Shown here: piece after piece, positions 1-40,194 of the stretch
Layout of the letters: every line of letters starts with the position of its first letter
How positions within the stretch are numbered: position 1 is the first letter of the stretch
Assembly: GCA_947457935.1 (NCBI GenBank)
Contig: CANGXP010000015.1
Span: 1 to 40,194 of the forward strand
Source: Alphaproteobacteria bacterium
GTDB taxonomy: Bacteria; Pseudomonadota; Alphaproteobacteria; JAJTHO01; CANGXP01
Direction: 5' to 3'
DNA: 40,194 nt
Translations under genes and position numbers: made by a program
The notes under the pieces: generated by a model
What the model saw: only the letters and a program-made list of their open reading frames with translations
What the model was told of the DNA's origin: nothing
Database searches by the model: none

Positions 1-1
1 C

Positions 2-124
2 GCTTGGGTTATCCTTAAACGCGCCGCATATGCCCTCAAAACTACCGTCTATCAACTAAAAGAAAAATTACTCTATGACTATGTATATTCAGCGTTGAAT
101 AATCCACTCAGACTTGTGATGTGA
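2..124 (+). CDS. C-terminal end of a possible transposase (partial)
   Basis: An open frame enters from the left edge and stops with TGA at 122-124, giving about 40 residues beginning AWVILKRAAYALK and ending NPLRLVM. The W-x-x-LKR pattern resembles the part of IS630/Tc1-mariner transposases just after the catalytic NPIE glutamate, but the diagnostic residues lie outside the window. A frame free of stops for 40 codons in AT-rich DNA supports real coding but does not prove it. No terminal repeat like that of the IS at the right edge is seen downstream. It could be another protein altogether. Confidence 0.35.
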   Translation, partial: AWVILKRAAYALKTTVYQLKEKLLYDYVYSALNNPLRLVM

Positions 125-242
125 ATCACTCAGCTGCGTAAGTCCTGAATAAGATGCTCATAAAACTTTGTTTAAGATACACTGACGGTCTATGCTTGTT
201 GCAAAATGCGCACACAAAGCACTCATTTTATATTTAAATTCA

Positions 243-278
243 AGTCAAAGCACGCAATACGTTTTTTATTGCTTGACT
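243..278. promoter_or_regulatory. Inverted repeat with possible -35 upstream of RTX gene
   Basis: GCAATA (254-259) pairs with TATTGC (267-272), and AGTCAA (243-248) pairs with TTGACT (273-278) across a 5-nt bulge, making a long imperfect hairpin. Its 3' arm contains TTGACT, a plausible -35, with TACAAG at 295-300 as a weak -10 after 16 nt. It lies about 90 bp before the RTX start. It could be an operator, an upstream terminator stem or neither. The rest of 125-368 holds nothing else I recognise. Confidence 0.3.
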
Positions 279-368
279 CTCAAAAATGAACGTGTACAAG
301 CGTAGTGCTATTATTAAACTATAGTAGTGATTCTCAACACAACAAGACAATTTTATAGGTGTAATATC

Positions 369-1004
369 ATGACTTCAATTCCTTTACCAAGCCTTACACA
401 AATTTTAGGCGCTGGCGACGACGCTTTCCGTCAATCTAACCTCACCCCACTTTGGGTAATTGCGGGTAACGGCAACGACGATATTGCCGTGCAAGCTCTT
501 TCTTGGGTAAGCGGTGGCAACGGCGATGACATTCTTCGTGGTGTTAGCTATGACACTGCAACAGGTCTTGGCGTTCGTTTAAACGGCGATGCTGGCAACG
601 ATCAAGTATACGGTTCACGCGGCGACGATATTTTAGCTGGCGGCATCGGCAACGACCTTCTCGGTGGTGGCGGTTCTTACACAACGTTTGGTGATGAAAT
701 TTGGGGCGGTGCTGGCGCTGACCGTTTCTATCAGTCAACAGGTTCAAAAAATGCTGTTAGCGGTCTTGCTTCTGGTTGGGCACGTGACTTCTCTATCGCT
801 GAAGGAGACGTTATTGCTCTCGGTGGCGCAACAGGATACACTTTGACAGACATATCTTTCAAGGGTTTCACAGGTGCTCTCGTTTCTGCAACAAACGACG
901 CAAACGTAAACATCTTCGTTACAGGTGTTACATCTGCGGCACTTGCTAACGCAAACGCACTGAATGGTGGTTTGCCTATCCTTCTTCAAGGGGGTCAGGT
1001 CTAA
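369..1004 (+). CDS. Small RTX (haemolysin-type calcium-binding repeat) protein
   Basis: The 211-residue product carries glycine/aspartate nonapeptide-like repeats from about residue 12 to 125: GAGDDAF, GNGNDDI, GGNGDDIL, GDAGNDQVYG, RGDDILAGGIGNDLLGGG and GGAGADRFY. Such repeats form a calcium-bound parallel beta-roll in proteins usually exported by type I secretion through an uncleaved C-terminal signal. No N-terminal signal peptide is visible, which fits that route. The C-terminal third is a non-repetitive, Ala/Gly/Thr-rich domain. ATG 369 is preferred over an in-frame GTG at 327 because AGGTG stands 8 nt before it. It is monocistronic, closed by its own strong terminator, and has no T1SS genes nearby. 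No enzymatic domain is seen, so its function is unknown. Confidence 0.8.
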   Translation: MTSIPLPSLTQILGAGDDAFRQSNLTPLWVIAGNGNDDIAVQALSWVSGGNGDDILRGVSYDTATGLGVRLNGDAGNDQVYGSRGDDILAGGIGNDLLGGGGSYTTFGDEIWGGAGADRFYQSTGSKNAVSGLASGWARDFSIAEGDVIALGGATGYTLTDISFKGFTGALVSATNDANVNIFVTGVTSAALANANALNGGLPILLQGGQV

Positions 1005-1067
1005 TATTGTTGTGTGGGGAGGCATCTATAAAAGTGTCTCCCTCACAAATTAAAACATCTAGGAAAG

Positions 1068-1089
1068 CTCGCTTCAAGCGAGTTTTTTT
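1068..1089 (+). terminator. Rho-independent terminator of RTX gene
   Basis: CTCGC and GCGAG (extendable to seven pairs) flank a short TTCAA loop and are followed directly by seven T (1083-1089). The T-run overlaps the truA stop codon (TAA, reverse strand of 1088-1090), so the hairpin lies at the end of both convergent genes. In the truA direction it is followed only by CTTT and would be weak. Confidence 0.85.
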
Positions 1090-1852
1090 ATGCTTGAAAG
1101 TTTTTGGGATACTTTTCGTAAAGCACACTAGTAAAATATAAGCCCTCTGCTGGCGCGCGTGTGCCACCCGCCCGCCTGTCTTTCGCTTCTAAAGCATCTT
1201 TCACACGCTGTGGTGTCCACTTCCCTCGCCCCACTAAAACAAGCGTTCCAACCATGTTCCGTACCTGATGATGCAAAAACGATTTTGCGGCAACGTCAAA
1301 CAACACATAATTTCCTTCAGTGGTAACATCCAAGACATCCAGCGTTCTTAATGCATGTTTAGCTTGGCATTCACTGTCTCTAAAGGTTGTGAAATCATGA
1401 TAACCGAGCAAATATTTCGCCGCTTCCCGCATCGCATCTAGATTCAAATTGTAATGGACATGCCATACCCTGCCTACATCAATCACAGGCGGCGCAATAC
1501 GATTTAGAACACGATATTGATATGTTCTTGTTATTGCAGAAAATCGCGCATTAAAATCCTCTGATACTTCTTCTGCAACAAGCACTTTAACTGCCTTATC
1601 CCGCAAATGATAATTAAGCGCGCGCCTGACAGTATACGCAGTTGTCGGTTTTGAAAAGTCAACATGACACACTTGCCCTAACGCATGAACGCCTGCATCG
1701 GTGCGTCCCGCTGCAACCAACGTCAACTGCTCGCCACAAAAAGCTGTTATTGCCTCCTCAACTGTTTGTTGCACAGAGGCGATACGATTTTCCTGCTTTT
1801 GCCATCCACGAAAGGGGCGACCGTCATATTCCAAAATAATTTTAAATCGCAA
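1088..1852 (-). CDS. truA: tRNA pseudouridine(38-40) synthase TruA
   Basis: It isomerises uridine to pseudouridine at positions 38-40 of the tRNA anticodon arm. The N-terminal FKIILEYDGRPFRGWQKQ and the catalytic loop GRTDAGVHALGQV (Asp about residue 52) are family hallmarks, and FLHHQVRNMVGTLVLVGRGK near the C-terminus completes the fold. The likely start is TTG at 1852, just before the conserved RFKIILEYDG, overlapping the end of fmt by 11 nt and giving 254 residues, normal for the family. An in-frame ATG at 1903 would add 17 non-conserved residues inside fmt. It is the last gene of a def-fmt-truA operon; the start is uncertain, the function is not. Confidence 0.93.
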   Translation of the reverse strand: MRFKIILEYDGRPFRGWQKQENRIASVQQTVEEAITAFCGEQLTLVAAGRTDAGVHALGQVCHVDFSKPTTAYTVRRALNYHLRDKAVKVLVAEEVSEDFNARFSAITRTYQYRVLNRIAPPVIDVGRVWHVHYNLNLDAMREAAKYLLGYHDFTTFRDSECQAKHALRTLDVLDVTTEGNYVLFDVAAKSFLHHQVRNMVGTLVLVGRGKWTPQRVKDALEAKDRRAGGTRAPAEGLYFTSVLYEKYPKNFQA

Positions 1853-2750
1853 GAGAGTCGCCTTTTTTAATCGAAAAGCCCCGCAAAAAATCTGCTGCTG
1901 CAAGGGGAGATTTCCCCTGCCGCTGAATTCTCAAAATGCGTAAAGCGGTGTTATTCCCACAAGAAATTAACAGTGCCTCATCCAACACGCACCCTGCTAC
2001 CCCTTGCCCCGCTGCAACCTCAACAGCCAGCACTTTAAATACGTCTCCCTTATACATAAACCACGCAGCAGGCTGCGGGTAAAAAGCACGAACTTTTCTC
2101 TCAATGACCGATGCCTCCTCCCGCCAATCAATCCGCGCTTCTGCCTTAGTGATTTTTGCCGCATACATCACCCCCTCTTCTGGCTGTACCGTTGCAGGCA
2201 GAGGCAGGATTCGCAACGCATCCATAATTGCCTCTGCACCCAGCATTGCTAGCGCATCATGAAGTGTTGCCGTTGTCATAAGGGGTGACATTGTGAAGGA
2301 TTTAGTTAAGAGCATGTCGCCCGTATCAAGCCCCACATCCATTTGCATAATGGTGATACCTGTTTCGGTATCACCCGCTTCAATAGCACGATGAATCGGC
2401 GCCGCCCCCCGCCAGCGCGGCAATAAAGAGGCGTGAATATTTAAACACCCCAATCGTGGTGCATCCAAAATAGCTTGCGGCAAAATAAGACCATATGCCG
2501 CAACCACCGCAATATCCGCGCCCAATGCGCTAAATTCTTGCTGTGCTTCGTTCGTTTTTAGTGTTTTTGGCGTATAAACAGGGATTGCTTTTTCTAATGC
2601 CCATGCATGCACGGGGGAAAATCGTTCTTTTTGTCCGCGTCCTGCAGGTTTTGGCGGTTGTGTGTAAACAGCAATAATCTCATGCTCCGCATACAATGCC
2701 GCCAAAGCAGACACTGCAAACACTGGCGTTCCCATAAAAATAATACGCAT
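1842..2750 (-). CDS. fmt: Methionyl-tRNA formyltransferase
   Basis: It transfers a formyl group from 10-formyltetrahydrofolate to methionyl-initiator tRNA. The 302-residue product begins MRIIFMGTPVFAVSALAAL, has the folate-site region NIHASLLPRWRGAAPIHRAI around residues 105-125 with the SLLP signature, then GDTETGITIMQMDVGLDTGDM, and a C-terminal OB-fold domain. The length is normal. Its ATG shares one base with the def stop (TAATG), and it overlaps truA at the other end, so the three genes are probably co-translated. Pairing with def is the usual bacterial arrangement: formylation here, deformylation there. Confidence 0.97.
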   Translation of the reverse strand: MRIIFMGTPVFAVSALAALYAEHEIIAVYTQPPKPAGRGQKERFSPVHAWALEKAIPVYTPKTLKTNEAQQEFSALGADIAVVAAYGLILPQAILDAPRLGCLNIHASLLPRWRGAAPIHRAIEAGDTETGITIMQMDVGLDTGDMLLTKSFTMSPLMTTATLHDALAMLGAEAIMDALRILPLPATVQPEEGVMYAAKITKAEARIDWREEASVIERKVRAFYPQPAAWFMYKGDVFKVLAVEVAAGQGVAGCVLDEALLISCGNNTALRILRIQRQGKSPLAAADFLRGFSIKKGDSLAI

Positions 2751-3283
2751 TATAATTTATGTGCAGCGTTTTCTTGCTGCTCTTTTTTTGCTTTCAGAAG
2801 TTTACGGAGAATAATATTTCGTTTGAGCGCAGAAATATGATCCACAAACAAAATACCTTCTAGGTGATCAATCTCGTGTTGAATACAGGTTGCAAGCAGC
2901 CCGTCCGCTTCTAGCGTATTACTTTTTCCGTTCTCATCAAGATACCGCACTGTCACCCGTGCGGGGCGCACCACATCCGCATAATGCTGGGGTAAGGATA
3001 AGCAACCCTCTTCGTAACTTGAATCGTCATCAGACACCGCAATAATTTCAGGATTAATCATTTTATACGGTGTAGGATTTTCTTTGTCCCGTGAGACATC
3101 CACAACTATCAGCCGTTGACTAACACCTACTTGTGGCGCTGCTAAGCCAATACCGGGAGCCGCGTACATTGTCTCCAGCATATCATTAAGAAGTGTCCGT
3201 GTTTCATGGGTTACTGTAACAACAGGCGCAGCAATCTTTTTTAAGACAGGATCAGGAGCGGTGTAAATTTTTAAGATCGTCAT
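2750..3283 (-). CDS. def: Peptide deformylase
   Basis: This metalloenzyme removes the N-formyl group from nascent proteins. All three motifs are present in 177 residues: GIGLAAPQ (44-51), EGCLSLP (92-98, metal-ligand Cys94) and HEIDH (136-140, ligands His136 and His140, catalytic Glu137). The tail is lysine-rich (LRKLLKAKKEQQENAAHKL). It is the first gene of def-fmt-truA and overlaps the fmt start by one base. A TATTAT/TATAAT-rich stretch and a palindrome lie immediately upstream. Confidence 0.97.
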   Translation of the reverse strand: MTILKIYTAPDPVLKKIAAPVVTVTHETRTLLNDMLETMYAAPGIGLAAPQVGVSQRLIVVDVSRDKENPTPYKMINPEIIAVSDDDSSYEEGCLSLPQHYADVVRPARVTVRYLDENGKSNTLEADGLLATCIQHEIDHLEGILFVDHISALKRNIILRKLLKAKKEQQENAAHKL

Positions 3284-3296
3284 ACCATTATAATAC

Positions 3297-3315
3297 GCAA
3301 TAAGTATTGCTTTTT
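3297..3315. promoter_or_regulatory. Perfect palindrome in the def / TPR-lipoprotein divergent intergenic region
   Basis: GCAATA-AG-TATTGC (3297-3310) is a perfect palindrome followed on the + strand by five T. On the - strand it sits just upstream of an AT-rich TATTATAAT likely to be the def -10. The arms are the same as those of the inverted repeat at 254-272. It may be an operator or a short stem; the function is inferred. Confidence 0.35.
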
Positions 3316-3363
3316 CACCAATAATCCGCTTTGCTCAGCAAGGTTTTTTAAAAAGAGAGTGCT

Positions 3364-4134
3364 ATGCGTAAACTAGCTATTTTGGGATGTGTTATTTTAT
3401 TAACTCTTGCGGGATGTGAAACCATCTCGACAAATAACACGGACACTGCCTCCATCGCTCTTGCTGATACGGCCTTAAAAGAGCGTAATATTCCCAAGGC
3501 GATTGAACTCTACCAAGCCGCACTCCTAAAAAACCCCTTTAATGTTGAAATAAAAAACAAATTAGCGGGCTGTTATTTGCTACAAAATAATATTCCACAA
3601 GCACTTAAAATTTACCAAACAGTGCTATCCCAAGATAAAAAAAATCTTACTGCGTTACGCGGAATCAGTCGTGCGTATTTGCTTAATGGAGATGCACCTG
3701 CCGCACGCCCTTCTTTAGAGCAAGTGGTTGCCTTAAGCGCGACAAGCAACAATATTTCCGCCCTAGGTACCGTTTATGATATGTTAGGCGACCATAAAGC
3801 AGCGCAACAACAATACGATCTTGCCCTTTCGAAAACCCCAACTGATTTAGCAATCATAAACAATAAGGCGTTTTCTCTCCTGATGACAGGCGACACTAAA
3901 AACGCAATCGCACTCTTGGAAAAAGTTATTAATACAGAAGGGATAACACCCCAGCAACGCGGTAACCTTGCGCTCGCCTATGTTTTGAATAACGAGACTG
4001 ATAAAGCGCAGACGTTCCTATCAAAATTCTTTTCTCCCGCAGAGGCGCAAAAGAGTTTAGAAGATTTTACAGCCGTTAAAGATCGTTCAGCAAAAGGGGA
4101 ATCGCTAAGAGCGATTCTTTTCAATAAGAGTTAA
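3364..4134 (+). CDS. TPR-repeat lipoprotein (TadD-like)
   Basis: The 256-residue product starts with a lipoprotein signal, MRKLAILGCVILLTLAGCE, with lipobox LAGC and acylated Cys at 18. The rest is tandem TPR helices: ALADTALKERNIPKAIELYQAAL, NKLAGCYLLQNNIPQALKIYQTVL, GISRAYLLNGDAPAARPSLEQVV, YDMLGDHKAAQQQYDLALSKTP and KAFSLLMTGDTKNAIALLEKVI. It resembles TadD-type pilus-assembly lipoproteins, but no tad genes are in the window and TPR similarity alone does not fix a role. It probably acts as a membrane-anchored scaffold in the periplasm. An intrinsic terminator hairpin lies inside its last codons. It converges on the photolyase-like fusion gene, 4 nt away. Confidence 0.85.
   Translation: MRKLAILGCVILLTLAGCETISTNNTDTASIALADTALKERNIPKAIELYQAALLKNPFNVEIKNKLAGCYLLQNNIPQALKIYQTVLSQDKKNLTALRGISRAYLLNGDAPAARPSLEQVVALSATSNNISALGTVYDMLGDHKAAQQQYDLALSKTPTDLAIINNKAFSLLMTGDTKNAIALLEKVINTEGITPQQRGNLALAYVLNNETDKAQTFLSKFFSPAEAQKSLEDFTAVKDRSAKGESLRAILFNKS
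4099..4121 (+). terminator. Terminator hairpin inside the 3' coding end
   Basis: GAATCGCT (4099-4106) and AGCGATTC (4110-4117) form a perfect 8-bp stem with a 3-nt AAG loop, followed by TTTT (4118-4121). The stop codon comes later, at 4132-4134, so the hairpin is translated as part of the TPR protein. On the opposite strand the stem is followed by CCCCTTTT, so it may also serve the convergent gene. Confidence 0.55.
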
Positions 4135-4138
4135 GCCA

Positions 4139-6532
4139 TTATTGATTAATCAGATGCGCCGCCATCTCAGCACCGCTCAAGAACGCATCTTCAACACGCC
4201 TCCCCATCAACCAATCACCGCAAACACCAACCCCATCAGCAAAAAGATATGGCTGTCCTAGAGGCTTTTCAACGTAGGCGTTTTTCCAGAGTTTTGCCGC
4301 TGAATACGTTGGTTTTAAGGCTGATGCCTTGAGATTGTTCAAAAACGCCCCCGCAATTTTTTGAATAGCTTGTTCTTCTTTTATATCCATGTTTTCCCGC
4401 GTCCATTGCACATTCCCGTGCAACACCCACGCCTCTCCCCTAGCACGACGCGGCTTATTACTATCCCGAAAAGCATATGTAAACGGACTGTTCGCAACAG
4501 CCATCGCATCATAAGAGGTTGGTAATTTTTGTGCAAAACTGACCATGACAACCCAAACAGACGTAAATTCAAGACATTTTTCCACTTCTGACTGCAAAAT
4601 GTTAGCATCTTTTAGTAGTTGATGACTTAGCGGCGCAGGGAGCGTTAAAATAACACGATCAAAAAAACCATAATCTTTTGCATCATCAAACAAACGCCAG
4701 CCACCTGATACTTTATCAATGCGTGTGATGCTGTGGTGATACGCAATATCTTGTCCCTGTTGTAGAATTTTCGCCAACACATCCATGCTGGGCGCTCCCA
4801 CAAAGGGGTGTTTGCTTAAATTTAACTCCGCTTGTCGATTATCAACATAGATTTGCCCCTTCCAGCGCTCAATCATTCCTTTTTTTCCCCAGTATTCAAG
4901 GAATGTCTTAAAATAGGGATTATTAGCTGTAAAAAAAGGCGTTCCCCCATCAAAAGTTGTTGTTTTATGGGTATGCGTCAAAATACGCCCCCCCGCACTG
5001 CCTGCCTGTTCAAAAATTGTTGCTTTTATCCCTTCACGTTGTAGATGCCACGCGCAACTTAATCCCGTCATGCCTGCACCGATAATCGCAATCCGCCGAT
5101 CATCGCGGATAGAGACTGCAGAGATTTTTTCCAAAATATGCGTGGATGCCTTTAAAATTAACGGAGCTTCCCCGCCTAATTCAGGCGGTGGTTCAACAAT
5201 CGCGCCGAGTGCACACAAAATATTATACGAACAAAGAGGGTCATATGCATCCAGCGCATAACAATCATAATTTTCACGAATGAACGCCACAAGTTTTTCA
5301 CTTGTGTCTGCCCAATTTTTAAGAATAGAGACATATTCCTTAAAAAAGTGCTCAGGAATAAAACCCTGTTCTTGAAGGGTTTTTTGCAGAATATTCCATT
5401 GTTTATTGTTGGTAATCGCGTTGTGACGTTCAAACTCAAGGGGAATACTGTCAGGGGTGCGCCCTTCCTCCATTTTCTTGAGTTCTTTTTTAAAAGATTC
5501 TGCAAAAATCAAACTGTTATCATACAATACATTGTTATAGCAAAATGCGGAGGCATAATCACGTTGCACCAGAAAATATTCTAAAAAATGCCATGCAGCA
5601 TCCGTGCCCTCAATAGTAGAATCAAATAATATTTTAAAGGGCGAAATCATGCCGTAACGCAAATACGGCGCAAGCACTCCATAACAGCTTGATAATCCCC
5701 CTTCTTCTAGATTGGGATAGCTTGCAAAAATTGCTTGTTTTGCTTTTTGCCACAATGCATTCCCTGCCTTAATACCACCTCGACGCGCTTTAACAGGCGC
5801 AATCATCATCCCTGAATCTTCCGTGTTGCGTAAAAAATCTACTTTAACAGTCTGCAGGTCGATAGCAGGCGTTGCTGGATAATGAGGGAGGAACAGCGTT
5901 GCTGGTTTTTTAAAAAAAGATTGCCATGAACGTCCCATCCGCTCGCCACGCAACTGTTTTGTTTCACGCCGAAATTCTTCTCTGTTGGCAAATTTTTTCT
6001 TGAGCAAAGGCAGGGGTATAATACAGGAAGAATCAACCCGCATCAGCGGCGTTGCCGTATTATCTTGCAAACGTGTTGTCACACTCCGTTGATAATTAAT
6101 CGGCACATCATCGGTTACAATCACTGTTGCTTGGCTTGCATATTCTATGAGCAGTTTCAGTTTTTTTTCTAAAGGCAAAAAATAGAATGAATAACTCAGA
6201 TTATTTTTGCTCGCCTCTGCCGCAACATCCTTTGCACCTTCAACAACAAACGTAAAATGTCGTTTGTTCAGATGCGATTGGTCTGACGCTTGTACCTGCA
6301 CAATAATTATGGGTTTCCGCAGCTGTTCCGACAATAAATGACATAAATCCAAGGAAGGATTATCATCCAGACGCATCGCACTATGCATCCAATACAAAAT
6401 ATACTCACCCGTGGGATTCAATACGTCATTCATCCGATACGTTGTGCGCTCTAAAACGTATTCAGGAATATAACGGGCAATTTCACCAATTTTCTGGGAA
6501 CTCATGCAATGCTCTGATGGGTATAAATACAA
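4139..6532 (-). CDS. Fusion of class II photolyase-like and renalase-like FAD oxidoreductase
   Basis: The 797-residue product has two modules. Residues about 44-445 resemble class II CPD photolyases: YWMHSAMRLDDNPSL (47-61) at the start of the antenna domain, then LSSCYGVLAPYLRYGMISP (280-298) and LEYFLVQRDYASAFCYNN (317-334) in the FAD-binding domain. Residues about 480-797 are an NAD(P)/FAD-dependent oxidoreductase of the renalase/amine-oxidase type: dinucleotide motif GAGMTG (485-490), EQAGSAGGR (508-516) and a C-terminal FAD-closing segment GVCGDWLMGRRVEDAFLSGAE (769-789). The canonical class II C-terminal motifs are replaced, so DNA repair is uncertain. The start could be ATG 6532 or ATG 6505; neither has a strong RBS. 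Class II kinship is assigned from memory of the family. Confidence 0.8.
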   Translation of the reverse strand: MYLYPSEHCMSSQKIGEIARYIPEYVLERTTYRMNDVLNPTGEYILYWMHSAMRLDDNPSLDLCHLLSEQLRKPIIIVQVQASDQSHLNKRHFTFVVEGAKDVAAEASKNNLSYSFYFLPLEKKLKLLIEYASQATVIVTDDVPINYQRSVTTRLQDNTATPLMRVDSSCIIPLPLLKKKFANREEFRRETKQLRGERMGRSWQSFFKKPATLFLPHYPATPAIDLQTVKVDFLRNTEDSGMMIAPVKARRGGIKAGNALWQKAKQAIFASYPNLEEGGLSSCYGVLAPYLRYGMISPFKILFDSTIEGTDAAWHFLEYFLVQRDYASAFCYNNVLYDNSLIFAESFKKELKKMEEGRTPDSIPLEFERHNAITNNKQWNILQKTLQEQGFIPEHFFKEYVSILKNWADTSEKLVAFIRENYDCYALDAYDPLCSYNILCALGAIVEPPPELGGEAPLILKASTHILEKISAVSIRDDRRIAIIGAGMTGLSCAWHLQREGIKATIFEQAGSAGGRILTHTHKTTTFDGGTPFFTANNPYFKTFLEYWGKKGMIERWKGQIYVDNRQAELNLSKHPFVGAPSMDVLAKILQQGQDIAYHHSITRIDKVSGGWRLFDDAKDYGFFDRVILTLPAPLSHQLLKDANILQSEVEKCLEFTSVWVVMVSFAQKLPTSYDAMAVANSPFTYAFRDSNKPRRARGEAWVLHGNVQWTRENMDIKEEQAIQKIAGAFLNNLKASALKPTYSAAKLWKNAYVEKPLGQPYLFADGVGVCGDWLMGRRVEDAFLSGAEMAAHLINQ

Positions 6533-6570
6533 TATTTTTCTTAGTCTATACCAAGAGCACTAACAAGGGG

Positions 6571-7119
6571 TTAAGATACCCCTCTACCCTGCAGAGAATA
6601 AAGATGAAGTTGAGCAAGTCTTGCAACAGAACTATCCAGCTCTGTGTCTGTTGACGTTTTTCCCGCAAAACATCTTTCTAAATGTCCCACCAGCCACGTG
6701 TTCTCTTCTTGTGTTAGAGTTTTGGGATCAGCACTATATTTAGCAATAATTGCCAACCCTGCGGCCTCAATTTTTGCGGCTTCCTTCTTTGCATTCTGAT
6801 CAGTTTGGACTCCTTGTTGGATATCGCGCATATAAGAAAAAGGTGCCATAGCCGCGTTCGCAACCTTACGAAGTATAGAGTCTTTATTAAATGGATCAAT
6901 AACTTCTCTAATCGCGTCTTCAACTTTAACGGGCGCAAAGGGACGTCCTCCAATAAATTTGGCAGGATATTCGGTAAGCTTCGCATACAAAAAATCCCCC
7001 CACTCTTTTGATAATGCTAATACTGTATTAGCAACTATCTCAGAGGGGTTCTTTCCTTTTATTTTTTGTTCATTCCTAGTTTTAGTAGGACGCAAAATAA
7101 GTGGTTTGTCATCAGCCAT
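6571..7119 (-). CDS. Hypothetical protein, 182 aa
   Basis: I do not recognise this family. The product is charged and mostly helical by eye, starts MADDKPLILRPTKTRN, has a basic N-terminus, and has a central segment VEDAIREVIDPFNKDSILRKVANAAMAP. There is no signal peptide or membrane helix. A good promoter stands 40 nt upstream. There is no Shine-Dalgarno sequence before the ATG (T-rich leader). It lies 38 nt upstream of the photolyase-like fusion on the same strand, so the two may be co-transcribed. A conserved orphan of this lineage is the most likely status. Confidence 0.6.
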   Translation of the reverse strand: MADDKPLILRPTKTRNEQKIKGKNPSEIVANTVLALSKEWGDFLYAKLTEYPAKFIGGRPFAPVKVEDAIREVIDPFNKDSILRKVANAAMAPFSYMRDIQQGVQTDQNAKKEAAKIEAAGLAIIAKYSADPKTLTQEENTWLVGHLERCFAGKTSTDTELDSSVARLAQLHLYSLQGRGVS

Positions 7120-7158
7120 AAAAATAAAAATTTGACACTGTTAGCAATATGTTTTATT

Positions 7159-7186
7159 AGTATACTTCATTATAAATTATTTTCAA
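7159..7186 (-). promoter_or_regulatory. Sigma70-type promoter for the 182-aa gene
   Basis: On the - strand TTGAAA (7186-7181) is followed after 16 nt by TATACT (7164-7159), close to consensus in both boxes. Transcription would begin near 7152, about 33 nt before ATG 7119. Confidence 0.5.
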
Positions 7187-7231
7187 CCGTTTATTAAAAT
7201 TACAAACTTTATTTTTTGAGAGATTAAAACT

Positions 7232-7654
7232 ATGCTACTAGGGGATATTTTAACTGGCAACAATGCCACATATGAATCTGCAGATTGCCAGATAAAGATT
7301 ACTGCGATTAAGAAAAGCTTTGCAAATGACAATGAGGCTGAATCAAGCAACGCGCTGCATCGGCAATGGCTTGATGGTTTTAAAATGGCTCTTGATATTA
7401 TTAAAGCGTGCCGCTTTCAAGGAGAAGCTGTCGCAAAATTTTTCCGTGAAAACTTGATGAGTTATCTTAGCAGCATGTCGCAATATGTCTGCCAAGGGAT
7501 TGTTGCGGGGCTTGCATTTTTTGATGCTAAAACCCCCTTTTCTATGCTTGAAGAGTGTTTAGTACGCGCCTACAGTGCTGTACAAGAAGCGTTACATCAC
7601 CTCCAAACAGTGGGACACGAACAAGCAGCAGCTCGTTCACGCTCTAACGGGTAA
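7232..7654 (+). CDS. Hypothetical protein, 140 aa
   Basis: The soluble, largely helical product reads MLLGDILTGNNATYESADC at the start, with DGFKMALDIIKACRFQGEAVAKFF and later YSAVQEALHHLQTVGHEQAAARSRS. The helical pattern is a little phasin-like, but I see no signature and do not assign it. GAGAG about 9 nt upstream supports the ATG. It converges on the EEP-fold gene and overlaps it by 11 nt at the 3' ends. Confidence 0.55.
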   Translation: MLLGDILTGNNATYESADCQIKITAIKKSFANDNEAESSNALHRQWLDGFKMALDIIKACRFQGEAVAKFFRENLMSYLSSMSQYVCQGIVAGLAFFDAKTPFSMLEECLVRAYSAVQEALHHLQTVGHEQAAARSRSNG

Positions 7655-8588
7655 TAACCACATCAGCTATAATAGGGAGATGATCCGACCCCGCACAGTT
7701 GCCAATTTTCTTATCAACAACAGCTATATCTGGCGAGACAAGCACTTGATCAATGGGGATGCGCAAGAATGCTGGCAGATCACACGACCATGAAAAATAA
7801 GGTAGAAGCTGCATCTGCGTATTGCGCAACCCAGAATGCGCAATATAGTCGCGAAACGCGCGTACAAAAGGGGTGGTGTTATGATCTCCCGCTAGTAACA
7901 CAGGCTCTTTTAGGTTTGCTACATAATTTGCAATAATGCCTAAATGCCTATCTCTATCTCGCATCCGCGTTGCGTTTGTAGGCGAAGGTGTGTGCACTCC
8001 AATAAAATTAAAAACGCCCTTATCTCCTTGTAAAACAACGTGTAACAAACGATTTCCCACTTTTGGAAAACGAACAATTTTTGCGCTCACAATCGGAACT
8101 TTTGAGAAAAACAAAAATTGATTCCAGTTTTCGCCCATTTTAGGAAAACGGTATGGGTACTGCTCGTTAATTGCTTTTAACTGATCTTGCAGCGGTGTTG
8201 TTGCCTCAACCATAAACAAAACATCGGGATTGTTGCGTTCAATCTCCGCCTGCACCGCCGCATAGTCCGTATTATAGGCATACACATTAAAGTGCATCAC
8301 GCGTAGCGCATTTTGTTGAGGGGCAACATGCGTTGCCTGATTATCGTATATTTTAACAAAGTCGTATGTATTTAAGGCAACTGCCATCACGGCAATAATA
8401 CTTGCAACACACTTCTTTTGAAGAAGGCATACACACGCGAATATAGCACCAAACAAAACGAGTTGCGTGCGAAATTCTGCAAATAAATCAAACAGAAAAT
8501 ACAGCGGTTGTGCGTAAACACTTACAATTGTTATGCAGCCATACAAAACCGCGAGTACAGACAATAACGAACAGTGTTTTTTTATCAC
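7644..8588 (-). CDS. Membrane-anchored endonuclease/exonuclease/phosphatase-fold protein
   Basis: The 314-residue product has three hydrophobic helices in its first about 80 residues, then an EEP domain: VMHFNVYAYN (metal-site Asn), PDVLFMVEAT (catalytic Glu), GVHTPSP, LLAGDHNTTP (Asp/Asn pair, in place of the common GDFN) and the C-terminal SDHLPI. These are the residues of the Mg-dependent phosphodiesterase fold. The domain order matches a bacterial group with an N-terminal membrane anchor and probably a periplasmic catalytic domain; the substrate is unknown. The start is GTG 8588, with AAGAG 5-6 nt ahead, 9 nt after the stop of the chemoreceptor-like gene, so it is probably in one operon with it. 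Confidence 0.8.
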   Translation of the reverse strand: MIKKHCSLLSVLAVLYGCITIVSVYAQPLYFLFDLFAEFRTQLVLFGAIFACVCLLQKKCVASIIAVMAVALNTYDFVKIYDNQATHVAPQQNALRVMHFNVYAYNTDYAAVQAEIERNNPDVLFMVEATTPLQDQLKAINEQYPYRFPKMGENWNQFLFFSKVPIVSAKIVRFPKVGNRLLHVVLQGDKGVFNFIGVHTPSPTNATRMRDRDRHLGIIANYVANLKEPVLLAGDHNTTPFVRAFRDYIAHSGLRNTQMQLLPYFSWSCDLPAFLRIPIDQVLVSPDIAVVDKKIGNCAGSDHLPIIADVVITR

Positions 8589-8597
8589 AAACAGCTC

Positions 8598-10634
8598 TTA
8601 TGATGCAGAAGGCAACGCTGGCTTAGTTGGGCGTTCAGTCAAAATTTTACGCATGTCCTCCAGCGTTTCTAAGGCTTCTGCCGCAATACTTCTCACTTTA
8701 ATAGAATTATTGCTAGATTGAATAATCTCACCACTAATATCAAGCATGAGAATAGCCAATCGTCCTGCTTGGAACGCAGCATTTTGCACTTGTGAATAAT
8801 GCTCGTGTACATAATCTCTGCACTCTCGCCCCTTAGTTAGTAACGATCCTGCCAGCATGACGTTCTGGCGAATAGAGGCAGAGAGCGTATCTGCCGCTTG
8901 CACGCTTTCTTGCGTCATTTTATGCATCATGGTGATGTCTCGTTCAACCACCATCCCTGCTTCACTGAAATGCTTAGATAAACGGCAAATATCTTCGATC
9001 ATTTTGTTGATAGTTTCTTTGGAATGATCGCGATGATATTCCGCAATTTTTGCATTTTGCGATAAAATCGTGACCTCATCACTCAGGCTTGCAAGGGCGC
9101 GTAGCGTCTCTCCCAAACGAAAAACAGCCATTTGCATGTTGCGCGTGCGAACTTCGTTACGTGCTGAAAATAAATCAAGGTCTGCGGCAAGGGTAGCCTT
9201 GGTTTCAATGGCTGTGCTCATGCCTTCTACTTGGCGCAACAGCTCCTGCATGATGTTGGATGCTTCTGTGACGAATTTGCGTGTTTGATCCGCCAAATCT
9301 GCCCCTTCACTGGCTCTTTCACTCGCGGTGCTGGCATAATCAAAAATCTTTTGCGCAACTTCAGAGAATTCCTCTGTTTTACGATAGGCTTTATTAAGCG
9401 AAGCAATGTATTGCGGGGTAATGGTGGCAAGTGGGGCTTGAACATCTTGTTGTTCTTGTTCCACAACGATGGTTTCAGAAGCATCTCCACCATTCGGCGC
9501 TGCTAATAATTGATTACTTTGCATCCGCTCTAACATGCCATTAATAGCCCGTGCGAGTGCGCCGATTTCATCACGCCGTTCCATCCCTGGTACAGGCATT
9601 CTTTTGCGTGTAATATAGGCATGAGAGGTATAGCTGATAAGCGTTTCAATAGGTTTTTGAAAATGAATATAGGCATGAATAACGGCGTATAACAACCCAA
9701 GCCCTAGAAACAAAAATCCAAAAATTAATAAATAGCGGACAGTTGAAAAAATTTTATCAAATTTACGCCCATCAATTTTGCTTAACGCCTCATGCCACGG
9801 GGTTGCAAGCAAGGGATTAACTTGATTAATCGATTCAACCATGCTGGACGCACTTAGCTCATCAAGAATTTCTTTTAGCTCTTCTTGCTGTCTGCCAATA
9901 ACGTCTACTTCGGTATAAAATGCTGTTAATTTCACGCGTACATCAGCTAATTTTTCTTGAGCAACACGGCTTGTACTGGTGTCAATTTGCGTGATGCCAT
10001 CCTCAATACTCAAAAATGTTTGCCGAGCAGCAGTTGCGGTTGCATCATTGCCCGTTACAATATATTGAGTTGTATATAGCACTCCTTCTTGAAAACGACC
10101 CATAATTTGTGAGAGTGCGTTAGCAGCGTCTTGTTCCTTTACAATCAGCGCATCTCGAATATCAGAAAACTGTGCGATAATTTTTTGCGATTGCGGCAAA
10201 ATTTCTTTATCAGTAATTGCTGCCAATTCTGTAGCAAGATCAGCCGCGTTTTTGATTTTTTCCACAATATCTTGGCGGTTTTTGTCACTTGTTTGAAGTG
10301 ATTTTATCCACTCTGGTTGCGTTGCCCCGGCTGATAAATCAAAACTAAGTGTATCGTACTCTTTATTAATCTCTAAAAACCGTGCGAAAGCATCAGTATT
10401 CTTTGATTTCAGAGCCGTTTCAAGAGATTTTTTCCAGCTATCAACAGTCTTATCAAGACTAAAAGCAGTCACTACATCAATATCGGTAGTGTCGTTTGGT
10501 AGAAAGTGACGAATTTTTTCAGCACGTTCAATATAAAACATGACTAACGATAGGACAATAAGTGGAATAACATACGCGATGAGATAGCTAACGTAAACCG
10601 TGATGCCCAAACTTTTGGTGACAGATCTTTTCAT
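8598..10634 (-). CDS. Chemoreceptor-like transmembrane protein with HAMP domain, degenerate signalling tip
   Basis: The 678-residue product has TM1 (about 10-34), a long helical periplasmic domain (about 35-298), TM2 (about 299-322), a HAMP-like segment (about 323-375, ending RRDEIGALARAINGMLERMQ) and a long cytoplasmic coiled coil. The layout is that of a methyl-accepting chemotaxis protein. At the place of the conserved tip (E-x-x-x-L-A-x-N-A-x-I-E-A-A-R-A-G-E) it reads VTILSQNAKIAEYHRDHSKE (521-540), keeping only the N-A-x-I core. CheA/CheW coupling is therefore doubtful. No che genes are nearby. It may act as a membrane sensor or scaffold of another kind. A short membrane protein precedes it and an EEP protein follows it on the same strand. 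Confidence 0.75.
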   Translation of the reverse strand: MKRSVTKSLGITVYVSYLIAYVIPLIVLSLVMFYIERAEKIRHFLPNDTTDIDVVTAFSLDKTVDSWKKSLETALKSKNTDAFARFLEINKEYDTLSFDLSAGATQPEWIKSLQTSDKNRQDIVEKIKNAADLATELAAITDKEILPQSQKIIAQFSDIRDALIVKEQDAANALSQIMGRFQEGVLYTTQYIVTGNDATATAARQTFLSIEDGITQIDTSTSRVAQEKLADVRVKLTAFYTEVDVIGRQQEELKEILDELSASSMVESINQVNPLLATPWHEALSKIDGRKFDKIFSTVRYLLIFGFLFLGLGLLYAVIHAYIHFQKPIETLISYTSHAYITRKRMPVPGMERRDEIGALARAINGMLERMQSNQLLAAPNGGDASETIVVEQEQQDVQAPLATITPQYIASLNKAYRKTEEFSEVAQKIFDYASTASERASEGADLADQTRKFVTEASNIMQELLRQVEGMSTAIETKATLAADLDLFSARNEVRTRNMQMAVFRLGETLRALASLSDEVTILSQNAKIAEYHRDHSKETINKMIEDICRLSKHFSEAGMVVERDITMMHKMTQESVQAADTLSASIRQNVMLAGSLLTKGRECRDYVHEHYSQVQNAAFQAGRLAILMLDISGEIIQSSNNSIKVRSIAAEALETLEDMRKILTERPTKPALPSAS

Positions 10635-10651
10635 GTTTTAGACCGTTGTTG

Positions 10652-10903
10652 TTAGTTTTTATGACGAACTTTACCCTCAATAATGATAATGCTGTCAGTC
10701 CCCTCGTCTGTTTTTGTTACTCGCACTTTTTCTTCTACAATCGCCCACAGCATGAGTGCAAGCCCTGCGACCAAAAACACCACGAGGATGAAAATAATCG
10801 CGGAAGATAGTAAACTTAACAACGAAAACAACAGGCTTCCGACAACGAACAGCAAGGGTAGTCCGATAATAACAGCCAAAGCCTTGAGAATCAGTTCCTT
10901 CAT
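10652..10903 (-). CDS. Small membrane protein, 83 aa
   Basis: Hydrophobic residues 7-55 form one long or two closely spaced membrane helices (LAVIIGLPLLFVVGSLLFSL and IIFILVVFLVAGLALMLWAI), followed by a charged tail EEKVRVTKTDEG. The family is not recognised. It lies 17 nt upstream of the chemoreceptor-like gene on the same strand and probably shares its transcript. Confidence 0.6.
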   Translation of the reverse strand: MKELILKALAVIIGLPLLFVVGSLLFSLLSLLSSAIIFILVVFLVAGLALMLWAIVEEKVRVTKTDEGTDSIIIIEGKVRHKN

Positions 10904-11030
10904 GGATTTAATCCTTTTTAGAACGCTGTTTATAGCAAACTGTTTTTTTAATTGATAGTGTAACTTGCATTATCTGAAGAAACCGAGTAGCAGAAAACAT
11001 CTTTTAAAAAAGTTTAGGAAATATAGCCAC

Positions 11031-12848
11031 ATGTCTCGCCGTAATATCGCCATCATCGCCCACGTTGACCATGGTAAAACCACTCTTGTGGATGCCTTAT
11101 TGAAGCAAAGCGGCACGTTCCGTGAAAACCAAAACGTGGCAGTACGCGCCATGGATAGCAACGATTTAGAAAAAGAGCGCGGCATTACCATTCTGGCGAA
11201 ATGTACCTCTGTGGTATGGGAAGACACCCGTATTAATATTATTGACACCCCGGGGCACGCCGATTTTGGTGGCGAGGTTGAGCGCATTTTAAGTATGGTA
11301 GACGGTGTTGTGTTACTTGTGGATGCCGCAGAAGGCCCGCTCCCGCAAACAAAATTCGTGGTCGGCAAAGCATTGCAGTTGGGCTTAAAGCCGATTGTGG
11401 TGGTGAATAAAATTGACCGTCCCGATGCCCGCATTGAAGAAGTGCACGAAGAAGTGTTTGATTTGTTTATCGCGATGGAAGCATCTGACGAACAGCTTGA
11501 TTTCCCCACGCTCTATGCGTCTGGGCGTGAAGGTTGGGCATTGAAAGACCTCAATGATGAGAAAAAAGACCTCAAACCCTTGTTTGATCTGATTGTCAAC
11601 CATGTTCCAGAGCCTAAGGGTGACAAAACCCAACCTGCTGCCATGCTGGCAACCCTTTTGGAGATTGACCCCTACTTAGGGCGCGTGCTCACAGGCAAAA
11701 TTATCTCTGGGACGATTAAGCAAAACATGCCTGTTAAGGTATTAGATTTAAACAGCAATTTCATTGAGCAAGGGCGTATCAGCAAAGTACTGACATTCCA
11801 TGGTCTGCAACGCATTCCCGCTGAAGAGGCCTATGCAGGGGATATTGTGGCAGTAGCGGGCTTAAGCAAAGCAACCGTTGCCTATACGATTTGTGCACCT
11901 GAAGTTGAAACGGCTTTGAAAGCCATCCCCATTGACCCCCCCACCTTGGCAATGACCTTCTCTGTGAACAACTCACCCTTGGCTGGAACAGAAGGTGATA
12001 AAGTGACCTCCCGGCAGATTGCCGCCCGTTTGCTCGCGGAAGCCGAGGCGAATGTTGCGATTCAAGTACGCGAAACAGAAGACAAAGACGCACTAGAAGT
12101 TGCAGGACGCGGCGAATTACAACTCGGTGTTCTCATTGAAACCATGCGTCGTGAAGGCTTTGAATTGTCCATCAGCCGCCCACGCGTGCTGTTTCAAACC
12201 GATGAAAACGGGCAAAAACTAGAGCCTTTTGAAGAAGTTATCGTTGATGTGGATGAAGTTTACAGCGGCGCGGTGATGGAATTCCTGTCACTCCGTAAAG
12301 CAGAATTGCAAGACATGCGCAGCAGTGGCGCGGGCAAAAGCCGTCTTGCCTTCATCATGCCGTCACGCGGACTCATTGGTCTGCATAGCGAATTCCTTAC
12401 CATTACCCGTGGTACAGGCCTCATGAACCGCTTGTTCCATGGCTATATGCCCTATAAAGGCAACTTGGCAGGGCGGCGCAACGGCGTGCTGATTTCGACA
12501 GACGCAGGGGAAGCGCAAGCCTACTCCCTCTTTAACATTGAAGAGCGCGGTATTTTGTTCATTCCGCCGCTTGCTAAAGTGTATCAAGGGATGATTATTG
12601 GCGAACATAGCCGTGATAATGATCTTGAAGTCAACCCGCTGAAAGCAAAGCAGCTTACCAACATTCGTGCTTCAGGTAAAGACGAGGCGATTCGCTTAAC
12701 ACCACCGAAAATCCTCACGCTTGAGCAAGCGATTGCCTATATTGAGGAAGACGAGTTGGTAGAAGTAACGCCTGCGTGCATTCGTCTCCGCAAGCGTCAT
12801 CTTGATCCGAATGAGCGTAAACGGGCGACAAAAACAAAATCTGACTAA
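11031..12848 (+). CDS. typA: Translational GTPase TypA/BipA
   Basis: This ribosome-associated GTPase has roles in stress response and large-subunit assembly. The 605 residues begin MSRRNIAIIAHVDHGKTTLVDALL (P-loop AHVDHGKT), followed by EKERGITI (switch I), DTPGHADFGGEVER (G3) and NKIDRP (G4), then EF-G-like domains and the BipA-specific C-terminus. ATG 11031 is chosen because AGGAA lies 10 nt upstream and the protein then starts exactly at the conserved N-terminus; an in-frame ATG at 10965 would add 22 unconserved residues. It is monocistronic, divergent from the small membrane protein. Confidence 0.97.
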   Translation: MSRRNIAIIAHVDHGKTTLVDALLKQSGTFRENQNVAVRAMDSNDLEKERGITILAKCTSVVWEDTRINIIDTPGHADFGGEVERILSMVDGVVLLVDAAEGPLPQTKFVVGKALQLGLKPIVVVNKIDRPDARIEEVHEEVFDLFIAMEASDEQLDFPTLYASGREGWALKDLNDEKKDLKPLFDLIVNHVPEPKGDKTQPAAMLATLLEIDPYLGRVLTGKIISGTIKQNMPVKVLDLNSNFIEQGRISKVLTFHGLQRIPAEEAYAGDIVAVAGLSKATVAYTICAPEVETALKAIPIDPPTLAMTFSVNNSPLAGTEGDKVTSRQIAARLLAEAEANVAIQVRETEDKDALEVAGRGELQLGVLIETMRREGFELSISRPRVLFQTDENGQKLEPFEEVIVDVDEVYSGAVMEFLSLRKAELQDMRSSGAGKSRLAFIMPSRGLIGLHSEFLTITRGTGLMNRLFHGYMPYKGNLAGRRNGVLISTDAGEAQAYSLFNIEERGILFIPPLAKVYQGMIIGEHSRDNDLEVNPLKAKQLTNIRASGKDEAIRLTPPKILTLEQAIAYIEEDELVEVTPACIRLRKRHLDPNERKRATKTKSD

Positions 12849-13009
12849 AAAAACCCCACCCTCAGGTTTTAAAATGCGTCTATTTCGCGCTTAAATCGTC
12901 ACCAGGTAGCCTTTGAGAATTTTTAGCTAGCATGGTAGGCGAAAATTTTTATAGGGTGTCTGGTGCTAATCCTGCGACGTTTTTTATCGTTCATAAAAAT
13001 GAGTTCCTG

Positions 13010-13924
13010 ATGCAACGCAATTTCATCCTCATTTCTGCGGCGAATGACAAGTATGTACCGTATTTGTCAGCAACCTTGGCATCGCTCCAGCCAATTATAA
13101 TGCTCTATGACGTTGGGATTTACGACTTAGGCTTGTCGGAAAGTAGCAAAAACGCGCTGTCTGCCCTGTGTGACGGGCGCGTCACCTTTGTTGACCCGCA
13201 GTGGTGTCGCCCTGTGCCGAACCAAGACTCTTTGCCTTCCTACAAAAAAGTGTTCCTTGCCAAAGCCTTTATTCCCGATTTTTTCCCAAGTTATCAGGGC
13301 TATGTGTGGATTGATGCGGATATGTGGTTTCCGCAACCCTCCGCTATCGAAGACTACATCGCAGCAAGCGAAAAAACGGGTTTTGCGGTGAGCTATGAGT
13401 GCCACCCCAGCTATGAAACCATTCTTAAATATCGTACCCTATCAGTGTTCGGCAAAACCTTTATAAAGGGAACGAAATCTTATAAATTCAACAAGATACA
13501 GCGATATTTCGGGCTTGCCGCTGCTATAAAATGGGGGCTAACCCCCGTGATGAACTCAGGGATTTTCTGCATTCGCCATGATTCAGCCGCATGGAAGCAC
13601 TGGCAACACAAAATTCTAACCGCCGATCTCTCCAAAGAAGGCAACCGCACACAAATTTGCGACCAAACCTGCCTTGATATTGGCACGAAAGAGGCAGACT
13701 TGCTGCCGACACCCATGCCTGCCACGCATAATTGGTGTGTGGAGCTTGCACGCCCCCTATTATGCAGCGAAACCAAAGCGTTACTAGACCCCATGTTTCC
13801 CCATTTGCCTATCAAAGTGGTGCATTTGCTGGGCGATTCGATGACGCAATCGTATCCGATCCAAAAAACGGATGGAACAACGATTGAGACAAAACTAACA
13901 GCAGAGGCAATTCATGCCCTCTAA
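13010..13924 (+). CDS. Glycosyltransferase (GT-A fold, GT8-like)
   Basis: The 304-residue product starts MQRNFILISAANDKYVPYLSATLASL, typical of nucleotide-sugar transferases, and carries a D-x-D metal site in GYVWIDADMWF (about residues 96-106). LTPVMNSGIFCIR matches the acceptor-side region of GT8-like enzymes, and a His-containing HLLGDS lies near the end. The acceptor and sugar cannot be told. ATG 13010 is preferred; the frame stays open back to ATG 12932 but those 26 residues look unlike the family. Its end overlaps the anmK start by 11 nt, so the two are probably co-translated. Confidence 0.7.
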   Translation: MQRNFILISAANDKYVPYLSATLASLQPIIMLYDVGIYDLGLSESSKNALSALCDGRVTFVDPQWCRPVPNQDSLPSYKKVFLAKAFIPDFFPSYQGYVWIDADMWFPQPSAIEDYIAASEKTGFAVSYECHPSYETILKYRTLSVFGKTFIKGTKSYKFNKIQRYFGLAAAIKWGLTPVMNSGIFCIRHDSAAWKHWQHKILTADLSKEGNRTQICDQTCLDIGTKEADLLPTPMPATHNWCVELARPLLCSETKALLDPMFPHLPIKVVHLLGDSMTQSYPIQKTDGTTIETKLTAEAIHAL

Positions 13925-14990
13925 CATGCTGATTATCGGCCTGATGAGCGGCACTTCTGCGGACGGCATTGATGCTGCCTTATTGCACACCGATGGCGTT
14001 GATTTCGCGGAACGTTTAGGGGGCGTTACAATCCCCTATTCTGCTGATTTTTCAGCACAATTGTTGCAGACTGCACAAACACATATCGCTGATGAAGCGT
14101 TAGTAAGAGAACTTACCAAACGCCATGCAGTAGCCGTTACCGCCTTGTTACAGCAAACGGGCTATACGGCTCAAAACATTGATTACCTTGGGTTTCATGG
14201 ACACACGATTGACCATGCGCCTCAAGAACGCCGCACGGTGCAAATCGGCGATGCGGGGTTATTAGCGCGTCTCACAGGCATTAATGTTGTCTATGATTTT
14301 CGCAAAGACGATGTCGCAGCAGGCGGGCAAGGCGCCCCCCTTGTGCCGCTATATCACCAAGCCGTTGCAAAAAACTGGCAAAAACCCGTTGTGTTGATCA
14401 ATATTGGCGGCGTTGCGAATGTGACGTATATTGATGAGGATAGACTGCTAGCGTTTGATACAGGGGTGGGCAACGCCCTATTAAATGACTGGATGCAGCA
14501 AAAAACGAGGCAGTCTTTTGATAATAAAGGAAAAAATGCAAGAGCAGGACGGGTTGATGAAGCAATTATTACGTCTTTGCTCCAGCATGCTTTTTTTACT
14601 CAACAGCCGCCAAAATCTTTAGATAGAAACGCGTTCAGCCTTGAGTCTGTGAAAAATCTATCTCTTGAAGACGGGGCAGCCACCCTCACGCACTTTACCG
14701 CAAAATCCATTGCACTATCGAAACAATTTTTCCCCAAAGAACCTGTGCAATGGGTTGCTGTCGGCGGCGGCAGGCATAATCATTTTTTACTCGAAACCCT
14801 GCAACAGGCAGTTGCCGCCCCTGTGGTGACGGGTGAAAGTGTAGGGCTGCACAGTGATTTTGTGGAGGCGGAAGCCTTTGCGTACCTTGCCGCTCGCAGC
14901 GTAAAAGGCTTGGCGTTAAGCCTGCCCACCACAACGGGTGTGCCCACACCACTAACGGGCGGGAAAATTGTGCGTGTCGATAATTTGTAA
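13914..14990 (+). CDS. anmK: Anhydro-N-acetylmuramic acid kinase
   Basis: It phosphorylates and hydrolyses 1,6-anhydro-MurNAc to MurNAc-6-phosphate in peptidoglycan recycling. GLMSGTSADGIDAALL near the N-terminus is the ATP-binding signature. GFHGHTIDHAP, QIGDAGLLARLTGINVVYDFRKDDVAAGGQGAPLVPLYH and INIGGVANVTYI are all characteristic. It has 358 residues, near the usual 365-380. AGAGG precedes ATG 13914 by 6 nt; ATG 13926 is an alternative. The 3' end overlaps the convergent ribD by 39 nt. Confidence 0.96.
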   Translation: MPSNMLIIGLMSGTSADGIDAALLHTDGVDFAERLGGVTIPYSADFSAQLLQTAQTHIADEALVRELTKRHAVAVTALLQQTGYTAQNIDYLGFHGHTIDHAPQERRTVQIGDAGLLARLTGINVVYDFRKDDVAAGGQGAPLVPLYHQAVAKNWQKPVVLINIGGVANVTYIDEDRLLAFDTGVGNALLNDWMQQKTRQSFDNKGKNARAGRVDEAIITSLLQHAFFTQQPPKSLDRNAFSLESVKNLSLEDGAATLTHFTAKSIALSKQFFPKEPVQWVAVGGGRHNHFLLETLQQAVAAPVVTGESVGLHSDFVEAEAFAYLAARSVKGLALSLPTTTGVPTPLTGGKIVRVDNL

Positions 14991-16049
14991 AATCGAGTCG
15001 CCAAATTGTTTTGATTCCGAAACGTTTCCTAAAGATGTAGGAATTTCAGTTAAACCTAAGTCAGCAATGCTTGATCTACCTTCGTTTCCAAGGATTTTCG
15101 GTGCGGTGAACCAATACCACCTGTCGATTAAATTATCTTGATGGAGGCTGCTGATAACCGCAGCCCCCCCTTCTACTAAAAGCCTTGTAATGCCTATTTT
15201 CCCTAGCTCTTCGAGCAGAACGCGCAATGGCAGCTGATTCTTTTCAGAAAGGGGTAACACAATCGGCAAAACGTTTCTTTTTCGAAATGATTTAGGGGGA
15301 TAGGTGTTCGCCCCTACCACGCAATAGGTAGGCTGTGTGCCATCAAAAACGTTGTATGTTTCGGGAATTGTCAATGCTTTATCCAACACCACCCGTATGG
15401 GCGAAAATTTTTCTAAGCCTTGGAGGCGGCAATTTAGGCGCGGATTATCCGCCAAAACGGTATTTGTGCCCACCAAAATAGCATCGTATTCAGCGCGCAG
15501 TTTATGACCAAAAGCGCGTGCCACAGGGCTTGTTATCCATTGACTCACGCCGTTACTAAGGGCAATTTTGCCATCCAGCGAGCTTGCCACTTTTACCGCC
15601 ACCAACGGCATCCCTGTTTGTATCCGCTTGAAAAATCCTGCATTTAACGCAAGAGCCTCTTTTTCTAACACCCCTTCTGTGACCACAATGCCTGCTTGTT
15701 TGAGCATCGCAATGCCGCGCCCCGCAACGCGCTCATCCACATCACCTGCTGCTACAACCACCCGCATGACACCCGCTTTTATCAAGGCTTCTGCACAGGG
15801 CGGCGTTTTGCCATGATGGGCACACGGCTCTAATGTCACATACGCGGTTGCGCCGAAAGCGTTACCTCCCGCCTGTTTCAGGGCTTCTGTTTCAGCGTGT
15901 GGTCTCCCTGACGGTTGCGTCCACCCCCGCCCTATAATTTTTCCCTCTTTAATAATAACGCAGCCTACGGCAGGATTAGGAAAAGTATTGCCAAGCCCGC
16001 GTTTTGCAAGGCTTAGGGCATGGTGCATGAACGCGGTAGCATCACTCAT
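14952..16049 (-). CDS. ribD: Riboflavin biosynthesis bifunctional deaminase/reductase RibD
   Basis: It catalyses the second and third steps from GTP to riboflavin. The N-terminal deaminase has its zinc site in HAETEAL (His51, Glu53) and [11 protein letters not shown] (Cys76, Cys85). The C-terminal reductase begins about residue 150 ([15 protein letters not shown]) and includes [15 protein letters not shown]. The length of 365 is normal. The start overlaps the nrdR stop by 4 nt (ATGA). The usual alphaproteobacterial neighbour, riboflavin synthase, does not follow; anmK converges instead with a 39-nt overlap. Confidence 0.96.
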
Positions 16050-16498
16050 TTCTGGTCTAACGTCCCTAAGAAATCTTCAAAATCTTGCGCCTCGCGGAAA
16101 TTGCGATAGACAGAGGCAAAGCGCACAAACCCCACCTTATCAAGCGGCGCGAGCGTTTCCATAATAATCTCGCCAATTTTTTGCGATTTAATATCGCTAT
16201 CGCCCAAGCTCTCTAACTGGCGCACAATTCCACTCGTGATTTTCTCAATCCGCTCACTGTCAAATGGGCGTTTTCTTAAGGCAATCGCCAAGGAACGTTT
16301 GATTTTCTCGCGATTAAACGGCTCGCGCTTGCTATTGGTTTTCAGCACGAATAACTCGCGCAATTCAATACGTTCAAAAGTAGTAAACCGCCCGCCACAT
16401 TCCGAGCAAAATCGCCTGCGCCGAATGCTCGTGCCATCATCAGACGGGCGCGAGTCTTTTACCTGTGTTTCCAAAAAGCCGCAAAAAGGACATTTCAT
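16046..16498 (-). CDS. nrdR: Transcriptional repressor NrdR
   Basis: This zinc-ribbon/ATP-cone repressor controls ribonucleotide reductase genes. The 150 residues start MKCPFCG, with zinc ligands Cys3, Cys6, Cys31 and Cys34 ([16 protein letters not shown]); the ATP-cone runs from about 48 to 138 ([22 protein letters not shown]). The start codon shares one base with the stop of the upstream toxin gene (TAATG), and its own stop overlaps ribD (ATGA). Its expression may therefore be coupled to the toxin-antitoxin pair. I saw no NrdR-box-like pair in the window. Confidence 0.97.
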
Positions 16499-16812
16499 TA
16501 TTCACCTACATATCTGACAAGGTGTTGCGGTACATCCATGGAAATATGAAAAATAGCGAGAATAGAAAGCTTACCATCTATTGTTTTCTTAAAGAAAATC
16601 AGGTGTTTTTCGTAGCGGCTACGATAAATTATTGTTTTTCCATGTATAAGATGGGACTGCCAAGGTAGTTTTTTAAGGCTGAGTTTCTCGCAGTGCAACA
16701 ATAAGCCGTTAGTATATTTTTCTGCCTGCCTTACCCCCCATGTCTCTTTTGTATAATCCCAAATAGATTCAATTTGTCGTTTTGCAGCCGCTTCAAGAAA
16801 AAACCGCTTCAT
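16498..16812 (-). CDS. RelE/ParE-family toxin
   Basis: The 104-residue product has the ParE pattern: [32 protein letters not shown] at the N-terminus, and the C-terminal strand pair [36 protein letters not shown], where the family has a bilirubin-like R-I-L-H-x-R-M-D. Known relatives poison gyrase or cleave mRNA; the target here cannot be told. The start overlaps the antitoxin stop by 4 nt (ATGA), the classical arrangement, and the stop overlaps the nrdR start by one base. Confidence 0.85.
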
Positions 16813-17048
16813 CTTTTTCTTAGCTCTGCCATGAGTTCTTCTGCTGTCACTTCGATATACTCACTCTCATCCGCTTCTAAAGCAGGTCTTAATTTTTCCA
16901 ACAGCCATTCTCGCGCTTCTTGTCTGCCGCGCATGTCTTCTTCCACCAAACGCTTTAAATACGCCTCTACATCGTCGATACTTTCGGCTTGACCAAGTAC
17001 AAACGCAGATAATTCAGGCGAAATATTTAAACTGTGTGGCGAAGACAT
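16809..17048 (-). CDS. ParD-like antitoxin
   Basis: The 79-residue product starts MSSPHSLNISPELSAFVLGQ, a short ribbon-helix-helix-type N-terminus, followed by DDVEAYLKRLVEEDMRGRQEAREWLLEKLRPALEADE and an acidic, probably flexible toxin-binding tail. ATG 17048 is chosen over ATG 17063 because AAGGG stands about 7 nt before it. The upstream DNA holds a consensus -35 and palindromes suited to autorepression. The stop overlaps the toxin start. Confidence 0.82.
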   Translation of the reverse strand: MSSPHSLNISPELSAFVLGQAESIDDVEAYLKRLVEEDMRGRQEAREWLLEKLRPALEADESEYIEVTAEELMAELRKR

Positions 17049-17059
17049 AGAAAACCCTT

Positions 17060-17106
17060 GCAAGTAAATATAGGTATATCTTGCCTTATTACATGGTTTT
17101 TGTCAA
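17060..17106 (-). promoter_or_regulatory. Toxin-antitoxin promoter with palindromic operator
   Basis: Reading the - strand, perfect TTGACA (17106-17101) is followed after 17 nt by CAAGAT (17083-17078). The -10 is covered by an inverted repeat whose outer arms are GCAAG and CTTGC (17084-17080 and 17064-17060), with an inner ATATA-CC-TATAT palindrome. This is the expected layout for repression by a ribbon-helix-helix antitoxin. nrdR and ribD may also be driven from here. Confidence 0.6.
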
Positions 17107-17119
17107 TTTTTGGTTGAGA

Positions 17120-18424
17120 CTAGCTATAAATCGGAAACTTCTTACACAGCTCTTTCACTTTTACGTTTACAGCTGCTTCAACGGCTGCATTCCCTGCTTC
17201 GCCATTTGCGCTAAGGCCTTCCAGCACATCGACAATGAGGTTGCCAATGAGGCGGAATTCCGCAACACCAAACCCCCGTGTTGTGCCAGCGGGTGTGCCA
17301 AGGCGGATACCTGAGGTAATCGCGGGTTTTTCAGGGTCAAACGGAATCGCGTTTTTATTACAAGTTATCCCTGCGCGTTCCAAGCTATCCGCGCCTGTTT
17401 TGCCTGTTACCTTTTTGGGGCGGAGGTCAACCAATACAAGGTGGCTATCAGTCCCGCCTGAGTAAATCGCCAAACCACGCTCAACCAGCACGCTGCCTAA
17501 GGCTTGTGCGTTCGCAACAACCGCTTTTGCGTACTCTTTGAAACTCGGTTGCAATGCTTCGCCAAACGCCACGGCTTTGCCTGCAATGACATGCATGAGG
17601 GGCCCGCCTTGCAGACCTGGGAAAACGGCAGAGTTGATTTTTTTACCTAAGTCTTCATCGTTCGACAAAATCATCCCGCCACGAGGCCCCCGCAAGGTTT
17701 TATGCGTTGTTGTGGTTACAACATGGGCGTGTGGCAACGGGCTGGGGTACACACCACCTGCCACAAGTCCCGCAAAATGCGCCATGTCCACCATGAAAAA
17801 CGCGCCGACTTTATCGGCAATGGCACGAAATCGCGCAAAATCAATCACACGGGAATAAGCTGAACCACCCGCGATAATAAGCTTCGGGTTATGCTCAACG
17901 GCTAATTTTTCAACGGCATCATAGTCAATCAACCCATTATCTTCGCGCACGCCATATTGAACCGCATTAAACCACTTGCCTGACTGGCTGGGTGCCGCAC
18001 CATGCGTTAAGTGCCCACCTGCCGCCAAAGACATGCCTAAAATGGTATCGTTTGGCTTAATGAGGGTGAGGAAAACAGCTTGGTTGGCTTGTGCGCCTGA
18101 ATGTGGTTGAACGTTCGCAAAGGCACAATTAAACAGCTTTTTTGCGCGCTCAATCGCGAGTTCCTCGGCAATATCAACATATTCACAGCCGCCATAGTAG
18201 CGTTTGTGCGGGTAGCCTTCTGCGTATTTGTTGGTCAACACAGAGCCTTGCGCTTCAATAACCGCTTTAGAAACAATGTTTTCTGAGGCAATCAGCTCAA
18301 TTTGCTCTTGCTGGCGTTGCAATTCAAGGGTGATGGAATTGAGCACGGCTGGGTCGCGCTGCGCCAAGGTGCCGTGGAAAAAATCAGTAGTATTTTGAGC
18401 AGGATTTGCAGCAACAGCAGACAT
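17120..18424 (-). CDS. glyA: Serine hydroxymethyltransferase
   Basis: This PLP enzyme interconverts serine and glycine with tetrahydrofolate, supplying one-carbon units. Characteristic segments in 434 residues are [32 protein letters not shown], the PLP-lysine motif [18 protein letters not shown] and the C-terminal [20 protein letters not shown] lies about 11 nt before the ATG. It follows rpiB by 3 nt, as in many alphaproteobacteria, but the toxin-antitoxin pair now separates it from nrdR. Confidence 0.98.
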
Positions 18425-18427
18425 TAT

Positions 18428-18862
18428 TTAACAACCTTTCAATTTTTCAATACGACGTTCGTGACGTTCTCCTCCTACAAAAACAGTGCCAAGGAACACC
18501 TCTACACAATCTTTTGCGGTTTCTTCGCCTATTAATCGCGCGCCCATCACTAGCACATTTGCATCATTATGCAAGCGTGACAATTTTGCCGAAATATTAT
18601 CGTGACACAGAGCCGCCCGAATATGAGGGAACCGATTCGCGGCAATGCTCATGCCAATGCCAGAGCCACACAGCAGAATGCCTTGTGTTGCCTCGGTAGG
18701 GATTTTTTCGCATAAAGCGGTGGCAATATCGGGATAATCCACTGATTCTGCAGAATATGCGCCCACATCCACCACCGTATAGCCCGATGCCATCAGATGT
18801 GCTTTGAGGATTTCTTTTAAGGCGAAAGCGGCGTGATCTGCGCCAATGAGGAGTGTTTTCAT
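18428..18862 (-). CDS. rpiB: Ribose-5-phosphate isomerase B
   Basis: It interconverts ribose 5-phosphate and ribulose 5-phosphate. The 144 residues begin MKTLLIGADHAAFALK and contain VDYPDIA, the phosphate-binding CGSGIGMSIAANRFPHIRAALCHD, and NVLVMGARLIGEETA, all diagnostic of the RpiB/LacAB family. The active-site Cys of ILLCGSG is present. It is the first gene of the rpiB-glyA cluster. Confidence 0.95.
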   Translation of the reverse strand: MKTLLIGADHAAFALKEILKAHLMASGYTVVDVGAYSAESVDYPDIATALCEKIPTEATQGILLCGSGIGMSIAANRFPHIRAALCHDNISAKLSRLHNDANVLVMGARLIGEETAKDCVEVFLGTVFVGGERHERRIEKLKGC

Positions 18863-18905
18863 TGTAAAATACTACTCTATCTATAACGCTCTTGCAAGTA
18901 GAGCA

Positions 18906-18934
18906 TTGACGAATGATTTTCTCGCCGCTAACGT
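18906..18934 (+). promoter_or_regulatory. Putative promoter of liv genes
   Basis: TTGACG (18906-18911), a 17-nt spacer, then TAACGT (18929-18934). Just upstream GCTCT/AGAGC (18888-18904) forms a 5-bp hairpin. The -35 is good and the -10 weak; position and spacing support it. Confidence 0.45.
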
Positions 18935-18964
18935 CACAAAAACTTAACGTAAGCTAGAGCACGC

Positions 18965-19867
18965 ATGGATTATTTCTTCCAACAACTCATCAACGGCATC
19001 ACGTTAGGCGCGATTTACGGGCTTATCGCGCTGGGCTATACGATGGTGTATGGGATTGTCGGCATGATTAATTTTGCCCATGGCGAGATTTATATGATCG
19101 CCGCATTTATTGGCTTTTTAGCGTTTTTGTTGCTGGCAAGCCTTGGCGTGACGTCGGTTATTGTAACGCTGATTCTCGTTTTGGTTATCAGTATGGTGTT
19201 TACGAGTGTGTATGGTTTTGCCGTGGAACGCGTGGCGTATCGCCCGTTACGCAATGCCCCGAAGCTCGCGCCGCTGATTTCCGCGATTGGCATGTCGATT
19301 TTCCTGCAAAACTATGTGCAACTGACGCAAGGGGCGCGGGTCAAATCCCTCCCGCCTGTGTTCACACAAAATTTTCACCTCACCGATTCGTTGACCATTA
19401 GCACCGTGCAACTGCTGATTTTAGGCAGCACTGCCTTGTTATTGCTCGGTTTCAGCTACTTGATTAATAAAACGCCGTTAGGGCGCGCACAACGCGCCTG
19501 TGAGCAAGACCGAAAAATGGCGGCGTTAGTGGGTGTTGACGTAGATAAAACCATTTCACTCACCTTTGTGCTCGGCGCAGCTTTGGCGGCGGTGGCGGGC
19601 GTGATGGTGATTCTCTATTACGGCGTGCTTGATTTTTATATGGGGTTCCTCGCGGGCATGAAAGCGTTTGTGGCAGCGGTGTTGGGCGGTATTGGCTCCT
19701 TATCAGGCGCAATGCTGGGCGGCTTGCTCATTGGGCTCATTGAATCGTTTTGGGCGGCCTACATGGGCGGTGACTATAAGAATGTCGCGGTATTTGCTGT
19801 GTTAATGCTAGTGTTGGTGGTGCGCCCGAACGGACTTTTGGGGCGAAAACAGGTGGAGAAGGTGTAG
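18965..19867 (+). CDS. livH: Branched-chain amino acid ABC transporter permease LivH
   Basis: This inner-membrane permease has about eight helices. It begins MDYFFQQLINGITLGAIYGLIALGYTMVYGIVGMINFAHGE, the LivH hallmark, and contains AVLGGIGSLSGAMLGGLLIGLIES, the loop facing the ATPase. Its 300 residues are of normal length. It is the first of livH-livM-livG-livF with 1-4 nt gaps or overlaps. No periplasmic binding-protein gene is adjacent. Confidence 0.95.
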   Translation: MDYFFQQLINGITLGAIYGLIALGYTMVYGIVGMINFAHGEIYMIAAFIGFLAFLLLASLGVTSVIVTLILVLVISMVFTSVYGFAVERVAYRPLRNAPKLAPLISAIGMSIFLQNYVQLTQGARVKSLPPVFTQNFHLTDSLTISTVQLLILGSTALLLLGFSYLINKTPLGRAQRACEQDRKMAALVGVDVDKTISLTFVLGAALAAVAGVMVILYYGVLDFYMGFLAGMKAFVAAVLGGIGSLSGAMLGGLLIGLIESFWAAYMGGDYKNVAVFAVLMLVLVVRPNGLLGRKQVEKV

Positions 19868-19868
19868 C

Positions 19869-21080
19869 ATGAACAAAAACTTCCTTACTTTCTTACCCCC
19901 TGTATTCCTTACTCTCTTACTTTCCTTACCGCTTCTAGGGTTTTTTGCCCAAGAAAACAGCAAGGATATTCTACTGTTACAACGTTGGGACTGGGTTTTA
20001 TACGCAACAGCGGCGGTTTTCTTGGCGAACAGCGTGCTCATCGTCCTTAAAAAATACCCCCTCCCCTCTTTCGCCATTTCGCCGCCCGCCAAAAATTTAA
20101 ACGCCTTGAAAGCCCTGTTATTCCTTGGCTTATTGGCATTACCTTTCCTGAGCAGCCGCAGCACGATTGATCTTGCAACATTGGTGCTGCTCTATATTTG
20201 CCTCGCATGGGGGCTGAATATCACCATGGGATTGGCAGGTTTGTTGGATTTGGGCTATGTCGCGTTTTATGCGATTGGTGCGTACACAACCGCGATTCTC
20301 TCGCATTACTACGGATTATCGTTTTGGCAATGTGTGCCGCTTTCTGGGTTGGTTGCAGCGATTTTCGCGCTTGTCATTGGCATGCCCATTTTGCGCGTTC
20401 AGGGGGATTATTTGGCGATTGTCGCACTGGGATTCGCAGAAATTGTGCGGATTGTGGCGACAAATTGGCAATCGCTGACAGGGGGGCCTAATGGCATGAG
20501 CGGGATGCCCCGCCCCACGTTTTTCGGCTTAGAATTCGGACGCACCAGCAGCAGCGGTTTGCCTACCTTTCAGGATTTTTTTCACATTCCGTTTAATTCT
20601 GAACACCGATTAATATTTTTATTTTACTGCATTTTGGGGCTGGCAATTATTATTTATGTCGTCTCAAAACGCTTGCGCTGTTTGCCTTTGGGGCGGGCAT
20701 GGGAAGCCATGCGGGAGGATGAAATTGCGTGTCGGGCACTCGGCATCAATTTGCCACGGATTAAACTCTCTGCCTATAGCATTGGCGCAGGGATTGCAGG
20801 ACTTGTCGGTGCATTTTTCGCTACAAAACAAGGGTTTGTAAGCCCTGAAAGTTTTACCTTTAATGAAACAGCAATGATTGTGGCAATGGTGGTGTTAGGC
20901 GGCATGGGCAGTTTATGGGGTATTTGCATCGCGGCGACATTCCTCGTGCTTCTGCCTGAATTAGCAAGAGGTTTAGCGGATTATCGCATGTTGTTATTCG
21001 GACTTGCCATGATTCTAGTGATGCGTTTTAAACCAAACGGACTCATTTCTGTGCGTCAACCCACTGTAAAAATGAGCTAA
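19869..21080 (+). CDS. livM: Branched-chain amino acid ABC transporter permease LivM
   Basis: The second permease subunit has 403 residues with many hydrophobic helices. LAWGLNITMGLAGLLDLGYVAFYAIGAYTTAIL, MPILRVQGDYLAIVALGFAEIVRIVATNW and VLGGMGSLWG are typical of LivM. The about 100-residue N-terminal extension with extra helices is seen in the proteobacterial LivM type. It starts one base after the livH stop, with a GGTGGAGAAGGTG ribosome-binding stretch. Confidence 0.95.
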   Translation: MNKNFLTFLPPVFLTLLLSLPLLGFFAQENSKDILLLQRWDWVLYATAAVFLANSVLIVLKKYPLPSFAISPPAKNLNALKALLFLGLLALPFLSSRSTIDLATLVLLYICLAWGLNITMGLAGLLDLGYVAFYAIGAYTTAILSHYYGLSFWQCVPLSGLVAAIFALVIGMPILRVQGDYLAIVALGFAEIVRIVATNWQSLTGGPNGMSGMPRPTFFGLEFGRTSSSGLPTFQDFFHIPFNSEHRLIFLFYCILGLAIIIYVVSKRLRCLPLGRAWEAMREDEIACRALGINLPRIKLSAYSIGAGIAGLVGAFFATKQGFVSPESFTFNETAMIVAMVVLGGMGSLWGICIAATFLVLLPELARGLADYRMLLFGLAMILVMRFKPNGLISVRQPTVKMS

Positions 21081-21084
21081 AATC

Positions 21085-21882
21085 ATGCGGACACCCCTGT
21101 TAGACGTAACAGACCTCACCATGCAATTCGGCGGCTTAACAGCAGTTGACGGCGTTTCTTTCACTGCGCATCAAGGCGAAATCACCGCGATTATTGGCCC
21201 CAACGGCGCAGGCAAAACCACGCTGTTTAATTGCCTGACAGGGTTTTACAAACCCACACAAGGCACTTTACTATTACATACTGCTGACAAATCAATACGC
21301 CTCGATACTCTGCCGCGCAGCCACATCGCCGCCAAAGCAAAGATCGCACGGACTTTTCAGAATATTCGCCTGTTTACAGGCATGACGGTGTTAGAAAACC
21401 TGCTGGTCGCGCAGCACAACGCCCTGATGCGCGCCTCAGGGTTTTGCATCGCGGGGCTGTTAGGCTTGCCACGCTATAGAAAAGCCGAACAACACGCCCT
21501 TGAGAAAGCCCGCTACTGGCTCCATAAAATTGATTTGACAGATAAAGCAGACTGGGAAGCAGGCAATTTGCCTTATGGCGATCAACGTCGCTTGGAAATT
21601 GCCCGCGCGATGTGTATGGAGCCTGTCTTGTTGTGCCTTGATGAACCCGCAGCGGGTTTAAACCCCAAAGAATCAGCAGATCTTAACACCTTATTGCAAG
21701 ATATTTGCAACACCGAGAAAACCTCTTTGTTGCTGATTGAGCACGATATGAGCGTGGTGATGAATATCTCGCACCATATTATTGTGTTGGAATATGGGCG
21801 GCGGATTGCCGATGGCACGCCGCAAGAGATTAAAAATAATGCAGATGTTATAAGAGCGTATTTGGGGGAAGAGAGTGCTTAA
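21085..21882 (+). CDS. livG: Branched-chain amino acid ABC transporter ATPase LivG
   Basis: This cytoplasmic ATPase has Walker A GPNGAGKT (about 38-45), the Q-loop in ARTFQNIRLF, a signature region read as NLPYGDQRRLEIARAM (LPYGDQ in place of LSGGQ, as in LivG), Walker B LLCLDEPAAGLN, and the H-loop LLIEHDMSVVM. It has 265 residues. It overlaps livF by 8 nt. Confidence 0.95.
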   Translation: MRTPLLDVTDLTMQFGGLTAVDGVSFTAHQGEITAIIGPNGAGKTTLFNCLTGFYKPTQGTLLLHTADKSIRLDTLPRSHIAAKAKIARTFQNIRLFTGMTVLENLLVAQHNALMRASGFCIAGLLGLPRYRKAEQHALEKARYWLHKIDLTDKADWEAGNLPYGDQRRLEIARAMCMEPVLLCLDEPAAGLNPKESADLNTLLQDICNTEKTSLLLIEHDMSVVMNISHHIIVLEYGRRIADGTPQEIKNNADVIRAYLGEESA

Positions 21883-22585
21883 TATTTCTCACATCTCCAC
21901 CTTTTATGGCGCGATTCAAGCGTTGGACAACATCAGTTTAAACGCCGAAAAGGGCGAAATCGTGACGCTGATTGGCGCAAATGGGGCAGGAAAAACTACG
22001 TTGCTTTCAACACTGTGTGGCAATCCCCGCGCAAAATCAGGGACGATTACTTTTAACGGGCAGGACATTACAGCGTTACCAACCAACCAAATTGTGCGCC
22101 TCGGACTTGCCCATGCTCCTGAAGGACGGCGGATTTTCCCGCGTATGACTATCTTTGAGAACCTGCAAATGGGCGCACTTGTTGCCGATAAAAAACACTT
22201 TGCCGCCGATTTAGAGTATGTTTTCACCCTATTTCCCCGCCTCAAAGAGCGGATTGCGCAAAAAGGCGGCACCCTTTCAGGCGGAGAACAACAAATGTTG
22301 GCGATAGGACGTGCGCTGATGGCACGTCCGCAACTTCTCTTGCTGGATGAACCCTCGCTCGGGCTTGCCCCCTTGATTGTGAAGAAAATTTTCCACGTTC
22401 TTAAAGAAATCAATCAACAACAAGGCATGACGATTTTACTGGTAGAACAAAATGCACATCACGCTTTGTCGCTTGCCCATCGCGGTTATGTGCTGGTGAA
22501 TGGTCGTATTACGCTAACAGGAACGGGAAAAGAGCTGTTGCAAAGCGATGAGGTTAAGGCAGCCTATTTAGAAGGGGCTGCATGA
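21875..22585 (+). CDS. livF: Branched-chain amino acid ABC transporter ATPase LivF
   Basis: The second ATPase subunit has 236 residues: Walker A GANGAGKTT, GLAHAPEGRRIFPRMT (the LivF-specific stretch), signature LSGGEQQMLAIGRALM, Walker B LLLLDEPSLGLAP, and H-loop LLVEQNAHHAL. The start is GTG 21875 with GGGGGAAGAG just before it. The stop overlaps the start of the pseudouridine synthase gene (ATGA). Confidence 0.95.
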   Translation: MLNISHISTFYGAIQALDNISLNAEKGEIVTLIGANGAGKTTLLSTLCGNPRAKSGTITFNGQDITALPTNQIVRLGLAHAPEGRRIFPRMTIFENLQMGALVADKKHFAADLEYVFTLFPRLKERIAQKGGTLSGGEQQMLAIGRALMARPQLLLLDEPSLGLAPLIVKKIFHVLKEINQQQGMTILLVEQNAHHALSLAHRGYVLVNGRITLTGTGKELLQSDEVKAAYLEGAA

Positions 22586-23265
22586 TGGCTTTACCCCCTG
22601 ATATGCTTGCCTCCCGCGTGTTATTTCGCGATGCATGGCTGCTGATTATTGATAAACCTGCGGGATTACCTGTGCACGGCGGCTCAGGGGGCGGAGATAA
22701 TCTCGAAAATTACTTTGAGGCGTTGCGCTTTGGTCTGCCGCGCTTGCCATCGTTAGCGCACCGTTTAGATCGCGACACAAGCGGCTGTCTTGCTTTAGGA
22801 CGGCACAAACAATCCTTAAAAGCGTTAGGCAATCTGTTTGCAGCGGGCAAAATTCATAAAACCTATTGGGCAGTGACGGATGGCATTCCTGAAAAAAAAC
22901 AGGGGCGCATTAACCTCCCCCTTGCCAAGCAAACGACCAAAAAAAATCGCTGGTGGATGAAGGTGGATGAGGCAGGGGTTACCGCTATTACAGATTATAA
23001 AGTGCTGGGCACGTTTGAGAATACGGCGTGGATTGAGTTTACACCACGCACAGGACGCACCCATCAAATCCGCGTGCATGGAGCGGCAATAGGGTGTCCG
23101 TTGGTGGGTGATCCTGTGTATAACCCTGCAACCACGTCTAGTTGCCTGCATCTTCACGCCCGCACACTCACCATTCCGCTCTATCCGCAAAAAGAGGCAA
23201 TTCGCGCTGAAGCACCGCCACCCGCGCATCTTTTGCCTGCCTTAACAAAATGTGGATTTTTATAG
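22582..23265 (+). CDS. RluA-family 23S rRNA/tRNA pseudouridine synthase
   Basis: The 227-residue product has ILIIDKPAGLPVHGG-like LLIIDKPAGLPVHGGSGGG at the N-terminus, the catalytic motif AHRLDRDTSGCLALGR (Asp in RLDRDTSG), and TGRTHQIRVHGAAIGCPLVGDPVY at the end: all RluA-family signatures. It lacks an N-terminal S4 domain and is short, closer to RluA/TruC forms than to RluC/RluD; the target base is not assignable. It is translationally overlapped with livF (ATGA) and ends 9 nt before the rplU promoter. Confidence 0.88.
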   Translation: MMALPPDMLASRVLFRDAWLLIIDKPAGLPVHGGSGGGDNLENYFEALRFGLPRLPSLAHRLDRDTSGCLALGRHKQSLKALGNLFAAGKIHKTYWAVTDGIPEKKQGRINLPLAKQTTKKNRWWMKVDEAGVTAITDYKVLGTFENTAWIEFTPRTGRTHQIRVHGAAIGCPLVGDPVYNPATTSSCLHLHARTLTIPLYPQKEAIRAEAPPPAHLLPALTKCGFL

Positions 23266-23274
23266 TAGCAGGTG

Positions 23275-23304
23275 TTGACAAAGAGATGCAAGGCAGGCTA
23301 TACA
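23275..23304 (+). promoter_or_regulatory. Strong sigma70-type promoter of rplU-rpmA
   Basis: Perfect TTGACA (23275-23280), an 18-nt spacer, and TATACA (23299-23304), about 20-30 nt before the rplU ribosome-binding site. It fits a strongly expressed ribosomal protein operon. Confidence 0.75.
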
Positions 23305-23331
23305 CTCGTCCTTAACATAAAAGGGAATCCC

Positions 23332-23709
23332 ATGTTTGCAGTTATAAAAACAGGCGGAAAGCAGTTTAAAATCGCTAAAGGTGACGTACTGGAGATTGAA
23401 AAAATCGAGGGCGCTGCAGGCGAAACCGTGACATTTACAGAGGTTCTTGCAACAGGTGAATCTGGCAAGTTAGCACAAATCGGCACGCCCTTTATCGAAG
23501 GCGCAACCGTTACCGCAGAACTTTTGGAACAGACAAAAGACGATAAAGTTATTATTTTCAAAAAGAAGCGTCGTCATAATTATCGTCGCAGAAATGGTCA
23601 TCGCCAGCCGATTACCATTGTGCGGATTACCGATATTTTGATTAAAGGCGCGAAAAAAGCTGATGCGAGTGAAGCAGCAGCGAAAAAAGCAAAAATTGCA
23701 GAGGAATAA
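23332..23709 (+). CDS. rplU: 50S ribosomal protein L21
   Basis: This large-subunit protein binds 23S r[28 protein letters not shown] at the start and [31 protein letters not shown] near the end are L21 signatures. ATG 23332 is preceded by AAAAGGGA; the frame's earlier ATG (23272) would add 20 residues lying over the promoter and is rejected. At 125 residues it is about 20 longer than the E. coli protein because of an Ala/Lys-rich tail ([21 protein letters not shown] region), a common alphaproteobacterial feature. Confidence 0.97.
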
Positions 23710-23714
23710 ACACA

Positions 23715-23969
23715 ATGGCTCATAAGAAAGCGGGCGGTAGCTCACGGAACGGACGGGACTCAGCAGGTCGTCGTTTGGGTGTAAAAAAATACGGCGGCGA
23801 AGAAGTGCTTGCGGGCAATATTCTCGTGCGTCAACGCGGCACGCAGTTCTTTGCAGGACTGAATGTTGGCATGGGTCGTGATCACACCCTGTTTGCAAAA
23901 GCAGACGGCGTTGTTGCGTTCAAAACCAAAGCGCAAAACAGAACATATGTTTCTATTTTAGATGCGTAA
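23715..23969 (+). CDS. rpmA: 50S ribosomal protein L27
   Basis: L27 lies at the peptidyl-transferase centre. [29 protein letters not shown] at the start is diagnostic; the protein is 84 residues, the standard length. It starts 5 nt after rplU and is followed by a strong intrinsic terminator whose T-run touches a MITE insertion. Confidence 0.98.
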
Positions 23970-23991
23970 TAACGTGCTTAATGAAAAATAA

Positions 23992-24019
23992 AAGGGGGAG
24001 CTTTCGCTCCCCTTTTTTT
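23992..24019 (+). terminator. Rho-independent terminator of rplU-rpmA
   Basis: GGGGAGC (23995-24001) and GCTCCCC (24006-24012) form a perfect 7-bp stem with a TTTC loop, followed by seven T (24013-24019) and preceded by A3. The last T is the first base of the neighbouring MITE. Confidence 0.93.
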
Positions 24020-24239
24020 ATAGTCATTCCACTTTAAAATTCCCCCTGTCTGCAAACTTCCCTTAGCGTCAATTCCGACTAACTTTTCTATTTGCCCTAA
24101 CGGGCTTTAGAAAGGAAGTCTCATTGGTTTGCGGTAAAAAAAGCAGTGCTTTTTTCTTCCTCACTATGTACGAAGAAGTACACTTCGCGCCGCTGCAGTT
24201 GTTTTCGGCTATGGGTAATTTTAAATTGAAACGACTATA
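24019..24239. mobile_element. 221-bp MITE of the IS630/Tc1-mariner type
   Basis: The left end 24019-24045 and the reverse complement of the right end 24213-24239 match at 23 of 27 positions, both beginning TATAGTC. The same 27-bp end (22 of 27 against either MITE end) is the terminus of the IS630-family element at 40048-40074. The outermost TA fits the TA target used by this superfamily. The interior has no transposase and no convincing ORF; it contains small hairpins, e.g. GCCC-TAAC-GGGC and AAAAAAGCA-G-TGCTTTTTT (24137-24155). It sits between the rpmA terminator and the end of the convergent gene at 24250, and is probably moved in trans by the IS. Confidence 0.8.
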
Positions 24240-24249
24240 TATGCCCGCT

Positions 24250-27318
<3,069 letters not shown>

Positions 27319-27323
<5 letters not shown>

Positions 27324-27340
27324 ATGAACACTCACTCATT
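27319..27340. repeat. Recurring palindrome, copy 3 (proB/proA junction)
   Basis: Loop ACAC at 27328-27331; right arm TCACTCATT (27332-27340) perfect, left arm 7/9. It covers the proB stop (27321-27323) and the proA start (27324). The reading frame differs from the other copies (MNTHSL). Confidence 0.55.
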
Positions 27341-28595
27341 AAATATATCTGCGTATATTCAACAGCTTGGGCGTGACGCACAACAGGCATCCCGCACGCT
27401 TGCGCTCAGCACAACAGCACAAAAAAATGCTGCGTTAACCGCAACAATTACCGCGCTTCGCGAAAATGAGTCCGCCATTCTTGCCGCCAATACTGAAGAC
27501 ATGGCAACCGCCAAAACAAATGGCGCAACGGAAGCATTTTTAGATAGATTGCTCCTCACCCCCGCCAGAATTGAGGGGATGCGCAAAGGTTTACAGGAAA
27601 TTATCGAACAGCCCGATCCTATTGGCGATGTGCTGGAAACATGGTCTCGCCCTAACGGCTTACACCTCCAACAAATCCGCGTGCCTTTGGGCGTGATTGG
27701 TATTATTTACGAATCACGCCCGAATGTGACGATTGATGCCGCCGCCCTCTGCCTGAAGTCAGGCAATGCCGCCATTTTGCGCTGTGGTTCGGAAAGTCTA
27801 AAAACGAGTGAACGCTTACTCAACTGTTTTCAGACAGGCTTAACCGCTGCAAATCTGCCCATTACAGCCGTGCAACTGGTGACAACAACAGATAGAGAGG
27901 CTGTTACCGCCATGCTGCAAGCGGTGGGACTCATTGATGTGATTATCCCCCGTGGTGGACGCGGGCTTGTGGAGCGTGTGCTCGACCACGCCAAAGTCCC
28001 TGTTATCAAGCACCTTGACGGCAATTGCCATGTCTATCTTGACGCACAAGCTGATGCAACCAAAGCCCTCAACGTCACACTGAATGCAAAACTAAGACGC
28101 ATAGGCGTGTGTGGCGCTGCAGAAACGGTATTGATTCATCAAGACGTGCTGCATACCATAGGCAAAACCGTGCTCAACGCCTTGCTGAATAAAGGATGTG
28201 CGGTGCGGGGCGATGCCCTCACTCAAATGCTCGACAACCGCATTACCCCTGCCACTGAAATTGACTGGTCAACAGAATATCTCGATGCGATTATTGCTGC
28301 AAAAGTGGTGCAGTCGCCACAAGAGGCGATTGATCACATTAACTATTTTGGCTCGCATCATACAGATAGCATCATCACCGAAAACACCGCAACGGCGGAC
28401 GCTTTCTTAAAAGCCGTGGACAGCGGGATTGTCATGGTCAATACCTCCACCCAATTTGCTGATGGTGGCGAGTTTGGTTTCGGCGCGGAAATCGGCATTT
28501 CTACCGATAAATTCCATGCACGCGGGCCTGTGGGCGCAAAGCACCTCACCTCCACCAAATATTGTGTGAAAAGTGATGGCGCAATCCGTGCGTAA
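27324..28595 (+). CDS. proA: Gamma-glutamyl phosphate reductase
   Basis: This is the second step of proline synthesis, reducing glutamyl-5-phosphate to the semialdehyde. The 423 residues contain LGVIGIIYESRPNVTIDAAALCLKSGNAAILRCGSE, IIPRGGRGLVERVLDHAKVPVIKHLDGNCHVYLD, and RRIGVCGAAETVLIH, where the usual K-T-x-x-x-x-V-C-N-A segment around the catalytic Cys is recognisable. The C-terminus has FGFGAEIGISTDKFHARGPVG, diagnostic. It starts directly after the proB stop. Copies 3 and 4 of the palindrome lie in it. The end overlaps the nadD frame. Confidence 0.97.
   Translation: MNTHSLNISAYIQQLGRDAQQASRTLALSTTAQKNAALTATITALRENESAILAANTEDMATAKTNGATEAFLDRLLLTPARIEGMRKGLQEIIEQPDPIGDVLETWSRPNGLHLQQIRVPLGVIGIIYESRPNVTIDAAALCLKSGNAAILRCGSESLKTSERLLNCFQTGLTAANLPITAVQLVTTTDREAVTAMLQAVGLIDVIIPRGGRGLVERVLDHAKVPVIKHLDGNCHVYLDAQADATKALNVTLNAKLRRIGVCGAAETVLIHQDVLHTIGKTVLNALLNKGCAVRGDALTQMLDNRITPATEIDWSTEYLDAIIAAKVVQSPQEAIDHINYFGSHHTDSIITENTATADAFLKAVDSGIVMVNTSTQFADGGEFGFGAEIGISTDKFHARGPVGAKHLTSTKYCVKSDGAIRA
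27803..27824. repeat. Recurring palindrome, copy 4 (degenerate, in proA)
   Basis: GAGTGA (27806-27811), loop ACGC, TTACTC (27816-27821). Arms match the consensus at 8/9 and 6/9. Read in the same frame as other copies (SERLL). Confidence 0.4.
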
Positions 28596-29217
28596 ATCGT
28601 GCCCCCCCATTCCTAACCTGTTGGGGGGGCGCCCCCTTAAACGCCGCATTGGCATTTTGGGCGGCTCGTTCAACCCTGCCCATGAGGGACACAGACATAT
28701 TAGCCTTGTTGCCCTTAAAACCCTGAAACTAGATGAAGTGTGGTGGCTTGTATCCCCGCAAAATCCGCTCAAAGAGCACGCGCCTGCAACCCTTGAAAAA
28801 CGCCTGATGCACGCCAATACGCTCAAAAAGCATCCCCGTATTCAGGTTGTGGCGTTTGAAGAATCTTTGCAAACAACCTACACCTACCAAACATTGCGCT
28901 ACATACGCAAAATGTCGCCAAACACCCAGTTTGTCTGGCTGATGGGCATGGACAACCTCAACACTGTGCACTTTTGGCAACACTGGCAAGCCCTGTTTAC
29001 GGAAAATTTCATTGCAATTCTCGCGCGTAAAGGGTATAGTAACCTTGTTGGTTGTAAAGCGAATATACGGTTTAAACGTTCACGCCGTTTTCATAGGGAG
29101 GCTTCTATTCTCACACAACAACAAAAACCCGCTTGGGTCATCATACCGTGCAAGAGGCATCCTGCATCTTCCACGGCCATTCGCGCCACGAAAAAAACGG
29201 AGGGCGCATGGTACTAA
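28573..29217 (+). CDS. nadD: Nicotinate-nucleotide adenylyltransferase
   Basis: It adenylates nicotinate mononucleotide in NAD synthesis. RRIGILGGSFNPAHEGHRHIS carries the nucleotidyltransferase GGSFNPxHxGH motif; WWLVSPQNPLK, VWLMGMDNL and the C-terminal SSTAIRA (S-S-T-x-I-R) complete the signature. The first about 23 residues before RRIG are not typical. Start choices are GTG 28573, ATG 28576 (both inside proA) or TTG 28621 after the proA stop. A very stable GC hairpin covers 28601-28630. The end overlaps rsfS by 10 nt. Confidence 0.92.
   Translation: MMAQSVRKSCPPIPNLLGGRPLKRRIGILGGSFNPAHEGHRHISLVALKTLKLDEVWWLVSPQNPLKEHAPATLEKRLMHANTLKKHPRIQVVAFEESLQTTYTYQTLRYIRKMSPNTQFVWLMGMDNLNTVHFWQHWQALFTENFIAILARKGYSNLVGCKANIRFKRSRRFHREASILTQQQKPAWVIIPCKRHPASSTAIRATKKTEGAWY
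28601..28630 (+). other. GC-rich hairpin between proA stop and conserved nadD coding
   Basis: GCCCCCCCA (28601-28609) pairs perfectly with TGGGGGGGC (28622-28630). The G-run can also pair with the CGCCCCC that follows, so two exclusive stems are possible. It lies in the mRNA just upstream of, or within, the nadD start region; no T-run follows. A role in lowering nadD translation is an inference. Confidence 0.45.
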
Positions 29218-29618
29218 CGCTTCAGCATCCTGACAGTTATACCACCCCGTCTCTTATAGAATTGGACAGCTTTGCTGTCTCCCCCTCTCCCCCCGACAAA
29301 TCTTCCTATCCTGATGTCTCTGCCCTTGCTGCTGTGCTCAACGATGCAAAAGCGGAAGACGTTCTTATTATTGATGTTCGGGAAAAAACTAGCCTCACAG
29401 ATTATTTTCTGATTGCCAGCGGCACATCACCGCGCCACCTCAATGCCCTCATGCATCGCGCCCTTGATTTTCTAAGCGAAGAACATGGTGTACAGGGCGT
29501 GGTAGAAGGAGTAGGCGATGCAACATGGATTGTGGTGGATGCAGGCGATATTATTGTGCATCTGTTTCACCCTGATGCGCGGCGGCTGTATGAGCTAGAG
29601 AAGGTCTGGGGGGATTAA
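29208..29618 (+). CDS. rsfS: Ribosomal silencing factor RsfS
   Basis: It binds L14 and blocks subunit joining when nutrients are scarce. The core LAAVLNDAKAEDVLIIDVREKTSLTDYFLIASGTSPRHLNAL, then GDATWIVVDAGDIIVHLFHPDARRLYELEKVWGD is the DUF143 signature. ATG 29208 is backed by GGAGGG 3-8 nt upstream. The 136 residues include an about 35-residue proline/serine-rich N-terminal extension before the domain. It overlaps the nadD end by 10 nt. Confidence 0.96.
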   Translation: MVLTLQHPDSYTTPSLIELDSFAVSPSPPDKSSYPDVSALAAVLNDAKAEDVLIIDVREKTSLTDYFLIASGTSPRHLNALMHRALDFLSEEHGVQGVVEGVGDATWIVVDAGDIIVHLFHPDARRLYELEKVWGD

Positions 29619-29621
29619 CTC

Positions 29622-29972
29622 TTGAGAATACGCACATTATACCTGAAGGTTCATGACCTTAAAGGTGCTTCTTTGTTCTGGGAAAATCTTCTACAAATCA
29701 AGCCGCACAAGTGCTTCGATACATGGCACGAGTTTCGATGCGAGAATATTAACCTCGGATTATTGCTGAATGATTTTGGCGATACGGTGCAAGGGTCTGG
29801 CTGCGTTCCTGTTTTTGAGTTTTCAGATGCAATACTATCATCGTACATTGAACGTGCTATAAATCTTGGCGCAACAATAGTTTTTGATGGCTTAATGGAT
29901 GAAAATATACTTTCTATCGTGTTGCGCGATCCATTTGGCAATGAATTTGAACTGTCAAAATTTCACGACTAA
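29622..29972 (+). CDS. VOC-superfamily (glyoxalase-like) protein
   Basis: The 116-residue single domain has a babbab pattern: IRTLYLKVHDLKGASLFWENLL at the N-terminus and LRDPFGNEFELSKFHD at the end, typical of glyoxalase/dioxygenase-fold proteins (D-P-x-G-N-x-x-E-L). The usual first metal His at the domain start is not obvious. The start appears to be TTG 29622, with a G-rich ribosome-binding stretch (GGGGGGATTAACTC) ahead, 3 nt after rsfS. The substrate is unknown. Confidence 0.75.
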   Translation: MRIRTLYLKVHDLKGASLFWENLLQIKPHKCFDTWHEFRCENINLGLLLNDFGDTVQGSGCVPVFEFSDAILSSYIERAINLGATIVFDGLMDENILSIVLRDPFGNEFELSKFHD

Positions 29973-29978
29973 TAGGGA

Positions 29979-30464
29979 CTACTCCCCCCCGCCTGCTTTG
30001 CCCACAGCACTGCTGCCGCCTTTACTATTATTAAAACGTCCCACATTGCCCACAAGCTGCTCTAGGAATGTCAACTTCTTGCCCGCACTCGGGGTTGATT
30101 TGCTGACAGGTTCAATATCGCGATAATCGCTTAAACCGCGCAACACAACCGCCTCCACCTTGTTTTGGGGATCAAAAGACAACGCCAACACGCGTTGCTC
30201 CGTAATCTCAGGCTTAAAGAACGCAATCGTCTCCGTGCGTTGTCCAATGTAAAACCAGATATTCGGATCAAATGTGCTGGTAGTCGACGGCTCGCCTAAC
30301 AGCGTCACCACATCGGTTTTTGACTGTAAATCAGGTTGAATTTTTTTCACTGTTTGTAAGTCAACAAGATTACCATGAGTGCCAATAAGGGGGGCACAAG
30401 CGACCGTGCCAGTAATTAACAAAACCGTGACAACACGGCTTAAAATGGTGTATGTTTTTTTCAT
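29979..30464 (-). CDS. bamE: Outer-membrane assembly lipoprotein BamE (SmpA/OmlA)
   Basis: This is a component of the beta-barrel assembly machine at the outer membrane. The 161 residues begin MKKTYTILSRVVTVLLITGTVACAP, a lipoprotein signal with lipobox TVAC. The domain IQPDLQSKTDVVTLLGEPSTTSTFDPNIWFYIGQR then ALSFDPQNKVEAV is the SmpA/OmlA fold. The C-terminal tail is Gly/Ser-rich. ATG 30464 is chosen from the signal peptide; the frame is open to 30506. The start overlaps the divergent chaperone gene start at a CATG. Confidence 0.9.
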   Translation of the reverse strand: MKKTYTILSRVVTVLLITGTVACAPLIGTHGNLVDLQTVKKIQPDLQSKTDVVTLLGEPSTTSTFDPNIWFYIGQRTETIAFFKPEITEQRVLALSFDPQNKVEAVVLRGLSDYRDIEPVSKSTPSAGKKLTFLEQLVGNVGRFNNSKGGSSAVGKAGGGE

Positions 30465-30960
30465 GATTTCATCTTTAAAGACTTTTTTTGGCTTTGCCAA
30501 GAGCAACGATGCAACCGCGCTTTATCAGGCGATTGTAATAGCCGCCCGTAATCCTACCCTTTACAGCCAATTTTCACTCAAAGACACCACCGAAACACGG
30601 TTTGAGCTGTTGACGTTGCATGTTTTTTTGGTGCTCCATGCCCTGCGTGATCGTCCTGAAACCGAAAAATTAAAACAACATCTTTTCAATACAATGGTCA
30701 GTGATTTAGATGAAAATCTGCGTGAAATGGGTGTTGGCGACATGTCTATCGGCAAAAAAGTCAAAGGCTTAGCAGAAATTTTCTATGGTCGCGTGAAGCA
30801 GTATAAAGAAGCATTAGAAAATAACACGTTAGAAGAAGAATTATTTAAGGTGTTTGGCGTGGCGAATTTGGCGGAGTATACGATAGCAAGACTCGCCCGT
30901 TTAGAATCTGCGGATACACCCACCCTTCCCGCCATTCTCTTGAACACACAATTATCGTAG
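30463..30960 (+). CDS. Ubiquinol-cytochrome c chaperone family (CBP3-like)
   Basis: Members help assemble cytochrome b/bc1. The family core is clear: ALYQAIVIAARNPTLYSQFSLKDTTETRFELLTLHVFLVLHALRD followed by LKQHLFNTMVSDLDENLREMGVGDMSIGKKVKGLAEIFYGRVKQY. It has 165 residues. Start: ATG 30463 (MISSLKTFFGF) is likely, ATG 30445 possible; neither has a good RBS and both overlap the 5' end of divergent bamE. Divergence from bamE is conserved in alphaproteobacteria, where a DUF177 gene and plsX usually follow; here a BrnT/BrnA module follows instead. Confidence 0.88.
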   Translation: MISSLKTFFGFAKSNDATALYQAIVIAARNPTLYSQFSLKDTTETRFELLTLHVFLVLHALRDRPETEKLKQHLFNTMVSDLDENLREMGVGDMSIGKKVKGLAEIFYGRVKQYKEALENNTLEEELFKVFGVANLAEYTIARLARLESADTPTLPAILLNTQLS

Positions 30961-31002
30961 CTACAATAATTATTGCGTGTAGAAAGAAAATAGTATACAG
31001 TA

Positions 31003-31275
31003 ATAAAAATATCGTTTGACGCAGCGAAACGCGAAAAAACACTCCAAGAACGCGGTGTGGATTTCAACGATGCGCAAACGGTGTTTGCGGGTAAGTTGTA
31101 TGAAATTGAAGACATAAGGCGTGACTATGGCGAGCAACGCATTATGTGTTTTGGAATGCTCCACAAGCGCATGGTTGTCGTGGGATATGTGCAGCGCGGA
31201 AACACTCGCCATATTTTTTCGATGAGGAAAGCCAATGCTAAAGAACAGCAACGATACACCACTCTCTTACGGTAG
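31003..31275 (+). CDS. brnT: BrnT-family toxin, start codon not canonical
   Basis: BrnT toxins are RelE-fold ribonucleases. The frame reads (ATA)-KISFDAAKREKTLQERGVDFNDAQTVFAGKLYEIEDIRRDYGEQRIMCFGML then GNTRHIFSMRKANAKEQQRYT, a full-length BrnT of about 90 residues. No ATG, GTG or TTG precedes the conserved FDAAKRE after the in-frame stop at 30991-30993; the codon where Met is expected is ATA (31003). The first usable start is GTG 31057, which would lose 18 conserved residues. The gene is either silenced by a start-codon mutation, starts at ATA, or is truncated. It overlaps brnA by 41 nt. Confidence 0.75.
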   Translation: MKISFDAAKREKTLQERGVDFNDAQTVFAGKLYEIEDIRRDYGEQRIMCFGMLHKRMVVVGYVQRGNTRHIFSMRKANAKEQQRYTTLLR

Positions 31276-31540
31276 CGATTTTGCGAAAATGGATGCGCAT
31301 GTCATCCAACCAGAAGAATATGACGAGCTTCCCGAATGGACAGACGAAATGTTCGCAACCGCCGATCTCTATCACGGCGAAAAACTCATTCGCCGTGGTC
31401 GTCCTGTGTCTGCAAGCAAAAAAATCCTCACAACACTGCGCCTTGATACAGATGTTGTTGAGCGATTCCGTGCCACGGGGAAAGGCTGGCAATCGCGCAT
31501 TAATGAGGCATTAAAGCACGCACAGATTCCCGCCGAATAA
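31235..31540 (+). CDS. brnA: BrnA-family antitoxin
   Basis: The 101-residue product reads DAHVIQPEEYDELPEWTDEMFATADLYHGEKLIRRGRPVSASKKILTTLRLDTDVVERFRATGKGWQSRINEALKHA. The C-terminal half is the BrnA ribbon-helix-helix DNA-binding domain (G-R-P-x-x, then T-L-R-L-D-x-D-V-x-x-x-F-R-x-x-G-x-G-W-Q-x-R-I-N). It normally neutralises BrnT and represses the operon. It is intact although the toxin start looks lost. The 3' end overlaps convergent lipB by 41 nt. Confidence 0.88.
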   Translation: MLKNSNDTPLSYGSDFAKMDAHVIQPEEYDELPEWTDEMFATADLYHGEKLIRRGRPVSASKKILTTLRLDTDVVERFRATGKGWQSRINEALKHAQIPAE

Positions 31541-32153
31541 ACGTCTTTTTGAAAACATTTTCCATCACAGTAAAAACCTCTTCTAAAGAGGCATCCACAC
31601 CTAAGGCATGAAGCGAGGTAACCCCAAATTCTTTAATGCCACACGGCACAATTCCTTGAAAATGCTGTAGATCGGGGTTGACGTTCAGCGATACACCGTG
31701 AAACGTTACCCAGCGCCTGAGGCGCACACCGATTGCCGCAATTTTTTCCTCAACCCCGTCAGGGGTTTCAACCCAGATACCCACACGTCCTGCCCTGCGC
31801 TCTCCCTTTACATCAAAGGCGGCAAGTGTATCTATAAGCCATTGTTCTAACGTACAAATATACCAGCGCACGTCTTGTTGATACCGATGCAAGTCCAGCA
31901 TCACATAGCCAACAGCTTGACCGATGCCATGATAGGTATATTCGCCGCCCCTGCCCGTCTGATACACAGGAAACCCTTGGGAATTTAGTAAATCGGTGGA
32001 TTTTGCACTCGTTCCTGCAGTATAAAGCGGCGGATGCTGCAACAACCACAACATCTCTTCTGCTGTTTTTCGGATGATACCCTCAACCTGCTGTTCCATG
32101 AACGCAAGCGCGTCGGGGTAAGATATAGGGGCTATAGTCTTCTTAAAAAACAC
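31500..32153 (-). CDS. lipB: Octanoyl-[acyl carrier protein]:protein transferase LipB
   Basis: It moves octanoate from acyl carrier protein to lipoyl domains, the first step of lipoate attachment. YTAGTSAKSTDLL, GRGGEYTYHGIGQAVGYVMLDL (R-G-G-x-x-T-Y-H-G), KIAAIGVRLRRWVTFHGVSLNV (catalytic Lys) and GIVPCGIKEFGVTSL (catalytic Cys) are all present. The best start is GTG 32153: AGGA lies 6 nt before it and it begins 2 nt after the accC stop; an ATG at 32192 would overlap accC. That gives 217 residues. It is the last gene of the operon. Confidence 0.94.
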   Translation of the reverse strand: MFFKKTIAPISYPDALAFMEQQVEGIIRKTAEEMLWLLQHPPLYTAGTSAKSTDLLNSQGFPVYQTGRGGEYTYHGIGQAVGYVMLDLHRYQQDVRWYICTLEQWLIDTLAAFDVKGERRAGRVGIWVETPDGVEEKIAAIGVRLRRWVTFHGVSLNVNPDLQHFQGIVPCGIKEFGVTSLHALGVDASLEEVFTVMENVFKKTFIRRESVRALMPH

Positions 32154-32155
32154 CG

Positions 32156-33502
32156 CTAATCCTGTGTGCCGCCCACAAACTTTTCCAGCCAATGAATATC
32201 ATAACTCCCATCCACAACCCCTTGTGCATCAAGCAATCGCTGGTGCAAGGGAATGTTGGTGTGAATGCCAGAAATGCCATATTCATCCAGCGCACGCTTC
32301 GCACGGGCAATACATTCCGCACGGGTATCCGCATAGACAATCAGCTTGGCAATGAGGCTATCGTAGTGGGACGGCACCGTATAGTCTGCAAACACGGCAG
32401 AATCAACGCGCACACCGGGGCCTCCGGGGGGATGATATTGCGTGATTTTTCCGGGAGACGGAAAGAACGTTTCGGGATGCTCCGCATTAATGCGGCACTC
32501 AATGGCATGTCCTTTAAACACAATATCTTGCTGGCGAATGGTGAGTGCCTCGCTTGCCGCAACGCGAATTTGCTGCTGCACCAAATCTATTCCTGAAATT
32601 AGCTCAGACACAGGATGTTCCACCTGCAACCGCGTATTCATCTCAATGAAATAAAATTTGCCGTCTTCCCACAAGAATTCAAACGTCCCTGCGCTGTAAT
32701 AGCCAATTTTTTTCGCGGCTTCCACGGCAAGCGTGCCGATAAACTCGCGGTCTTTGGCAGAGAGTGCAGGAGAAGGGGCTTCTTCCAACACTTTTTGGTG
32801 ACGACGCTGCAGCGAGCAGTCGCGCTCCCCTAAGTGAATACAGTTGCCATGTTGATCGCCCAGAATCTGAATTTCAATGTGCCGAGGGTGTGCAAGATAT
32901 TTCTCTAAATACACCTCAGGATTACCGAAATGCGCCTGTGCTTCGCTCCGCGCCATATCAAACGCTTCGGTCAACTCATCCGCGCTGTTGGCAACCTTCA
33001 TGCCTTTGCCGCCGCCACCGCCTGTGGCTTTCACCAACACAGGATAGCCAATCTCTGCTGCAACCTTCAACGCCTCTTCCGCACTTGATAAGCTGCCCTC
33101 AGATCCGGGAACAACGGGAATCCCTGCCGTAATCATCGCTTGTTTCGCCGTGATTTTATCCCCCATCACCCGCAAATGTTCTGCTGAAGGGCCAATAAAG
33201 GTAAAGCCATGCTCTTCCACCATCTCGGCAAAAGCAGCGTTTTCAGCCAGAAAACCAATACCGGGGTGAATCGCATCCGCCCCTGTGATGGTTGCAGCAG
33301 ATAAAATCGCGTGCATATTAAGGTAGCTGTCTTTTGACTTTGGCGGGCCAATGCACACGCTCTCATCCGCCATAAAAACGGGCATAGAATCAGAATCGGC
33401 GGTGGAATGCACCACGACTGTCTCTATACCCATTTCTTTGCAGGCACGTTGAATACGGAGCGCAATTTCGCCACGATTGGCGATAAGGATTTTTTTGAAC
33501 AT
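32156..33502 (-). CDS. accC: Acetyl-CoA carboxylase, biotin carboxylase subunit
   Basis: It carboxylates biotin on BCCP using ATP and bicarbonate, the first step of fatty-acid synthesis. FKKILIANRGEIALRIQRACKEMGIETVVVHSTADSDS, the ATP-grasp glycine loop KATGGGGGKGMKVA, ERDCSLQRRHQKVLEEAPSP, and FIEMNTRLQVEHPVSELI are canonical. The length of 448 is normal. It follows accB by 4 nt. Confidence 0.98.
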   Translation of the reverse strand: MFKKILIANRGEIALRIQRACKEMGIETVVVHSTADSDSMPVFMADESVCIGPPKSKDSYLNMHAILSAATITGADAIHPGIGFLAENAAFAEMVEEHGFTFIGPSAEHLRVMGDKITAKQAMITAGIPVVPGSEGSLSSAEEALKVAAEIGYPVLVKATGGGGGKGMKVANSADELTEAFDMARSEAQAHFGNPEVYLEKYLAHPRHIEIQILGDQHGNCIHLGERDCSLQRRHQKVLEEAPSPALSAKDREFIGTLAVEAAKKIGYYSAGTFEFLWEDGKFYFIEMNTRLQVEHPVSELISGIDLVQQQIRVAASEALTIRQQDIVFKGHAIECRINAEHPETFFPSPGKITQYHPPGGPGVRVDSAVFADYTVPSHYDSLIAKLIVYADTRAECIARAKRALDEYGISGIHTNIPLHQRLLDAQGVVDGSYDIHWLEKFVGGTQD

Positions 33503-33506
33503 GATG

Positions 33507-33959
33507 TTACTCGATTAACATCAGAACATCATTATATTCAACGGGCTGCGCGTCTTCGATAAGAATACGCTTCACCACCCCTGATTTCGGCGCAGGAATC
33601 GGGTTCATCACCTTCATCGCCTCAATAATCAACAGCGTTTGTCCTACTGATACGGTATCGCCCACTTGCACGAATTGAGGCGCACCGGGTTTGCCCGAAA
33701 GATACACATTGCCCACCATGGGGGAGACAACAGCATTCGGATGACTTGCCGTAATCTCAGATGGTGCTGCCACTACCGCAATAGGTGCCGCAGTACCAGA
33801 GGATGCATAAGCAACCGCTTCTGTCACCTGCTGCACTTTTGCCTTGGCAACGCGAATTTTGAAATCATCTTTTTCAATTTCAATTTCGGCTAAACCTGTT
33901 TCATCCAACAAACCTGCCAGTTGGCGGATGAGGTCACTATCAATGGTATTTTTGCTCAT
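33507..33959 (-). CDS. accB: Biotin carboxyl carrier protein of acetyl-CoA carboxylase
   Basis: It carries biotin between the carboxylase and transferase half-reactions. The 150 residues have an N-terminal helical part (SDLIRQLAGLLDETGLAEIEIEKDDFKIRV), an Ala/Pro-rich linker, and the biotinyl domain with the EAMKVMNPI site (Lys116). It is 4 nt ahead of accC and 6 nt after aroQ, the usual alphaproteobacterial order. Confidence 0.97.
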   Translation of the reverse strand: MSKNTIDSDLIRQLAGLLDETGLAEIEIEKDDFKIRVAKAKVQQVTEAVAYASSGTAAPIAVVAAPSEITASHPNAVVSPMVGNVYLSGKPGAPQFVQVGDTVSVGQTLLIIEAMKVMNPIPAPKSGVVKRILIEDAQPVEYNDVLMLIE

Positions 33960-33965
33960 AACTAT

Positions 33966-34421
33966 TTATTTTCTATTGATTATATTTTTTATTGCCTGCA
34001 ACGCAAGCGTATACCCCTCTGCCCCCAGCCCACAAACAACCCCTGTTGCCGCAAGAGAAATGTATGAATGCGCTCGAAAATCCTCACGTTGAAAGACGTT
34101 GGAGAGATGCACTTCTATAATGGGTATGCGCAGCATTTTCAAGGCATCAAGTAACGCTATAGACGTATGCGTGTACGCCCCTGCATTGATAATAACCCCT
34201 TGTGCCCTATCCGCTGCTTCTTGCACCCACGAAACAAGCTCCCCTTCATGGTTTGATTGCCGAAATTCTATCGCCATTCCAAGGGATTGCGCGGTTTCAC
34301 GGCACTGTTTTGCTATATCATCAAGCGTCACCGTGCCGTAAATCTCAGGCTCTCGTGACCCTAACCGATTAAGGTTAGGGCCATTAAGAATAAAAACCGT
34401 TGGCGTGATATTACTTGCCAC
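33966..34421 (-). CDS. aroQ: 3-dehydroquinate dehydratase, type II
   Basis: This is the third step of the shikimate pathway. FILNGPNLNRLGSREPEIYGTVTLDDI (catalytic Tyr of the lid), EFRQSNHEGELVSWVQEA, INAGAYTHTSIALLDAL and PIIEVHLSNVFQREDFRAHSYIS are all type II signatures. The start is probably GTG 34421, giving 151 residues, the normal size, and overlapping the dsbA-like stop by 11 nt. An ATG at 34487 would add 22 unconserved residues inside that gene. Confidence 0.95.
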   Translation of the reverse strand: MASNITPTVFILNGPNLNRLGSREPEIYGTVTLDDIAKQCRETAQSLGMAIEFRQSNHEGELVSWVQEAADRAQGVIINAGAYTHTSIALLDALKMLRIPIIEVHLSNVFQREDFRAHSYISLAATGVVCGLGAEGYTLALQAIKNIINRK

Positions 34422-35166
34422 CTGAACGCACTTTCTTGATTTTTTCTTGCAAGGTTGCCGCATCTGTTGCACCGGGGTAAAATTCATCCCCGATAATCAT
34501 GGCAGGCGTTCCTTGAATTTTTAGTTGCGCCGCAAATGCAACATTTTCTTGGATGTGCTTTGCAATATCTTCACTTTCCGCAGTTTTCTTCACTTTTTCA
34601 ACATCTAAACCAAGGCTCTTTGCCGTTTTTTCCAGTAATTCGGGTGTTATAGAGCCTTTAGCAGTCATCACAGCGGTATGAAACGCAAAGAACTTATCGG
34701 GCGCAAGGCGATTAACCGCTTGGGCAAATTTTGCAACCTCGTTTGAAGACTCGCTTAAAATCGGTAAATCAACAAAAACCCATTGCAGTTTTTTGTCTTC
34801 TTTTAGCACTTCTTGAATGACGGGCACCATATGACGGCAATAGCCACAATTATAATCGAAAAACTCAAACACCCGCACATCAGGATTTTTTGCTCCTGCC
34901 ACCGCAATGTTCTTATCCTTTAGTAATTTTGCAGTCACCTCGCCAATCGCACCCGCACGCCCTGCATTTTCTTCCGCCATTTTCTTTTCTTGATACGCTT
35001 TTAGCGCGTCAATAATCACTTCGGGTTTATCTTTAAGTGTTTCTTCGACAAGCGCACGCACACGGGTTTCTTGGTCTTTGGTGAAAGCATCGGCCGCGAT
35101 TGCAGCGGTTGACGATACTGTCAGCATTAGCGCGATTATCGCATTCCTTAAGAATATTTTTTTCAT
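34411..35166 (-). CDS. DsbA-family periplasmic thiol oxidoreductase
   Basis: The product has a signal peptide (MKKIFLRNAIIALMLTVSSTAAIAA, cleavage near AIA-A), an N-terminal helical region (about 27-85) of the kind that oligomerises ScsC/Com1-like proteins, then a thioredoxin fold with FEFFDYNCGYCRHMVP (Cys107, Cys110 in this numbering) and the cis-Pro loop IQGTPAMII. It probably makes or isomerises disulfides in secreted proteins. ATG 35166 is chosen because GAGG lies 5 nt before it and the signal peptide starts there. It has 251 residues and follows the M48 protease. Confidence 0.92.
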   Translation of the reverse strand: MKKIFLRNAIIALMLTVSSTAAIAADAFTKDQETRVRALVEETLKDKPEVIIDALKAYQEKKMAEENAGRAGAIGEVTAKLLKDKNIAVAGAKNPDVRVFEFFDYNCGYCRHMVPVIQEVLKEDKKLQWVFVDLPILSESSNEVAKFAQAVNRLAPDKFFAFHTAVMTAKGSITPELLEKTAKSLGLDVEKVKKTAESEDIAKHIQENVAFAAQLKIQGTPAMIIGDEFYPGATDAATLQEKIKKVRSGGK

Positions 35167-35192
35167 TGTGTCCTCGGGGTTATAAACAATCC

Positions 35193-36527
35193 TCATTTCT
35201 TGTACTGAAACTCTTCATCCTCGGCTAGTGCTTTTTTCAAGTCTTGCAAACGCTGATATTCAGGCGTGTTTTTCGTCAGCGTTTCAGCGGCACGACTTGT
35301 ATACACCCGCAAACTTGAAATATCGCGCTGCCGATACGCCTTTTCTGCTAACGCCAGTGATGCCATCCCCTCCTTGCCCTGCCTCCCATACGCAATTCCC
35401 AGCCAATGCCAGCCCTCACTATTATCCGCCTCTAAACGCGTTGCTGTTTGTAAAAAAGGTGTGGCTGCTTTTGCTGTTTCTGGAGTATCATTTGTACTCA
35501 GCATCGCTTTGCCTAATAACAACGCTAATAACGGCTCGTTAGGCTTTGCCGTGTAAGCCTTTTTATAAAAAACAACCGCTTCTTCTGCGCGTCCAGCCTC
35601 TAAATACATCTGTCCGCGTAACTCATCAAAATAGGGATTTACAGGCACTTTTGTGGCTAAATTTGCCAGCATCGCATCCCCTGTTGGCAAGTCAGGCAGC
35701 CTGTAGGCAGCAATTGCCTTTGCATACAGCGTCGCAATATCATCCCCCTGTTCTTGCAATGTTTGTTGCGGCGATTGCAAGAACCCGCGAATTTTTCCAC
35801 GCATGAGTGCATGACGCACGTCAAAATCTTTCGGCAACGGCACAGTTGAATACGGTGATTTTGCTACATGATGCTCTAAAAACTGAATACGCTCTGCAAT
35901 AGCAGGGTGGGTTTGCAAATAGGGATTCGTTTTTTTACGCCACAAATTATCTTCTTCTAAAATCCGCATCATCTCGAGCATCCCCACACTCGACATTTTT
36001 AGCCTATCAAGTGCCGTCACTGCCGCTTGATCAGCCGCGTTTTCCTGCACCCGCGAATATTTAAGGATGCTGCGTTGCGTTAAGCCCGTTGATCCTGCAA
36101 TCACCGCAATGCCCGCTTCAGGACTGCCACCCACTGCCGCTGCGGCACCTAAAACATATGACGCAATCATCGGGATAGAAAAACTACTCATCTGCTCATT
36201 AAAGCGCACCAAATGACCGCCCGACAAGTGCCCCACTTCATGGGCAAACACGCCGATAATCTGCCCCGCATTCTCGCTACGCACCAGCAATCCTGTGTGT
36301 ACAAACAGGTTTTGCCCACTTGCAACAAAAGCGTTTAACGACGGATCGTTAACAAGATGCACCCTCACGGTGTCAGAATTTAAACCTGCATTTTTGAAAA
36401 ACGGCGTAGCATATAGCGAGAGTGTTTCTTCAATTTCTGCATCACGTAATAAGGATATGCCGCGTTTTTCAGCGTGTGCAGGCAACACACTGAGAGCAAA
36501 TAGAAAGAAACATACTATAAAACGCAT
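35193..36527 (-). CDS. M48 metalloprotease with TPR domain (BepA-like)
   Basis: The product has a signal peptide (MRFIVCFFLFALSVLPAHA). The M48 domain has VFAHEVGHLSGGH (HEVGH 96-100) and the third zinc ligand in ENAADQAAV (Glu162); the Q-x-x-x-S-x-x-x-E-N-A-A-D arrangement is standard. The C-terminal about 180 residues are TPR helices (AEEAVVFYKKAYTAKPNEPLLALLLGKAML and GWHWLGIAYGRQGKEGMASLAL). It resembles BepA, which degrades stalled outer-membrane proteins, so a role in envelope quality control with the DsbA-like neighbour is likely. It has 444 residues. The start overlaps the upstream stop (TAATG). Confidence 0.93.
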   Translation of the reverse strand: MRFIVCFFLFALSVLPAHAEKRGISLLRDAEIEETLSLYATPFFKNAGLNSDTVRVHLVNDPSLNAFVASGQNLFVHTGLLVRSENAGQIIGVFAHEVGHLSGGHLVRFNEQMSSFSIPMIASYVLGAAAAVGGSPEAGIAVIAGSTGLTQRSILKYSRVQENAADQAAVTALDRLKMSSVGMLEMMRILEEDNLWRKKTNPYLQTHPAIAERIQFLEHHVAKSPYSTVPLPKDFDVRHALMRGKIRGFLQSPQQTLQEQGDDIATLYAKAIAAYRLPDLPTGDAMLANLATKVPVNPYFDELRGQMYLEAGRAEEAVVFYKKAYTAKPNEPLLALLLGKAMLSTNDTPETAKAATPFLQTATRLEADNSEGWHWLGIAYGRQGKEGMASLALAEKAYRQRDISSLRVYTSRAAETLTKNTPEYQRLQDLKKALAEDEEFQYKK

Positions 36528-36964
36528 TACAAATTTCTATTCCCTCCTTGCAAAAATTGCAACGACTGCGACGCATTCTGCGCATTACTTAATCCGAGCG
36601 TCTGCCCTGTCACAGAATTACCGCCGAATAAACCTTTAACCAAATCCGCTAATAACGGTGCGCCCACCGTGGTTGCTAAGTTCTGCCCATCAATGCCGCC
36701 TTTGCGCACCACGCTTGTGCCCGCTTGCGCAAGCGCACTAGCAAATAGCCCTTCTAAGCCACCTGCTGCTTTGCCCGCACTGCTTAAGCTGCGTAATTGC
36801 GCAGTGAGGATTTTTTCCAAGGATTTCCCCAAATCGTCCTCAAACGATTTTTGCAGCGTTTTGGTTTTTTCTATGGTTGTCCGATTAAAGTCTTCTAATA
36901 ATTTTTGTTGTAAAGCGTTCAGACGCAACTGCGCCTCGCGCTCTTGCTCTGCAAGTGTCGCCAT
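36527..36964 (-). CDS. Hypothetical coiled-coil / Gly-Ala-rich protein, 145 aa
   Basis: I do not recognise it. Residues 1-60 are a charged coiled coil (EREAQLRLNALQQKLLEDFNRTT); the rest is Gly/Ala/Ser/Asn-rich (SSAGKAAGGLEGLFASALAQAG, NAQNASQSLQFLQGG). There is no signal peptide or membrane helix. GGGGG precedes the ATG. It is the first gene of the M48-dsbA-aroQ-accBC-lipB run, its stop sharing a base with the protease start. Confidence 0.7.
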   Translation of the reverse strand: MATLAEQEREAQLRLNALQQKLLEDFNRTTIEKTKTLQKSFEDDLGKSLEKILTAQLRSLSSAGKAAGGLEGLFASALAQAGTSVVRKGGIDGQNLATTVGAPLLADLVKGLFGGNSVTGQTLGLSNAQNASQSLQFLQGGNRNL

Positions 36965-36994
36965 GATATGCCCCCGATGTGTGTTGATAAATTA

Positions 36995-37024
36995 ACACTA
37001 CTACGGGTTGCACTTCTTTGTCAA
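36995..37024 (-). promoter_or_regulatory. Putative promoter of the M48-DsbA-aroQ-acc operon
   Basis: On the - strand TTGACA (37024-37019) is followed after 18 nt by TAGTGT (37000-36995). Partly overlapping it, GTGTT/AACAC arms (36981-36998) form an inverted repeat near the expected transcription start, a possible operator. Confidence 0.45.
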
Positions 37025-37053
37025 GAGGGGCAGGGTAATAAAATTACAAAAAG

Positions 37054-37581
37054 TTATTTTTTAGCGCGATCAATAGATTCTTGAATGATCTTCTCTGCAG
37101 TCGCTGCATCACCCCAACCTTGGATTTTCACCCACTTGCCCGCTTCTAAATCTTTGTAATGCTCAAAGAAATGCTCAATTTGCTTAATCAGAATTTCGGG
37201 TAAATCCGCGCAAGACTGCACTTTGTCAAAATAAGGAGAGGTTTTTGATACAGGCACGGCGATAACTTTTTCGTCCTGACCTTTTTCGTCTGCCATTTTG
37301 AGAACACCAATCGGGCGCGAACGAATAACACCGCCATGAATAACAGGGAAAGGCGTTACCACCAACACATCCACAGGGTCGCCATCTTCGCCTAACGTAT
37401 TCGGCACAAACCCATAGTTCGCAGGATAATTCATGGCTGTGCCAAGGAAACGGTCAACAAACAACGCGCCAGAATCTTTGTCCACCTCATACTTAATCGC
37501 CCCGCTCCCTTGGGGGATTTCAATCACCACGTTAATATCTTTGGGAGGATTTTTGCCAATGCTAATTGCGTCGAGATTCAT
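37054..37581 (-). CDS. ppa: Inorganic pyrophosphatase
   Basis: It hydrolyses pyrophosphate to pull biosynthetic reactions forward. The 175 residues include [52 protein letters not shown] (the D-G-D-P-V-D metal site) and [22 protein letters not shown], matching the family I enzyme. It is probably monocistronic with its own promoter. Confidence 0.97.
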
Positions 37582-37620
37582 GGTGTTTGGGTCTCAGGTT
37601 AGGGGTTTCAATGGTTGTTG

Positions 37621-37649
37621 TCGATACCCGATACCCGCTCCACTGTCAA
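37621..37649 (-). promoter_or_regulatory. Promoter of ppa
   Basis: On the - strand TTGACA (37649-37644), a 17-nt spacer, TATCGA (37626-37621). The start site would be about 35 nt before ATG 37581. The rest of 37582-37784 has a CGTAC/GTACG hairpin at 37715-37730 and nothing else I recognise. Confidence 0.6.
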
Positions 37650-37784
37650 GCGCGCTTCTAAAACCCCTTTTATCGGGATGAGTGGCTAGGAAAGACGATG
37701 CGAGGAAACGTAAGCGTACAAAAGGGTACGTGCGGCTTCCGAGTATTGGCTTGACAACGCCAATCGCCCTAGAAAAGAGGGTTT

Positions 37785-38252
37785 TTATACACGCCTGTCA
37801 AATGTACCCTGTATCAACACATCATTCACAACGCCCTTGCCCACAATCCCTGTCGCTACCACTTTCAACCGCTCTTTCACAAATTGAGCGTTTGAAACAT
37901 CAGGCAAGTTTGGCAAGGCACTGGCTGCGTGCAAATAGCTGAAAAACGCACTGCGAATTTGCAGCAAATGCTCCTGCACCGCTTTTTCCGCCTTAGCGGT
38001 TTTCACTTCAATCGTCACTTCAGCGGCATAGATACGCACAACTGTGCCATTCCGAATCACAGAGACGTTAATAGTGGGCACTTTTACATATTTGTAGACA
38101 GGCGGGAGCTTTTTAGGTTTTTCCGCCTCGGCAACTTCCTTGGGTTTTTCCCCCGCCGCTGCCTCTTTTTTGCCCATAAAGTGCTTATAGCCAAAGAAGC
38201 CGCCGCCGCCCAGCACGCCTAACAACACCACAATGATAATTAACTTTTTCAT
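37785..38252 (-). CDS. fliL: FliL-like membrane-anchored protein
   Basis: The 155-residue product has one N-terminal membrane helix (KKLIIIVVLLGVLGGGGFFGY), a Lys/Glu/Ala-Pro linker, and a periplasmic domain VYKYVKVPTINVSVIRNGTVVRIYAAEVTIEVKTAKAEKAVQEHLLQIRSAFFSYLHA, the pattern of the flagellar stator-associated protein FliL. No other flagellar gene is in the window; in non-flagellated relatives such stand-alone copies occur next to thiL. It starts 6 nt after thiL, probably co-transcribed. Confidence 0.7.
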   Translation of the reverse strand: MKKLIIIVVLLGVLGGGGFFGYKHFMGKKEAAAGEKPKEVAEAEKPKKLPPVYKYVKVPTINVSVIRNGTVVRIYAAEVTIEVKTAKAEKAVQEHLLQIRSAFFSYLHAASALPNLPDVSNAQFVKERLKVVATGIVGKGVVNDVLIQGTFDRRV

Positions 38253-38258
38253 AATTCT

Positions 38259-39194
38259 TTAAAAATGAGAATATCCTGTTGTAACGGGGGAAGGCAGAAT
38301 ATTGCCTGCATCGTCCCGTAACGACACACCCGCACCCTTTCCACAGTACCCCACATTTGTTAATCTTACGTAAAGACTTTCAACTTTTTGGAGAAATTCT
38401 GCCGCCCGATACGCGGGAATCGTGCATACCAACTCATAATCATCGCCACCTGTTATTGCCTGTTCCCATGGCATCTCTGCCACGGGCAAACGCGCAGTTT
38501 CCAAGACAATTTGCACCCCTGAGGCGGCGGCAATATGCCCCACATCGGCGAGCAACCCATCAGAAATATCCGCCGCCGCGGTGGCATACGCCGCAATAAG
38601 CGCACTTAAATCAACCCGCGGTTCTGGCAACAGATACGCCCGCTGCAACGGATTATTGAGATCAATAACGGGATTTTCTTTTAGCGTTTGTAGTCCTAAC
38701 ACTGCCCGCCCCAGCGTGCCTGTCACAAACACAACATCTCCCGCTTGTGCCCCCGAACGCGCAACAATGCGAGGTGCAAGCCCAAACGCGGTGATGGTTA
38801 TTGTGAGTGAATGCTCACTCATTGTCGTATCACCCCCGCATAACGCAATGCCATACTGTGCTTGGTCGGCTGCAAGCCCTTTGCAAAAGGAGGCAAGGAA
38901 CCCCTCAACATCGGATATTTTTCGGGGAATCGAAAGATTCAGCGTATAGGCAAGCGGCGTTGCCCCCATCGCGGCTAAATCAGAAATATTTACCCTTAAT
39001 GCTTTTTTTGCCAACAACTCTGGCGGCTCAAACCCGAAAAAGTGAATGCCTTCATTCAGCGTATCGGTGGTGACAACCAGTTGCTTGCCATCCACCACGC
39101 CCAATACCGCGCCATCATTCAACAATCCTGCCGCGCCGCTGAAGCCTGCGGCTAGCGGTGCTAAATATTTATTAATGAGTGAATGCTCACTCAT
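38259..39194 (-). CDS. thiL: Thiamine-monophosphate kinase
   Basis: It makes thiamine diphosphate from the monophosphate. LLNDGAVLGVVDGKQLVVTTDTLNEGIHF, LAKKALRVNISDLAAMGATPLAYTLNLSIP, CGGDTTMSEHSLTITITAFG, GDVVFVTGTLGRAVLGL, AADISDGLLADVGHIAAASG and ITGGDDYELVCTIP are the AIR-synthase-fold signatures. The start is ATG 39194 (MSEHSLINKYLAP) or ATG 39209 (five residues longer); both overlap the nusB end. Two palindrome copies lie in the gene, one on its start codon. Confidence 0.96.
   Translation of the reverse strand: MSEHSLINKYLAPLAAGFSGAAGLLNDGAVLGVVDGKQLVVTTDTLNEGIHFFGFEPPELLAKKALRVNISDLAAMGATPLAYTLNLSIPRKISDVEGFLASFCKGLAADQAQYGIALCGGDTTMSEHSLTITITAFGLAPRIVARSGAQAGDVVFVTGTLGRAVLGLQTLKENPVIDLNNPLQRAYLLPEPRVDLSALIAAYATAAADISDGLLADVGHIAAASGVQIVLETARLPVAEMPWEQAITGGDDYELVCTIPAYRAAEFLQKVESLYVRLTNVGYCGKGAGVSLRDDAGNILPSPVTTGYSHF
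38802..38823. repeat. Recurring palindrome, copy 5 (in thiL)
   Basis: TGAGTGA (38804-38810), loop ATGC, TCACTCA (38815-38821): perfect 7-bp arms; right 9-bp arm is complete. Read on the coding strand as SEHSL. Confidence 0.6.
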
Positions 39195-39195
39195 T
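39174..39195. repeat. Recurring palindrome, copy 6 (nusB stop / thiL start)
   Basis: AATGAGTGA (39174-39182), loop ATGC, TCACTCATT (39187-39195): perfect 9-bp arms, the consensus copy. It contains the nusB TGA (39189-39187) and the thiL ATG (39194-39192); read as MSEHSLI. Confidence 0.65.
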
Positions 39196-39654
39196 TTCTG
39201 TGTGGACATTTTCAGTAAAGTCGTGCGGACGCACTTGACGGGCTATTTTATCGAGCAAAGAATTTACGAAAGCAGGTTCTTTATGCATGAAAAAACTCCG
39301 TGCAATGTGCACATACTCGCTTAAGACCACTTTAATCGGCGTTTTCGCCTCGCCGACAATTTCGGCAATCCCCGCCAGCAAAATCGGCTTCAACACCGTG
39401 TCAATCCGTGCCAATGTCCACCCTGTCGCCAAATTGCTTTCAATCATCTGCGTAAATTGCGCTTTTTCCGCATTCGCCAGTTTCACCAACCGTTGAAATA
39501 ACCCCGTATCCACCAGTTCGGCAGGGGCACGATGCTGCAAAAACTCAGCGATAATACTCGCCGCCGTTTGCTTGCTAAACTCTTGTTGATACAACGCTTG
39601 TACTGCTAACAACCGTGCATTAGTGCGTTGTTCTAAGTTTTTTGAATTTTTCAT
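39187..39654 (-). CDS. nusB: Transcription antitermination factor NusB
   Basis: It acts with NusE on rRNA antitermination complexes. NARLLAVQALYQQEFS at the N-terminus, ATGWTLARIDTVLKPILLAGIAEI (the R-x-x-x-x-x-x-x-x-x-L-R-x-G-x-x-E-I region) and TPIKVVLSEYVHIARSF are NusB signatures; FVNSLLDKIARQVRP closes it. ATG 39654 is preferred; an in-frame GTG at 39669 lies in the promoter -10. It has 155 residues. thiL overlaps its end. ribH, often upstream in this class, is absent. Confidence 0.94.
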   Translation of the reverse strand: MKNSKNLEQRTNARLLAVQALYQQEFSKQTAASIIAEFLQHRAPAELVDTGLFQRLVKLANAEKAQFTQMIESNLATGWTLARIDTVLKPILLAGIAEIVGEAKTPIKVVLSEYVHIARSFFMHKEPAFVNSLLDKIARQVRPHDFTENVHTENE

Positions 39655-39660
39655 CGGGCG

Positions 39661-39690
39661 ATTATACACTTTTTACAATGCTCTTGCTAA
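39661..39690 (-). promoter_or_regulatory. Promoter of nusB, possibly leaderless
   Basis: On the - strand TTAGCA (39690-39685), an 18-nt spacer, perfect TATAAT (39666-39661). Only 6 nt separate the -10 from ATG 39654, so transcription would begin at or next to the start codon. Confidence 0.45.
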
Positions 39691-39704
39691 CGATAAATTT
39701 TTCA

Positions 39705-39734
39705 TTGACAGCCGTTTTTTATTGTTTTTACATA
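39705..39734 (+). promoter_or_regulatory. Putative promoter of the truncated lipoprotein gene
   Basis: TTGACA (39705-39710), an 18-nt spacer, TACATA (39729-39734). Perfect -35, weak -10; back-to-back with the nusB promoter. Confidence 0.35.
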
Positions 39735-39802
39735 CCATATGTAGTTTTTTTCTTAAAATAACAGCGGGAGTATATTACAGGACACATCTTCACGATACCG
39801 CA

Positions 39803-40078
39803 TTGTCTCGTCTTCGCCTGAAAAAGGCTTTATTGGTATTGCCTATTTTATCCCTGATCGCAGGATGTGTGGTTGATCCTGATGATAGTCGCATTCAATC
39901 TTCCACCAATAACGATCGTGTTGGTTTCTCTGGTGTGAAGAAAAACATGCCAGAATACATAGAACAAGTTGATTTAATTACTGAATTGAGTGATGGATTA
40001 TTAACGTCAGAGTATACACTTGAGCAGGATAAAAAACTAAACGATTTTATAGTCATTCCAAAACAAAATTACCCATGA
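39803..40078 (+). CDS. Lipoprotein gene truncated by an IS630-family insertion
   Basis: From TTG 39803 the product reads LSRLRLKKALLVLPILSLIAGCVVDPDDS, a lipoprotein signal with lipobox LIAGC. The mature part (NDRVGFSGVKKNMPEYIEQVDLITELSDGLLTSEYTLEQDKKLNDF) is not recognised. From 40048 the frame runs into the terminal repeat of the IS: the last nine residues, IVIPKQNYP, and the TGA at 40076-40078 are IS-encoded, so the native C-terminus is lost. The frame is open back to 39623 but only this start gives a good signal. AGGA at 39778 is far away, so the start is tentative. Confidence 0.55.
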   Translation: MSRLRLKKALLVLPILSLIAGCVVDPDDSRIQSSTNNDRVGFSGVKKNMPEYIEQVDLITELSDGLLTSEYTLEQDKKLNDFIVIPKQNYP

Positions 40079-40194
40079 GGAGTTGCTCAAGATTTTTCCC
40101 TGAATAGATGAGTCTTTTTTTGAGTACGGCAAAAGCCTGTTCAATAGGGTTGAGGTCTGGACTGTATGTTGGGAGAGGCAAGAGAGAATGCCCA
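40048..40194 (-). mobile_element. IS630-family insertion sequence, one end (runs off window)
   Basis: The element's terminal inverted repeat is 40048-40074, beginning TATAGTC at a TA target; the transposase gene lies inside, reading outwards to this end. It matches the MITE ends at 24019-24045 and 24213-24239 in 22 of 27 positions. Confidence 0.85.
40053..40194 (-). CDS. IS630-family transposase, C-terminal part
   Basis: The last about 46 residues of a DDE transposase: LLPLPTYSPDLNPIEQAFAVLKKRL, with Y-S-P-D-L-N-P-I-E holding the third catalytic acid (Glu), the most conserved stretch of IS630/Tc1-mariner enzymes. The tail (IYSGKNLEQLLMGNFVLE) ends with TGA at 40055-40053, inside the terminal repeat. 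The N-terminus is outside the window. Confidence 0.9.
   Translation of the reverse strand, partial: GHSLLPLPTYSPDLNPIEQAFAVLKKRLIYSGKNLEQLLMGNFVLE

What the first reader, a model, noticed from the sequence alone, without database searches (positions are those of the whole stretch)
4139..6532. Fusion of a photolyase-like domain with a renalase-like oxidoreductase
One 797-residue frame joins two flavin-binding modules: a class II photolyase-like region and an NAD(P)H/FAD oxidoreductase with GxGxxG. In photolyases the flavin must be reduced to act; a fused NAD(P)H-dependent flavoprotein could supply electrons, or both could form a light-dependent redox sensor. The joint (about residues 445-480) is clean, with no frameshift.
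Basis: partly seen in the sequence, partly recalled or inferred. Interest (0 to 1): 0.7.

Follow-up and report, generated by a model that had tools for sequence, protein, structure and literature searches.

The report
Renalase fused to a degenerate photolyase
The protein really is a DNA-photolyase-like half joined to a renalase-like flavin enzyme, part of a rare and apparently undescribed family found in several bacterial phyla, but in this bacterium's order the photolyase half has lost the residues needed to hold its flavin and grip damaged DNA, so it is probably a repurposed scaffold rather than a light-driven repair enzyme.

Summary
The frame at 4139-6532 (minus strand) encodes a class II photolyase-like module (residues about 37-446) followed by a renalase-like FAD oxidoreductase (about 479-797). 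It is not an assembly artefact: the same order of domains occurs in eight further genomes (Alphaproteobacteria, Planctomycetota, Myxococcota, Gemmatimonadota; one is cut by a scaffold gap), and all nine photolyase modules form one clade (100/100 support). The fusion is rare: 3 of 385 genomes of the class.

The fusions outside its order keep the class II residues. The window protein and its relative from another family of the order do not: N403 is Tyr in both, R378 is Phe in both, and E301, W421, M379 and the Ser of the LSPYL motif are lost. N403A and N403L are reported to impair FAD binding. The photolyase module has become the fast-evolving half (25% identity within the order, against 50-57% among intact fusions from different phyla), while the renalase half keeps 28 of 33 conserved positions. 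The genome has a separate class I photolyase.

Most likely this is a renalase-type oxidase carrying a retained but non-photocatalytic photolyase fold. In the intact relatives, coupling of the two flavins remains possible.

The parts
4139..6532 (-). Whole gene: degenerate class II photolyase-like module fused to a renalase-like FAD oxidoreductase; likely ATG start at 6505
5195..6424 (-). Class II photolyase-like module, residues about 37-446; fold retained, 35 of 75 positions conserved in class II photolyases kept
5342..5344 (-). Codon 397 (Phe) where class II photolyases have Arg (M. mazei R378); Phe also in the relative L032
5267..5269 (-). Codon 422 (Tyr) where class II photolyases have the FAD-binding Asn (M. 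mazei N403); Tyr also in the relative L032
   Evidence: effect of N403A/N403L from PMC9649867
5213..5215 (-). Codon 440 (Cys) where class II photolyases have lesion-binding Trp (M. mazei W421); Gln in L032
5105..5188 (-). Interdomain linker predicted disordered (model residues 440-467 = residues 449-476 of the 797-aa numbering, pLDDT below 50)
4142..5098 (-). Renalase-like FAD module, residues about 479-797: GxGxxG at 485-490, GGR at 514-516, C-terminal GDW motif at 772-774; keeps 28 of 33 positions conserved in standalone relatives

Best explanation
The gene encodes a member of a rare fusion family in which a class II photolyase module precedes a bacterial-renalase-type FAD oxidase. SHOWN: in most of the sampled family the photolyase module keeps the class II residues, but in the alphaproteobacterial order of the window it has lost FAD-anchoring and lesion-binding residues, evolves much faster than the renalase half, and is still kept open and full-length in two families of the order. 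INFERRED: here the working catalyst is the renalase half, probably oxidising wrongly reduced (isomeric) NAD(P)H or a related reduced nicotinamide, with O2 as electron acceptor. The photolyase half no longer does photorepair and survives as a structural or ligand/partner-binding domain, a 'pseudo-photolyase'. Photorepair in this cell is done by the separate class I photolyase. INFERRED for the intact relatives: two light-stress or damage-repair activities, on DNA and on the nicotinamide cofactor, held in one rigid protein, with the renalase flavin possibly helping to reduce the photolyase flavin.
For: Key positions in 74 standalone class II photolyases against the window / L032: R378 74/74 R, here F/F; N403 73/74 N, here Y/Y; W421 73/74 W, here C/Q; M379 74/74 M, here K/S; E301 E or Q, here Y/N; Ser of LSPYL 71/74 S, here A/Q (pairwise alignments to M. 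mazei agree). The other seven fusions keep R378, M379, W381, W388, W421 and E301, and six of seven keep N403. Retention of conserved columns: photolyase 35/75 (window), 43/75 (L032), 63-68/75 (others); renalase 28/33 and 30/33. Class II model score 110 and 148 bits against 333-337 for two intact fusions. Photolyase end branches 2.72 and 2.11 against a median of 0.45; renalase 0.98 and 0.83 against 0.56. Identity window-L032: 25% photolyase, 34.5% renalase; intact fusions across phyla 50-57% and 29-47%; class I photolyases of the same two genomes 50.4%. The half keeps about 400 residues with no stop in either lineage (28 and 20 stops expected in base-shuffled DNA), and the model keeps the class II fold. 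A separate class I photolyase and a separate standalone renalase are in the genome. N403A and N403L impair FAD binding, per Kiontke 2011 as cited in PMC9649867; W381F blocks photoreduction (PMC5885780); here W381 is Tyr.
Against: Only two degenerate sequences are known, and both sit on long branches where alignment is harder. D409, D412, W360 and W388 are retained in the window, and L032 keeps the whole Trp triad and W305, so binding of FAD in an altered way is not excluded. The renalase substrate is inferred from homology at about 30% identity. The low pTM of the window model may reflect sequence divergence rather than real flexibility. An open frame alone does not show that the photolyase half has a function, because a break would also remove the renalase half.
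Confidence: 0.6

Rival explanations
1. One reading: both flavin sites work, and the renalase half reduces the photolyase flavin (or the pair is a light-dependent redox sensor).
For: Fusion of two flavoprotein families. Intact relatives keep the catalytic residues, one is modelled as a rigid unit (pTM 0.92), and some lie beside repair genes: class I photolyase next to L033, class II photolyase overlapping the fusion in L037, formamidopyrimidine-DNA glycosylase next to L034.
Against: For the window: N403Y, R378F, W381Y and loss of E301, W305 and W421. Renalases are reported to oxidise isomeric NAD(P)H (Hoag 2015, title cited in PMC7660482), which does not favour ordinary NAD(P)H as the electron source. 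No distance between the flavin sites was measured.
Confidence: 0.12
2. The photolyase half is simply decaying; only the renalase half is needed, and the N-terminal half is a passenger kept open only because the C-terminal half is translated from it.
For: Very long branches and loss of 40 of 75 conserved positions. An intact class I photolyase makes it redundant. A frameshift or stop upstream would remove the renalase half, so an open frame alone is weak evidence of function.
Against: Full length with the fold retained. Two lineages from different families share the same new residues at former catalytic positions (F at 378, Y at 403). In-frame deletions would be tolerated by a passenger, yet the half keeps about 400 residues.
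Confidence: 0.2
3. The photolyase module keeps a changed FAD or antenna pocket and acts as a cryptochrome-like light sensor controlling the renalase half.
For: The N-terminal antenna-domain fold is well predicted (pLDDT about 90); L032 keeps the Trp triad; a Tyr replaces N403 in both proteins.
Against: The window has lost W381; R378 and the LSPYL Ser are lost in both proteins; no known cryptochrome with Tyr at this position was found or tested here.
Confidence: 0.07
4. Assembly error joining two neighbouring genes.
For: None found.
Against: The same fusion occurs in independently assembled genomes of four phyla, and the photolyase modules form one clade.
Confidence: 0.01

Closest known systems
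Class II CPD photolyase (Methanosarcina mazei MmCPDII, PDB 2xry; NCBIfam TIGR00591)
   Same: Fold and domain order of the N-terminal half; W360, W388, D409 and D412 retained
   Different: N403Y, R378F, W381Y, E301Y, W305Q, W421C; scores 110 bits against a cut-off of 550; fused C-terminal oxidoreductase
Bacterial renalase (Pseudomonas syringae, PDB 3kkj, 4zcc)
   Same: Whole C-terminal module, 30% identity, target TM 0.90, conserved GxGxxG, GGR and GDW motifs
   Different: N-terminal photolyase-like half; substrate untested
Intact photolyase-renalase fusions (L033-L037, L113)
   Same: Same order of domains; photolyase modules form one clade with the window
   Different: Class II photolyase residues kept, several beside DNA-repair genes, L033 modelled as a rigid two-domain unit
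Vertebrate-type cryptochromes with weakened FAD use (from general knowledge)
   Same: Precedent for a photolyase fold kept for a function other than photorepair
   Different: Eukaryotic clock proteins, other photolyase class, no oxidoreductase fusion

Membership tests
Class II CPD photolyase | Overall fold (antenna domain plus helical FAD domain) | tested here: met
   Foldseek to MmCPDII structures, target TM about 0.79, E 1e-21
Class II CPD photolyase | Score over the curated cut-off of TIGR00591 | tested here: not met
   110 bits against 550; intact fusions at 333-337 also fall below, so this feature alone is not decisive
Class II CPD photolyase | FAD-binding N403 and conserved R378 | tested here: not met
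   Tyr and Phe
Class II CPD photolyase | Lesion-binding E301, W305, W421 | tested here: not met
   Tyr, Gln, Cys
Class II CPD photolyase | Trp triad W381-W360-W388 | tested here: not met
   Y-W-W in the window; W-W-W in L032
Class II CPD photolyase | Light-driven CPD repair | not testable with these tools
   Needs protein and UV-damaged DNA
Bacterial renalase | Fold and FAD-binding motifs | tested here: met
   E 9e-43 to 3kkj; target TM 0.90 to 4zcc; 28 of 33 conserved columns
Bacterial renalase | Oxidation of 2- or 6-dihydro-NAD(P) | not testable with these tools
   Enzyme assay needed
Photolyase-renalase fusion family | Single origin of the fusion | tested here: inconclusive
   Photolyase modules one clade, 100/100; renalase modules unresolved, one clade not rejected, p-AU 0.48

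The most novel reading that the evidence does not exclude
A bacterial class II photolyase fold has been converted into a non-photocatalytic domain that serves a fused renalase (scaffold, nucleotide or DNA tether, or regulator), descending from an ancestral bifunctional enzyme that joined light-driven DNA repair to repair of the reduced nicotinamide cofactor.
Probability: 0.45. Interest if true: 0.65.

Novelty: new variant of a known kind. Interest (0 to 1): 0.5.

Why it matters
No paper in the searched open-access library mentions both photolyase and renalase, so the fusion family appears undescribed there. It makes one question directly testable: does a fused NAD(P)-handling flavoenzyme feed electrons to a photolyase in the intact members? 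It also offers a bacterial case of a photolyase half losing its flavin and lesion residues while its fused partner stays conserved. For annotation, naming the window protein a DNA photolyase would be misleading.

Tried and rejected
Assembly artefact: rejected by independent fusions. A first scan of named genomes with the window protein alone found nothing; the two-sequence alignment found the family. Viral contigs: none (limited by its patterns). Plasmids: no record holds both halves. A conserved gene neighbourhood in the window: the upstream gene (6571-7119) has no relative in the four genomes held for the order and no Pfam match. The photolyase plus amine-oxidase neighbours in L038 and L055 contain a different, longer amine oxidase that only weakly resembles renalase, so they are not counted as unfused versions. 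Alphaproteobacterial standalone photolyases as closest relatives of the fusion: rejected, they fall in a distant clade. Net-charge comparison for DNA binding was uninformative.

Full report
OBSERVATION. The minus-strand frame 4139-6532 is open over 797 codons. The relative in G001 shows that the true start is probably the ATG at 6505: its N-terminus (MSKDEKPNLANLSRVGELIRSLPDALEDR...) aligns with MSSQKIGEIARYIPEYVLER of the window. NCBIfam phr2 matches 42-442, Pfam DNA_photolyase 46-174 lies just under its cut-off, and Amino_oxidase and NAD_binding_8 match from 483 on. Against the PDB, residues 481-795 match P. syringae renalase (E 9e-43) and two N-terminal stretches match M. mazei class II photolyase. 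The model (mean pLDDT 85) finds both folds in Foldseek.

HOW COMMON. A relative in another family of the same order (G001 = L003/L032, 773 aa) has the same architecture at about 29% identity. An alignment-based scan of named genomes gave fusions in Planctomycetota (L033, L036, L037), Myxococcota (L034, L035) and a Gemmatimonadota genome (L082, cut by an N gap just after the GxGxxG). A further alphaproteobacterium (G247 = L113) was found in the class search, where 3 of 385 genomes carry the fusion. In a separate sample of 398 genomes of the phylum only the window genome did. The fusion is therefore real, old or horizontally spread, and rare.

ONE FAMILY. All nine fused photolyase modules form one side of a branch with 100/100 support in the careful tree, and 99 when either long-branch member is left out. 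The renalase tree is poorly resolved; holding the eight fused renalase modules together is not rejected (p-AU 0.48). A single fusion is the simplest reading but is not proven.

THE PHOTOLYASE HALF IS DEGENERATE IN THIS ORDER. Using M. mazei numbering, mapped through the alignments, the window / L032 residues are: E301 Y/N, W305 Q/W, R378 F/F, M379 K/S, W381 Y/W, N403 Y/Y, W421 C/Q, Ser of LSPYL A/Q. The 74 standalone class II photolyases are nearly invariant at R378, M379, W381, N403 and W421, and the other seven fusions keep these (one has Ser at 403). N403A and N403L impair FAD binding according to work cited in PMC9649867, and W381F blocks flavin photoreduction (PMC5885780). The lesion-binding roles of E301, W305 and W421 are from my knowledge of the MmCPDII structures. 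Of 75 columns conserved in at least 90% of standalone enzymes, the window keeps 35, L032 43, the other fusions 63-68. In the renalase half the window keeps 28 of 33, L032 30 of 33.

RATES. Photolyase identity between window and L032 is 25%, though intact fusions from different phyla share 50-57% and the class I photolyases of the same two genomes share 50.4%. Renalase identities are 34.5% and 29-47%. Photolyase end branches are 2.72 and 2.11 against a median of 0.45; renalase end branches are 0.98 and 0.83 against 0.56. The change is thus specific to the photolyase half. It does not look like plain decay: both lineages keep about 400 residues of it, share the same new residues at the positions of R378 and N403 and at window residues 292, 326 and 395, and the fold is still predicted. 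However, an open frame by itself is weak evidence, since a break would also remove the renalase half.

STRUCTURE. With the same 30 sequences as alignment, the intact fusion L033 is modelled with pTM 0.92 and an ordered linker. Foldseek gives its photolyase half a target TM of 0.85-0.92 to M. mazei photolyase and its renalase half about 0.92 to 4zcc/4zcd. The window protein gives pTM 0.60 and a linker below pLDDT 50. So a fixed arrangement of the two flavin modules is predicted for the intact protein and not for the window protein; divergence of the query may contribute to this difference.

SURROUNDINGS. The window gene lies between a convergent TPR lipoprotein gene and an orphan gene without relatives in the order. 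In L033 the fusion is divergent from a class I photolyase gene followed by a short-chain dehydrogenase gene; in L034 it follows a formamidopyrimidine-DNA glycosylase gene; in L037 its start overlaps the end of a canonical class II photolyase gene. This supports a light-damage role for the intact members. In G001 the neighbours are exonuclease III and, on the overlapping contig end, a divergent glutathione peroxidase gene. The names of these last two genes are my reading of the sequences, not a tool result. The window genome has its own class I photolyase (C33) and standalone renalase (C26).

CONCLUSION. For this particular protein the best-supported reading is a renalase-type oxidase with a repurposed, probably flavin-free photolyase fold. 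Coupling of two flavins is a live hypothesis only for the intact relatives.

Noticed in passing
L037:6554-8041 and 8034-10370: A canonical class II photolyase gene overlaps by 8 bases the start of the intact photolyase-renalase fusion gene, suggesting a two-gene repair operon.
   Followed up: partly
L033:5767-7860: A 697-aa class I photolyase with an extension of about 180 residues before the photolyase domain, divergent to the intact fusion.
   Followed up: no
L082:9449-9548: The fusion is cut by an N gap, and the DNA after the gap reads as genes on the other strand (a glycine cleavage H-protein domain at 11500-12693), so the scaffold join may be wrong.
   Followed up: partly
window 6571-7119: Orphan 182-aa gene, same strand as and just upstream of the fusion, no Pfam match and no relative in the four genomes held for the order.
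   Followed up: partly
window 8598-10634: 678-aa protein with a weak HAMP domain and no other Pfam match.
   Followed up: no
L035 renalase module: The fused renalase module of this Polyangiaceae genome keeps only 23 of 33 conserved positions, and its photolyase module has Ser at N403: possibly the renalase half is the diverging one there.
   Followed up: no
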